Shown here piece after piece: positions 1 through 64,000 of a stretch of 64,000 nucleotides of DNA. The stretch is from Tubulanus polymorphus (Eukaryota > Nemertea > Palaeonemertea > Tubulaniformes > Tubulanidae). The first letter of the stretch is position 1. The number at the start of each line of letters is the position of its first letter. Location of the stretch: the NCBI RefSeq assembly GCF_964204645.1, contig NC_134033.1, forward strand, positions 558,001 through 622,000, read 5' to 3'. The position numbers and the translations under genes are program-made. The notes under the pieces were generated by a model. The model was not told where the DNA came from and did not search any database. It worked only from the letters and a program-made list of their open reading frames with translations.

Positions 1-192
1 GACAAGAGCGCCTCCTACCCAAGGAAACGCTAGCTATTATCAGGGTATGCTATTATAGAAGTTTGTCCAGATGGGCAGATTCGTGCTTAAGCTTTCGTGG
101 GCTTAAATCTTCAAAGATAAGTTTCAATTTGTTATTTTGGACGCTATATGGGGCGTACTAATCCCTGTCTGTTGGCCCGGTGCATAACGAGG

Positions 193-453
193 CAGGGGCG
201 GATCCAATTTGAAGGACTGGTCACATCCCAAAACGGCACTTTCCAAAAAGGCAATATGTGTACCCCTACACTGAGCCGCCTGCATTGAATAACTTTTCGT
301 ATCTCAAAACTAGGACACTTTTGATGTCCACAAAGGCAATACATGTATTAGGGACACTACAGCACTGAAATTCACCGATTATCTTTGAAAATGAAATGGG
401 CACTCAAAATTTGATGGGCGTCATCAAGTTCCACCAGTCTGGATCCGTCTGTG
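193..453. mobile_element. MITE-like element with CAGGG termini, copy 1
   Basis: The left end reads CAGGGGCGGATCCA and the right end reads TGGATCCGTCTGTG, which are inverted copies of each other. A second copy at 55223-55430 shares internal words such as CACATCCCAAAA and AAAAAGGCAATA. There is no coding capacity, so it looks like a non-autonomous DNA transposon. CAGGG ends are common in hAT-type elements, but no target duplication was established. Confidence 0.6.
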
Positions 454-513
454 CTTTAGAGCCAATTTGTGTTCTATCTATGAATTAAAACCTTTCTTGT
501 CTCTCTTTCTCAG

Positions 514-756
514 AGCGAGAGAACAAGTGATCGCAGGGTCAAGAGACTGTTGGACTTTCTGCGGTTCGAAGGTGTCGAAACTTTCATAAAGTTTATCCGC
601 GTTTTACGATTAACCGGTCACGGTTGGCTGGCGGACGATATGGACGAAGAAATCGGTTACTTACCGGAAGAGACCGGTAGCGAACAAGATGGCGGCGGAG
701 CTGTCAGCGCCACCGAGGAGGAAGTAAACGAAGCCTTGGAATTTGCTAGAACTAAA
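514..756 (+). CDS. Internal exon of a CARD-like adaptor gene (5' part lies outside the window)
   Basis: An 81-codon open exon runs from a pyrimidine-rich acceptor (ctctctttctcag) to a GTGAGT donor, with phase 0 on both sides. The first half, RVKRLLDFLRFEGVETF followed by IKFIRVLRLTGHGWLADDM, resembles the C-terminal helices of a caspase recruitment domain (pattern LLDxL..G...F..F...L..TGH..LA). The second half is acidic and low in complexity (EEIGYLPEETGSEQDGGG). The next supportable exon is 2940-3236, also phase 0. The N-terminal helices and start codon must lie left of base 1. CARD proteins act as homotypic adaptors in apoptosis or innate signalling; that role is inferred here. It could also be another death-fold protein. 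Confidence 0.5.
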
Positions 757-1251
757 GTGAGTTGTTCGCATATTTAGACGATTTACATTTGCAAATGCGA
801 CCGTAGTTAATCTAATAATTCGTGGAAAAAAGATTAAGCTTTTAAATGTAGATTTAATCATAGCTTAAATCCTCCAAAATCAAAACGGCTTTTCCTTTGC
901 CTTTCCTGCTCATAGCTAGAGTCTAGTAGACCCATCTACGACCAACAAATGCTTATAAACTTATACCAAGAACCTTAATGTCTGATGTGTCTTAGTGTTG
1001 GTTGCACTAAGATCGTAGAGCGACGGAGATCTCTGTGCAGCCAACCACACTTCCAGGACTGGCCGGTGAAATAAACATTAGTATAGTCCTTAACCTGGCA
1101 TTTTACGTATTGTAATTGATTTCAATTTGTTTTAACTTACGATAGAACTCAACACAACGAAGGCTTTAAAAGAAAAAAAAATATACGATTTGAAACAGAA
1201 AAAAAAACTTAGAATGATTCGAAACAGAAGTTTTTTGATCGATTGAATTAT

Positions 1252-1327
1252 TTAACTTTTATGTTTGAGGTTCTCGATGCAACGAAGGCCGCCATCAAAA
1301 AAGTGAAGTCGTTTGAACGCTTAGAAA
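1252..1327 (+). repeat. Dispersed inverted repeat, partner of 4266-4351
   Basis: About 75 bases around ATGTTTGAGGTTCTCGATGC occur again in reverse orientation at 4266-4351 with few differences, mostly substitutions. Both copies stay open in the same frame (MFEVLDATKAAI...KVKSFERL), which hints that the source was coding sequence or a transposon ORF. No acceptor precedes it, so it was not taken as an exon of the surrounding gene. Confidence 0.6.
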
Positions 1328-1459
1328 TTCTGCGTAGTCTCCCGGTAATCACTCTAATTAATTCTACTAATTAATACTATATTCACGGGAAGAAAACTCT
1401 AAAAAACAGTTCCAGCTTTGCTTGAATATCGGTAACGGTGATCCTGATATGTGGTCTAA

Positions 1460-1600
1460 GGGTCGGTTCCATAGTCGAGACTTAAGTCCAAAAGTGGTCT
1501 TAAATCTTAAGACTGATCTTAAGCTGTTAGGTTGGCTATAGAACTAAAATAGTCTTAGACTAGTCTTAAGTCTAAGCCATGACTATGCAACCGGCCCCTG
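1460..1600. mobile_element. Family A palindromic MITE, short form
   Basis: The left end GGTCGGTTCCATAGTC and the right end GACTATGCAACCGGCCCC are inverted repeats. The interior carries CTTAAGACTGATCTTAAG-type words. It is a compact member of the family whose interior is amplified at 2044-2834. Confidence 0.65.
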
Positions 1601-1651
1601 GTGTAGAGAGCTCCTTGTTCTACTGAGGACCTGCCTGTCAAAATACATCTC

Positions 1652-1857
1652 TAAGCTAAATGTACCTTGTTTCTCCGCAGCGGCAGCTTTCGTTACCGGC
1701 AATAGAATTAGTAATCAATTCACTGCCGGGTCTGTTATTGTTATTGTTAGCTTGATCATGATTTTAAGACAAGTAAGTGCACAGGGAAGATAGGACAGGC
1801 GGGCAGCCGGGTGGACTTTTTAGCTAGCAGAAATAAGTAACAAGGTATCATTTAGCT
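1652..1857. mobile_element. MITE family J, copy 1 (TACCTTGTTTCTC ends)
   Basis: It starts near TAAGCTAAATGTACCTTG and ends near CAAGGTATCATTTAGCTA, which are inverted repeats. The interior words GCCGGGTCT, AGCTTGATCA and CAGGG.AGATAGG recur in copies at 38289-38511 and 63719-63949. It is non-coding and sits in the intron between the two CARD-gene exons. Confidence 0.75.
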
Positions 1858-2043
1858 ACCTGTGTATTTTTGACAGGAACGCTTTTAGGACTATCCGGTG
1901 TAAAATGCTTTAACGGTGGCGCAGATGATGAGAGAATCTCCGACGCTTCACTACTAATCTGTTGCCAATACGAAATATTTCCAGTCATGATTTTAATCCA
2001 TTCTATTTGAAAACGAACTTATTTCAACTTATGTGAATCAAAC

Positions 2044-2834
2044 TGGGGCCGGTTGCGTAGTCATAGCTTAGACTTAAGACCAGTCTAAGACCAACTTAGT
2101 TCTATAGTTCAACTTAAGACCAGTCTTAGCTCATTTTGGTTCTACAGCCAATCTAACAACTTAAGACCAGTCTCAGCTCATTTTGGTTCTATAACCAATC
2201 TAACAACTTAAGATCGGTCTAAGTTCATTTGAGTTCTATAACCAATCTAACAACTTAAGACCAGTCTTAGCTCATTTTGGTTCTATAACCAATCTAACAA
2301 CTTAAGATCGGTCTAAGTTCATTTGAGTTCTATAACCAATCTAACAACTTAAGACCAGTCTAAGCTCATTTTGGTTCTACAGCCAATCTAACAACTTAAG
2401 ACCAGTCTAAGTTCATTTTGGTTCTATAACCAATCTAACAACTTAAGACCAGTCTTAGCTCATTTTGGTTCTACAGCCAATCTAACAACTTAAGACCAGT
2501 CTAAACTCATTTTGGTTCTACAGCCAATCTAACAACTTAAGACCAGTCTAAGCTCATTTTGGTTCTATAACCAATCTAACAACTTAAGACCAGTCTAAGC
2601 TCATTTTGGTTCTATAACCAATCTAACAACTTAAGACCAGTCTAAGCTCATTTTTGTTCTACAGCCAATCTAACAACTTAAGACCAGTCTAAGCTCATTT
2701 TGGTTCTATAACCAATCTAACAACTTAAGACCAGTCTAAGCTCATTTTGGTTCTACAGCCAATCTAACAACTTAAGACCAGTCAATACTTAAGACCACTT
2801 TTTGACTTAAGCCACGACTGTGCAACTGGGTCCT
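2044..2834. repeat. Family A element expanded into a 47-bp minisatellite
   Basis: About 15 head-to-tail copies of a 47-bp unit (ACTTAAGACCAGTCTAAGCT, then CATTTTGGTTCTATAACCAA, then TCTAACA) lie between the element ends CTGGGGCCGGTTGCGTAG and CTGTGCAACTGGGTCC. The ends are the same terminal inverted repeats seen in short copies, so the tandem core arose inside the transposon. It lies in the intron of the CARD-like gene. Confidence 0.85.
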
Positions 2835-2939
2835 GTACTCCTATCTGTGGAACTGTTTCAGTCAAGTGCTTTACGTTTTTCTAACGTCATCACTGGACTC
2901 TTTCCAATATATACACGTTATTTCAATCGTATTTTACAG

Positions 2940-3236
2940 CAACTTCCGCCCCGCCGACCTGCACCGATCGATTACGAAGCCATCCGAACTGGTCGTAAAG
3001 ATTCGGCCGACAAACACTTACAGAATCTGATCATGCATTACGACAACGAGAGACAATATTTCACCAGACGATACAAGTACCTGCTGAAAGAACAGCACGC
3101 GCTTGCGCAAATGATGCAAATCAACAACAGACGACAGGAGATCTGCAGACGAAAATTTGCGAACGTTTCCATTCTACAAAAACAAATGGATTATGTTGCG
3201 GCGAAAAACTGGCGCCTCAGATACGGCACGATGTAA
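2940..3236 (+). CDS. Terminal exon of the CARD-like gene: basic helical C-terminus
   Basis: The exon follows the acceptor cgtattttacag and encodes 98 codons plus TAA. Its phase 0 start fits the phase 0 donor at 756. The product begins QLPPRRPAPIDYEAIRTG and continues as a strongly helical, Arg/Lys/Gln-rich segment (YFTRRYKYLLKEQHALAQMM; RRQEICRRKFANV) that could form a coiled coil. No known domain was recognised. Additional exons between 756 and 2940 cannot be excluded, but none was supported. A polyadenylation signal follows at 3394. Confidence 0.65.
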   Translation, partial: QLPPRRPAPIDYEAIRTGRKDSADKHLQNLIMHYDNERQYFTRRYKYLLKEQHALAQMMQINNRRQEICRRKFANVSILQKQMDYVAAKNWRLRYGTM

Positions 3237-3393
3237 GACAAGTCACCCATAAACAAATAACAGATACAGCACCGTCCTAAAAATGAAAACGACGGTTGGA
3301 CTGAGAGAGTTAAATATTCAAATAACTATTTTTTTTGGTTGTATAAACATTTATTTATATTTATATCCATATATTGTTATTTTATTCCGAAAA

Positions 3394-3399
3394 AATAAA
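3394..3399 (+). terminator. AATAAA polyadenylation signal of the CARD-like gene
   Basis: AATAAA lies 158 bases after the TAA stop at 3234-3236 in AT-rich sequence, at a usual distance for an animal 3' UTR. Confidence 0.5.
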
Positions 3400-3569
3400 A
3401 AGGAGGTTTTTATTTTTACTTCATGAAAATAAGCGATTTTAAAAAGCATTCAAATACACTTCAATGCACCGTAACTAGAGCACAACTCAGACCTTGCTGG
3501 GATTGAATCCTAAAAAACTAGGCGTACAGTAAAGGTTTACATTTACAAGACCAGTATCTTGTTTCTACA

Positions 3570-3905
3570 GCGGACCTCGTTATAACGACCTCGGATATAT
3601 AAGTTCCAGAGCTGACAACCTCTTCTAAGAACTGCTATCAGTAACAAATTTAATTTTTTTTTCAGTAACAATTCATTGATATCTGAAAGAAAATGTTCAA
3701 ACGAATCAGTAATCAACAGTAACCCTTCGCTAACATATTTCTTATTCATTTTATATGCATCTATCAAGTCAAATCAGTATTTCTTGTTATGAAATAATTA
3801 CAAACTTACAATTTCGTCCCAGATAAGACAATTAATTATTTTCATACTGGATGCAATGAACTACTGCTTTTGTTCCCGTGAAGTTCGTTGTAACGAGGTT
3901 CAACT
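3570..3905. mobile_element. Pogo/Tigger-like MITE remnant
   Basis: The left part carries GACCTCGTTATAACGACC and the right part TTCGTTGTAACGAGGTTC, an inverted pair of the CTCGTTATAACGA type typical of pogo/Tigger ends. The interior is AT-rich with a short reverse open frame that was not recognised. Boundaries are approximate. Confidence 0.45.
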
Positions 3906-4265
3906 TAAAACCAATCTCAAGACTTAGAACCACGTTAGACTGTGCAGCAGGCAGGCAGCATATGTTCAGACAGTTCAGCACAGGTTAAGCTAGGACAGAG
4001 AGTGATATCAGAGTTGGACAGCCAACCGTAGACAGTTCATAAAGGCATCCTCGCTCGCCAGGGTTTGATTGCCTGTGGTCGCTGCTCACACAAACATAAA
4101 CACTGGACGCAGACCCTTCATTGGCCTATTACACTACCCAAGATATCTTGGGCGGACTGGTTGCCACTCAGCGCCCACCAGTCTATATATTAAGTCAATC
4201 AGGTTTGCTCTATCAATACAACGCATCTGATTGACTGGATATATAGACTGGTGGCCGCTGAGTGG

Positions 4266-4351
4266 GAACCTGTCTAAGCGTTCAAACGACTTAACTTTTT
4301 CTATGGCGGCCTTTGTCGCATCGAGAACCTCAAACATAAAAGTTAGATAAT
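4266..4351 (-). repeat. Inverted copy of the 1252-1327 repeat
   Basis: Read on the minus strand it gives TTTGAGGTTCTCGATGCGAC and GTCGTTTGAACGCTTAGA, nearly the same as the plus-strand copy about 3 kb away. It abuts the 153-bp tandem repeat downstream of SMG9. Confidence 0.6.
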
Positions 4352-4370
4352 TCAATCGACATGGAAGGGC

Positions 4371-4776
4371 AAACCCTGGCAAGTGAGGATGGTTTACACA
4401 CAATAGACAGTTTTGAAGTGAGATTTTAAGGGAGTAATCTATTGTACTCGGCAAATAATTGAAATCTATGAATATGCTGTCCACTCGAGAAATCATGGGC
4501 AGTGTTGTAGACCACGGTAGGGTAAACCCTGGCAAGTGAGGATGGTTTACACACAATAGACAGTTTTGAAGTGAGATTTTAAGGGAGTAATCTATTGTAC
4601 TCGGCAAATAATTGAAATCTATGAATATGCTGTCCACTCGAGAAATCATGGGCAGTGTTGTAGACCACGGTAGGATAAACCCTGGCAAGTGAGGATGGTT
4701 TACACACAATAGACAGTTTTGAAGTGAGATTTTAAGGAAGTAATCTATTGTACTCGGCAAATAATTGAAATTTATG
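4371..4776. repeat. 153-bp tandem repeat overlapping the 3' end of SMG9
   Basis: AAACCCTGGCAAGTGAGG begins at 4371, 4524 and 4677, an exact 153-bp period with about 2.6 copies. The copy nearest SMG9 contains its last codons (EYNRLLP) and TAA, so the gene tail and its 3' UTR were duplicated downstream. Because 153 is a multiple of three, a fortuitous minus-strand frame stays open across the array. Confidence 0.9.
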
Positions 4777-6150
4777 GATACTGTCCCAGGTTCGAGCCGC
4801 GTAATGAAACCAGTTCTTCTCCGAAAGCGTTGTATGAGTTAACAAACTACGCGGAACAGAGTATAACTGATTGCGTAATCTACCGATCAAAAAATCGAAA
4901 CCGGGGTGCCCTCTATATTCGGGTAAAAAAGTCGAATAAACGCTCGAATCGGATTTCGACGCAGATTTCGAATCGTCGTATTTCGGCAACAGGAATAGAT
5001 TCACTCGTTCGTCGTTAAGCTGTAATTTCGATAGCAACGTCTGCCCGTCGCAGGTGGTCACATGACTGCCGCGATAACGCAGTTTCGATTTCTTGAAAAC
5101 TTTCGAGATCGTACGTTCCATCGCCGTGTACGAGGTATAGCTAAAATCCACGGACTCGGCCTTGTTCAATACGAACACTAAATGCGGGTAGTACTCGACG
5201 TGCTCGTCGGCGGCGCCACCCGCCGCGTCCGGCGTCGGCGGTTTCAACATTTCGGCCGTTTGTAGAAATTTCAACAGGAACAAATCGGCGAACCAATCGA
5301 TGGTTACTATGACGACGTTGCAGACGGTGTACATGAACGCGATCGTCTGCAACGAGCGGATCTCGTGGTAGTTCTCGGCAGACGTAAATTCCGGCGGGAT
5401 TTTCTTCTCGCGGTCGATCAAATCGAACAGAACCGACGAACTGAGAACCGGTTGCGTGTCCAACAGGATCACGCGTTCGCTCGTGACGTACATGTCGATA
5501 CCGCTCGTCTGATGACCGCTCGATCCGAGTACCGCGCCGGTCGCCGGCTTGAATACCGGCGGCGTCGACCCGTTTCGCCAACCAGCCAACGACGCCATAA
5601 CAGTCGACTTACCGACGCTCTGCGGACCGATCACGCCGATTACTAGATACTCCGTTTGGTCGACTAACATTTCCATTCCCATATCGCTCCACTGCATCGA
5701 CTCGTCGACCAGTTTAACCGATTGACTGATTTCGGGTGGTGGAGCCATCCTCGATTGCGGCGTGCCGTCCGATAGCGGTATGAATGATTTCTGGATACGG
5801 TACGAGTCCGGCGCGGCCGCTGCAGCAGCGCCACCGTGTGGATCCTCACGCATTTTAACGATGATCGGTCGATCGACTGGTTTACCGGTCGACGCGCCGG
5901 GTTGACTCGTTTCCTCCGCTGAATCGTGACGATCGGGTTTAGCTAGAATAATAGGAGTCCGCGTCGGAGTCAGCGGAGTCGTCGCGGGAACGGGAGTCGA
6001 CTCACGGGAGTCAGCAGCAGCCGTAGAGTCTTTACGCGACGATCCTTTCACGGGAGTTTGTTCTCTTTTTGGATGGCGTCTGCGTCTCCTGCGGCCGCGG
6101 TCCCCACTCGCCCCTCCTCCACTCCGGTCTGCATCGGCATTGTCAGACAT
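4732..6150 (-). CDS. SMG9: SMG9, nonsense-mediated decay factor (SMG1 complex subunit)
   Basis: The 472-residue product is recognisable from its C-terminus (EKNWFHYAARTWDS...AEYNRLL) and from the blocks SVKLVDESMQWSD, GNQTSGID-like HQTSGIDMYVTSERV, LDTQPVLS and EYYPHLVFVLNKAE. The N-terminal 140 residues are disordered, with a run of arginines at 20-25. A G-domain-like fold follows, with a P-loop GPQSVGKS at 175-182, DTQP at 231-234 and NKAE at 329-332. SMG9 pairs with SMG8 and regulates the SMG1 kinase that phosphorylates UPF1. The CDS is uninterrupted, although vertebrate orthologues are split by many introns. An acceptor (ttattttttcag) shortly upstream of the ATG suggests a 5' UTR intron. 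Length is close to the human protein (about 520). Confidence 0.96.
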   Translation of the reverse strand: MSDNADADRSGGGASGDRGRRRRRRHPKREQTPVKGSSRKDSTAAADSRESTPVPATTPLTPTRTPIILAKPDRHDSAEETSQPGASTGKPVDRPIIVKMREDPHGGAAAAAAPDSYRIQKSFIPLSDGTPQSRMAPPPEISQSVKLVDESMQWSDMGMEMLVDQTEYLVIGVIGPQSVGKSTVMASLAGWRNGSTPPVFKPATGAVLGSSGHQTSGIDMYVTSERVILLDTQPVLSSSVLFDLIDREKKIPPEFTSAENYHEIRSLQTIAFMYTVCNVVIVTIDWFADLFLLKFLQTAEMLKPPTPDAAGGAADEHVEYYPHLVFVLNKAESVDFSYTSYTAMERTISKVFKKSKLRYRGSHVTTCDGQTLLSKLQLNDERVNLFLLPKYDDSKSASKSDSSVYSTFLPEYRGHPGFDFLIGRLRNQLYSVPRSLLTHTTLSEKNWFHYAARTWDSIHKFQLFAEYNRLLP

Positions 6151-6159
6151 TTCTCTACG

Positions 6160-7100
6160 TCTCTCTCTAAAATATCTGAAAAAATAAGCATCAAATATTC
6201 AATGAATGTACTGCTGCACTGGTCCTTCTTGTTGCTTGCACCGTTGCAGCTTGGCCTAGTCTTGAGTCTAGTCTTTCAAAATATACTGATTTTCTCTTTT
6301 CGCATTAGGTCATTAATCCCCACCTGTTTCAACTTAAGATAGTTAGGAAAAATCGTCTTGAATTCTTCGCCGGTTTATCTTCGTAATAAAAATTCCTTAA
6401 TTTACATTTGTTTCGAACCCGGAAGTGATGGTGGCTACTCGTTCGTAGACGGTTGGCGACGTTAGGTTGTGTATAAAACCCGGCTGGACGATTTCATGAA
6501 AATCCAATTACGCTACGTAGGCTCAACCGAAAATGATTTGAAGGGGAGGAGGGGGCGGACGGGCAGCAGTTTAATTCACCAAGTCCAGGGGCCCAGTTCC
6601 ACAAAAAAAACTCAAATTCATGGTGTTAATTGCTATTGGTTACTTCGTATTTTCATATGAGGACAACAAGTCAAACTAAGGCCAGGAACCTGTGCGGTGG
6701 ACTCATGCTTTCAATACAAACTGGGCGGCCCCGATTTATATCTTAGATATTGGCATTTAAAACGCCGAAGTCATTTCCACGCAGAAAACAGATTAAGTTA
6801 CTTCGACGAGCTAATGGATTAGAAATAAATTCGATCCCTCAGTTCACACCATCACTCCCTCCTCTCCCAACCCCCCCCCCCCTAATCAAATTAGAGTAAA
6901 ACGACTCATGCGATCGATCAGATTTACCCGAATGAATATCCACTGACAAAAAGTTTACTAATGGAAATTTCATACCATTCAAACTTGCAAACCGCAAACG
7001 GTCGAGTCACTGTACTACGAACCACAGTGCCGACTCAATATATACTGCAACTAAGTCACAATCTCCATATGACGTCATCAAATAGGCTTATCATACATCT
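6160..7100. other. Intergenic stretch between SMG9 and the GPCR
   Basis: It holds the presumed divergent upstream regions of both genes. A fragment starting GGGGCCCAGTTCCACAAAA near 6588 shares the terminus of the family C/D/E palindromic elements. A short poly-C run lies near 6870-6883. No gene is supported. Confidence 0.5.
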
Positions 7101-7314
7101 TTGATTGTCATCATTTTATAGACTCCGGTGGCGACTGCTGCAGTCGCGTAGAGAGTATTCACTGTTAACAGGGTCCGATCTAAGCACGGGACAATTAGGT
7201 TATCATTATCACTTGTCACGGCGTCGGGCTAGTGCAATTTTACGTCACAAAGCTTCTTTTCCCACTCGATACAACGCCTGTTACTGGAGCGACTGCGTGT
7301 TGCTCTCGCGAACG

Positions 7315-8271
7315 ATGAACGTCTCAACGATGAACACGGCGGGTCATAGAATACGCGTTAACGCTGATAACGTGATTACGTACGGCGTTTTACCGGTGAC
7401 GTTCCTGTTCGGTTCGGTCGGCAACGTCATCTCGTTACGGATTTTGACCGCTCGAAAATTCAACTTCTTAAAAACGTCGGTCGGCGTTTATCTAACGGCG
7501 CTTGCGTTCGCTGACGTTAACGTCACTTGCGTTTACGTTCCGGTGTTATTCGTACGGATTTATTTCGATCAGCTCGTTCTGTCGCACGGCTTCTGTAAGG
7601 CGTACGAGATACTGGGCAGTGGCGCCATCTCTACGTCGAATATGCTACTAACGTTGATGACGTTTGACCGGTACTTGGTGGTGCGATTTCCGTTAAAAGC
7701 GAAGTCAATTTGTCGCCCTCGTAAAGCGTCCAAAATCATCTCGGTTTTACTAGTAGTTCAAGCTTTGCGCCTCGTACCCCAAGGCGTCCTGTCCGGGGTC
7801 GGCGATAACGCACGCGGATTGGACTGTTTCTCCAGATACGACCCAACCATACCCGCCATCTACGAACAGATATTCACCGTTCTGTCGAACGCCATTTTCT
7901 CTTTGATTTTACCAGTGTTTTTCACGATTGGCGCCAATTTAGCGATGATTTACTCCTTACAATCGCAGCGTTCAGAGATCAAACACAAATTATCGACTCA
8001 ATCTAAAGATTCGTCTTTAAACTTTTTAGTTTTAGTAATTTCAGTAGTTCTTGTGTTGACCCATTTACCCAGGCTCATCTACTATTTCCATATTTGGGCA
8101 TATGACGTATTTCGGTATATGGGAGGAGCTACGCTTTATTTTTTCGAGCACGTTTTGTATTATTGTTCCGAGTCGTTGATTCTCACGAATTCGGCCGTCA
8201 ATTTCTACGTTTATTGCTTGAGCTCGCGACGATTCAGAGTCGGCGCTAAATCGTTGTTCTGTCGACGATAG
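7315..8271 (+). CDS. Class A (rhodopsin-like) G-protein-coupled receptor, orphan
   Basis: The 318-residue single-exon product has seven hydrophobic segments. TM1 is about 20-43 with GN at 36-37, TM2 has LAFAD at 63-67, Cys94 opens TM3, and DRY is at 118-120 (TFDRYLVVRFP). ECL2 has Cys171, TM5 is about 188-212, TM6 about 234-258, and TM7 ends NSAVNFYVY at 292-300, a variant of NPxxY. TM6 has THLP where CWxP is usual. There is an NxS/T glycosylation site at Asn2, and the C-tail is short and basic. The start at 7315 is the first ATG; the frame extends upstream without one. Lophotrochozoan peptide-receptor families have this look, but no ligand can be assigned. A leader exon upstream is possible. 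Confidence 0.87.
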   Translation: MNVSTMNTAGHRIRVNADNVITYGVLPVTFLFGSVGNVISLRILTARKFNFLKTSVGVYLTALAFADVNVTCVYVPVLFVRIYFDQLVLSHGFCKAYEILGSGAISTSNMLLTLMTFDRYLVVRFPLKAKSICRPRKASKIISVLLVVQALRLVPQGVLSGVGDNARGLDCFSRYDPTIPAIYEQIFTVLSNAIFSLILPVFFTIGANLAMIYSLQSQRSEIKHKLSTQSKDSSLNFLVLVISVVLVLTHLPRLIYYFHIWAYDVFRYMGGATLYFFEHVLYYCSESLILTNSAVNFYVYCLSSRRFRVGAKSLFCRR

Positions 8272-8348
8272 AATTCGGAAAAAAGGGAAATTACCGACAG
8301 TGAAAGGAAACCAGGATTCGATCTCCCGCAACCTCGTGACTGCCAGTC

Positions 8349-9800
8349 GAATACGAATACGAATACGAATACGAATACGAATATTTATTACACTCCAACC
8401 ATTTCCATGGTATATGGAGGAAAAGAAACAGTATTTACAATTATTTACAAAAACAGTAGATAAAAGCACTTTGAAACATAACAAACGTTATTTACAACAT
8501 ACTATTTACACACACTACCGGAGGGATCTATATACATCCAGACCTAATTTGATAAATTTAGCAAGTTTAAAAGTTGGATTTTTTAAAACATCAAGATTCC
8601 GAAAGGTATTTGAATTTAGGTAGCTTTCACGGAATACGGTAAGTAATTTACAGTCAAAAATGAAATGTAGTTCGTCGCCTAAAACGTTACAGGTGGGGCA
8701 TAATCTATCGGTTCTCAGTAGATGGAGATTTGACAATTTATTTACAGGTAGGAGATAAGACCCAATCCTGAACTGGAATAAGCTGGTCACTAAGTCGTCA
8801 TCAAGCCGATTTATATAGTTTTCAAATTTGATATCCTTCTTATATTGTCTAAAATTAATGTATAACGGGTTATTATTTAGCCTAAATTCTGTCTCTTGCA
8901 CATGCTGATCACGGAGTAAACGGTGTAATTGTTTTGGAGAAGTCCTAGAGTTTACCATAGATTGTTGTGTCCATATATACGAAAGGCCACAGTCATCAAA
9001 AGTCTTCTTAATAAATAACAGCAGGGGCTCTTAAACCTATCATTCAGATATAAACTATAAGATATCTTATAGAGAATTGAACTAAGTTTACTTTGTTTGC
9101 ACTCTATCGTTTTGACCCAAAAATTAATCATTCTACGCTTTACGCTTATATACATAGGATAACGTCCTAACTCCGCTAATACTTGAAGGTTATGGGAATA
9201 TTTTGTAACTTTCATGATAATTTTACAAAATAAACAGTGGAGGTTTTCTAATAAGTCAAGGTTTTCATATCCCCAGATTTCGCAACCGTACAACGCGATA
9301 GGAGCGACGCACATGTCAAATAGTTTAAACATTACATCTACTGGAAGTTTCAAACGTCTGCCCTTTTGAATAATAGAATACATAGCTTTCATAGCTTTAT
9401 CATAGAGAAATTTTTTTGCTTTAGCGAAACTACCGTTCCAATTGAATTTCACTCCGAGATACACATAATCCTCAACTAACTCTAACTCCTGATTACCGAA
9501 CATGAATTTCGAAATACGCTTAATCCTACTTTTACTTCGAGCGAAGACTAATATTTTAGTTTTATCAACATTCACCGTGAGGCCGTTGTCGGCGCAATAT
9601 TCAAATAATGTATCCAAATGTGACTGGAGAGATTCCTCATCTTCAGCAAGAATGACTGTGTCATCCGCATAAAGGATAATGAATAAGTTAAGTAAAGTCC
9701 CTAGTTCTGGGTCACAATTCACATTAAGCTTTTCAATATACGACAAAGTTGGTTTACCGCGCGTAGCAAAAAAGTCTTCAATGTCGAAGATTTTTGTCCA
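8349..9800 (-). mobile_element. 5'-truncated non-LTR retrotransposon (LINE) with hexamer tail
   Basis: The minus strand encodes the C-terminal half of a reverse transcriptase. The catalytic block is FIILYADDTVILAED, followed by GLTVNVDKTKILVF, EDYVYLGVKFNWNG and YGCEIWGYENL, the usual order in CR1/Jockey/I-type LINEs. The frame (9809-8952) is interrupted near 9000-9010, where a one-base shift moves coding into the next frame (IKKTFDDCGLSYIWTQQ). That frame ends with a C-x2-C...H...C knuckle (CPTCNVLGDELHFIFDC) and a stop at 8515. The 3' end carries about five ATTCGT hexamers (8349-8382). Everything upstream of the YADD region is missing, so it is a dead insertion just downstream of the GPCR. 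Confidence 0.88.
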
Positions 9801-9981
9801 CAGCGCCACCTAGCGAGTCATTACAATTATTTCATTTGCGATTGGCCAACTTTCTACATAAATTAACGAGTGATTCTATATAGGCTATAATGTTATATTG
9901 ACCCATCGTCTTATCCACGCATCGACCAGATACGGAAAAAATAACGCCTAAACTTTGTGTAATTTCGTTATTATATATCTT

Positions 9982-9987
9982 TTTATT
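9982..9987 (-). terminator. Candidate polyadenylation signal of the first Gly-rich gene
   Basis: AATAAA on the minus strand lies about 200 bases beyond the stop at 10188, downstream of a putative 3' UTR intron (donor after 10173, acceptor before 10072). Confidence 0.4.
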
Positions 9988-10187
9988 TGTTGTTAACAGT
10001 TGATTTTCACAGAATTCGGTGACTGTTGCTCAGCAGAGACAAAACTCTCGCGAGTCCTTTCTGTCCGCAAAGCTGCAAGAAACAAATAATCAATTAATTT
10101 TGAATGAGACAGAAGTAAATAAAATGTCAATGTTAAGTGAAAAATGAAGAAGATAACTGATCAACTGATTACCTGCGTGAGCGTGAT

Positions 10188-11354
10188 CTAATATCCATAG
10201 CCGACTCCTCCGTAACCGGCTCCCATTCCGACTCCGTATCCACTTCCAGCTCCAGCACCGGCTCCAGCGCCATAACCAGCTCCAGCTCCCTGTCCGGCAC
10301 CGTAACTACCGTAACCGGCTCCGTAACCAGCTCCCAATCCGACTCCGTAACCAGCACCAGCTCCTGCTCCGTAGCCTGATCCGGCACCTGTTCCGGCGCC
10401 ATAGCTTCCGTAGCCAGCTCCCAATCCGACTCCGTAACCAGCACCAGCTCCAGCGCCATAGCCTGCTCCGGCGCCCGTTCCGGCGCCATAGCTTCCGTAG
10501 CCAGCTCCCATTCCGACTCCGTAACCAGCACCTGCTCCTGCTCCGGCGCCTGATCCGGCACCCATTCCGGCACCATAGCTTCCGTATCCAGCTCCCATTC
10601 CGACTCCGTAACCTGCACCAGCTCCAGCGCCAGCTCCTGCTCCATAACCCATTCCGGCGCCATTATGACCAGCTCCCATTCCTGCTCCAGTTCCGGCACC
10701 CACTCCAGCACCTAATCCCGCTCCAGTACCAACTCCATAACCAGCACCAACTCCAGCACCTAATCCGGCTCCAGTACCAACTCCATAACCAGCACCAACT
10801 CCAGCGCCAGTACCAGCACCCAGTCCTACTCCATAGCCTGCTCCAACTCCAGCACCAGTACCAACTCCGTAACCAGCGCCGAGCCCAGCACCAGTACCAG
10901 CACCCGTTCCCACTCCATAGCCTGCTCCAACTCCAGCACCAGTACCAACTCCGTAACCAGCGCCGAGCCCAGCACCAGTACCAGCACCCGTTCCCACTCC
11001 ATAGCCTGCTCCAACTCCAGCACCAGTACCAACTCCGTAACCAGCTCCCATTCCAGCACCAGTACCAGCACCGACTCCAGCTCCAGTGGCCATTCCGGAA
11101 CCATACGCACCTCCATGGGCCATTCCAACTGCGTGGCCGGCTCCATGACCGTAGCCCATTCCGGCGCCATGGCCAACTCCGTGACCGTAGCCCATTCCAG
11201 CTCCGTGGCCAACTCCGTGACCGTAGCCCATTCCGGCTCCGTGGCCAACTCCGTGACCGTAGCCCATTCCGGCTCCGTGGCCAACTCCGTGACCGTAATA
11301 GCTGGCCATACAGCTAGCGATCAGGCCGAGAAAAATAACTGCAAACTTCGTCAT
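10188..11354 (-). CDS. Secreted Gly/Ala-rich repetitive structural protein 1
   Basis: The product has 388 residues. Signal peptide [17 protein letters not shown] is followed by SYYGHG and then almost only G, A, Y, V, H, T, M and L. Residues about 20-70 are four copies of the 12-mer [12 protein letters not shown] (His-rich). About 90-230 are GVGTGAG/GVGAGY repeats, and the C-terminal third is [21 protein letters not shown]. An acceptor (ctatttcag) lies 8 nt before the ATG, and a donor-like GTAAGC at 11794 may end the leader exon. The first in-frame Met was not used because it lies in the intron. The signal peptide is nearly identical to that of the next gene, so they are paralogues. Such proteins form insoluble matrices (shell, periostracum, cuticle, silk-like), so a secreted structural role is inferred. 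Histidines could bind metal. Confidence 0.88.
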
Positions 11355-11374
11355 ATTGTCGCCTGAAATAGATA

Positions 11375-12150
11375 ACAATGTAATTGAATATATCTGACTA
11401 AATGATAGACCTAACTATCAAAATGGTTGTCTCTTGTGAATCCCCCTATGACATCATTAAACCAACAATCATTCAAGTTATTCGTTGGTTATGATTTACT
11501 TTCGAATATAAAGATCAAATCGGAAGTGGACAATTTGATGAAGTCATAGAGGGAGATTTATGAAGGGCATTTATGGAAAGGTTTATGGAAGTTACAATAG
11601 ACACCTGATCGCCATATGGAAAATGAATAACGTGGCCATTTTAAAGGCAACAACCTTAAATTTCTAGAATATTGTGCATTTTCCGTCAAATGAATACGGA
11701 GAAATTGAATCCAAAATTTCTAGTATTTACAAGAATTGAAACGTGAGACTCGTGTCAAAAGAAAATCGGTTTGTGTTCCATTTTTCAGCTTACCTTATTT
11801 CAAGTATCGCACTGACCCAGGTTAACCTGCAGCCTTCGTGAAAGAAAGAGTATTCAATACTAAAGAAAATCTACCAGATCGGAATTCGCATTATATCCGT
11901 TTGAAAAGCATCAATTCTTTCAATCTGTTACCGAAGTAAGGTTCACATTAAATTGTTGATTTATGTGCGGGACGGTCACAAATGTAACGTGTTTGGGGCG
12001 ATTTTTCACACTTTGCTGAAATAAAACGAAAATGTCTGCCATTTGTGGACACCTGTCGCGGCCCGGCTGCGCAGGTTGCGATTTAAAACCGAAAATGGTG
12101 ATTAAGTTATTTGTTTGGTTTTTGATTGGTTACACAACAAAATGAGTTTG
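11375..12150. other. Upstream region of Gly-rich gene 1
   Basis: It contains the putative leader-exon donor (minus strand GAAATAAG/GTAAGC at 11794) that resembles the one before Gly-rich gene 2 (AAAATAAG/GTAAGA). No clear TATA box was found. Otherwise it is unremarkable AT-rich sequence. Confidence 0.4.
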
Positions 12151-12156
12151 GTCTGG

Positions 12157-12772
12157 GCTCAAGTTGTTAGATTGGTTATAAAAAAAACCCGAAATGAGCT
12201 TATACTGATCTTAAGTTGTTAGATTGGCTATAGATATAAAGTTGTTAGATTGGCTATAGAACTTTAGGCGAGTTTAGACTGGCTATAGAACCAAAATGAG
12301 CTGAGACTGGTCTTAAGTTGTTAGATTGGTTATAGAACCAAAATGAGCTTAGACTGGTCTTAAGTTGTTAGATTGGTTATAGAACCAAAATGAGCTTCAA
12401 CTGGTCTTAAGTTGTTAGATTGGTTATAGAACCAAAATGAGCTTAGACTGGTCTTAAGTTGTTAGATTGGTTATATAACTAAAATGAGCTTAGACTGGTC
12501 TTAAGTTGTTAGATTGGTTATAGAACCAAAATGAGCTTCAACTGGTCTTAAGTTGTTAGATTGGTTATATAACTAAAATGAGCTTAGACTGGTCTTAAGT
12601 TGTTAGATTGGTGCAAGAACCAAAATGAGCTTAGACTGGTCTTAAGTTGTTAGATTGGTTATATAACTAAAATGAGCTTAGACTGGTCTTAAGTTGTTAG
12701 ATTGGTTATAGAAAATAAGGTGAGATTAGACTGGTTTTAAGTTGTTAGATTGGTTATAAAACCAAAATGAGA
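12157..12772. repeat. Family A 47-bp minisatellite, reverse orientation
   Basis: About 13 copies of GACTGGTCTTAAGTTGTTAG, then ATTGGTTATAGAACCAAAAT, then GAGCTTA run here. This is the reverse complement of the unit at 2044-2834. Unit variants alternate (ATATAACTAAAATGAG, GTGCAAGAACC), suggesting higher-order duplication. It lies between Gly-rich genes 1 and 2. Confidence 0.85.
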
Positions 12773-12884
12773 CCTTCTTGATGAAAAAACGGTTGGACTA
12801 GGTGAAACTTACTACTTTATCTAATTCTTTCAACTCCATACAGCGGACCTTTTTTCCCATGTGAAAGTAGAGGAATTTTTCGAA

Positions 12885-13100
12885 ACTAACCACACCTGAC
12901 TGGTCACCAGCGGACATATAACTGGTCACCGTAGCTAGACGGTCACTACACTGACCAGGGAAAACTTCCAAACCTTAGTGACCACTGCAGATCTATGGTC
13001 TATTGGTTAGCATGCTCAGCTAGCATGCTGGAGGTAGCAGGTTCGAGTCCTGCTAGGGTTAGGGTTACGGCCGAGCTACGGTTAGCCCTCACTTACGGCA
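12885..13100 (+). mobile_element. tRNA-derived SINE-like unit with TTAGGG-like tail, copy 1
   Basis: A GACCAC/GGTCACC-rich leader is followed by a tRNA-like block at about 12991-13060. It has an A-box-like TGGTCTATTGGTTAGCATGC, an anticodon-arm hairpin (CATGC, 7-nt loop, GCATG) and a perfect T-arm GCAGG-TTCGAGT-CCTGC. The acceptor stem does not pair, so it is not a functional tRNA. The block runs into GGGTTAGGGTTA. A second copy is at 27655-27935. Confidence 0.6.
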
Positions 13101-13412
13101 CTTCGTCACTATTTTGATGACGTCCAGACGTTCTTATTGAAGTTGACGCCGTGATGTTACTTTTCTATTTTCGAGTAAGGCCATTCCAGCGAATCAATGT
13201 CCCGGCCACCATCGATTCAAGGCTTTTTTCTCGTCCTCTAGTATTTGGAAATATAGCATTCGGTTAGTCTGATGACTACACGTCCACTGAATTACCTAAG
13301 TTCTTTAATGAAAGTGACAAAATCATGTTCGAGGTTTTACGAATTCTGTCTTGACAAAATTCTGCTACATAAATAATAGGTACTGATCGGTGATTGGTAT
13401 GGGTATATATGA

Positions 13413-13555
13413 TGTGCTGCCCTCTGGTGAACTGGATTTGTACTACGCTCTACCCTCTGGTGAATATAGGGACTACGTGCTGCCCTCTGGTCGACTTTAT
13501 TGGGACTGCGTGCTGCCCTCTGGTGGACTGTATGGGGACTACCTGATTCCCTCAG
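13413..13555. repeat. Degenerate ~36-bp tandem repeat (TGCCCTCTGGTG)
   Basis: Four spaced copies of the word CCCTCTGGTG/CGAC with diverged spacers run through the 3' side of Gly-rich gene 2. The open minus-strand frame across it is a product of the repeat. Confidence 0.55.
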
Positions 13556-13892
13556 ATTAGATATATCATTGGGAGTAGGTGCTGCCATCTGGTGGAATGT
13601 AACACGAATTATCACGGAAAAGAAAAACTTCAACTGAAAACATTTCAAATTGTTTTGTTTTTTTATAAGTTTTTTTTTTTATTTTGACCATAACTCGATT
13701 CACAACGGAACTGGTTAATACTTCGACCAATGATCGTGCCGGAGATGATGACGTCATCGTGCTAACGATCGAATCTAGAAATGAATTAACAGAACGAATT
13801 ATTCATACAGAGACACAGTTTTTAGACAGAATGATCCAATTGCAAACATAAAACACTAATTACCGATAAATGGAATATGGTTAGGATGAAAT

Positions 13893-14441
13893 CTAATAGT
13901 AGCCTCCGTATCCACCTCCCATTCCTCCGTATCCACCTCCCATTCCTCCGTATCCACCTCCCATTCCTCCGTATCCACCTCCCATTCCTCCGGCCATACC
14001 TCCTCCGTAGCCACCGGCCATGCTACCTCCATAACCACCAGCCATGCTACCTCCATAACCACCGGCCATTCCTCCTCCGTAGCCACCGGCCATTCCTCCT
14101 CCCATGCCACCGGCCATTCCTCCTCCGTAGCCACCGGCCATTCCTCCTCCGTAGCCACCGGCCATGCCTCCTCCGTAGCCACCGGCCATGCCTCCTCCGT
14201 AGCCACCGGCCATTCCTCCTCCGTAGCCACCGGCCATTCCTCCTCCGTAGCCACCGGCCATTCCTCCTCCCATGCCACCGGCCATTCCTCCTCCGTAGCC
14301 ACCGGCCATTCCTCCTCCATAGCTACCGGCCATTCCTCCTCCCATGCCACCGGCCATTCCTCCTCCGTAGCCAACTCCGTAGCCGATGCCGGCCATACAG
14401 GTGGCGATCAGGCCGAGAAAAATAACTGCAAACTTCATCAT
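13893..14441 (-). CDS. Secreted Gly-rich (GGGMAGGY repeat) structural protein 2
   Basis: The product has 182 residues. Signal peptide [17 protein letters not shown] is followed by GIGYGVGYGGG, then about 15 repeats of the octamer GGYGGGMA with variants (GGMGGGMA, GSYGGGMA), and a tail of four GGYGGM repeats ending GGYGGYY. The acceptor catatttag sits 9 nt before the ATG. A leader exon is supported upstream (donor at 14836, TATA at 14922). The second ATG three bases on is equally possible as start. The signal peptide differs from that of gene 1 at only two positions, so this is a recent tandem paralogue with a diverged repeat domain. GGY motifs are typical of shell-matrix and cuticular proteins. 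A donor-like GTAATT lies 29 nt after the stop. Confidence 0.88.
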   Translation of the reverse strand: MMKFAVIFLGLIATCMAGIGYGVGYGGGMAGGMGGGMAGSYGGGMAGGYGGGMAGGMGGGMAGGYGGGMAGGYGGGMAGGYGGGMAGGYGGGMAGGYGGGMAGGYGGGMAGGMGGGMAGGYGGGMAGGYGGSMAGGYGGSMAGGYGGGMAGGMGGGYGGMGGGYGGMGGGYGGMGGGYGGYY

Positions 14442-14547
14442 ATTGTATGCCTAAATATGAGAGAAATTACGCGACGATCAACAAAAATCGACAACCAGCA
14501 ATAAACAACATCTAGACATATATTAAATTTACACCTCTATAATGTTG

Positions 14548-14747
14548 ACCAGTTTTACAACCAGTCTAAAACCATCTTTACTTCTATAACAACTCAAGTC
14601 TCAGCTGATTTTGGTTCTATAACCAATCATACAACTTAAGACCAGTCTAAGCTCATTTTAGTTCTATAACCAATCTAACAACTTAAGACCAGTCTAAACT
14701 CATTTCAGTTCTATAACCAATCTAACAACTTAAGACCAGTCTAAGCT
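14548..14747. repeat. Family A fragment with three 47-bp units
   Basis: Units of the type TTAAGACCAGTCTAAGCTC continue from a degenerate left end. It lies in the 5' UTR intron of Gly-rich gene 2. Confidence 0.7.
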
Positions 14748-14835
14748 ATTATTTAAGTCATTACTTATCCACTCGCATACTTCGGCCGATATTTTGCAGC
14801 CCAAGAAGTCCATGGCTCCTGAGATCTAATCTTAC

Positions 14836-14899
14836 CTTATTTTAATCGCTAGAATTCGGTAACAGAAATGTTTTCCGGGTAGCTGCCCTAAGGGTAGTG
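14836..14899 (-). other. Putative 5' UTR exon of Gly-rich gene 2
   Basis: The minus strand shows GATTAAAATAAG followed by the donor GTAAGA, 37 to 93 bases downstream of a TATA element. The acceptor at 14451-14452 would join it to the coding exon. Confidence 0.5.
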
Positions 14900-14921
14900 T
14901 CGGCAACGATACAAGGGTTTG

Positions 14922-14929
14922 TTTATATA
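14922..14929 (-). promoter_or_regulatory. TATA box of Gly-rich gene 2
   Basis: TATATAAA on the minus strand lies about 30 bases upstream of the expected 5' end of the leader exon that ends at 14836. Confidence 0.55.
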
Positions 14930-14999
14930 GATCGGACACGGCTTTAAAAGGCACCTGTTACATGACCAAGGAGCCAATAATACTAGATTTATGTAAGAA

Positions 15000-15585
15000 T
15001 ATACAAACGCGCACATGTTTGCGTTTGTCTGATGTGGAGTCATCTGAGCTCGTAAACTAAAGCTCTGCCTCCAGACTGCTGTTTTTACAACGTTGTAAAT
15101 TAAAGGAGATCACGAAAAAAATCCCAACATTCTATAGAGACGTGACCTACATATCATACTCGATACTGTCTTTAGGGGTGTAGCCTGGACTTTCCGCGGG
15201 GCTCAGATTTTAGAAGGTGGGGAACTGCAAAATGTTATCTGGGAAACCCAAGGCCAGACAATTTTTGAAAAAAGAAATTCCAGAATAACGGATGATTTTA
15301 CAAAGGTTTTAAAGGGTAAAAAAGGGAGAATCCGAGGGAAAATCCGGTTCATCGAACGGTAAGAGACTGTGGAGCAGAGGACCGCGCACTGGCGCCATCT
15401 AACTTGGAGGTCACGGAGGCTCTGATTGGCTAACTGCTAGCCAATCAAAGGCCTTCTCTTTCGTATCTCCTCTGTCTTTGTACTTTAACATCACAGGACG
15501 GACGCCTGGCCAAAACACCATCTGCATTTGCCTCAGTCTGTGACTACGTTAATGATTTTTTTTGGGTGGTCCAATGAAGTGGGGT
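15000..15585. other. Stretch without recognised features
   Basis: There is no gene, RNA or clear repeat. It holds some GA-rich sequence near 15310-15350 and an inverted pair (CTGATTGGCTAA / TTAGCCAATCA type) near 15420-15450. Confidence 0.4.
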
Positions 15586-15998
15586 CTGAGTTGCGAGGTT
15601 TAATTTGACTCTGAATCCAGTTCCACAGTTGTGTGGGTTTAATTTGACTCTGAATCCAGTCCCACAGTTGTGAGTGTTTAATTTGACTCTGGATCCAGTT
15701 CCACAGTTGTGAGGGTTTAATTTGACTCTGGATCCAGTTCCACAGTTGTGAGGGTTTAATTTGACTCTGGATCCAGTCCCACAGTTGTGTGGGTTTAATT
15801 TGACTCTGGATCCAGTTCGACAGTTGACTGTGTGGGTTTAATTTGACTCTGAATCCAGTCCCACAGTTGTGTGGGTTTAATTTGACTCTGGATCCAGTTC
15901 GACAGTTGACTGTGAGGGTTTAATTTGACTCTGAATCAAGTCCCACAGTTGACTGTGTGGGTTTAATTTGACTCTGGATCCAGTCCCACAGTTATCCC
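15586..15998. repeat. 39-bp minisatellite related to family C ends
   Basis: About 10 copies of GTTTAATTTGACTCTGGATC plus CAGTTCCACAGTTGTGTGG occur, a few with a CAGTTGACTGTG insertion. The CCAGTTCCACAGTTGTG part is the terminus of the palindromic family C elements. Related arrays are at 30375-30685 and 57946-58200. Confidence 0.85.
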
Positions 15999-16386
15999 AC
16001 TGTATCCAACACCCCGGGCATTACAACCGTTTGTAATGAATGCAGAAATGTATGAACATTTATTGCACGATATTTAATTTTCACAGATTTTCATAACAAG
16101 AAATTTGTCATTTTTTCACAAGACGTGACAATAAATTACGTGTACGGGGGTGTCACGTGTTATTAGCATCGCGTGATCTATGGCACTGCCGATGATCTCT
16201 AGCACCACGTGACTGTTATTTACGGTGCATTGTGAACGTTACGAGTCCAACAGATCGAGGGTTGCAAGTGATTGAACGTTGGTTGTTAGTGATTGAGTGA
16301 ATGAATGGCGGACACCTTAGCAAACTTTACTGCGCTATCTCTTATCCACTGGTTGAGACGCGTTCAGTTCGACAATCGTGAGTTCG

Positions 16387-17075
16387 GGCTTGCTTGTATC
16401 GACAAGTGACGCGACGCCTACCGACTCCAACCGACGCAACTGAGGCCGACTAGCGGGATACGATCCTCCCAGTTGCTTCCCTGCTTATGTCGGTTACGAT
16501 TACTTGCAACTGCGCGACGGCTCGAATGGGAAATATATTTTCAGTTGAAAAGCTATTACTTTAAGATCTTCATCTTTCTGATTCTTTTTTGAATATAATG
16601 ATGCTAGATAGCGACATCATATAGAGAGGGCCGCTCTAACCATAATTCTACCAACTTCGTTCCTTGACCTTCTATCAAGTCATCTGCCGTGCTGAAGGTT
16701 TGGTTTTACGTTTTGAACTACTTGAATTTGAAGTTTGTGACATGGTAGTTATAATGTTTTACTAGCGGTCAGAATTTTTAGTCGATCTTTGATTGGCTGG
16801 AATTATTGTGCTCAATTCCGTCGCGTCGCAGATGAGCTTATGTCGGTTGCGATCGAAAGCAACTGTCCGCCTACCGTAGCCCGGAGTAGAACATGGGCAA
16901 CTAGCCGGATACGGCTTGCGACGAGTCGGTAGGCGTCGGGTTGCCATCGGAAGCCGGCTTATGTCGAACCGATAGAGCAGCAACTGGCGACCTATAGGCC
17001 GCTAGTTGCCGCTAATCGGCGATAAGCCCAGTTGCGTCGGTAGGCGTCGAGTTGCTTGTCGACATAAGCCAGCCT
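16387..17075. mobile_element. GC-rich inverted-repeat element
   Basis: The left part (TATCGACAAGTGACGCGACG then CCTACCGACTCCAACCGACG) and the right part, read in reverse (GTCGACAAGCAACTCGACGC then CTACCGACGCAACT), are inverted relatives. Internal words TTATGTCGGTT and GATCG repeat in both orientations. It has no coding capacity and looks like a complex MITE. Confidence 0.5.
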
Positions 17076-17232
17076 TTTAGAGTTAACTCTGAACTCTGGA
17101 TCCAGTTCCACAGTCGTGAGTTAGAGTTAACTCTGAACTCTGGATCCAGTTCCACAGTCGTGAGTTAGAGTCTAACAACTGAAGACCAGTCTAAGCTCAT
17201 TTTGGTTCTATAACCGATCTAACAACAAGACC

Positions 17233-17362
17233 GGGGACCAGTTGCTCGAAAGTGGTTAAAGTTAACCAGTGGATAGGTGACATACTGACAATTGAAAGTT
17301 CATTGTTACTATGGTATCTATCCACCGGTTATCTTTAACCAAATTTTGAGCAATTGGTCCCA
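17233..17362. mobile_element. Family B palindromic MITE
   Basis: It begins GGGGACCAGTTGCTCGAAAG and ends TTTTGAGCAATTGGTCCC. The sub-terminal TTAACCAGTGGATA and TATCCACCGGTTA pair, so most of the element is one hairpin. Other copies are near 46677, 48541, 49269 and 49425. Confidence 0.8.
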
Positions 17363-17593
17363 GACTTCCTAAGTTATTAATTTGACTGATGCATTGACTG
17401 TCTCATCCCTTTATAAAACAACGCTGAAATTATCAGTGATACCATTAATCCGCACGTATTTCTGTTTTGTTAAGTTCTAACGTTAAATGTCGTAATGTAT
17501 ATTGTAAAATATTTTGCGCTCTTTGCAATTTTATAAATGTGGAGTAAATAAACTAATTAGACGAGAAGATACACAATATCCGTGTACGATGAT

Positions 17594-17768
17594 GACGAGA
17601 GAAATCCCACAATAACAAAGGCTAACCCCAGTAGATTTCGGCTAATCAGTTGATCAGTACGCCTGATGATGGCTAACAGTTGTTAGCCGAAACGTCGTTC
17701 CTCAAATACAATCATTCTGATATAGAATTTTTCAATCTTGGCTTCGTTATTGTGGGATTTCTCTCGTC
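17594..17768. mobile_element. Inverted-repeat element carrying a hammerhead-like core (P1)
   Basis: The left end GACGAGAGAAATCCCACAAT and the right end ATTGTGGGATTTCTCTCGTC are perfect inverted repeats. The same terminal words (GAGAATCCCACAAT) bound the hammerhead array at 53191-53599, so both belong to one family. Confidence 0.75.
17663..17696 (+). ncRNA. Hammerhead-ribozyme-like core
   Basis: The parts are CTGATGA, one T, helix II GGCTAAC-AGTT-GTTAGCC (7 perfect pairs), GAAAC and GTC, matching the hammerhead consensus CUGANGA...GAAA...NUH. ACGT can pair with itself between two molecules as a helix III. Helix I is weak here (one or two pairs). The extra T before helix II departs from the commonest consensus. 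Activity is untested. Confidence 0.5.
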
Positions 17769-17769
17769 A

Positions 17770-18250
17770 AATAAACTAATTGTAACGTGTGATTTTTCTG
17801 CATGCCAGTATTTCCATACGCCCTGCCGATCCTTTCTGAAGTGCTCTCCTCAATTCCCAAAATGGCGGTTGACCGTATGTGACATAAGCGCCGGCTTTCG
17901 AATGACAAATAAAAAATGGAGTGACACCCTGTTTGTTTTACGTGATGAAGAGAGAGGGAAATTTTATTTTGTCATTCAACAATTTTGAATTGAACAATAT
18001 TCATCTAGTTTAAAAGATGTTTCGAATTTTTGAGGCCAATTCCGATGATGTTTTTTTTTTAAATCTTTTCAACCATTCTTTCTCGGCCTGCCTTCTGTTT
18101 CAAACCATCTACAAATTATACAGCAAATAATGGCATTCATTATAACGGTCGGTTTAATTCGAATTTCGTATTTTTAAATTATAACAGTTATAACGGTTAG
18201 TTGTTAGTTTCTGATTCAAATTCCGTATTTCTAACCTGGTAACAAAACCT
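17770..18250. other. 3' flank of Gly-rich gene 3
   Basis: Minus-strand AATAAA at 17963-17968 could serve as the polyadenylation signal. A donor-like GTAGGT after 18253 and an acceptor-like site near 18108 would define a 3' UTR intron. Nothing else was seen. Confidence 0.4.
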
Positions 18251-18296
18251 ACCTTATAAACGATTGCTAATCAACTGCTTATCGACGTTGACCTGT

Positions 18297-19454
18297 CTAA
18301 TACATGCCAAAGTTAGCGCCATTGTTGCCAAAGACGTTGCTGCCATATCCTCCATTAGCTCCGAAACCAGTGGCGCCTCCGTTGGCAAAACCTCCGTTAC
18401 CGAAACCAGATTTGTGGCCAGCAGCGCCGCCATTGGCGAAACCTCCGTAACCACCGGCAGCTCCTTGGGCACCTTTTGCGGATTGGGCACCTCCGGCAGC
18501 GTGTCCGCCTTGGGCACCGTATCCTCGGGCACCTCCGAATGCGTTTTGGGCGCTGAGACCAGCACGGTTGTCGTGGGCTTGGTCGATGCCACGGTTGTGA
18601 CCACGTTTACTGCTGAAGGTTTGGACGTTGCTGAATCCACCGTTTTTGGCGAATCCACCCTTGGATCCTTGTCCGGCGACACCTCCCTGAGATCCGGCAG
18701 CTCCGTAAGCTCCTCCGCGGTTGAAAGCACCACCTCCACGGTTTCCGAATCCACCGTAACCTGCATTGAATCCTTGTTTGCCGTAACCTTGGTTAAAACC
18801 GTTTCCGAATCCACCGCGGGCACCACCTCCGTGGTTGTTGGCTCCCCAGTTGTTGAAATTACTTCCGTGTGGGCGGGCCATGTAGCCACCTCCGTAGCCA
18901 CCTCCCATTCCCATTCCTCCTCCGTAACCACCTCCCATGCCACCTCCCATGCCACCTCCGTAGCCACCTCCCATGCCAACTCCGCCTCCGTAACCTCCTC
19001 CTACTCCACCTCCGAATCCACCTCCGTAGCCACCTCCCATGCCAACTCCACCTCCTACTCCACCTCCGTAGCCACCTCCCATGCCACCTCCGTAGCCACC
19101 TCCCATGCCAACTCCACCTCCTACTCCACCTCCGTAGCCACCTCCAACTCCGCCTCCGTAACCTCCTCCTACTCCACCTCCGAATCCACCTCCGTAGCCA
19201 CCTCCAATGCCACCTCCCATGCCACCTCCGTAGCCACCTCCAATGCCACCTCCTATTCCTCCTCCGTAGCCACCTCCAATGCCACCTCCCATTCCTCCTC
19301 CGTAGCCTCCCATAGTACCATAGCCTGAAAAAAGTGATGAAATAATAGTATAAATACAATTTACTGGTTTGGAAACTGGAGATATAGTCTGGCAATACTC
19401 ACCGACTCCAGCAGAAGCTACTGCGATCAAAGCTAAGAAAATTGCAAGCTTCAT
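18297..19454 (-). CDS. Secreted Gly-rich structural protein 3 (two coding exons)
   Basis: Exons are 19403-19454 (GTGAGT donor, phase 1) and 18297-19324 (acceptor cttttttcag), giving 359 residues. The signal peptide MKLAIFLALIAVASAG is split from the repeat domain by the intron. The first half is GGYGGGMGGG/GGVGMGGGYGG repeats. The second half (from about MARPHGSNFNNWGANN) is a less regular G/A/N/Q/F/K-rich region (GKQGFNAGYGGF, SSKRGHNRGIDQ, ending NNGANFGMY). An acceptor lies 12 nt before the ATG, with a leader exon and TATA upstream. It is a relative of genes 1, 2 and 4 in the same orientation and is presumed extracellular matrix. The plus-strand frame of 354 codons over it is a compositional shadow. 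Confidence 0.88.
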   Translation of the reverse strand: MKLAIFLALIAVASAGVGEYCQTISPVSKPVNCIYTIISSLFSGYGTMGGYGGGMGGGIGGGYGGGIGGGIGGGYGGGMGGGIGGGYGGGFGGGVGGGYGGGVGGGYGGGVGGGVGMGGGYGGGMGGGYGGGVGGGVGMGGGYGGGFGGGVGGGYGGGVGMGGGYGGGMGGGMGGGYGGGMGMGGGYGGGYMARPHGSNFNNWGANNHGGGARGGFGNGFNQGYGKQGFNAGYGGFGNRGGGAFNRGGAYGAAGSQGGVAGQGSKGGFAKNGGFSNVQTFSSKRGHNRGIDQAHDNRAGLSAQNAFGGARGYGAQGGHAAGGAQSAKGAQGAAGGYGGFANGGAAGHKSGFGNGGFANGGATGFGANGGYGSNVFGNNGANFGMY

Positions 19455-19787
19455 ATTGACAAGAGTTTGTCTGAAAATAAAGAAAAAATGAAATAAGACA
19501 TCAAAACAAATGTCATCGCTTTACTTTCAGTTTTATACGCGTGATCGATCAGTTCCACAGTCGTGTTTTAAGAGTTTAAGAGATAACGCTTAGTTAAAAT
19601 CAGTTTGCTTTCTACGAGTCAACTACATTAGAGCGTCATTCTAGTCTGAACTCTGTTCAAGTTTTTCACACGACCTCAACGAAAAGTCTGAAATTCTAAT
19701 CAGAACTAAGTTGCAATTTCACACTTGACCTCACAACAAAATAAGTCTTGAGTCTGAATTTCAACTCACAATATCGTTGAACCTAAT

Positions 19788-19908
19788 TCCTGGATCCAGT
19801 TCCACAGTTCTCAGTTAGAGAGTAAACTCTTGAGTTTGAATTAGTTAATTTTCAATGTGTTAACTCTGAGTCAAATCTATACTCACAACTGTGGAACCTG
19901 ATTTCCAA
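19788..19908. mobile_element. Family C palindromic MITE
   Basis: The left end is GGATCCAGTTCCACAGTTCT and the right end is ACTCACAACTGTGGAACC. The interior has AGTTAATTTTCAATGTGTTA, as in other copies (22889, 42615, 48642, 49182). It lies in the leader intron of Gly-rich gene 3, next to the donor. Confidence 0.75.
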
Positions 19909-19917
19909 TATACTCAC

Positions 19918-19987
19918 CGATATCTAAGAATATCAATATTTCACGAGTGTGTACAATCGACGGTGGACCACCAAGGAATTGTGATTT
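19918..19987 (-). other. Putative 5' UTR exon of Gly-rich gene 3
   Basis: The minus strand runs from an initiator-like CTCAAATC at about 19987 to TTAGATATCG/GTGAGT at 19918. It would splice to the acceptor (ttattttcag) 12 nt before the ATG at 19454. Confidence 0.55.
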
Positions 19988-20006
19988 GAGACCAGTCCGG
20001 AGATGG

Positions 20007-20014
20007 TATTTATA
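20007..20014 (-). promoter_or_regulatory. TATA box of Gly-rich gene 3
   Basis: TATAAATA on the minus strand lies 27 bases upstream of the initiator-like TCA at 19987. The identical octamer precedes Gly-rich gene 4. Confidence 0.6.
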
Positions 20015-20039
20015 GTTGAATGGCTAGTCGATAGAATAA

Positions 20040-21500
20040 ACCTGCGACCGTAGCTGCGATAAGCTGTGTACATGATTTACACCGAGTACATTTATAATGT
20101 CGGTTGTAATTCATTTTCTAACGATAGAAACTGCCAAAAAAGTCTTTGTTTCATAATATATATACTTCGCACAGTCGTGCAAACTTTTCGAAATTGCTAC
20201 GATTTATGTTTTTCGCGAATTTATAGAAATTCGATTCGAAAATCATAAACGTCTTTAAGTTTGAGTATTTTCAATTATTTTGATGTTTATATTAGTTCTT
20301 TCATCGTACAGTGAAATTTAAGACGTCCGTTGGTTCATAAAGGTACCTATATTGATATTCATCAGTGGTGGCTGCCTTGTGGCTATATTTGTTGCATTTT
20401 ATTCAAGGTTCATTTAAATATTTATAAAGATTTTTTTGTCTGGAATCAATTTTTTGGGGGATATTTCGCTAAATATTTTTGATACATATATTCATAAGAC
20501 CTTAATCTTTTGAACACATATCTTAATCTGGTCTTAATACGACCAGTAAAACTGGTGCATTCTCGATCTAAACCTTATATCCATTTTACACTTTATCAAA
20601 GGATTGCTTAAAAGTCTTCTTTAATTCGAATCAGAGAAAAGAGACTCCATTTTATGAACTAAATCAATTTTTTAACAATATGTGTCTACGTGCATTCCTA
20701 CCATTTAAAAATCATCTTAAATCATGGCCCGTGTGCATGGAAACACGGGATACATATTGTTAGAATTTAGAAAATGGCTGATCTTTTCTCTTTCGAAGGC
20801 TTATTGGCAATGTTTCAATAAAATGAAAAATGGATATAAAATCGATGGTTTATTGAGACTGCAAAGTTCCACTGGTCGTATTGGGACTAGATAGAGACAT
20901 GTGTTGAAAAAATGAAGTGAAGTATCACAAACAAAAATAAATGGACTTTACTATTGAAAATAAGATTTTTAAAGCTGCCTTGCGGCTATATTTATTTGAA
21001 TACTATCGAGGTACGTTTATCCTTGAAATAAAGTTAAAAAAGTCTCACAGCTTTCATAGATAGATATTCATTTCTCGTAAACCGTTCATACAATATTGTA
21101 TTTCATTTTGTCAAGGAACATATACATATATAGATATCTTACTAGTCATAATACAAACAGACGTAGCTGCCTCGCGGTTATTTTTATTTCATTCTTATCG
21201 AGGGTCGTGTCTTAACGTATTTTGAATAGTAGTCGAAGTAAAAAAGGGGAATTCGAATTTTTTTTGTCGCCAAATAAACTACGCATTAAGAATATAAGCG
21301 GCGTATATCGCGTGAACATAACGAACTGACAAGAACCATTTACACCTTGATCTATCTATTTTACAACAGATGATAGACGCAGCTTGCGCGTCACGTGATC
21401 TGCGTCGTCATTCGTCGCAGGCTGCGCCACGTGTTGGTTATAATAAGCCTTGTTCGACTGGCGACGATGCGACTGAGCGGTTCCTGGATCCAGTTACACA
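20040..21500. other. Intergenic, AT-rich, with a degenerate repeat
   Basis: The word GCTGCCTTGYGGCTATAT recurs near 20370, 20972 and (as GCTGCCTCGCGG) 21165, each followed by an ATTCAAGG/ATCGAGG word. Relatives occur in the Wnt11 intron near 37480 and 37650. No gene is supported. Confidence 0.45.
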
Positions 21501-21507
21501 GTTCTGG

Positions 21508-21614
21508 GCCCAGATTTAAAAAAAAAGGATTAAGGCCTAAATCGATTTAAGATAAATTGAACTAACGAAGGAATTAAATCGATTTAAGAGTTAAACTTTT
21601 TTGTGAAACTGGGC
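21508..21614. mobile_element. Family D palindromic MITE
   Basis: The ends GGGCCCAGATTTAAAAAAAA and TTTTTTGTGAAACTGGGCCC are inverted. The inner words AAATCGATTTAAGA and TTAAATCGATTTAAG also pair. Confidence 0.7.
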
Positions 21615-21616
21615 CC

Positions 21617-21927
21617 TGAGTTAAGATTTGACTTTAAGCTCTATAAAACTCTAACTCACAACTGTGGAACTGGGTCCTGGGTTAAGATTTGACTTTAAAC
21701 TCTATAAAACTCTAACTCACAACTGTGGAACTGGGTCCTGGGTTAAGATTTGACTTTAAACTCTATAAAACTCTAACTCACAACTGTGGAACTGGGTCCT
21801 GGGTTAAGATTTGACTTTAAACTCTATAAAACTCTAACTCACAACTGTGGAACTGGGTCCTGGGTTAAGATTTGACTTTAAGCTCTATAAAACTCTAGCT
21901 CACAACTGTGGAACTGGGTCCTGGGTC
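21617..21927. repeat. 61-bp minisatellite with family C ends
   Basis: Five nearly identical units of 61 bp run here (GGGTTAAGATTTGACTTTAA, then ACTCTATAAAACTCTAACTC, then ACAACTGTGGAACTGGGTCC). Each unit ends with the family C terminus. Confidence 0.85.
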
Positions 21928-21939
21928 ACTCCTCTAGTT

Positions 21940-22880
21940 ATACATGTAGAGACGAGTTATCAGGTTTACACAGATCGTTCATCCAAACGTTAAGTCTGGC
22001 TTCGATTAAGTACGCTTATTGTTCTCGTCGCGGGGTACATTATAGCCTGTTCCACAGTTATATACGAGTCAAAGTTTACTGTCATTTCTCAAATATATAG
22101 ATTGAAAAATTTATCTTGGAATAATTACTTTATTCAGTCTCACTACAAAGACTTCTCCTAATTTTGTAAATGCCAACCTGCACACTCCCCTTGCCCCCTT
22201 TTTTGGTATAATATTGTAACTTTATAGGTTATGTCCGTCATGTGCATTTTGTTATTTTTTGTAAATTTACCCTAAAATGTGCATGCGTGCGCGGTGGAAA
22301 ATCATTTTGTTACGTATATAATTTCATAACGGTAATAAACTTATACTTAAAAAAATATAATAACCGAAAGATCGTCGAACTATATCCAGCGGACCCATCA
22401 CACTCATTACTTTGGTTAATTAGTCGCAGTTATGTGTGCGGTAGTTTGTTACGCGTACTATCAACGTTTATATTGGACTGGTTGCCTGTTCCATTCTAAT
22501 TGAAGATAGAGAGCGGTAACCAGTCTACGTTTAGTTGAACTAGTCGTATCCTGTCTCACACACGTCGTGCCTTATAGAATAGTTTTTAGCGTTATACTGA
22601 ATTTTTAATAAATCTCAATTTGTCAGTAATTCCAAACCGTTCGTTCTTTTTATGATTGTAAAGGTTCGAGACTCTTCTCATTCCTTAAGCCTAACAGTAG
22701 CTTTACGTTATTCTTGCGATGTGAGATCGACAGAATCAAGATGGATTTACACTCGGTCCAAGCTGGAAAACTGTGCATTTAAGCCCAGGGATTTTGTGTT
22801 GGAGATATATTTGCATTGGGAATGTTGTTCATTTATGTAGGTTTCCCTGTGAGATTCAAAGAGTAAACAATTAACGATGT
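21940..22880. other. Intergenic, no feature recognised
   Basis: Only short unsupported open frames occur here. No repeat family was identified. Confidence 0.4.
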
Positions 22881-22888
22881 CAAAAAAC

Positions 22889-23003
22889 CAGGACCCAGTT
22901 CCACAGTTGTGAGTTAGAGTTAACTCTGAGTTAAAGTTAGTTCATTTTCAATGAGTAAACCCAGAGCCAAATCTCAACTCACAACTGTGGAACTGGACCC
23001 TGT
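22889..23003. mobile_element. Family C palindromic MITE, well preserved
   Basis: It starts GGACCCAGTTCCACAGTTGT and ends AACTGTGGAACTGGACCC. GAGTTAGAGTTAACTCTGAG on the left pairs with the right half, so it is a near-complete hairpin of about 115 bp. It is the best reference copy in this window. Confidence 0.85.
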
Positions 23004-23454
23004 CCAACAGTTCTGGACCTGGTTCCACATTTCTCGATTACAAAATCTGACAACATTGGAAATGAGCTAGTGTCAATACTAGTATAGGAGATGATGCTGG
23101 CAAAGAGTCACACTTGATGGACAGCTGTGGAGCTGGGTTTAATGGCAGGAACTAATTATAAGTGCAAATCCAACGCTTAACTGTGGGACTTGGATGTGGA
23201 GCTGGGTCTTTGATGAATACATCTTAATGTGCCTCGAACAATTCAAGTCAAAACGTTTTTGTAGTCACAAAGTGGATGAACTTATTCGTGTCTGAAATCT
23301 CAAATCTATAAGAATCTACTCCTCGGAAGCCTTGTAAGCAATGAAGACATTTCTTCCCTTAAATGCGACGGAATTTGAAAACCTCTGGATGTGATCACCT
23401 TTAGACTTCATGATGGTAAGAACTACTACGCCATACGTAATGTTAAAAATGATT

Positions 23455-23460
23455 TTTATT
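23455..23460 (-). terminator. Candidate polyadenylation signal of Gly-rich gene 4
   Basis: AATAAA on the minus strand lies about 330 bases past the stop at 23793. A donor-like GTACTT 14 nt after the stop suggests that part of this distance is intron. Confidence 0.4.
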
Positions 23461-23792
23461 TGGGGGAAAATAAAACTACAAATACAAAAATGTTCGTTTT
23501 GTTAAGTAAGGTATTAACCCCATAAATATGCTCGTCATGGCACACAGCTGAAAGTATACAAAAAGAGATACGACTGCGTTAGATATCTACAAATTCATAC
23601 GTTCTAATGAGTTTGAGTTTGAGTGACTCTCTACGACCAGGCCAAGTCTCCTATAAACCTGACTGGCCGTATACTGTCACCGAGAAGGACACAATCCCAA
23701 TGGAAGTATTCTAGTTGACGTCGTTGATGGAAGATTATTAAATTACTGTTGTATTGAATGAAGTGATTTATAAAGTACCTGTAAGGGGTGAT

Positions 23793-24814
23793 CTAACGAC
23801 CGTATGCTCCGTGGTTGGTACCACCGTACGATCCACCTCCACTGCCTTGTCCACCACCTGCAGAGCTTTGACCTCCGGTATAACCTCCTTGTTTTTGAGT
23901 TTGCGAGGTTCCTCCCATGGCGTAGTTGTTTTGACTTCCGCCTCCGACTGAGTGACCGTGAGATCCGTGAGATTGACCACCGCCTCCGGCACCGTAAGCT
24001 TTATTGCCGGCATAAGCGTTTTGGTCGACGTATCCTCCTTTGGTGGCGATGGATCCTTGGCTTCCCCAACCGGTATCAGAAGTCTTGTGGTATCCTCCGC
24101 TTGATCCCTGACCGTTCATAGCGCCGTAACCTTGACGGTTTTTGTTGCCAGCCATAGCACCGTGCGATTGAACTCCTCCGTAGTTACTCTGAGCACCAGT
24201 GGCACCGCCTTGATTGTAGGTATTTTGGGCTTTGTTTCCTACGCCGCCATATTGGCTTTGGGCGGCAGCGCCGTTATAAGCTCCACCTCCACTGTTCTGG
24301 TAGCCGCCGTGTCCGCCTTGGCCTCCGTAGGTACCTCCATGAGCACCACCTCCTACACCACCGCCAGGAGCGTAAGAATAGGTACCTGGGTAACCAGCAT
24401 TACCAGCATAGCCACCTCCGTAGCCGGCACCTCCATAGCCTCCTCCTCCATAACCTCCCATTCCGTAACCTCCTTGTCCGTAGCCAGCACCTCCGTAACC
24501 GGCACCTCCATAGCCTCCACCTCCATAGCCTCCTCCTCCATAACCGGCACCTCCGTAGCCGCCACCTCCATAACGACCTCCGTAGCCACCCATTCCGTAG
24601 CCTCCTTGGCCGTAACCTCCCATGCCGTAACCTGTTCGTCCATAGCAAAAAAAAAACATCAACATTAATACGATGGATTCAATTCGTCGATCAGAGATAT
24701 GAAAGGCGTGGCCTAAAATAACGGTTATCGGTTTGAACACTTACCGCCGCCGCCGCCGTAGTATCCGGCAGAGACTGAGGCCACAACTCCTAGCAGTATA
24801 AGAGCAAGTTTCAT
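23793..24814 (-). CDS. Secreted Gly-rich structural protein 4 (two coding exons)
   Basis: Exons are 24745-24814 (GTAAGT donor, phase 1) and 23793-24631 (acceptor gacgaacag), giving 302 residues. The signal peptide MKLALILLGVVASVSAG and YYGGGGG are encoded in exon 1. Exon 2 opens with GYGMGGYGQGG and GGYGGAGYGG repeats, then a long G/Q/N/S/H-rich part (GGTYGGQGGHGGYQNSGG, KAQNTYNQGG, QSHGSHGHSVGGG) ending GGTNHGAYGR. The split of signal peptide from repeats matches gene 3 (phase 1 in both), so the two are paralogues. An acceptor (tatatttcag) precedes the ATG by 9 nt, and leader exon and TATA are upstream. A secreted matrix role is inferred from composition only. Confidence 0.87.
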
Positions 24815-24909
24815 GTCGAATATCTGAAATATACAAATAAGGGCAATGTATTCAGTAAGACTTTGTTCCTTAAACTCGGGACTGGTCCAAACAACATCCC
24901 GAAACAATT

Positions 24910-25095
24910 ACTAAGTATTTGACACCAACTCGGTGTAGAATTTTACCGGTCTCAACTTAACCGCAGTAAGAGACAGAGTCTACTGTATTTCACTAACTCT
25001 TACTCAGTATTTGACACCAACTCGGGGTAGAATTTTACCAGTCTCAAATTTACCACGGTAAGAGACAGAATCTACTGTATTTCTCAAACCCGATC
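24910..25095. repeat. 92-bp repeat, two copies
   Basis: Two units beginning near AGTATTTGACACCAACTCGG, with TTTTACCGGTCTCAACTT and AAGAGACAGAGTCTACTG, lie in the leader intron of Gly-rich gene 4. The main array of the same unit is at 26000-26456, upstream of the promoter. Confidence 0.8.
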
Positions 25096-25280
25096 CTTCA
25101 GTTCTTCAGAATTATTTTCAACTCAGAATTAGAACAAGTTGATCTCCAATGTCCAAGAACTGCGCGACCGGTTCCGATATTTGACCAGTCTTTACCCCTG
25201 TGAGCTTATGCCGTATACCAAGTAATAGTTAAAAATGTTTAAGTGCGTTTAAAACTCTGCAAACACCGCCAGTTACTTAC

Positions 25281-25324
25281 CTTGAGCTTTGCTATATCTC
25301 TCAAGACCCACAAACTATAGAATT
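25281..25324 (-). other. Putative 5' UTR exon of Gly-rich gene 4
   Basis: The minus strand runs from an initiator-like TCAATTC at about 25324 to GCAAAGCTCAAG/GTAAGT at 25281, to be spliced to the acceptor 9 nt before the ATG at 24814. Confidence 0.55.
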
Positions 25325-25340
25325 GAGATACTACCAGGAG

Positions 25341-25348
25341 TATTTATA
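25341..25348 (-). promoter_or_regulatory. TATA box of Gly-rich gene 4
   Basis: TATAAATA on the minus strand lies about 24 bases before the presumed start at 25324. It is the same octamer and spacing class as gene 3. Confidence 0.6.
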
Positions 25349-25359
25349 GGCCAGCATAT

Positions 25360-25990
25360 CAACAGGATTAATTACACTTGCCTACGCTTGGGAGCAGATA
25401 ACTGTCACCGGCTATTGTAAACATGTCCCAAACGTCATTTATTTACGCCCTATAACGTGACTAAAGTCACAAGCTGGCGTCCAATGTCACACCTGATGGT
25501 CCGCGTGTTACCTGCCTGCCTCCTTGTTCGAGGGAAAAATTAATCATAAAAATTATAGGCTTTGTATAAACGTGACCTTCTTATCGCTTTTGAAAAATCG
25601 GGGGGAAAAGGGGTCACTGTATAAAAACCAATTAGTGGACGAAATTCAATTTAGAATTAAACCCCCTGCAAATGTGACAATGAATTTTTAGTTCAGTTTA
25701 ACTAGAATTCTACTCCGATTCCTAACGTCAGCGTGTGTGTGATTCTTGGCCAGTTTAGAAATGGCAGCTTTTATTCTTCAATGCTGCACAATCATGCATC
25801 TGCATATCTTCCAATCCAATTCATGAATTATCATTAGATATTTGTGGCAAATCTAACTCCCAACAACCAAAGTTACTGAAACACAACACAACACAACACG
25901 ACACAACAGCGAACCGACCCTATGAAATAATGACGGGATATTACGCAAGGTGGCGCTTGTATGTTAAATTTTCCAGTCTCCCACTTTCAA
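25360..25990. other. Upstream region of Gly-rich gene 4
   Basis: A short ACAAC/ACACG run lies near 25880-25910. No coding sequence or strong repeat was seen. Confidence 0.4.
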
Positions 25991-25999
25991 GGCAGAGTC

Positions 26000-26456
26000 T
26001 ACCGTACTATTTGACACCAACTCTGGTAGGAATTTTACCGGTCTCAACTTTACCGCAGTAAGAGACAGAGTCTACTGTATTTCACTAACTCTTACTCAGT
26101 ATTTGACACCAACTCTGGTAGGAATTTTACCGGTCTCAACTTAACCGCAGTAAGAGACAGAGTCTACTGTATTTCACTAACTCTTACTCAGTATTTGACA
26201 CCAACTCGGGGTAGAATTTTACCGGTCTCAACTTTACCGCAGTAAGAGACAGAGTCTACTGTATTTCACAAACTCTTACTCAGTGTTTGACACCAACTCG
26301 GGGTAGAATTTTACCGGTCTCAACTTTACCGCAGTAAGAGACAGAGTCTACTGTATTTCAGTAACTCTTACTCAGTATTTGACACCAACTCGGGGTAGAA
26401 TTTTACCGGTCTCAACTTAACCGCAGTAAGAGACAGAGTCTACTGTATTTCACCAA
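26000..26456. repeat. 92-bp minisatellite, five copies
   Basis: TTGACACCAACT begins at 26011, 26103, 26195, 26287 and 26379, an exact 92-bp period. Two main variants differ at CTCTGGTAGGAA versus CTCGGGGTAGAA. Confidence 0.9.
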
Positions 26457-26653
26457 ACTCTTATCAACGTATAAACTTCGTCGTTATCGAAATTCGTCTT
26501 CAAATCTCGTACTGGAATCAAACAAAGTCTGTACCAACAAAGAACATTTAGGTCTCATTAAGCAAGAATTGTACGAACTAATTTTACGGGACGCGTTATT
26601 TTTATTGTTCACTAATTGTAAACGCTTATTCTCAGAGCTACAATTTGAATGGC

Positions 26654-26732
26654 GTTTCCGGATGAACGTAATGGCCTGTTGGACGCGGTGATGTCTACTG
26701 ATTGCGCTCGGGTTCGAATCCCGCCGGGAACC
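26654..26732 (+). repeat. tRNA-like sequence, probably pseudogene or SINE head
   Basis: It has A-box-like TGGCCTGTTGGACGC and B-box GGGTTCGAATCCC with a four-pair T-arm. GTTTCCG at the start pairs with CGGGAAC at the end. The spacing between the acceptor stem and the D-arm is too long for a cloverleaf, so a working tRNA is unlikely. Confidence 0.4.
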
Positions 26733-26739
26733 GATTTTA

Positions 26740-27650
26740 TCGAAGCGTCCATTTCTCGTCGACCAATTAGTAAAATGTGATCTTAACGAGAAAGGGACCG
26801 CGTGAAGAAAAATCGGACTGTTTGTTATCCAGATTCGAATGGTCGGATTCTTTGTCCAGATTTTAAACGTTTTTTACGGTCATTATTTCACACAGTCGAA
26901 GAATATGTTCGTCTGTTTTTGCTTCCTTGATCCAGAGTCAACATTGAAACCTACACATCTGAATGTTGATGACTCACATGAACACGTACGGGCCGACTAA
27001 TCGTTAAAATACTCTCGTCTGGCCTGTATTTAACTATAGTCCGCCGCTGCCTCTCTCTCTCTCACTCTCTCTCTCACTCTCAATGCTGGTTCGGTTTATC
27101 AGTTTTAAGTGTTAGACATGTCAGCGATTATTAATGACATTCAATTTACTGATCATGTTTCTATATGCGCGCAGACTATGGTGCGGGTGCAAGAGAAGGA
27201 ACCGAGCCCCTCGCATTCTATACACCTTATACATATACATCATTATACCTTCAATCTCGACGGGGGCTAACTCCATTCAACAAGAGAGACATATATAATC
27301 GATATACAATAATTTCAACTGTTTTCTGGATATTTTGATTAATTTGGGTGAGTTTTGTAGAGTTCCGGACCCAGTTCTGCAGTTTTATCGGTTCGATCCT
27401 TCATATTCAATATATTTTCAACTGATTAGTAAATTCTTTCAACAGAGAATTGTCGAACTGCAGTAAACTGTCGAACTGCAGGTCCTCCTGTGAGTTACTT
27501 GTTTACGTTTCAACGAATTCAATTGATTTAAAGCGTAATTGGTTTTGATTTTAATAAAAGATCTTATAAGCTATTGAAAATGAAATTATATCCAATTCAA
27601 CCTGATAAGAAACTGTTTAGGATCAGAGAATGATAGCGGGTGTTGTTAGT
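26740..27650. other. Intergenic with microsatellite
   Basis: A (TC)n run lies near 27049-27081. A weak family C-like hairpin (CCAGTTCTGCAG / CTGCAGG) lies near 27365-27480. No gene was seen. Confidence 0.4.
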
Positions 27651-27654
27651 GAAT

Positions 27655-27935
27655 AGAGTCACCACACCTGACTGGTCACCAGTCACCACACCTGATTGGT
27701 CACTGGTCACCAGTCACCACACTGACCAGACAAACTTCCAAACTCACTACTGGTCTATGGTCTAGTGGTTAGCATGCTCGACTGGCATGCTGGAGGTCTG
27801 AGGGTCGAGTCCCAGCTAGGGTTAGGGTTAGCGACGAGCTAGGGCTAGGGTTAGCGACGAGCTAGGGTTAGGGTTATGGAGGCCGAGGGTCGAATCCTGT
27901 TAGGGTTATGTGACCTGATGTCTGAGTTGGGGCTA
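27655..27935 (+). mobile_element. tRNA-derived SINE-like unit with TTAGGG-like tail, copy 2
   Basis: It has the same GGTCACCAGTCACCACAC leader and tRNA-like block as 12885-13100 (GGTCTAGTGGTTAGCATGC, anticodon arm CATGC/GCATG, B-box GGGTCGAGTCCC). Repeated GCTAGGGTTAGGGTTA follows. Confidence 0.6.
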
Positions 27936-27959
27936 TTTTAAGGGCCTGGACAGCTACGG

Positions 27960-29700
27960 GTAGGGGCTATCTTTATCTTCTATTTATCCATTTTTGTTCG
28001 AGAATTTCCCCTATGAAATAAGAAACCTTTCAAGTTTCAAGTTTCGGTAAACGGGTCTGTGTATTTTTTCACTTTGCGATAGAACTCTTATTGGTGGAAC
28101 TATGTGCAAGGAACTGGCTCCAATTTTACAACTACAAAAATGTCACCGAAATTGGCCCAGACTGAAATCAGCTCGCAATTCATACAGAGTTCCCTTTCGA
28201 TATTAATCTCAACCTATTGTAGGCGATATACGGATCAGTAAAACTGTATACATTGATGTAGTAGTCGTTAGCAGTTGGTTTGGTTTTTTTTAAAATTCGG
28301 TAGACCACAAAAAATTTCTAATACGCTTAATATTGACAAGTAGAAAGTTTCAAGCCGTTCCGCGAGTATGTTTTTGGTCAATGCGATCTCCGCGGCGCGT
28401 CGATAGTCGAAAAATATCAAAGAACGAAATAACGGTTAAATAGCGGAAATAAAAAGCGAAATACATCGAAATAAAAACTTCCAAAGAATAACTGAAAAAC
28501 CGATTCTTTTTGATGCGAAGTTCCATAACACGGTTTCGACCACTTCTCAAAGAGTTCGGAACAAACTGTTAACAGATTCGCCCTGAAATTTTACGCATAT
28601 ATCTCCCTTTTGTAAAGAGAGTCTAACGACCGGCGAAGAGAGAACGCGCCGAAATCAAAAATCGCGATCGGGCAACAACGCTTTAGAAATAAATGTCGGT
28701 TCTTTGTAGAGAGACAAGCCGCCCTATACATTACATATCCATACATACTCACACACACCGAGAACAACACGCGTCATCGGTTAGAGAAATTCCTTATAAA
28801 TTTTATTCGGCGCTTGTTGTTTTTTCTTTTTGCCAAGACATGTCGGGAGTTTTTAGCGAATCTTTTGATGCGGCATCGGTTAGACAATAGTTTGACCGAT
28901 GTTAATCGGTGTCGAATGGCTCCTCGATCGATCTCACCGCGCGCGCGAGGGTTTCTCAACCCGTAAACACGCATCTGTGATATATGGATTAACTTTTATT
29001 ACCCCGCTATTACAAACGAGCTTCCGCGAGATGCCGGTAAAGAAATAACATCAAAGCGGGCATTTCAGGAAAAAAGCGGCACTTTCTCTCTCTTCGTTCG
29101 AGCAAAGATTACCGGAGCAAAAAGATATCTCAATTTATTCTGTTTTCTCAATGATTTATAGTAAGGATTTAGTCGGGATGTTTTTGTACTTGTAGGAACG
29201 CGTGGACGGTTCAGTCTTCAGTCGGTTGGTGATCGCTTCAAGTCGCAGTCTCTCTGCTCTGCGTCTGCTCTGTTTCTTTCCTCATGTCGTTGGTCTAGTC
29301 TCGATTCGAGTATCGGAAACTCAGGAAATCGCGCTCAAACATCCGGTGAAATCTACTCGACAATTTGCTGCTGTAGTCGTACTGGTAAAAACAGGTAAAA
29401 CTCGCGGTGAAATTTGATCGAAAACTAGTCGAAAACGATTTAGAAAATAACCTATAATCATCAGGAGATTTTCTTACGAACTCTCCATAAATTCGTTACT
29501 CGCGGAAACTCGCGAACGAGAAGGATATAAATGATGCTCGCATGACGATATTCTACCGAACTCACAACTCAGACTACAGCGTTAAAATCCGAACCACCCG
29601 CGACCGACCCCGCGCCGGTCAAAATAATCATAAAACTTGGATTAACTACACGAAAACGATCGGCACATTACAACCCGATTTTAATGGCTGGACGTAGCCA
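27960..29700. other. Region upstream of Wnt11
   Basis: No gene was found. Short open frames on both strands lack coding character. Being 5' of a developmental gene it may hold enhancers, but nothing specific can be read. Confidence 0.4.
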
Positions 29701-29722
29701 ATTAGGTCCTGACTGCGAGGGT

Positions 29723-29756
29723 TATAAATCGAGCGCGTTGTAAGAGTCTCAGTTTT
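29723..29756 (+). promoter_or_regulatory. Core promoter of Wnt11 (TATA plus initiator)
   Basis: TATAAAT at 29723 is followed 28 bases later by an initiator-like TCAGTTT whose A at 29751 is the likely start site. GGTTGT, a DPE-like word, lies about 26-31 bases further on. It predicts a 5' UTR of about 437 bases, unspliced, before the ATG at 30188. Confidence 0.5.
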
Positions 29757-30187
29757 TATAGCTCTTCTCTCGGTCGGTTGTGTTTGGAGATTCCCGTGCG
29801 TTGGATTCACATCGTTTTACGGAAGTTTTGTCGCGGATAGAAGTTCCGCGCAGACGCCAGCTCGCTCCTTCACTCTCACTCACAACGCGTTTCCTACCTC
29901 GCCTAATTTCGCTTTAACTGTATCTGTTTCACCGGTCGGTCGAAAAAGTGACATCGTTCGGATTATTATCAGAGAATATTTGCGTCGGTTGTTTTTTGTT
30001 AACGAATTCGATTTATTTCCGGATATTGTTGTTTTCTAAGCGACAATGAAAGAGGAGTTGAATCTATGGATGTTTCTAACAACTCGGAACTGATATAAAC
30101 TAATAAAACAACTCGCGCGAAACTGAACGGATTTTAACACGAGATCAAACCCGGAATTTTTAACTGGACCAATTTATAGGATAGAAA

Positions 30188-33100
30188 ATGGTTTACTGTA
30201 GAATTATAGCAGCGACTTTAGTCTTATTCAATTTATTCTGTCAAGAAGTCGACAGTATAAAATGGCTGTAAGTATCAGAATATAGAAAATCTAGTCATCT
30301 GACCCGGTTCTACTGTAGAATTGGGTTTAATTTGAACCAAAGCTAATTCCTTACGTACTTTTGGGTGATTTTTCTTTTGCCCTAAAGCCAGTTCCACATG
30401 TGTGTGGGTTTGGTATAACTTCGAGCCCAGAACCGCAGTTAGTCGTGTGGGTTTAATTCGACTCTGAACCTAGTTCCACAGTTGGGTGGGTCTAATTTGA
30501 CTTTGGACTCAGTTCCACAGTTGTGGGGGTTTTATTTGCCTACCAGCCCAATTCCACAGTTATGTAGGTTTAATTTGACTCTGGGCCCAGTTCTACAGTT
30601 GTAGGGGTTTAAATTTTGACTGTGGACCCAGTTCCACGGTTATACGAAGGTTCAATTTGACTCTGGTTCAACAGTTACAAAGAGAAATGACAGACTACTG
30701 AATAGTAGCGATCGACTACATATATCTGATAGTATTCAGTATCATATTGCTTCAAATCCTGCCTTTAAACAATGTTAATTAATTGTTTATTCGTAACGAG
30801 ACGACATCAGACAAACAATACATCACAAATTAATCCAAAAACTTCAAATCACATTAACTTTTATTGAATCAAACGCCAACATCGAAAATCGAAAAATGTT
30901 ACTGCAACCAAAGCGAGATTATCTCAGCGTCTAAATATCTAATTTGACGACTGAAATTAGATATTTTTGCGAGATTAATTTTTCCTGAAGATGAATTATT
31001 TCCAATGATTCATGAATTCTATGACGTTCTGAGTCTCCCTCGCGAAGCCACGTGGTATCGTAGATATTTTAATGGCTCCTGTTTCTGTGAAATGTTTGAA
31101 TTCCTTGTCACTTACGTAAAGCATTTTACACGTGGGAAAATTCAGAAATATGATTTTATCAATGCTTATAATTGGCAGGCAAAAATAGAGATGACTTCAG
31201 TAATGTGAGGCGTTATAGATTCAAGCGCCGAAAATTCAAGTTACCCGATGACCAGTTAGTTACCTATCAAATATGTCTAAAATCGGAGACAAACGGTTTC
31301 CATAAAGATAACATTTAAACTTTGAAATGAAGTTTTAACTGATTTTCTCAGATTTTTATTGTTATATTCTGTCTGATATAGGTCTAGTTGTTTCGGGGGA
31401 TTTAATGATTTCGACAGTTTGAGTGTCGACTGACGCCTCGCTGTTGACTTACGTCGACAAGTTGACAAATTATTTATTTAACGTTCATTTGTCAAACTTT
31501 GACAGAAGACATTTGTATCGCACATGAAAACGTGTTCGCGTCATTTGTCTCCCTTCAATCTATCCATATCTATTAAACGAATTTATCTAAATGAATACAA
31601 GTTACAACGATTTGAAACGTAGCATAATTTATTCAGGTATTCAAAAGTAATCGAAGTTCAAATTCAGATATTTTCGAATCGAGTCACATTAACCCAACAC
31701 CAGTTCCGTCTCTGATCCAACCTAAGAATCCCACAGTAATAACAGAAACAGGCGAAAAGTTCCGCTTGTAGCCATTGTCACTAGGTTTCGATCATGAGAT
31801 TAAGAATATATCTTATTTCTTGGTTTTCATGGACGAGTGACTCAAGTCCAGTTCAGTTGACGAATAAAACCCGCGACCAAAGAAAGACTGTGCAAGAAAT
31901 TCGATTTATCGAGTAAAATGCTAACAGAGCCATTTTCAACAGCTTTTTTTCACAATTAGAAATGGCTCATAGCATTTCAGTTGAAACTTCAGTTAAAAAA
32001 TCTTCATACACTTTTTCCATGTTCGTTGGTTTTATTGTTGGGCCAGTGATACATTAAGCCAATACTTTATTGCACTTGAAATAAAATGCACGGACGTGTT
32101 TACAAATGAATGCAATTCCTTAATTCTTGAAAACTAGTAAACAAATAGTGGAAACGACACTGCCCTGGACGGTGAGCCAGGCACTGGCTCGAATTTCAAA
32201 TCATAATTTTCTCGCTTAAGTTTATTAAGTTCCTCTTGGGTTTTCTCGTATAAAGAATCTACACGTCTCCCGGCGACGACGTGAACGAGGGCAATAAAGC
32301 AATAAAACGTAGTAACGTGTCTGCTGCTAGTGCACTGGCGGGAACTGGTCAGTTTGTCTGGCCGTAAAGTAATAAAACTCGTGAACCGAACACAGAGAGG
32401 GCTGGGCAGTGAAAACCATTATATCTCAATCAGCCGCTAACTACAACTTAAACAGAAATAAACGAAAGTTTTATTAGCGATCTTTCAATTAGCATCGATT
32501 CGATAGTTTTTGTAAAATCTAATCTGATCTTGTACGTATGTGACGTCATAGTCAGTTTTGCTAACCGGTGCTGGACCCAGTTCCACAAAAAAAATTTGAC
32601 TCAATTTGAGAGATGAACTACATTTTACTACGACTTAAATCTTAACACACGACAACAGTGGAACTAGATCCAGGGGCTTACAATTCTTTTTTTTTTGGGG
32701 GGGGGGGGGGGGGTCTGTCGTGTACGTGTGGTCACGTGGAAAAAAGAACATCGCTAGGGAAACGCTAATAAAATATTCGAATCAATCTACCAATCACAGC
32801 GACGACCGTTGCGTCACATTTACATATATTCAAATTTTATTGATTTTGCATAACACTGTATCCGCCCGTATATAGACCGAATTTCGTTTTTGAATATTTT
32901 CAGCGCTCTCGCTAAAAGCCGGCAGCGACACTGGAACCAAACGGTGCACTGTATCCGGTCACGTGCCGATGGACTGGTCGCCGGTCAGGTGAGGATTTGT
33001 AAGAAGAATCTGGATATAATGCACGCGGTTCACGAGGCTTCGGCTCAAACTCATATTCAGTGCATGCGGTTATTCGCTGATCGCAGATGGAATTGTTCGT

Positions 33101-36100
33101 CGATTCAACAAGCGCCTAACTACACTCCCGATCTTACAACCGGTGAGTTTTAAATCTGTATTAAATGTATTCTAAAATCCTCAGATCAATTAGCAAGAAT
33201 TTAAATTTGGAATTTTATTCAGTATTGCTTCTACAAAATAAATGCATATGTTTGGTCGAGACTTGACTCATGGGCAGATACATTTTAACATTGGCTCCTA
33301 AAATGAATGACCTTACACTAGGTCCTTTACATAAATGGTTCTTAGAAGGCACTTAGAAGTCGTTTGGTTGACTATAATAACCAAAATGTGCTTAGACTGA
33401 CCTTAAGTTGTTAGAATTGGTTTTCAAGATGGCCGTAAGACGGGTGTCAAGTTGTCAGATTGGCAACAGAACCAAAATGAACTTCGACCGGTCTTTTGGA
33501 TTAGATCAGGATGATCTTAAACTGATCTTCGTTAAAATCTCAACTTCTTGACCCCAAAAACTTTACAATAAGTTTTTTGATTATTTTTCTGATACAGGTA
33601 CAAGAGAACAAGCGTTCGTGTACGCGTTATCATCAGCATCGATCACTCAGTCGATAGCACGTGCGTGCAGTTCCGGTCGTACGAGTCGCTGTAGCTGTGG
33701 CCCACTTCCGAGGGAGCCACCGGACGGTGACTTCAAATGGGGCGGGTGCGGGGACGATTTACGTTACGGAATTTACCTCAGTCGGACGTTCACTGATGCG
33801 CCGTATATCTATAGAAAGAAATCTAAAAAAGCACCTGCGGCAGGTGTGGACATTGCGACGCAGGCGCCACCTGTGTCGAAAAAATCTAAAATGAAGGCCG
33901 TTCGAAAATTCAAACGGTCTACAAAAGCGCAAGTAAATCGCCATAACAGCGAGGCTGGCAGACAGGTAATTTGAATTTCATCCTATTGAAGTTAGTTCAT
34001 TTTTCAGATACCAAACCTACAACTGAGGAACTCTAGGTCCAGTTTCAGATCAATTATACTCGCCCTATATACGGTGGTAATCAGGAACCAAACCCCGTAA
34101 TGATAACAATGATTGGTCATCCGAGACCAGCCCATTTGTTCACCCAGTCCTGGCAGTGTGGTTGTCTCCTCAGAGATCTCCGTTACTCTACGAGTGTAAC
34201 CAACATCCGACACCAAGGTTCATGGTGAACCCATTTGGGTACTGACCCATCCAAGACTAGCCCACCCTAACGTGGAGAGGGACTTGAGTAAATTGTGTGG
34301 TTTTGTAAAACATTGAGTAACGTCGGCTCGAGCCGTGTACTGAGAGAGAGAAGAGAGAGAGAGAGAGAAGAGAGAGTGTGAGGGAGAGAGAGGAGAGAGA
34401 AAGGAGAGTGAGGGAGAGAGCTCAGAACTGCAGACCGACCGATCAGTTCTATTTGAAGCGGTTTGTTTCATCACAGCCGAAAGATCATAAATCAGTAATT
34501 ATCTAGTTACACATTTATTGAGAGTTTCTGTTGGAGCTGAGGAAACTGAAGTTTCTCATCTCTCTCTCTCTCTCATTTTGTTGTTGTGTTGTGTTACAGT
34601 GTTTACGATGAGGTGTGCGGCTCGGTTCACTACCGAGACCCGGTACCCCCAAAACCTGTTACACTAGTCACTCCCCAGGCGTCCAAACAAAATCTATCAT
34701 CTAACCTTCCGACATCCCCAGTGACAGCGACTTTAATCTTACGTTATTTCAAAATTCTTAAGATGTATATTCTAAGATTAACGTCCTATCTACAGTTATA
34801 ACAATTATAATGATGATGAAAATTCATTTCCACAATTAATTACAACATGTCATAAAGAGATATTCAAGATTATACAAAATATGAAATATTTTAACATAAT
34901 GTTGAGCAGATAAGATGAACAATCGCTTGTAAAAGACTCTAATCCCCTGGAATATAGCTATGAATATAACGTCTAAATCTGATCATTATTCGTACAAAAT
35001 GTAAGAGGTTTATGTCTAAATTTGAAGTCTTTTCTGTGGATAAAACTTCTAAATTTGCAGTTTGTGGAAAAGGTTTTTAGATATATTTATCTTGAGCTTC
35101 AATACAGCATAAATACTTTTCCCTTGGACACAAAACCGGCCCAGTCGTAAAGCTAAATCTTATCATTAATTGTACAAGATTTAAGAGGTTTATCTAGTTT
35201 AGAGGTGGATAAAACTTCTAATTTGTCTCATAATTTGTGCTAAATGGAATGGGTTTTTAGTTTCAATACAGCAAAAATACTTTGAACTCTTGCACACAAA
35301 ACCCAGTTGTGAAGTTTTGTCGTAAAGATTTGACTTTTCTAGAGTCTCGAACAAGCTATAAAGCCTAATAGATCGCATTACGTTACGAGGCTTACAGCTA
35401 TGTATACAAGTATAGGCGAAACGACGTAGAACTTTATGAGAAAAACTTTTAAACGGCAAACAACAGAAAATTAATGATTTCCACGGCGCATCGAACAAAA
35501 GCAACCGCGCGAACTGAAAACAAGTTTCAAAAATAAACACGGCTGTATTTGAACCCCGGAAGAGAATAATAGGTGGCCTTACGATATTAATGTTTTCTGT
35601 CCAAAAAACTCCCATAAAACGGTTTCAGTGATCGATAGGAAATTCCGAGCTTATTCGAGGCACAAATTATCGCCGTATAATAGAATAGCAAACAATCATT
35701 CAGTCAAAGCGATTGTAATTTTTCTTTCGCCGTTATCGTTCGTTTTATCTGAAACGATATGTGATTTCAGGGTCTATTTTTGCCTTAACTTTATAATGAA
35801 AAATGAAAAATATGATCAACACAGCCGCGGCCCCTATCGCCTTCTTAAACGGCTGTAAACAGCTGATATTATGATATGTAAGGTTTTTAGGAACGTGGTT
35901 TTGATAGTCCAGTGGCGGCCTTTAAAGTTTAAGGTGGCTCAAAGCTTAAAGCTTAGCAGTCTGGGGTGGGTGGGTATCAGTCTAGGGTGGGTGGGTTTGT
36001 GGGTATCGGTCTGGGTTGGGTGGGTTTGTCCAAATCAGTCTGGGGGTGGTTGGGTATCAGTCTAGGGTGGGTGGGTTTGGGGAAGCAGTCTAGGGTGGGT

Positions 36101-39100
36101 GGGTTTGGGGAAGCAGTCTAGGGTGGGTGGGTTTGGGGAAGCAGTCTAGGGTGGGTGGGTATCAGTCCGTTGTCTAGATCGCTCTAATCATTTGTCAAAT
36201 AGCGATTTTCACCTTTTGTTTGACAGTAAATGAATGTTAATGTCGGCTGCGAGAAGATGTTCAACTACTGAACATCATTAATTACTCGTTCCTAAAACAC
36301 CTGTACACCCGCCATATTGGATTCCCGTAAAATGCGGAACAGTGCCATTAAACCGACTACTGAGTGATGTCGGATGTGTTCAGAGTCGGGAGAATTTTGA
36401 CAATTGATCGATTGAAATCTAACATACAATGAATTCGCAACATCTCCGGCTCATCGCGTGCGCTGCACTTATTTGTAAAGAAATGTTCGCAATTTCGTTG
36501 TTAGTTGGAATTTTTGGTTACTGATGCAATAAAAATGTTAAGAGCACGGAGGAAGGGAAAAGGTTTTCACCCTGAGGAACCACGTGCGCGTGGCTTCTAA
36601 CATTAACTTCGAAATAGCATTCTGTTAAAACATTTATAAATGTCGTCTTGGCGAACTGCACGAATTTTTGACGCCGTAAAAAAACCGTTACAATAATGTT
36701 TATACGGCGTTGATTCTAAACATGCGTTATTTACTGGTGGGTTCTGTGTGAGTCGATGTGTACTACGTCACCAATATAGGCGTTAAAATTGAAATATTGT
36801 GAATTTTGGGCGTTTATTTTGTAATTGAATGTATTTCATTACTCTTATTCGATAAATCGTTGTGCACCCCGTCATCAATATATCGAGGATGGACTGGTTG
36901 CCGTTCAATTCAATTATCGATATATCAAAATATTAAAACCCAAATTGATCCTTAATATGATATGATTTATGTTATATTATTGTCGACAATTCTAAGCAAC
37001 GTGTCATTTCTCAAGGCTTTGATAAACTTTCAAGCTCAGTTTTTTTGTTCCCATAAGGGGTGAAATAGATATGGAAGAACCGCTTGTATGTCACGTGTAT
37101 GTCACGTGTATGTCTGGACCATACGATATCCTAGCACCAATGATATTTCAACTGCTAACTTTCATTTTCTTGTTCAGCTAATATCCACATTTCCCAGTCT
37201 ATGTAGGAGTTTAATAAATTATCTGATGTAAACTTGGTTCGTTGCATTTAGAATTTATCACATGTTTTCGTCTATAAATTAGTATTTTAACAGCAATGAC
37301 TCAAACACCTTGCGCGCTCTGTCTGCTGTTGTTATAGTCTTTGCCATCGTCGGAATTTCTGCGAATTTTTACGACTTTTGCGCAGCGATAAATAAACTAC
37401 CGCGCACAATATTCATTACACTTACACATCCATATATTTCACTCATCATTAGAGTTTTGACAGAAATTCAAAATGGCTGCCACGCAGCTCTGTATAGGTT
37501 TTTAGGCGAAGAGCCTGTTATGAAGATAACTGTCATAACGCACACGCCCTTTAGGGCCTTGTATTGTGTTTCCTTTTTACAAAAAACCCAAAAATTTATT
37601 CGCTTGAATCATTAAAAGTTTTTTGACGGATAGGAGAAAATTCAAAATAGCTGCTAAGCAGCGATATAGGTTCTGACCATACTTAGGGCCCTTGGGGCGC
37701 ATGGAAACTTGATTTTCATGCTACAATTACTAATAGTTCTCGGGTTGTAATAATTGTTGAGCAAAAGGTTCACTTTAGGGCGATAACTTTGAAATTTGGA
37801 CTTTTCATCAAATCAGCCCTAGCAATGACCTATTCCGTGAAGATCGTTCTAATATCACTTTCCCCCTCTTAAAAAATCACCGCGAATTTAACTGAAATAA
37901 AATTTGAATTGTATTTTACAGGCTGTCGAACAGAGCATGCGCAAATCGTGTAAATGCCACGGCGTATCCGGTTCCTGTTCGTTGAAGACGTGCTGGAAAG
38001 CGTTACCAGATGTCGCTCAGATCGGTCAGATTCTCAAAAACAGATATCACGTAAGCATTTCGGAGAATTTCATATATTTCGGTGTTTTTCAAACTCGAAT
38101 TCTACCGCACAGCTGTGAATTAGAAGCAATAGGTTGGCAATGTTCAAATTCTGAATTAATCACCTTGAAAAGTAAAGCATTATTTCAATCTTTAATTGAA
38201 CACCAACAAAATAGGAATAAAAGTAGAATAGCCCCTGGCGTGGAGAATGCTAAATGATTTAAATCCACTGTTTAAGACTTAAAAAGATTAGGGCTTGAAT
38301 ATGATGATACCTTGTTCCTCCTAATCGGCCGGGTCACTTTTATAAACTGCAATATTGTCACAGTTCATTTCTATCGCTGCCGGGTCTAATATGGTTAGCT
38401 TGATCACGATTTTTTTTTAAAAAAGTAATGTACAGGGTAGATAGGCGGCCGCAGGGTCAACCTTTTTAGCCCAGCCGAAATGAGAAACAAGGTATCAATC
38501 ATTTTCAAGCTAAAAAATATTTATTCAGCAAGAATTAGAATAGAAAAATTATAATCTATAGACTGTGGTCAGGTGTGAGGGCGAAAGCTGACAAAATACT
38601 GCGAAAGTAGCGTACGATACTATAATGTCTAGAATCAGCGCGGTAACTTTCTGTTTGATGTATAATTTATTGACCAGCTAACAAGTTATCTCTACGCCGA
38701 GGATCAAACGCGTTTTTCCCGGTTCAAACGCCGCGTAAAGTGGTTTTTATAACGGGAACATGAATGAGCATCAGCGAACGAGCGAAAAAAAACCCGACGG
38801 TTCGCGAACGAACTCCGGAGGCCGGGCAGATTTTCTATTTTATTATATCAACGATTTATTTCATGCCTTTGTAGTAGTAAAGCGCGGCGCGGTCGTATAT
38901 TTTACTTTACTGAGATTCGAACACATTCTGAAATAACGTCGGTACTTTTGATTAGAAAGGGAAACTGTTACATCAGAACCGGCGCGGGTTATAACGTGTA
39001 GGAACGGGATGTATGTAACTGTTAGCTCGAGTCTCAAGAGCGAGGAGTCGAGCTGAGCTACGACACGTCACCCAGAGGTGGGCGATACTGATGTAAAATT

Positions 39101-40979
39101 TAGGACCTATTCGGGTTTGAATGTCGGGTCCTACTGAATTGCCAATCCGACTAAAAAGATAATGAAAATATTAATGAATGATTTATTTATTTGTTGGGCT
39201 ATGGGTCGTTCAGTGGTTCGACCAGCAACCTCGACCAGCAAGATAAACCCGATTCGAGTTTGATTAGAATTGTGGGATCATTACTGGATCTAAGTGGTCG
39301 ACTTTCGAAAACATATCGATGTAAAAGACTAAAAACATATATCATATATTAATAACTTTATTCACTGCGATTGTTTTTAGATTATATATTCAAAAAGTAG
39401 CTTATATAATATGTACATTTATATCGTTACAAATGTAAGAACAAACCAAACAGATGGCTACAACATAGCTTTCCCCACGGATACCCCTTTGAAATAACCG
39501 AATAAGTTTAGTTTTTTACGACACAATTATTCACTAACATCAAAAAATCTCGAACGAAGAAAACATGTCCAGCAAAACAAAAAGCAAATCATTTTTACGC
39601 GTGTTTTGATTCGAAAGGTTTTTATGGTCCCCCAATTAGCGCTTGTAAACCGGCGACAATCGGCGGAAACTATCGATAGAACAGAGTATGAATTCACGGT
39701 CGGACGCGTTACGAACGTTTCATTCGTATATTTAATCAAATCCACTGATTCTAATTGTACGTTCGGTATTTTAATGATATTTTTACAGATCGCAGTCGAG
39801 GTCGTAAAGCGAAAAGTGGAAAAACGAAAACGTCTTGTACCGATTGACCCCGACAAAATGTTCTTCAGAGTCGACGAGATGATTTACTATTCGAAAAGCC
39901 CCGATTATTGCAGCCCGGATAAAAAATTGGGCTCGGTCGGCACGCGAGGCCGGTACGTATTTTAGTGTGTACTGAGTCCTGGGTTCAGTTACACGGAATA
40001 GTTTAAGCTTAAAACGGTTGAGTTTGAATTATTGTCCTCATTGACACTGTAAAATATCAAATATGGCAATTCTTGTTAGCAAGGGTTTGGATCTTCAAAA
40101 CCCTGCGAATCGACCTAATTTTCCGCAGCCATTTATCACCTCAACATTGCATCATAGAATATCTCCTTTCGTCCGACCAAATGCTTCAATGTACAGTCAA
40201 CCCCCCGATATACCGCCCGCCCACATCGCTGCAGAACGATTTTGACGGTGTAGAGAGTATGGCGGTATATCGGGGGTGTTTTACTATGTATTTGCATAGA
40301 GTTGTACATTGAGAAAACCCGGCGGTAAGCGGGGGTGGCGGTATATAGCAGGGTGATATATCGGGGGTGTTTTATTATGTATTTGTATTGGGTAAAATGG
40401 GAGGGTGGTGGTATATAGCAGGGTGATATATCGGGGGTGTTTTATTATGTATTTGTATTGGGTAAAATGGGAGGGTGGTGGTATATAGCAGGGTGATATA
40501 TCGGGGGTGTTTTATTATGTATTTGTATTGGGTAAAATGGGAGGGTGGCGGTATATAGCAGGGTGATATATCGGGGGTGTTTTATTATGTATTTGTATTG
40601 GGTAAAATGGGAGGGTGGTGGTATATGGCAGGGTGGCATATCGGGGGTGTTTTACTATGTATTTGTACAGAGATGTACTTTGAGACAACCTGGCAGTAGG
40701 AGGGGGTGGCGGCTAATGGGAGGGCGGTATATCGGGGGTCGACTGTAGCTTACAGTAGAATATAAAGTGACCAATCATTCTAATATTTCGATGATATTTT
40801 GTAGATTTTGCAAGCAGAATTCTCCGGGTTCAGCGAGTTGTGACTCTATGTGTTGTGGACGGGGATATCTCAGTTATACGGAGGAGGTCAAGGAGCGATG
40901 TCACTGTAAATATTACTGGTGCTGTTACGTCAAGTGCAAAACCTGCGTCAAACAAGTCGAACGTAATATGTGCCGGTAA
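30188..40979 (+). CDS. Wnt11: Wnt11 secreted signalling ligand, six coding exons
   Basis: Exons 30188-30267, 32904-33142, 33598-33965, 37922-38050, 39789-39952 and 40805-40979 join in phase to a 384-residue protein. The signal peptide ([18 protein letters not shown]) leads to the Wnt11 hallmark IKWLALAKS, then [61 protein letters not shown] (palmitoleoylated Ser245) and DSMCCGRGY...[15 protein letters not shown] with VERNMCR at the end. Wnt11 acts through Frizzled, often in non-canonical polarity signalling. Vertebrate Wnt11 is about 354 residues. The excess is a Lys-rich insertion of about 30 residues in exon 3, between DAPYIYRKK and NRHNSEAG. Introns hold several repeats listed separately. 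Confidence 0.96.
30375..30685. repeat. Degenerate 39-bp family C minisatellite in Wnt11 intron 1
   Basis: About seven diverged units of CCCAGTTCCACAGTTGTG plus GGGTTTAATTTGACTCTG occur, older-looking than the arrays at 15586 and 57946. Confidence 0.75.
31926..32010. repeat. Dispersed hairpin repeat (GAGCCATTTT / AAATGGCTC)
   Basis: GAGCCATTTTCAACAG and AGAAATGGCTCATAGCATTT pair around a short loop. The same combination occurs near 46338 and 47968. Confidence 0.55.
32572..32680. mobile_element. Family E-like palindromic MITE in Wnt11 intron 1
   Basis: The left end is GGACCCAGTTCCACAAAAA and the right end is CAACAGTGGAACTAGATCC. It shares the family C terminus but has a different interior. 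Confidence 0.6.
32689..32714. repeat. Poly-T / poly-G homopolymer junction
   Basis: A run of T is followed directly by a run of about 18 G. The length may be inexact in any assembly. Confidence 0.7.
33350..33520. repeat. Degenerate family A fragment in Wnt11 intron 2
   Basis: Words such as CTTAAGTTGTTAG and CAGAACCAAAATGA of the 47-bp unit occur in diverged form between exons 2 and 3. Confidence 0.55.
34341..34423. repeat. GA-rich microsatellite in Wnt11 intron 3
   Basis: An imperfect (GA)n purine tract of about 80 bases is followed at about 34557 by a (TC)n tract, giving an inverted purine/pyrimidine pair. Confidence 0.7.
35957..36170. repeat. G-rich 28-bp repeat in Wnt11 intron 3
   Basis: Units of CAGTCTAGGGTGGGTGGG plus TTTGGGGAAG occur; G-tracts start at 36065, 36093 and 36121. 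Each carries four G-runs with loops of 1, 1 and 3 bases, a strong G-quadruplex pattern. Earlier units are more diverged. Confidence 0.85.
38289..38511. mobile_element. MITE family J, copy 2, in Wnt11 intron 4
   Basis: The left end is ATGATGATACCTTGTTCCTC and the right end is GAGAAACAAGGTATCA. The interior has GCCGGGTCTAATATGG, TTGATCACGATTTTTTTT and GTAATGTACAGGGTAGATAG, as in copy 3. Confidence 0.8.
38512..39788. other. Wnt11 intron 4, remaining part
   Basis: Mostly unique AT-rich sequence, with AATTATA-rich stretches near 39330-39430. No additional exon was supported. Confidence 0.4.
40194..40745. mobile_element. Pogo/Tigger-like MITE with a 70-bp internal tandem repeat
   Basis: The left end CAGTCAACCCCCCGATATAC and the right end GTATATCGGGGGTCGACTG are inverted, and TA flanks both sides, the target duplication of Tc1/mariner/pogo elements. 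Inside, GTATATAGCAGGGTGATA begins at 40341, 40411, 40481 and 40551, with a variant at 40621, a 70-bp period. It sits in the last intron of Wnt11. Confidence 0.85.
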
Positions 40980-40984
40980 AAGCC

Positions 40985-43900
40985 GAATACCGTGATGACG
41001 TCATAAACGTGAACGCTTACGTCACCGATGTGCTATCGATGCGCCCGGATGAAACGCCCCTCCCCCGCGAAGCCCGTACGTTCGATCTCACGAATCGGAC
41101 TTAAAGCGATTGAGTCTTCAGACTCGGACATGCAACTCTTTCGATATTCGACAACAGGTTTAAGCGATTTTTTTGTGAAAAGAATTATTCATTTTTCTAC
41201 TAGCTCTGAAAATGGCGTCGCTTTGAATTGACATTGCGATTTGTCTGTTGTCGGAGAAGAAATAATGATTTAAAACCAAATGAACTTGAACCAAATGACT
41301 TGAACTGTTCAGAGAGTTTACTGTGAAATCGACTTTAAAAGTGAAATTTGCTCGATTCTACTGATTAGTTTTATGGCGATTTTTCTTTGAACGGAATAAT
41401 CTTTTAAAAATGTTTCTGACAATCTGCAGTAATTTAAAAAAAAAACGTGTAATAAAAGAATATTATGATTATATATCTGTAGCTAGAAATATAACGACTA
41501 TGCAACAACTATGCAACTGAAAGAGAAACTGCTGTAGCGAGCAGATCTCGCGCAAATCTCGTAAACTATCGCGAGATTTTACTTTGATTTTGAGGAGAAA
41601 TTTCTTAGATTTTTCATCCTCTTAAAAATCGAAATATTTGAATATATGAATATCGATATACACGAGAATAATCTGTAGGCCTCTCCGTTAACCCCTATGA
41701 TAAATGATGACGTCATAGGGGGATTTCATGGACGAGGCCATTATTTCTGAGCGGATATTTTGGCGATGCCATATCTCTGAAACTGTTTTCAATCTATACT
41801 CAAACTAACAGTGCCTTCAAATGCTTGTCCCTCCTTAAATGTCCTGATTATTCAGCGGAGAACTAAAAGTATTGCCTGAAGGGGGGAGGGTAAGAGGGGG
41901 AGGGGGTCCGGGGTGGGAAGAATTACGATCTGTATATATTTTGAATAAGTTCCGATAAATGTTACTGAAAAACAAAGATAATTGAGAATCTATCGTAAAT
42001 CCGATGAAACATTTTATGAAACGATCTTTAACCAAAAATGTAAATAAAAGACAATTATTAATTATTATCACGTAATATATTACAAATTTAATTGTAATTA
42101 ATATCGATATCATCGATTTGCGTCGCTTTTTGTTTATAATGGACAGTCTTTAATTACAATGAGTAACCTAGGTAACCGCGGGTAAAAATAGGAATTTCAG
42201 GAAAAATTGAAAACCCGGAAACGTCACTGAAATGAAGAATCTTTTATCAGTTCTGTGTTTGGAAAATTGCTTCATTATCGATCTTAGAGAAAAACTATAT
42301 TAATTTATGATAAATATTATAATTATTATTCTAATTATTGGTATATATTATTATGAATATTGTATTTTCGTTTTAACAATTTTTTCTTTTATTGCATTTA
42401 GTTGAAGATGAGATGATATGAAACATGTATAAACATAATCAAAATGAGATCAAAATTATCATCATTAAAAAGAAGTTTTCCTTTTGTAAAATTCGAAGTC
42501 TTTTATCGTTCTTTATATCATGTCGTCCACACAGTGTTGAGGTCATTCGATGGTCAGCGATGGTCAGTAGTGGTCAGTTAGTTTACCAACAGATGAGTAC
42601 CACGTCGACAGTTCTTTTGATCGAGTCCCACAGTGAACTCGGAATTAAAATCAGTTGATTTTCGATGTGTTAACTCTGAGTTAAATCTAACTCAGCAACT
42701 GTGGAACTGGTCTTTCTAATTCAAAGCGAGCCGGTGAGCTGGTCAAGCGGTCATTCTGTGGTCAGGTGGATTTTCTGTCTACGAGTTACTTAAATCGCAA
42801 AAACAAACCCTGAAGTTGGAACTCAGAGACTGCGGATTTACGCGGGGTGCGAACTATGCACGGATTCTTGTGGGCCGTGAATGAATTTGCACTAATTGTG
42901 AACCGAGTGTTTAAGAAGTTCGTTTTGCCCTCTACACCACAAACCGGAAGCAGCGATCATTTTTTTAAGAAAAGATATAAAATCTTAATTATTCTACGAA
43001 ACGATGATCGCTCGATCGAATCCGCGAATTGACCCGGTCGCGTGTCGGTTTTTAAAACCGGTAAGTACAGGCGATCCTGAGTGTGGGTATGCACCCGGTG
43101 AACCCGCTGGGGATTGCTCGGGTGTGCGTTCAGTGTGTAGTCACCGGGGGCAATAAAAACATAAAACACGTGGTAATAAATAAATAGCTGTCAATACACG
43201 AGAAAGAATGAGAAAAGAGAGACAGAGAGAGAGAGAGAGAGTGAGAGAGAGATCGGGGGTGAGGCAAAAGTTCAAACTTCTGTGCGAAAACTCTGACGTC
43301 TGAAATTCGGAACAGCCATCGAGGAGAAGAAATCGCAACGACATATCATTGCTCTATATTTCATATTCTAAAAACAAAAAAATTGCTTAAAGACGTTTTA
43401 GAAAATATCAAATATATGATTCACGGTTGAATCGGTTAAATCAATCGAAAATGAACTAATTGAAGAGAGTCAAGGGACGATTAGCTATTTTTGTGGAATT
43501 GCCAATTGGAATTACCAATTTCGAAGAATTTTTCCTCAGCTTTTTTATCTTGTTGAAAAAAGCGAAAAAATACCATTCTGTGAACAAATTTGCAAAAACA
43601 AGTCTCAAAGAATTCATTCAACCTAAAATGGAAAATATAAGAACCAAGATATTTGAACAAATAATTCATTTTTTTTCATTTATCCATTCATTTTATTTCG
43701 TCGCTAAAGTTGAATATTCTTCGTGATAACGAAAATGATTTTCCTGATTTTGTGAACTTTTTAATTGATCTATAACGCATTATTTCTTAGATTAACAAAA
43801 CACTCCGTTTTTAACGTGTAAAATAGATAATCGGATAAATGTGGGATTCGAACCTTACGATTAAATTAGGATAGAATGTGGGATTCGAACCCGATGCAAC

Positions 43901-44085
43901 ATATGTGGATAATCTATGCGCGTATGCAAATTGTTTGACGTTGATTTTGCATTAAACGCGTAACTTAAAACAGTAAATGGCTTCGCAGTGAATTAATGAG
44001 TTGAATGAAATGAAATGAAAGCCGCCAGATTTCAGCGCAGAACGACTGTAGGACCGACGTCACGTCTTAAATAGCTTCATTCGAC
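40985..44085. other. 3' flank of Wnt11 and intergenic region
   Basis: It probably holds the Wnt11 3' UTR in its first part. It also has a family C element (42615-42712), a GA microsatellite near 43216-43252, and two minus-strand B-box-like words (GGTTCGAATCCCAC) near 43845-43890 without a full tRNA. No gene is supported. Confidence 0.45.
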
Positions 44086-44088
44086 TTT

Positions 44089-45000
44089 TTATCTCTTGCT
44101 ACACATCTCTATTATGACACTATTATCCTCTTCGAATGCATTGTATTCGGTCTGGACGAATTCATTTGTACCGTTGCAGACTTTCACCCCATTACAACAT
44201 TTGACCACCGATGTTGTATCGACGTTGGGTTTTACCTTCTGGTAACAGCCTTCTCGAATCATATCTGCAATATCGCACACTAACGCATTTGTCGGCGAGC
44301 AGCTAAAAAACAAGAACGATGCAAAAAAGCCCGTGAAAATCCAGTCGAAATTGCGTTCGTTTTAGAAATATGGTTCTCATTCAAATAAAAAGGAATTCAT
44401 AAGGATTTCTTAAAATAATTGTTGATGTAAATTTAACGAATGGTCATCTCGACTCATGGTCCCAAGGTTTCACTAAAAAAAGGTTTAAATCTTGAAACGG
44501 CTTAAATCTTTAAATCAACTGAACAGAATTGAATCCTCCTCGGGCGATCTAACGCATTTTAAAATCTATTTCATTTTTAAAAGTATCTCTAAGAACCTTT
44601 ACGTGAAACCACAGGCACCAGGGGGCGTAGACGTAATTGTAGGATATTTTATAGGCAAATAATGATCAGTCGTTACGTTGTCTTAGTTCCAGTAAGTTTT
44701 TTATCCGGGTCTGTTTGATTCGCAGTGCAGACATATTCCGCACACTCTTCCCCGACGATGGTGACTTTCACCAGCGGCTCGGCGCTGTTTTTCGGGAAAA
44801 TCTGCCGACATTTTTCTTCAAAACAGAAAAAGCGTGATACAGTTGAAAATCGATGACTTATACTTATGTTCTAAAAATCACGTGATAAGGACCTCACCGT
44901 TGTTAAGCACAGAGATACCGCTATGGCAACTTCTGAACATGCAAATTAAGCTTACGAACAATACTACGACCTTCAAGGCCATCGTCAAAGTTACTGCCAT
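44089..45000 (-). CDS. Small secreted Cys-rich protein, single-domain VWC-like, three exons
   Basis: Exons 44898-45000, 44677-44815 and 44089-44302 join in phase (1, then 2) to 151 residues. The signal peptide is MAVTLTMALKVVVLFVSLIC followed by MFRSCHS. The mature part has ten cysteines in the order KC, EEC, VC, TC, VC, GC, CC, VC, MC: GEECAEYVCTANQ in exon 2, then GCYQKVKP...VVKCCNGVKVC in exon 3. The Gly-x-Cys...Cys, then GC...CC..xC, layout resembles the single VWC (SVWC) domain of invertebrate secreted proteins, but the match is loose. The acceptors (tttttctgttttgaag, cttgttttttag) are good. The exon 1 donor is GTGAGG and the exon 2 donor is GTAACG. Function unknown. Confidence 0.62.
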
Positions 45001-45274
45001 TTTGTGCTGTTTGCTAGTTTAACAAATTCAACCTCCTGTTTGCTTGTTCAACTTTCCAGTAATTTTTGTTTGCTGTTTTTACTGAATGCGACTGCTAATA
45101 ATGATTTTCTGTCAAAAAACAAATAGATCACGCTTTTAATGATGGCGTTACAAAATACGCATGAAGAATCGATTGAATTTGTAATGCTCGGTTCCGCAGT
45201 TGTTTGTGCGAACTTATGTTGGAAATTCCCAGCAGTAAGCAGTAAGGGAAAACTTGCTATGTTTGGCTCGAAAC

Positions 45275-45770
45275 CCCGTCCAGACTGTTAGAGTGGTCTC
45301 CTACCCATTAGGAGACACCGTCCAGACTGTTAGAGTGGTCTCCTACCCATTAGGAGACACCGTCCAGACTGTTAGAGTGGTCTCCTACCCATTAGGAGAC
45401 ACCGTCCAGACTGGGAGAGTGGTCCCCTACCCATTAGGAGACACCGTCCAGACTGGGCAAATAGTCTCCTTCCCATTAGGAGACACCGTCCAGACTGGGA
45501 GAGTAATCTCCTATCCATTAGGAGACACCGTCCAGACTGGGAGAGTGGTCCCCTACCCATTAGGAGACACCGTCCAGACTGGGCAAATAGTCTCCTTCCC
45601 ATTAGGAGACACCGTCCAGACTGGGCAAATAGTCTCCTTCCCATTAGGAGACACCGGCCAGACTGGGCAAATAGTCTCCTTCCCATTAGGAGACATCGTC
45701 CAGGCTGGGCAAATAGTCTCCTTCCCATTAGGAGACACCGTCCAGGCTGGGCAAATAGTCTCCTTCCCTA
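45275..45770. repeat. 42-bp minisatellite, 12 units, each with a hairpin
   Basis: The unit is ACCGTCCAGACTGTTAGAGT, then GGTCTCCTACCCATTAGGAG, then AC. GTCTCCTA and TAGGAGAC pair around CCCAT in each unit. Units drift from the left type (GTTAGAGTGGTCTCC) to the right type (GGGCAAATAGTCTCCTT). 42 is divisible by three, so open frames run through on both strands; no start context or splice support makes them genes. Confidence 0.9.
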
Positions 45771-45829
45771 GGGTTAAATGTTTACCGAGAACTATGAAAG
45801 CGGTTGAATTCTGTTATTAAGCATCGATT

Positions 45830-46675
45830 TCGGTTTAAACTACTCGAAACGAATTCTACGATAGCAAAATCATTTGTCAATTAAAAACACATGTTCAACG
45901 AGTTATTGAAGTCGAACTCGATGTTATAGACAATAAATTCAATATATCTCAGTTGGACGTATTTCTAATTAGCAGCGAGCAGCAGCTGACTCTAACTAAT
46001 CGACATTATTTCGACACATTTCAGAAAATTACTCGAAATAAATTAAACAGTTTACCTCGATCATACGTAGCACGCAATACGCGTAAAATAATCTGGATTT
46101 ATTGGAGATTTGCATTCATAAATGCACCTTATTTCTGAGCATACTTTAATAAAACAACTCTGAAAGTCAAATGCTGCTCCCCATCGGGGCCTACGCCACA
46201 ATCTTCGAGCGCCACCGATACGAGTGGTGGTCGGTTAAAGAACTATAACCTATTTTTGAGTGGAAATAGTTTAGTTCCTGTGCTGTCAAACTATCCGGAT
46301 TCTAGAGGAAGGTGACTCATTTGAAACTATTATTATATGAGCCATTTCCAAAAGTGTCGACAAGTTTTTGAAAAGGGCTCATAGCATTTTTTAGTTGAAA
46401 TGTGAAAATCCTCGAAGGGGTTTTCATTGATTGCGGGTTTTTATTCCTCAACTGAGTTAGACTTGAATCACTTGTCCGTACAAGAACCAAACAGATACCA
46501 GGTTTTATGTAACTGTTCTGCCATAACCGTTATCACCAGTGATAACGATATTTCGTTAAGGGTCAAAACCGAATAGGATATGGATTTTATCAGGATATTG
46601 AAATGATTACAAGTATTCCAAAAATAGCCAGATGAGGAAAGATTAAAAAGTAGATTTCCATTTTCGTGCAAGACA
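45830..46675. other. Intergenic, one hairpin repeat
   Basis: A GAGCCATTT...GGGCTCATAGCATTTT repeat lies near 46338-46440, related to 31926 and 47968. Otherwise there is nothing. Confidence 0.4.
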
Positions 46676-46676
46676 C

Positions 46677-46796
46677 CAGGGCCCGCTTAGAGATAACAGG
46701 TGAATAAGGTGACTAATGGAATTTTAATTGTCACCAAGCATTTATCTACTGGTTATAGCTCTAATCAACTTTGGAACAAATGACCCCAGGGACCGG
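46677..46796. mobile_element. Family B element, diverged
   Basis: The left part is CAGGGCCCGCTTAGAGATAA and the right part is ACTTTGGAACAAATGACCCC, with TTTTAATTGTCACCAAGCAT inside. It abuts the next element directly. Confidence 0.55.
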
Positions 46797-47114
46797 CTGC
46801 ACAGTCATGGCTTAGACTTATGACAAATCTAAGACCAACTTAGTTCTATAGCCAATCTAACAACTAAGACCAGTCTAAGACCAACTTAGTTCTATAGCCA
46901 ATCTAACAACTAAGACCAGTCTAAGACCAACTTAGTTCTATAACCAATCTAACAACTTAAGACCAGTCTAAGTTCATTTGGTTCTATAACCAATCTAACA
47001 ACTGAAGAACAGTCTAAACTCATTTTAGTTCTATAGCCAATCTAACAACTTAAGATTGGTCTTTAGATTTAAGACCACTTTTGGATTTAAGTCACGACTG
47101 TGCAACTGGCCCCA
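46787..47114. mobile_element. Family A element with about five internal units
   Basis: It starts CAGGGACCGGCTGCACAGTC and ends ACTGTGCAACTGGCCCCAG, complete inverted ends around a short 47-bp-type array. Confidence 0.85.
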
Positions 47115-47899
47115 GACGCTTTGAATAGTTCTCGTAGATACTGGAAATTCAAGCACTTTGAAAACATAGCAATGAATATTAAACTTATTATACAAATATA
47201 TCTCAGAAAATCCGAGACAAGTTCAAACGATGATTTGTTTAGAATGAAGGTGTACTTGCCGCTATTAGTGAGACGATCCAGTCCTCTTTCATCCAGTGCG
47301 AGTGATACGGTTCTCGCGAATGAATATATGGGAAACACGTGACAGGAAATCAATAGGAGAATCGATGTCGGAGGGGAGAAACAGTAGTCAGGACAATTGC
47401 GACGTTTTTTATAATTTGAAGCAGCATATTGAACGGTTGAAAATATGGTAATCATCTATAACTGCAATGTATTAAAAAGAGAATGAATTAATGGATAAAA
47501 TAAAGAGTCTATTTAAATGAAACAAAATTTTTTGAGTGATTGTGTTACAGGTGAAATCGGCATTTCAGAATTCAAGAATCAATTTAACACAATTCACACG
47601 TTTTTTCAGTATTACAACATCAATATCACATCTGGATTACAATTTGGCAACATATTTATTTTGTAGATTCGAGTTTTTAATGGAAGCATTTCTGTGGGCG
47701 TGAAAACAAACGATGTATGCCAAAACAGGAACTTTTTGTGGATCACCTGGTTCATCACTTCCGGGCGTTGAAAAAGAATTTAAAAAAAAAACGAAGCCGG
47801 GGTCAGTTGCAAATTGGTTTGTACATGTAGTTTAACCATCGGGTCGACATTCAAGAATGCAGTTTGGTTTCCAGAAAAGTTACTGTCTTATAGCAATCT

Positions 47900-48072
47900 A
47901 AAAGCGAAAAACCCAATTAGATGGAATAAAATCTACGAATGAGTCGGACGTTTAAACTCAAATCGGAGCCATTTTTGTATTATTCAGATTTTGAAAATGG
48001 TTCATAGATTTGAATCGAAACGTCAGACTCTCTGCTAGTTTTTTCATCTCACTGTGGGTTTTTCGCTTTAGC
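47900..48072. mobile_element. Inverted-repeat element (AAAGCGAAAAACCCA ends)
   Basis: AAAAGCGAAAAACCCA on the left and TGGGTTTTTCGCTTTA on the right are inverted. The interior contains the GAGCCATTTTTG/GAAAATGGTTCATAG hairpin shared with 31926 and 46338. Confidence 0.65.
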
Positions 48073-48079
48073 AAGAATG

Positions 48080-48540
48080 GAAATTTTTTAAGTCGAGTTT
48101 TAACGACGGAATTTAAATAGTACATCGAAAGAATGCAAGAATTGTATCCACCGGTTGATTTAACTAGGTTTTCAGCGCACCAGACCCCAGTTGATTTTGA
48201 TACATATCTAAGATGTTTATTTTTATGTAAATTACATAAGTTTTATTCATTTAAACACAGAAAAAAGAAACGACGATTACAAAATTAGAGTCAAACAACA
48301 AAACGTAAATATTCCCGGCTCGAATAACGAACACAATTTCTTTATCTCTTTAATTTCCCAAAACATGGGGTATAAGAAAATAAGAATTTCGAGGCTTAAA
48401 ATTCCCAATCCTAAAACAGTTCACCCTCAATTTAGAGTTTATAGCTGTAATGATGTATCCCATATAGACATCATAACCTTTCCCAAAAGCTACCGATTAC
48501 TATCAGCATATTATCAGCACATGTAGCAGAATATTCAAGT
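48080..48540. other. Intergenic, one diverged duplicate
   Basis: The stretch around TATTCCCGGCTCGAATAACG (about 48305) resembles ATCCCGGCACGAATAGCGCA at about 48953, suggesting an old dispersed repeat. No gene was seen. Confidence 0.4.
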
Positions 48541-48740
48541 AATAAGCATTTCAACAGTAGGCTAAAGATAATCGGTGGATGTCACTGTGTCAACTATCCA
48601 CTGGTTAACTCTGACCAACTTTTGAGCAACTAGATCCCCCGGATCCGGTTCCGAATTCCACGGTTGTGTAATCTGAATTAAAATTCGTTCATGAGTTAAT
48701 TCTTTAGTCAAATCTGAACTCGTGGAACTGGTTCCTGGTG
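48541..48740. mobile_element. Adjacent diverged family B and family C elements
   Basis: TCCACTGGTTAACTCTGACC and TTTTGAGCAACTAGATCC (family B) run straight into GGTTCCGAATTCCACGG...CGTGGAACTGGTTCC (family C). Confidence 0.6.
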
Positions 48741-49181
48741 TATTGTAGAAATACGAATATGCAATATATACTTTGCCTTATTAAAATCGATTATATTGTT
48801 TTAAATAACTTCGGAATAAATGAAGCATAGCACAGCAATACCACTTGTGATAACGTTTATCCCCTCCTTGGGTTAGCTTTAGATATATGTAAATTAAACA
48901 CAAAACAATAAATGATTATTCAAAAAACCCAAACAAAAATAAATGTCACAAAATCCCGGCACGAATAGCGCACACGAATCATGTATCTCCTGTCTCAATA
49001 TTATTCATATTCCCGATATCACCTATACATCACATGGAATTAAACGGGTTTTCCCCCACCGAAACATTACGGGTTTTCCCCATTCAAACCTTCCCCCGAG
49101 AGCTACATATAATTACCACCTGTTGCACGATATGAATGTAGAATATGCGGTAAATAATCCCCGGTGGTAAGTTGCTTAAAA

Positions 49182-49428
49182 GGACCCGGTTCCACAGCTG
49201 AGAGTTAGAGTTAACTCCTAGTTAAAGTTAGTCCATTTTCGATGTTTTAATTCTAGTCAAATTTAACTCAGGGGCCAGTTGCTCAAAAGTTGGTTAAAGA
49301 TAACCAGTGGATAGATACCATAGTAACTACAATGAACTGTTAATTGTCACTATGTCAACTATCCACTGGTTAACTCTAAACGACTTTTGAGCAAACGGCC
49401 CCTGAACTGTAGAACTGGGTCCAGTTGG
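49182..49428. mobile_element. Family C element interrupted by a family B element
   Basis: The family C left part (GGACCCGGTTCCACAGCTGA) stops at AAATTTAACTCA and resumes as AACTGTAGAACTGGGTCC after a complete family B element at 49269-49404 (CAGGGGCCAGTTGCTCAAAA ... TTTTGAGCAAACGGCCCCTG). Another family B copy follows at about 49425-49535. Confidence 0.8.
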
Positions 49429-49539
49429 TTAAAGATAACCGACGGATAAATACCATAGTAACAATGGAGTTTTAATTTTCACTATGTCATTACTTATCCA
49501 CTGATTACCTCTCACCAACTTTTCAGCAAATGCAGCTCC

Positions 49540-50225
49540 GTATACGCCATCAGAATATAAACTTAACGCTTTATTGCATTATCTAAATATTGATCTGTCG
49601 GCTATAGTTTTATATATCTTTGAATATATGAGTGTATTCAACTATTCTATACATGTGAACGAACAACGTGATGTTGCGTTCGATAAATAAAAGGCTGTAA
49701 GTATAACAACGGTGACCACAGTAGCTTAATGCAGTAAACCGCGTAGTCCAGCTCGGACTCGAACTGGGACCCGTCAGTCTCAGTTCAGCGAAAGCGAAAT
49801 CAATTTCGGACCAGTCAAAGCCTATGTAGGTACGACGAACCGCCACAAATCAGAAGCAGCCGCAGCAGGTACCATGTTAGTCTAACCGTGGTTGGTGGCT
49901 TATTCGTCGTAAGGCTAAGCAGCTCACAGAGAGGCAGCACGAAAACAATGGTTAGCGTTAACAGCATTTTCCAGCTCCCGTTTAGTACGCTTAAGCACAG
50001 TTAACTAGCCATGGTTAGCACTAACAGGGTTTTCCTGTGTCTGTCCCAGGAGTCAGTCACTAAACATTTGCTTTGACAAATGCTATTGTAACCACGGAAA
50101 TCCGAAATGTGGATCATTGCTTCGAGTTCTCTCCATCTTCAGATATTGGAAATTAACGATGTAGTCAGAAAATGAGAAAGTTTTTGTCAAATGTCGAAAA
50201 TCCGAGTTGGACTGCGAGGTTTACA
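49540..50225. other. Intergenic, 3' side of the UBAN gene
   Basis: No feature was recognised apart from a CATGGTTAG/TTAACAG-type duplication near 49950-50030. It probably contains the 3' UTR of the UBAN gene. Confidence 0.4.
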
Positions 50226-50229
50226 CGGT

Positions 50230-53200
50230 TCAGTAGGGCCCGAAACCATTAGCCACAGACGGGCGAGTTTTATCGGCAGACGATCTGATATTTGGCGGTA
50301 CTCGCGGCGGTGCTGCTCGTGATGTAGCCGCGAAACTAGCGGCCACCGCAGAACGGGAATTATTCGCTGCAGTTCCCGGAGCCGTCCTCCAACTGTTCGG
50401 TATCTCCTACAATTATAATTCAAATTCCCTGTCATACCAATTAAACTGACCACAAATCAAATTCAAGTTCGTTGAAACGAGTAGTTCTATGAAGCAGCCG
50501 TTTGAGGCGGTTACGTCACAACTTACCTCGTAAATTCGTGGTTCTCTCTCGCTCGAGTCGAAAGCTGAATAGAATTGGAGAATCATATTTAGAATTCTCT
50601 GAATAATAAAGTTCGATTTCGAATTGACTTTAAAACAACGAACCGAATGGATTGATAGGTGCGCGCATTGTGATATAGGCGTCTTCAGCACGATCGGTCC
50701 AAATATTCTTCTGCAATTAACAAATAAAGAATGAATTTAAGTTACGTAGGCTTAGCGTATCTACAGTATTCACAGTGACGCGGGATCCCGGAGGTGACCG
50801 ACCATATGACGTCATATTTTCATAATAGAGCGGCCTTTTTTGTCTCAATTTTGTCTCTAATTTTATTTCGATGAAATCACACGTTATTGCCAGTTGCTAA
50901 ACGAAGCAAGTTGATTGTTTAGGGAAAAACAGTCGAAACGTATCATGACATCAATTCACTCAATAATTTCTAGCATTCATTGGTCTTCAATTCGCTTCAA
51001 AACTTTTCCTCCAAGACGTGTTGCACCGATTCAGCGTCAACCTAGGTCTGAACAGATTACAACATCAAAACTACCACTGACGATAATTTAAACTTACGTA
51101 ATAATCGCGTTCTCGGATCGCCTCGCTTATTCGTATCTGCGTTTGCCTCAATTTCTCATCCAGTTTCATCAACTATTATCAAAAATATCCAAATATAGAC
51201 CTGGGGCCGGTTGCATAGTCATGGCTTAGACTTAAGACCAGTCTAAGACCAACTTGGTTCTATAGCCAATCTAACAACTTAAGACCAGTCTTGAAATTTG
51301 AAACCATTTTTGGACTCTGTGCAACTGGCCCCAGGTTTACTAATTATGCTATTCCGGATTACCGCTGGTGGAGGTGCGGGGCATTTACGAACAAACGGAT
51401 GGTTTTCGGATGGTGCCCGAAGGTACTTATGAACAATTAAATTTGTGATTTATTTTACTGGTGCCGACCTCGGTTGTTTTCTGTCGACATTTCTGTTCGA
51501 CTCGAGTTTTCTCCGTTTCCAGATTCCTCACTCGAATTCGCAGAGTTTTCGCGTCGCCTTCCAATTCGCGGACTTTCCGTCTGAGTTCGCGAATCTCGTC
51601 CGTGTCGTGGAGCTGTGAGTGAACAAATCGACAGACATCAAAACAGAAAACGTATATACAGCGTGTATTATTCACATCTTACGAATAGAACGATTACCAC
51701 ACTGAAACGTTGTGAACGGATAATAAGATGAAAACCCACTATCTACAGATTAAAAGAATTTAAAAACAAGAATTTATTCGACCAATCTAAAATATATATA
51801 GAATACACGACGTTTCGATCTCACCCTAGAGATCATCGTCAGGTGTGTTTTTAAATTCTTTTGATCTGTAGATAGTGGGTCTTTATCTTATCTTACGAAT
51901 GATTTTATATGTTTTGTAACAATTTTCAGAAAAATAAAGCTTAGTATCTATCTAAAATGTGGGGACAAAGTCCTTTTTTTGCGTACACCAAGGTCCGGAG
52001 ACCATATATTGGGCTAGGTCAAATGATCCCTGGGCTGGGTTTCCCTAGATGAGGAAGCAAAATAGTCCCTGGAAACATTATGAAATGTGTGAAGTTATAA
52101 GCATGGTCTCTCATCGTTACTATAGTGGTTGTCACTCAGATTGAGGATTTATTCCTAGGAAGGGGTAAACTTTGATACTCAGTCTAACTGAACTAACAGA
52201 AACTGATGTTGATTTGTTTTTGTGTAAGTTACCTGTAAAGAACGATCCTCGAATGTAGCCACGAGTTCATTCAAACGTTCCTGAATCTCCTCTTTATCCC
52301 GCGCCAGTCTCTCCCGATCGCGACGTTCTTTATCGAAATCTTCTTTATAGATCGTCACCTAAAACAAAGAATAGTTTTATTCTAAATCTCTAACCATCCC
52401 CGACTTCATTTTAAAGACAGTATCGGTACCTGCATCTTGAGAACTTCGTTTTCATCTTTGATGGACTGTAAATTCTCTGGAAGTTGCACCGGCTGCTCCT
52501 GCTGCTCCCGAGGAGGAGCGACGTTCGGCTGATGGATGGATGCCGGCTGAAACTGAATCTGTCCAAGGAATTCTTCTTGTTCATCCTTAGAAAAAGAAAT
52601 TAAATTCATTAGTCTTTTCGTTAGGTCGGTGCAGTGCTCCACCTGTGGTTCTACCAGCTCCGCCATCCTACCCTCTTCCTCGGTGATGTCGACACAGGTC
52701 CGATCAATGTCCGACCAAACATGGATCTTTTGAAAATTCCAAAAATGTATTCATTTTGTAATTAAACACGTGGTTGTTCTGTTTTTTTTAAAAGAAACTC
52801 CCATTTGACATAATCAGTTTAATAAGTATATAAGAATGGAAGATATGGTCCAGAACTATGATAGGCGATGATTTAGTGACAATCTTGTTAAAATGCATGT
52901 GGATGACTCTATAACAAGTTTTAGACCCCGTTCTGTCCCTCTCCGCGCTCCCTCGTCCCTCTGCGCAGCAACACTCACCCGAATCTGTTGGATTTTACGT
53001 TCAAGTTCATTCGCTTGTTCTCTCAAAGCAACTTTCTCATTTTCACTCTCCAACTGTCGAGTTTCCAGACTAGCGCATCTCTGCTGTTCAACGTGCAGCT
53101 GTTGTAAGGCTTCCTCTTTATCGCGCTACAAACATCGAATCGAACAAACAATCAGAAACTATTTCTAACGTAGAAAACAACTTCAATTAAGAGGAGAGAA

Positions 53201-56200
53201 TCCCACAATGATAATAAAAAGTCCGAAAATGAAACTTCGAGATAGTAGTTTATTTCAACGTTTCGACTATATCCTAATAGTCATTTTCATTCCTGAAGAT
53301 GACTATTAGAATATAGTCGAAACGTTGAATAAACTACACTAGCTCAAGGAATACAGTATTCCTGAAGATGACTATTAGGATATAGTGGAAACGTTGAATA
53401 AACTACACTAGCTCAAGGAATACAGTATTCCTGAAGATGACTATTAGAATATAGTCGAAACGTTGAATAAACTACACTAGCTCAAGGAATACTGTATTCC
53501 TGAAGATGACTATTAGGATATAGTCGAAACGTTGAAATAAACTACTATCTCGAAGTTTCATTTTCGGACTTTTTATTATCATTGTGGGATTCTCTCCTCA
53601 TCGCGTCAACACGGATATAGTGTTCTACCAATCGTGAACTTCAATTAAGTTTTCCTAGTCATGAAAACCGAAATACAACTAATAGGTTAACTATTCGTGA
53701 TTAATACTTCGTTGTGTATTCTACGAATGAAGCAACGCCTTAATAACTGGCCCCGTTGCTGCTACTATCTCTAAACATTAAGTAAAGCCGGGCGTAGGTC
53801 GGCCTTGTGACAGCTTGCGACTCACTGCGACCGCCAGCAAAGACCCGCCGACCTACGCTACCTTGCGACGCTGGCGGCGGGTTGCGACTGCCACTGAACG
53901 CCAGTCGCAATGAGTCGCACATGTTCTACTTCCTGCGACGCGACGTGACCGTGACCTCTTGAGACTGGCAGCAACTAGTCTGAAACAGTTGCTGACAATC
54001 GCGTCGCAAGGCCGACCTACGCCTGGCTTAACAGTGAAAACGACTGGCTACATGACTACCGAGCCCAAAGAAATGTCTTTATAAACTACTTTAAGTTGTA
54101 AGGTTGTAACTATAGGCTATACCCGTGCACTTAATTACATATTCTCTCTGAAAATGTCATCATAAAGACCTGTTCGGTATCAAGTTTTCGTTTCAGGTTA
54201 ACCATCCAGCGGTCTATTTCGGCAGTCCTTGTTTCAGCCTGCTCAGTCAGTTCGATCTCTTTTTCTCGAGCGCCCGCTAGTTCCTCTTTCAGTTTGTAGA
54301 TATCGCGCTCGTGTTCGCTTTTCATGTCACTGCAGTATTTTTCCCATAGACGATTTGCCTTCTTTAACTATAGAATGCAGAGAGAAAGGACGGAGATATT
54401 TTAATTTGTTGGTTGAGTCCTGGACTCATATTCGCTATTTTCAATGCGTAATGACGTTGTCAAGTTAATTAACGTCGATAATATCAAACTACGTTATTTT
54501 TCAACGTGTAAACTTTCATATATAAGTTTTCTTGTATATTTTGACCGCAGACTCGTCCGAAACGCAGTTGTTTTCACAATCACCAGTGTCTCAATAAAGC
54601 GGCCATCTTGGATCACGCGAGATCTCACTGTGATCTCGCGGGACTTTGAAAACACCAAGATGAAATAGATTGTTCAAATTAATGAATTTTTTGTAGAAAA
54701 TACATTTAATTTGTAGATAGTGGGTTTTTAATTCGTTATCAATTCACCACTTTGAGTGTGGTTATCGTTCTACCAAGATGAAATTGCTCGAATAAGAACT
54801 AAACTGACTTCGGCCATATTCCGTTTCATTTTCTCCTTTTCTTCGTCGAATTTCCTCTTCAGTTCGTCGCCATCGTTTCCTAACAGCGTCGCCTTCATAA
54901 CGACCGGTTCTGACGGTTGATCACGTGCACGTGTCGAAGTCGCTGATTGGCTAGCGGCAGGGGTCGTCTGCTCTTTCTGAACTGGTTTTCTCTCCGTTGA
55001 CGTTGATTCGGAATTGACGGAATTCTCCGACGTCGCCGATGATCGTCTGTTGTTACCTTGCTCGGCGAGTTTGCGTTCGGAGACACCGAGACGAGCTTTC
55101 AACACGTCCATGTCATTCCTGCATTTAAAAACAGAATTAGTTAGAGACACTAAATCAGCTGAAAACGACCCGGTTACTCAGCCATGGCTAGGATTTAAAA
55201 ACAGTCTAAGACCATCTGAATTCAGGGCCGGATCCAGAGGTCAATTATGAATGAACTTGTCACATCCCAAAAGGGCACTTTCATATCCAAAAAGGCAATA
55301 TCACGCGCACCCCGCACTTAGAGATGAAGCAATTATCTTTGTTGCCAAGGAGGTGAAAGGACACAAAACACAAAAATTCCATGGACTTAGAGCAAGTCAC
55401 ACACGTCCCCAGGCCCTAGATCCGTCCCTGAAGTTCTACAGTCAATCAAGACACAACAATTTATCTTGGACTACAGTCAAAACTGCGCAACTGGCCGCAG
55501 GTGCCACTTCAGACTCGTGACAGTGCAGTAGACACAAGTATCCGCAAAATATAGATCTAGTATCCCCCTTCTTTCGTGTAGAATTTCTCAATTTTGCTCA
55601 TGATCAGAAAAAGAACTTAGAAATAAATGATCATAATATTGAACTGACTTCATGGAGTTGACCAGCGCTCTGAGCGACATATTCTCGTCGTGTAGTTTCA
55701 CATTCTCTTGCTACAAAATACAAGTTTATATCAATCAATACACGATGATGTCATAGGGGGATTTATGACGAGCAGACGATCGAATGCGCAAAAAAACCTA
55801 CAGTGTTTTTGTATGCTCTGGACTCGAGGATGAGTACGGCTTTATGAAGGTTGGAAAGGGATGGAGAGAACGGATTCTGAGTCTGACCGAGCGCGTTAGC
55901 TAGAGACATCGATAAATCCTGTACCTGCGCCGAAACGGGCGTCTCGCCTTCCGGAGCTGGAGTCACCGGAGCTGTCGGAGCCACCCGCTGAATGGAGAAA
56001 GAAGCGAATTAGACCGTGAATAGATTACAGTAGAATGTGTTGCCTCGGATCAAACGTTGGACTAGACGCCAGACGACAGTACAGACGCCAGACGACAGTA
56101 CAGACGCCAGACGACAGTACAGACGATTCGTCATCTTCACATGAATTGAAACATTTGAATGGTGTTTAAGCCATACGTGTCACGTGATTAATCTGAAGCG

Positions 56201-57897
56201 ATCGGCGCTCCTATCGATCAGACTCTTGGGCACGTGATAACCAGAGGCGGTGGTATTTTGGGACATCTAGAGGCTCTGTCGTTATCTAGTGGTAACCGTT
56301 GGTACGAACGTAGTTTAGTGTTGTTACTCATACTTACCACGAGTGTTGGTGACACGTGACACTGCGGCGGTTGATAGTGAATCGATTCAGCCAATGGAGT
56401 GTGAGAAGGATTAGTTTTTGCGTGAACTGTTGTATCCTCGGGAATTTCCTCCCAATCTTCCCCTTCGGAAAACGCGTGCTTAGCCACGCCGCTGTCCGAA
56501 ACCGCATTTCCCGCCAAATCGTGTTTCGAAATCGGTCTACGGCCGACGCTAGAGGGCGTTTTACCATATACGTTGCCAGGTGGAGCTACTGTCGAATTGG
56601 TAGATTTTGTAGGAGAGTTGTCAGTTTTGTCGGGTTTCTGTAAATGTACATTATAACATCGTGAATCGACTAATTCATTTATTTCAAACAAAGTCGAATT
56701 ACATATTTGAATATATTATGCTAATAAGAATAACCTGTTCAGTGACGTCAGTGGTTTTCGTATTTCCAGGTGATGCAACACTAACAAAATTGTAGATGTC
56801 GCTTTTGGAGGGTTCCTAAAATCGATAAAAGTCGCATTCACATGAGAAATATGGGATCCAAGTCTGTAGTTCATCACGAGTAACGATCGCTCTCATTAGC
56901 GGTCTTATGAACTAATTTGCATATTTACCAGTACGCATGCGTCGATGTCTTCAATCGTGCAAAACATGGCGTCGATCGCTTCCTGTTGTCGCGGCGATAG
57001 CAGATCATCGGAATTATTCTACGAAATGTTGACAATGAACATTCAGTTTACAGATTTATATGTCGCTGCAGGTCAATCTGGTTATATTTCGTAATAATAA
57101 CGGTTATCGTTATCGAACTTTGAAAATGCGAACGTTATCGCAAACTTTTAATGTTTACCCTCCAATAATAATAGGCCTACGCGTATAACTAGGTCCAGTG
57201 AAATTAAATCGCTCCAATTGCTCTTTCAAGATAAGATTTTTTCTTCATAACAATAAGTCAATCTTTCATAACAATTGATAACAGTACAAAAACTTTTCCG
57301 TCGAATTCTAATAGAAATCTAGCATGGATTCAAATACGTCCCAGAAAAGAAAACATATTGTATACGCCCCCTGGCGGTTCTACGTAACAGTACACACTAA
57401 ATATATCAGAAATTTCGAAGTTATGACCAGTGGCCTCTGATTACCACGAAGCAGTCGTTGCCGAAATAATAGAGACTGATAATAATTCATTCATAGAACT
57501 TTTTTCAAAGGACGCAATTCTTACGGTGACATCTTGGAGCATTCCCTCCAGATCTTGGCCGCTGGAGGATTTGATCGTCTCCAGTTCCCGTTTGGTGGTC
57601 GCCAGTTCCGCTTTCGCCGTCAGAAGTATATCACCTGTGCACAGTATTTACAGGTCCTCTTTAGGTTTAGGTTTAGACTTAGTTTTAATGAGTTATATGT
57701 AAATCAGTTCGGATATTCTACCGCGGTTAGTTTTATATGAAATGCTACTCACCGAGATTTTCCAAGCCACATATTTTACTTTTCAACGAAATATTCTCGG
57801 CTTTCACCCGAGCAACTTCCGATTGCAATTCCTTCATGCGGAGCTTCATCGAGTCGTCGCTCGGGCAACTGGGAGCCATTGTTTGGCGATGACTCAT
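50230..57897 (-). CDS. UBAN-motif coiled-coil adaptor (TNIP/ABIN-like; NEMO/optineurin relative)
   Basis: Seventeen phase-consistent exons were assembled: 57753-57897, 57525-57634, 56929-57018, 56735-56815, 56338-56637, 55802-55987, 55649-55710, 54809-55118, 54170-54367, 52979-53125, 52430-52585, 52233-52358, 51469-51612, 51098-51172, 50644-50710, 50527-50564 and 50230-50406, about 803 residues. Most of it is heptad-type coiled coil. Residues about 598-613, IYKEDFDKERRDRERL, match the UBAN ubiquitin-binding motif DFxxERxxRExL of NEMO, optineurin and TNIP. No C-terminal zinc finger is seen (the tail is RAAPPRVPPNIRS...GFGPY), which favours TNIP/ABIN. Such proteins bind linear or K63 ubiquitin and tune NF-kB signalling. 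An in-frame ATG at 57879 is an alternative start. Exon 11 may begin at 52726. Several donors are non-canonical at +3, so some borders are uncertain. Confidence 0.78.
51201..51334. mobile_element. Family A MITE, short complete copy
   Basis: CTGGGGCCGGTTGCATAGTC and GTGCAACTGGCCCCAG are complete inverted ends. Inside are two CTTAAGACCAGTCT half-units separated by TTCTATAGCCAATCTAACAA. It is a useful reference for the unexpanded form, in an intron of the UBAN gene. Confidence 0.88.
51721..51896. mobile_element. Inverted-repeat element carrying a hammerhead-like core (P3)
   Basis: The left part AACCCACTATCTACAGATTA...AAGAATTTAAAAAC and the right part GTTTTTAAATTCTTTTGATC...TAGATAGTGGGT form inverted repeats of over 40 bases. 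Relatives with CCACTATCTAC or ATAGTGGGTTTT ends are at about 54706-54778 and 59176-59310. Confidence 0.75.
51809..51842 (-). ncRNA. Hammerhead-ribozyme-like core
   Basis: The minus strand reads CTGACGA, T, GATCTC-TAGGGT-GAGATC, GAAAC, GTC. Flanking ACAC (5') and GTGT (3') pair as helix I directly against the core. All invariant hammerhead core bases are present. The extra T before helix II is the same as in the other loci. Confidence 0.6.
53293..53326 (+). ncRNA. Hammerhead-like unit 1 of 4
   Basis: The unit is CTGAAGA, T, GACTAT-TAGAAT-ATAGTC, GAAAC, GTT. Helix I is ATTC/GAAT (4 pairs). Confidence 0.6.
53362..53395 (+). ncRNA. Hammerhead-like unit 2 of 4 (helix II base changed)
   Basis: The same core, with helix I TATTC/GAATA, but the last base of helix II is G instead of C at 53387 (ATAGTG-GAAA), which opens the pair next to the core. 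It is probably the weakest unit. Confidence 0.5.
53431..53464 (+). ncRNA. Hammerhead-like unit 3 of 4
   Basis: CTGAAGA, T, GACTAT-TAGAAT-ATAGTC, GAAAC, GTT with helix I TATTC/GAATA (5 pairs). All core bases are intact. Confidence 0.62.
53500..53533 (+). ncRNA. Hammerhead-like unit 4 of 4
   Basis: CTGAAGA, T, GACTAT-TAGGAT-ATAGTC, GAAAC, GTT. Helix I is ATTC/GAA(A)T, slightly weakened by GAAATAA after the cleavage site. The right inverted arm begins here. Confidence 0.55.
53783..54030. mobile_element. GC-rich MITE (GGCGTAGGTCGGCCTTG ends)
   Basis: AAGCCGGGCGTAGGTCGGCC at the left and GGCCGACCTACGCCTGGCTT at the right are near-perfect inverted ends. The interior is rich in GCGAC/GTCGC words in both orientations. 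It is in an intron of the UBAN gene. Confidence 0.75.
54706..54778 (-). mobile_element. Fragment of a P3-type element
   Basis: Minus-strand GAACGATAACCACACT and AACCCACTATCTAC match the outer part of the element at 51677-51896. No hammerhead core remains. Confidence 0.5.
55166..55501. mobile_element. Family A element split by a CAGGG MITE
   Basis: The family A left end (GACCCGGTTACTCAGCCATGG) and right end (ACTGCGCAACTGGCC) flank a CAGGG-ended MITE at 55223-55430 (CAGGGCCGGATCCAG ... CTAGATCCGTCCCTG). The 47-bp-type unit is interrupted between CTAAGACCATCTGAATT and AGTTCTACAGTCAATC. Confidence 0.75.
56057..56113. repeat. 19-bp tandem repeat, three copies
   Basis: GACGCCAGACGACAGTACA is repeated three times exactly in the intron between exons 5 and 6 of the UBAN gene. 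Confidence 0.85.
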
Positions 57898-57945
57898 CGT
57901 TTTCACAAATCAATACTGAAATCAATAGAATCGATTTCCACACTT

Positions 57946-58200
57946 TAAGTGTGGGTTTAATTTGACTCATAATCCAGTTCCACAGTTGTGTGGGTTTAAT
58001 TTGACTCATAATCCAGTTCCACAGTTGTGTGGGTTTAATTTGACTCTGAACCCAGTTCCACAGTTGTGTTAGTTTTATTTGACTCTCAACCCAGTTCTAC
58101 AGTTGTGTGGGTTTTATTTGACTCCCAACCCAGTACCACAGTTGTGTGGGCACAATTTGACTCTGAAGCAAGTTCCACAGTTGTGTGGGTTTAATTTGAT
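57946..58200. repeat. 39-bp family C minisatellite upstream of the UBAN gene
   Basis: About six units of GTGTGGGTTTAATTTGACTC plus ATAATCCAGTTCCACAGTT start within 60 bases of the first ATG, so the array lies in the 5' UTR or promoter. Confidence 0.85.
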
Positions 58201-58204
58201 TTTA

Positions 58205-61115
58205 TGAAAATCTAAGCCTTTATTTTTGGTTCATATAAAACAAAATCGATCATCATTTTATAAAGAGTCCACGAGCTAATTCCGGAAGTGAAACTGTTGA
58301 AAACGTGATGAATAGAAGTTCCGGTTCTCGGAATATTATGGGATTTTACAACCGCACAGAAAAAAAACCCCGGAATTTTAACTGCAATAACTTTCTAAAA
58401 ACGACAGTTTAATCAGATTCATACCGTATAGTGACATTATATACACATTCCTAAGCCTCATACATACAGTGTACAGTATGATGACTTGCATGAATTCAAA
58501 CAAACACGTGTTAGGATTTATTTCTCAATCCTTCTTCCTGATTGGTCACGTTTAACAATAACTACGAGCTTTTCATTTCAAATTACCGTAACGACATCAC
58601 CAGCTATCGACAACAAAAGATGAAATACTCGAAAACTATTAGAATTGAAATTTAGAATTGAAAAGTCACATACAGAATAAAAAATCAGAAGAGACGGATG
58701 CGCCGTCGAAATTTTGTTGTTTTAAATTTTGAATTTTAACTTTTGGTTTAAAAACCCTATAATTTGTATTGATTTTAATTCTGTATTACCTTTTAATAAT
58801 TCTCCACGTGGCCTTTAAGGGGCATATAGTAATCATACCAGTCGGAGAGGAGTGAATAAAAGTACTTTTATGACGGATTAATTCATGGTTTTCACGAGAC
58901 TCTCTCCTGATTGCATATTTACACGTATACAACATTTTTAGGCGCATAGTCACATTATTACCACATTAAATCACATGACTAAGTGTAAAAAGCCCCAATG
59001 TATTCGACCGGTTTTTATTTGTAGCGATAATAGACTTTGAGTTTTAGCTTTTCATCATTCGTTATCCTATCGGGGGGTATTCCAACTATGTATTACTACA
59101 ATATTACTCATATCGAATGTCATAAGCTAATGCAATCTAATCAGATAATAGTCGTCTAAATATAATGAGTCGCTGGTACGATAACCACACTCAAACGTGG
59201 TGAACAGATGATCACATCGTGTTCTTATATTTTAGATTGTTTCAATTAATAAATTCTCGATTTTAGATTTCTTTCAATTTGATAATAGTGGGTTTTATCG
59301 TATCATAATTAGACGCTGCGGTCATGACAAACGATGACGTTAGATGGCGCATGTGTGAAGATGTGACTGATCGATTATCACACGTACACGGTGCTGCTGG
59401 CCCGACTCCAGTTAGTACACGCAATTTCTAAGCAGAACAACGACATTGAAATCATTCGAATAAAATCTTACGCATTGATAACCTAAATTTTAGAAAATAA
59501 TTCAGAATTATATAAGCTCAAGAGTGAGATTGAAAAGAAGGCTGGTAGCCGTGACACCCTCCGGACACCGGTCCAGTCCCAGTATAATCGTGACGGACCC
59601 CATATCATCCTTACCCTTAAAATAGACATTTCGGTTTCATCAGAGTCGTATTTTTCGTCCGTAACGCAGAAATTCGTGACGTTCAGTTTATCGCAAGTGG
59701 AACAAAATGGTCTCTTTTAGTGCAGCTGTGTGTTATATTTGAGTCTACGACGTATTTATATAGTGCTGGGAATCCCCGCGTGGAAATCGTCGATATAAGT
59801 AGCTCGCTGTGTGTACGCGTACAAGCTGAGTGTGTAGTGAATCATAGCCATGTTTACCACGTAGCACTAGTGTAGTGTTTATCGTGTATTCGTAGAGAAA
59901 ATAAAGCGTTGATCACCGTGCCTAGCACCGCTTGGGGTGGCTGCAATCGCGTCCCTACATTTCCGCTGTGTGGGTTTAATTCGACTCTGAACCCATTTCA
60001 CTTGTGTGGGTTTGATTTTAATAAGTCGAAATTCAAGATAAGTCGTTATTATTATGTCGAATTTCGACATAAGAAGTCGAATTTCGACTAAATAAGTCGA
60101 AATTATGAAAAAAATTTTCTCGTATGTCACCTAGGGGCTTCCGTATCCCTATGAGTCACAAGTACATGGTAGAACATCTTCACCCGTCAAGGGATTCGAA
60201 CCCACTACGCTAAAGCTGGTGGAAGCGAGTTCGGGAGTGATACCTGACCCCTGGCAAGCGAGGATGATGGTAGAACAGTTCCTGATAATGATGTCACTGT
60301 GGGAAAGCCCTTCTAGATGGACTTCCAGGTGACGCTCTTCTGAAGGGCTTTCCCATCCAGTGGTGTCAGGAAACAAGCATCGATTAGTAGAACATTTTCA
60401 AGCGACTTGGAGCTGATGGACGGTACTTGCCTTATCAATTCCAATACCTATTTCCCTCCTAATGACAAAATATCAGTGGTGTATATCCATTGGTTACAAG
60501 TTGTACCAACAATTAGCTAACAGAAAGTTAGTCTCAGAACCATTCTATTAAGGATCAAAACAGTTGATCCTAAAAATGAAACCAAATCAAAAGATAATAT
60601 GAATATTTATGATTCAGTATATCATTTATTGCAGACACTAGAGTTTCTATTTCTATTTCTAATTCAATTTACCAAGTGTAAGTCGACACATGACTGACGT
60701 CATCTCTATTTTTGAGACCCAATTTATATTTCTAATTCAATTTACTAAAATGTAAGTCGTCATCTGGATCAGTCATGAACATCATTTACAAAATTCACCA
60801 GTAGTGGGTAGTGGGAATTTAAGTCACAATTTCCACAGTTCAGAATAGCCTGATTTTAGACATTCAAAACTCTGATATTCTGGATCCTGTTTCACGCAGT
60901 TGTGACTTAAATTTGAATCCGACTTGGAATTATTTATTTTGAGATGAATCGGAGTCAAATCTTAACAAACGTCATGGAACTGTGTGTATCTATTGTCCAG
61001 GATTGATATATCGACAGTGGAAGAAGGAGTGTTTGGAGATAGCTACATTTTTTTTATAGATAAAATTCGGAAAATAAACGTTGAATTAAATGTTACTAAA
61101 ACCGAAACCAGCGAT
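58205..61115. other. Intergenic between the UBAN and VWD genes
   Basis: It contains a P3-type element near 59176-59310 (ACGATAACCACACTCAAACG ... ATAGTGGGTTTTATCGTATC). At about 59990-60110 there is a run of AAGTCGAATTTCGAC-type palindromic units. At 60140-60380 (-) lies a tRNA-derived SINE-like unit with B-box GGGTTCGAATCCC, followed by the hairpin GGGAAAGCCCTTC...GAAGGGCTTTCCC. A weak family C copy is near 60880-60990. No gene was found. Confidence 0.5.
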
Positions 61116-61119
61116 TGAT

Positions 61120-63666
61120 TTATGAAGATGGCGTAGTTTCTGGTTGGAATACGGCTCGGTCGTTTGTTTTATCACCGTCGCAATCTCCGCAGAGTCCGGC
61201 CATTCGTCCGCCGAATTCCTTACGTCCGACCGATACCACTATCGAGGCGTGTCCGTAAATTACGTTTATCTTACACGTTGGGTTAGCTACCCGGATGTAG
61301 CCGTGTCCGTCTTCGGATGTGTGTTTGAAAGCGCTGATATCGAGGCTAGCTTTAATCTCAGGGGGCACAACCAGTGACGATTTTCCCTTTATTGAGAAAA
61401 ATACAGAAAAAGCTGTTTTTATGATGCCACTTTTGGGACCAGTAAGAAAAAATCAACAAAATACATAAGAATTTGTTTTTAAAATGCCACTATTGGAAAC
61501 AATGAGAAAAAAAAATCAACAAAATACAGAAGGAGTTGTTTTTATAATGCCGCCACTATTGGGACCGATGAAAAATATGAGGAATTTTACAGAGTTATAA
61601 AGAATGGTATTTTTCACTTTGTATTTGCATCAGATTGAGCTAATTTTTTTTTTCTGAAAAATGTCAGGTGCATTTAATAAACGTATTGCAGCGGCGTTAT
61701 AACAGACTTTAACAATCGATGAAATTAATTTGATAAAAATCTCTATCAAAAATACAATAGATACGTGATTACCTGATTATTCTTTATGCTGATTGGCTGT
61801 TTGAATTTCTTGAACGTGATAATCGCTTCTGTTACGTAGGGTATCTTTTTGTCTTTGATCATCCCGGATTTGATAGCGATTCTAAATGCGCATGGGTCAG
61901 AGGAACCTTTTCCATTGGTATTTACCAGTAAATAGTTTCCCGTCTCCGATAGAGTGTAGTATTTCTTGTCGAAGGTGTACAAATGCGGGTCCCCGAAAGC
62001 GATACAATTACATTCTGAAAAAAATAGGGCAATGATTAATTTGGCCTTTAAAAAATAAAAAAATGTTTCGTTTGAGGCCCAGACTTGGACTCAATGTTAG
62101 TGTTTTTATAGAGCATATAGGCATATAGATTGTGAAATGAAATTTTTAAGTAATTTCAAACCTCTTGAGAAAAATTGAACGAATAGTTTGACGAATAGAA
62201 TTGATAATCTAAAAATGACGATTAAGCACATTGAAAAGATAAATTGATAATTTGAGAATTGCAACTGATAATTTGAGACTTAACATAGAATCCTCGGGAA
62301 AGAAAATGAGATATTATCAGAAATTCTAGAAACAAAAATAAAATGTAATTTTCACCGTATTTGTCGAATTCTTCGCCTCCGAGGAACTTCTTAACGGATG
62401 GATATTTCTTCTCCAGTTTACTCACTCGATCCGGCCCGAGTTCTTTTTTCACTTTTTCTATCGTTTTCTTTTCCAATTCGACGACCGCTTTACCCGGAAG
62501 ACCTGTCAATTTCTTGAACATCTCTGAAAAAATAATACTGATGAAATTTCGAATAGCCGAAACCTGCCCTGGAAATTGGCCACATCCTGGTCGGAGTTCA
62601 AATGCGTGCAATAACACAAGATGTCAGCGCGATACGGTTCAACCAAAATTCACTGATGATACCAGCAACTGTAAAATCATTCTAAATAATCCTAAGCCGC
62701 CGCTGTTACAAACAAATTATCGATTAAAATCAGTTTTCGTTTCAGAGTCGCGTTAAAACCAACATTTCTAAAGTGCAGTTAAAACGAAAAACTTGTTTTT
62801 AATGCAGCGTTGAAAGGAAAAGTGAAACATGTTTTTTTTTATTGTGTAGTTTGAATATCATATATATTTTTTTACGTTGCCCGAATTAGCCACCATGAAA
62901 TAAGTGTTACGTAGTCCGCGTTAAGCTGGATGGTGGCTGAGCGGAAGGTGGATATCGGGTTTTTTATTTTTCGGGAGGATTTTCACACAAAACCTCGAAA
63001 GGACTGCAGAAAAAAAAATAGAAAATGTGCGAAAATTGTGACGAGTTTGATTCAAATGGTGGAAGAAATTTTTTTTTTTTAGTTGAAAAGTTGTGATTGA
63101 AAAATTAATTTGAAAATCAAGGCTGACAGATCCAAAATATTTTGAGAGAGGAGGGCGAGGGAGCCGGTATTTACCGAGAAGGCTGTTAGTCGATTCCCCT
63201 GTTGACGAGCCTTTGCCATCGGCAAGATTTCCGTAATCTTTGATGACGATTTTAGTTTTATCTTCCAAACTTGATTTGACTTCCCTGGAAACAAATTCAA
63301 AATGAAGAAACACGAAAAAAAACGTAACGGTCGTATGGGTCCGGTTTCACAAAAAAGTTTAACAACTAAATTTCTTTTTTTTTCTGTTTAGTTGCTACTA
63401 ATGTATAACCATGGTTACTTCGTTTCGATTCTCAATGAGGAAACAGATGAAACTACATTCTATGAAACAGGACGCTGTTTTGAGATGCTGCTGAATCGTT
63501 TGGGAATTTTTTTTTTTGGAACATACCTAACAAGTTGAAGTTCGGTGTTGTTGAATATGATAGAACCGTTCACTCCTGTTTGCTGTATCGTTTCCACACC
63601 TTCTGTCTCAATCACCGCACCGAAAACCAGCAAAACAGCAAAAACCGCCGACCAAGAATACATCAT
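61120..63666 (-). CDS. Secreted protein with one von Willebrand factor D domain, five exons
   Basis: Exons 63527-63666, 63175-63284, 62356-62523, 61773-62014 and 61120-61386 join in phase to 308 residues. The N-terminus MMYSWSAVFAVLLVFGAVI is a signal peptide, and NGSIIFNNT holds two N-glycosylation sequons. The middle is a Lys/Glu-rich helical segment (VVELEKKTIEKVKKELGPDR). From ECNCIAFGDPHLYTFDKKYY to GLCGDCDGDKTND is a VWD domain: GDPHLYTFD is its start motif and GLCGDCDGD its C-terminal Ca-binding-type motif. The protein ends soon after (PETTPSS), so there is a single D domain without the usual C8/TIL partners. VWD proteins are often mucus, yolk or matrix components; the role here is unknown. 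The exon 5 acceptor (aataaag) is weak in pyrimidines. Confidence 0.85.
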
Positions 63667-63718
63667 TCAATCGCTCTATTCGAGTCCTGTAAATATTTAC
63701 TACATCATTTCACATTGA

Positions 63719-63949
63719 TAAGCCTAAGAAACATGGCACCTTGTTTCTCCACTCTAATGAGCTTAGAAATTGACCCACCATGTCGCCTATCTACCCTGTA
63801 CATTACTTATTTTTTTTAAAATCGTGATCAATTTTACCATAACAGACCCGGCCGCTATAGAAATGAACCGATTACGAATTGTGTCATATTTTACAAAAAT
63901 GACCCGTCCCTCTGCGGAGAAACAATGTATCATTTTTGTTTAGCCTTAG
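63719..63949. mobile_element. MITE family J, copy 3 (reverse)
   Basis: It begins ACATGGCACCTTGTTTCTCC and ends GGAGAAACAATGTATCAT with CTAAG/CTTAG-like outer flanks. In reverse the interior reads GCCGGGTCTGTTATGG, TTGATCACGATTTT and GTAATGTACAGGGTAGATAG, as in copy 2. It lies just upstream of the VWD gene. Confidence 0.8.
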
Positions 63950-64000
63950 CGTTACTATTTTTCTAAAATTGAAGACCTAAAACAGAAACATCTCAGCGAC

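Follow-up and report, generated by a model that had tools for sequence, protein, structure and literature searches.

It is very likely that positions 53179-53648 of the window (the whole stretch of 64,000 nucleotides that was analysed) constitute a single insertion of a non-autonomous Penelope-like element (PLE), mobilised in trans, in which the hammerhead of the parental pseudo-LTR has been tandemly amplified. The features that place it amongst PLEs are reverse transcriptase (RT) and GIY-YIG in the parent, an inverted pseudo-LTR, a short 3' tail and a short target-site duplication (TSD). The two copies of the TSD (AACTTCAATTAA), at 53179-53190 and 53637-53648 on the plus strand, are 12 bp long and identical. 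Inside them, the left inverted arm (53191-53289, minus strand) is an inverted pseudo-LTR fragment complementary at 98 of 99 positions to the right arm (53501-53599, plus strand), which comprises the PLE pseudo-LTR from the hammerhead downstream, ends in GTGGGATTCTCTCCTC and is 97-100% identical to the pseudo-LTRs of three RT-bearing loci (L036, L037 and L038). The right arm is followed on the plus strand by a 37-bp PLE 3' tail (ATCGCG...ATCGTG, 53600-53636) that includes a small hairpin, AACAC-GGATATA-GTGTT, at 53608-53624; the copies stop resembling each other where the tail ends, with unrelated flanks beyond. The first-pass annotation had recognised an inverted-repeat element at 53191-53599, and inverted arms, of 99 bp each, are borne out; these limits are too narrow, however, as the tail and both TSDs lie outside them. 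An ORF for RT and GIY-YIG is absent from the window element.

TSDs of 9-16 bp were found in 16 of the 18 family members for which both ends were available (from 24 tail sites), against 3 of 306 swapped pairs, and at the two other tail-bearing ends no TSD was found. PLE tails measure 30-40 bp, and PLE TSDs span a wider range than 8-10 bp. The literature excerpts consulted give 8-10 bp for these duplications; that of the window element has 12 bp. A plain DNA-transposon MITE was also considered as a candidate and was dropped on account of the tail, the length of the TSD and the existence of RT-bearing parents.

The link to PLEs rests on the hammerhead, arm and tail, which the element has in common with parents carrying both RT and GIY-YIG. 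In L036-L038, which are RT-bearing PLE copies of the same genome, these parts are 97-100% identical to 53495-53637 or to portions of it. The ORFs of L038 (833 aa) and L037 (828 aa) are uninterrupted and match RVT_1 (6e-10) and GIY-YIG (2e-5, 3e-5), while that of L036 is interrupted. In the parent PLE the same 37-bp tail continues into the ORF, and a relative, L033, has one tail copy ahead of its ORF and another at its 3' end. Additionally, in five arrays the first unit follows sequence that also lies upstream in the parent (ATCTCATTATTC).

Between the arms lies the array. A pattern search of the window recovered CTGAAGA at 53293, 53362, 53431 and 53500, the same positions and the same exact 69-bp period that had been noted at first reading, and Tandem Repeats Finder likewise reports a period of 69 over 53289-53545 (3.7 copies, 96% matches). 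The window as a whole holds 67 tandem-repeat rows by the same program. All four hammerhead units are on the plus strand and match a covariance model: unit 1 at 53288-53331 (C3 at 53293, predicted cleavage after 53326; 51.7 bits, E 1.8e-13), unit 2 at 53357-53400 (C3 at 53362, predicted cleavage after 53395; 42.4 bits, E 1.3e-10), unit 3 at 53426-53469 (C3 at 53431, predicted cleavage after 53464; 52.0 bits, E 1.4e-13) and unit 4 at 53495-53538 (C3 at 53500, predicted cleavage after 53533; 45.3 bits, E 1.6e-11), the last overlapping the right arm. The left arm contains a truncated, core-defective hammerhead on the minus strand (53284-53257), a partial match to model positions 12-39 that lacks the CUGANGA part of the core.

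On detailed examination of the units, the six-pair helix II proposed for every one of them was found in units 1, 3 and 4, but not in unit 2, where helix II reads ATAGTG and a C to G change turns the core-proximal G-C pair into G-G. Similarly, a helix I of 4-5 bp is present in units 1-3, but in unit 4, which has GAAATA in place of GAATA, it is reduced to 3 bp (TTC/GAA). The core also contains one additional U between A9 and helix II that had not been described. The short stem III, judged from the letters of the sequence, appears compatible with the proposed dimer arrangement.

That these units are hammerhead-like is supported by the covariance model, which was trained only on other hammerhead families of the same genome and matched all four at E-values, rough ones, of 1e-10 to 1e-13. 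A search with the Rfam models, which had been suggested as a check with a missing match counting against the ribozyme reading, gave no hammerhead in the window or its array. Since Rfam also gave none at the PLE loci L033 and L036 or at the array L070, this test is insensitive here. Two patterns bearing on the additional U of the core were counted across the genome: CTGANGATG...CGAAACGTY occurs 3453 times, against 0 for its control, and CTGANGAG...CGAAACGTY 24 times, against 1; a reversed control pattern has no match across the 268-Mb genome. Amongst 21 aligned hammerheads the CUGANGA and GAAA core columns are invariant and AC|GU of stem III occurs in 21 of 21, although most of these sequences were chosen by a pattern that demands both.

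Pairing in the helices exceeds expectation, with 80.9% of helix cells paired against 63.8% after shuffling and 25-42% after sliding, and with 48 double changes against 17.0 in shuffles; two of the five measures in this covariation test were not above shuffles. Helix II is paired in 91.2% of cells and helix I in 68.4%. Conservation of the catalytic core above the linker was looked for in the arrays and the opposite was found: 50 distinct internal units have 1.77 variants per position in the core against 1.0 in the linker, so that selection for catalysis is not seen in the arrays. Predicted helix I probability is 0 in the array context, and when a single unit is folded together with the linkers on its two sides, one linker is predicted to pair with the other, occupying C3. 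The parent copies L036-L038 score low too (0-0.08), and helix I prediction therefore discriminates poorly; folding gave no verdict.

These results bear on a retrozyme-like origin, in which dimeric hammerheads would cut out a 69-nt unit that then forms a circle and is copied into an array by rolling-circle reverse transcription. The period of exactly 69 bp and the single hammerhead in each unit would fit it, and a review proposes, in the part consulted, that PLEs mobilise metazoan retrozymes (PMC7761336). We nevertheless regard it as improbable, given that the core is no better conserved than the linker, that predicted folding disfavours helix I within the array, that ten arrays are enclosed by PLE arms and tail and, outside these, by a TSD, and that in seven of these ten the array is antisense to the tail. 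The metazoan retrozyme repeats described in the available portion of PMC7229834 (approximately 150-450 bp) are also larger than the 69-bp unit.

Arrays comprise from 3 to at least 25 tandem units at the loci fetched. When places among the matches listed were merged within 20 kb, 59 array clusters resulted, of which 55 are no farther than 3 Mb from a contig end (expected share 27.5%); of the 55 best-scored RT loci, 3 are that close. Two of the 24 places in one source list (C1:16521249 and C1:1111003) lack the array linker and were omitted from the 59. Related tandem pairs outside the 59 clusters occur in chromosome interiors at C1:20906487 and C2:7171652. The linker itself has 1391 matches, dispersed through the genome. 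Taken together, one genome displays three hammerhead states, namely single copies in RT-bearing pseudo-LTRs, single copies in short elements and tandem arrays. Where the array is antisense to the tail, five of the seven elements retain a sense hammerhead-like match in an arm, which may be core-defective, and in L014 and L016, two of the ten array elements, no sense hammerhead-like match was found anywhere.

The concentration of arrays near contig ends, the core being more variable than the linker and the 67 tandem-repeat rows of the window would also suit an ordinary subtelomeric minisatellite, in which slippage would have duplicated a fragment of a PLE hammerhead and ectopic recombination would have carried it from one chromosome end to another, its ribozyme function being irrelevant. 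The array L070, with no arm or tail seen by eye within the ~160-190 bp fetched on each side, points the same way. This is possible, though we consider it unlikely, for the ten array elements have their own, differing TSDs at both outer ends, and recombination alone makes no such duplications. The 26C>G change of unit 2 recurs in unit 2 of the arrays at C8:969k and C8:1121k, and the TSD of the C8:1121k element differs from that of the window element; comparison of these sequences thus suggests that arrays were copied as arrays. The PLE and minisatellite accounts may both be true, transposition accounting for spread and recombination for unit number.

The element is flanked on both sides by coding exons of the gene labelled UBAN at first reading, one exon of which is CC2-LZ-like (below Pfam's curated cut-off), and the intronic location is thereby supported. 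This location is what invites the proposal that an intronic self-cleaving ribozyme processes the host pre-mRNA. The coding exons, however, belong to the minus strand, whereas the four complete hammerheads are all plus-strand and the lone minus-strand fragment lacks CUGANGA, so that cutting of the pre-mRNA is not supported; the window element is, moreover, one of many dispersed copies, as the linker matches indicate. We consider such a role extremely improbable.

The 99-bp arms could alternatively serve as a long hairpin, providing double-stranded RNA for Dicer or ADAR as a source of small RNAs. A fold of -222 kcal/mol is predicted over 53191-53599, and Rfam microRNA-precursor models match the arm and unit 1, but these matches are below the gathering scores and probably reflect hairpin shape only. 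Inverted pseudo-LTRs are, furthermore, already described for PLEs, according to the section of PMC3846280 consulted, and we give this explanation little weight.

Under the preferred PLE reading, the element retains the probable cis requirements of a PLE, a pseudo-LTR arm and a 3' tail, lacks the RT/endonuclease ORF, and most likely relied for mobilisation in trans on RT-bearing PLEs resident in this genome. Target-primed reverse transcription from the tail would have left behind the duplication of approximately 12 bp, and the inverted left arm may have arisen by head-to-head snap-back, a mechanism proposed for PLEs generally. The hammerheads would be the parent's minimal pseudo-LTR ribozyme, of which a 69-bp excerpt (hammerhead plus ~35 bp) may have been tandemly duplicated in one lineage. 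The array would then have been copied along with the element, its unit number altered by slippage, unequal exchange or template switching and its orientation flipped between arms, and arrays would have inserted or persisted mainly near chromosome ends. Cleavage, if any, would probably be weak and take place as dimers through the self-complementary ACGU of stem III; for PLEs, a hammerhead aided by protein has been described (PMC11167929). A more specialised version, a retrozyme-like PLE satellite of subtelomeres in which adjacent minimal hammerheads, acting as dimers within a single array transcript, release 69-nt RNAs at chromosome ends and which is targeted to or retained at subtelomeres, with the RT-bearing parents in the chromosome interior, seems to us unlikely.

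Minimal PLE hammerheads, tandem ones included, were reportedly published by Cervera and de la Pena in 2014 and by Lunse, Weinberg and Breaker in 2017, and the kind of hammerhead is therefore already known. The present units have in common with them the CUGANGA...GAAA core, stems I and II, a vestigial stem III, the pseudo-LTR location and tandem occurrence, but differ in forming satellite-like arrays with a 69-bp period, in which 25 units or more can follow one another, within a short non-autonomous element and for the most part close to chromosome ends.

Amongst other known systems, comparison being with the portions of each source consulted, the Adineta vaga Penelope (PMC3846280) has the same head-to-head inverted pseudo-LTR, with a tail of 31 bp there and 37 bp here. 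A tail, a short TSD and an RT plus GIY-YIG parent are shared with PLEs including that element and Anolis PAc (PMC11167929), whereas the window element is without an ORF and has an internal hammerhead array, of variable orientation in its family. Metazoan non-LTR retrozymes (PMC7229834) are likewise non-coding tandem repeats with a type I hammerhead in each, but their monomers are of the larger size given above; the units here have no stem III loop and lie within PLE arms, tail and TSD. Terminons, telomere-attached relatives of PLEs (PMC6431247), also have PLE-type hammerheads and a bias to chromosome ends. The present elements, however, are not giant, have GIY-YIG in the parent, lie mostly within 3 Mb of the ends without being telomere-attached, and carry after the 3' tail, where terminons have telomeric repeats, a TSD in ordinary sequence. 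The W-elements of Schistosoma mansoni (PMC8490949), likened here by description, are also satellite-like repeats with minimal hammerheads and a very short stem III; their chromosomal context differs, and cleavage is demonstrated there and predicted here.

The 69-bp satellite-like hammerhead array, mostly near chromosome ends, is a new form of the known PLE hammerhead; no earlier report of subtelomeric PLE hammerhead arrays was found in a search of largely open-access literature. The in vivo role of minimal PLE hammerheads is called a mystery in the consulted part of a 2020 review (PMC7761336). The three hammerhead states and both array orientations provide natural comparisons for asking if PLE mobility depends on the ribozyme, if adjacent units cut as dimers and what causes arrays to accumulate at subtelomeres.

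Four copies of CTGAAGA lie, as the first-pass annotation had claimed, at 53293, 53362, 53431 and 53500, and Tandem Repeats Finder gives the same 69-bp period. The hammerhead-like layout proposed for them was also recovered, each unit having CUGAAGA, a helix II of GACTAT/ATAGTC that closes a loop of six bases, then GAAAC and GUU, with an additional U between CUGAAGA and helix II. The helices hold only in part, since the six pairs suggested for helix II fall short in unit 2, where the core-proximal pair is gone, and a helix I of 4-5 bp is present in units 1-3 (TATTC/GAATA), but is limited to three pairs in unit 4. On the covariance search suggested as a check, a model of 11 sequences from other families, built without window sequences and without the GACTAT helix, matched every one of the four, with E-values between 1e-10 and 1e-13. 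The Rfam hammerhead models matched none of the hammerheads of the window, and likewise none in the Penelope-like element (PLE) loci L033 and L036 or in the array locus L070. Elsewhere in the window the covariance model detected two further full hammerheads, two that are partial, and a single weak match (E 1.2). The one on the minus strand at 51804-51847 belongs to another PLE family (CTGACGA, helix II GATCTC/GAGATC, GTC) and is flanked by inverted repeats, and the one on the plus strand at 17658-17701 is a complete PLE-type hammerhead (CTGATGATGGCTAACAG...GCCGAAACGTC); a partial PLE-type hammerhead is located at 47997-48024.

The pattern CTGANGATG-N14-30-CGAAACGTY, in which a U precedes helix II, matches 3453 sites in the 268-Mb genome against 0 for a reversed control. 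With G straight after A9, the same surrounding pattern matches 24 (1 for its control), of which several resemble point variants of the U form; these counts depend on the search patterns and are not a census. Helix II sequences differ among several families of the listed matches to the U pattern. In an alignment of 21 examples (19 distinct), including window units 1-3 and excluding unit 4, 91.2% of cells were paired in helix II and 68.4% in helix I, with 25-42% in slid controls, and both-sided changes occurred in 48 cells compared to 17.0 on shuffling. Within the same 21 hammerheads, pairs with a double change (8 vs 7.2) and further pair types (18 vs 18.4) were not above the shuffles. The U is present in 21/21, most of which were picked by a pattern requiring it.

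Besides the arms (inverted pseudo-LTR copies at 53191-53289 and 53501-53599), element copies have in common a tail 3' of the right arm (53600-53636), and on comparison of copies their likeness stops at one point beyond it, followed by unrelated flanks. Loci L001-L032 contain 24 distinct tail sites. For 18 of them the locus also includes the end of the left arm, and outer direct repeats of 9-16 bp were present in 16 of those 18 elements; when a left flank was instead combined with the right flank of another element, 3 of 306 combinations reached at least 9 bp. The target-site duplication (TSD) of the window element is AACTTCAATTAA, and the element including its duplications therefore spans 53179-53648. 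Inverted pseudo-LTRs, a 31-bp tail and short TSDs are among the features described for Adineta Penelope elements, where the palindromes are interpreted as self-priming and pseudo-LTRs suffice for integration in trans (PMC3846280). For Anolis PAc, reverse transcription is described as beginning within the element, at sites matching the genomic tail (PMC11167929). The tails of two PLE families (window 53608-53624; L033, 895 and 3652 region) have retained both a GTGGGATT motif and a small hairpin of the form ACAC...GTGT, which in the parent lie directly upstream of the ORF start; they are possibly where the RT binds or starts.

The design of the window element also occurs in RT-bearing loci of the same genome, where 53495-53637 or parts of it match L036, L037 and L038 at 97-100%. 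Uninterrupted ORFs of 828 aa (L037) and 833 aa (L038) contain RVT_1 and GIY-YIG above Pfam cut-offs, and the ORF of L036 is interrupted. The relative L033 has RVT_1 and GIY-YIG matches too, and its tail is found twice, once before the ORF and once at the 3' end. At most one hammerhead pattern match per pseudo-LTR was seen in L036-L038. That these three loci combine the arm, hammerhead and tail design with RT ORFs identifies the window element as a non-autonomous PLE.

Isolated 44-mers of units 1 and 3 are predicted to fold into stems I and II; in the array context the predicted probability of helix I is 0, because linker sequences pair together, and the parents L036-L038 give values of 0-0.08. 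Unit 4 sits within the arm duplex. From 151 hits, 149 passed the filter, 110 of them internal, and the resulting 50 distinct internal units showed 1.77 variants per position in the core, 2.08 in helix II and 1.0 each in helix I and the linker. The folding, the position of unit 4 and the variant counts point away from selection for catalysis in arrays. Minus-strand open frames encode coiled coils, and such exons occur on both sides of the array, their borders being judged by eye; a CC2-LZ-like (NEMO-type) frame at 52179-52358 on the minus strand (1.5e-6) scores 29 bits, under the Pfam curated cut-off of 35.3. The full hammerheads of the array are on the strand opposite these exons, and the proposal that they could cut the host pre-mRNA therefore fails.

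Arrays in the fetched loci contain 3 to at least 25 copies of the 69-bp unit, the longest being cut off by its locus edge, and the genome holds 1391 linker and 838 arm matches at up to 3 mismatches. The parent's upstream sequence ATCTCATTATTC precedes the first units of five arrays. The change 26C>G, which breaks the core-proximal pair of unit 2, is common to the window array and those at C8:969k and C8:1121k, and the TSD of the C8:1121k element differs from that of the window element, which suggests that arrays were copied whole; the other unit variants of the window array showed no such sharing with other arrays. Of 10 TSD-flanked array elements, 3 carry the array in the same orientation as the tail (sense) and 7 in the opposite one (antisense); two of these seven are without a sense hammerhead-like match and five keep one in an arm. 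A 67-bp linker form with ACTACTAGCTC replacing ACTACACTAGCTC (C3:26022014-26022131 and similar) may have given rise to the 69-bp unit. Single-copy sequence resembling this form adjoins the hammerhead of locus L052.

Among the matches listed, which are capped by score or order and not by distance to the contig end, 55/59 array clusters have a contig end no more than 3 Mb away, against 27.5% expected if uniform. On C1 and C2, 11/11 array clusters and 9/66 arm loci fall within 1.25 Mb (Fisher p 2.5e-8). For the first 100 of 926 hammerhead tandem pairs, listed separately and including a few chance pattern matches, those within 3 Mb number 11/13 on C1, 63/64 on C2, 17/18 on C3 and 3/4 on C4. RT-bearing PLE loci within 3 Mb amount to 3/55, the 55 being merged from the best 63 of 1562 candidates. 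These best-scored copies gather in chromosome interiors (median relative distance 0.41). The window lies about 0.6 Mb into C9, which begins with telomeric CCCTAA repeats; such repeats were not found at the C2 and C3 contig ends read, and 'end' therefore denotes a contig end. The window is dense in minisatellites (67 tandem-repeat rows; 2110-2783, 12274-12771, 15597-15993, 45276-45768 and others), in keeping with a subtelomeric position.

The array is a real feature, and both the element and the ribozyme are of a known kind. The 69-bp tandem form, the flipping orientation and the concentration near chromosome ends make this variant of them new, and merit follow-up.
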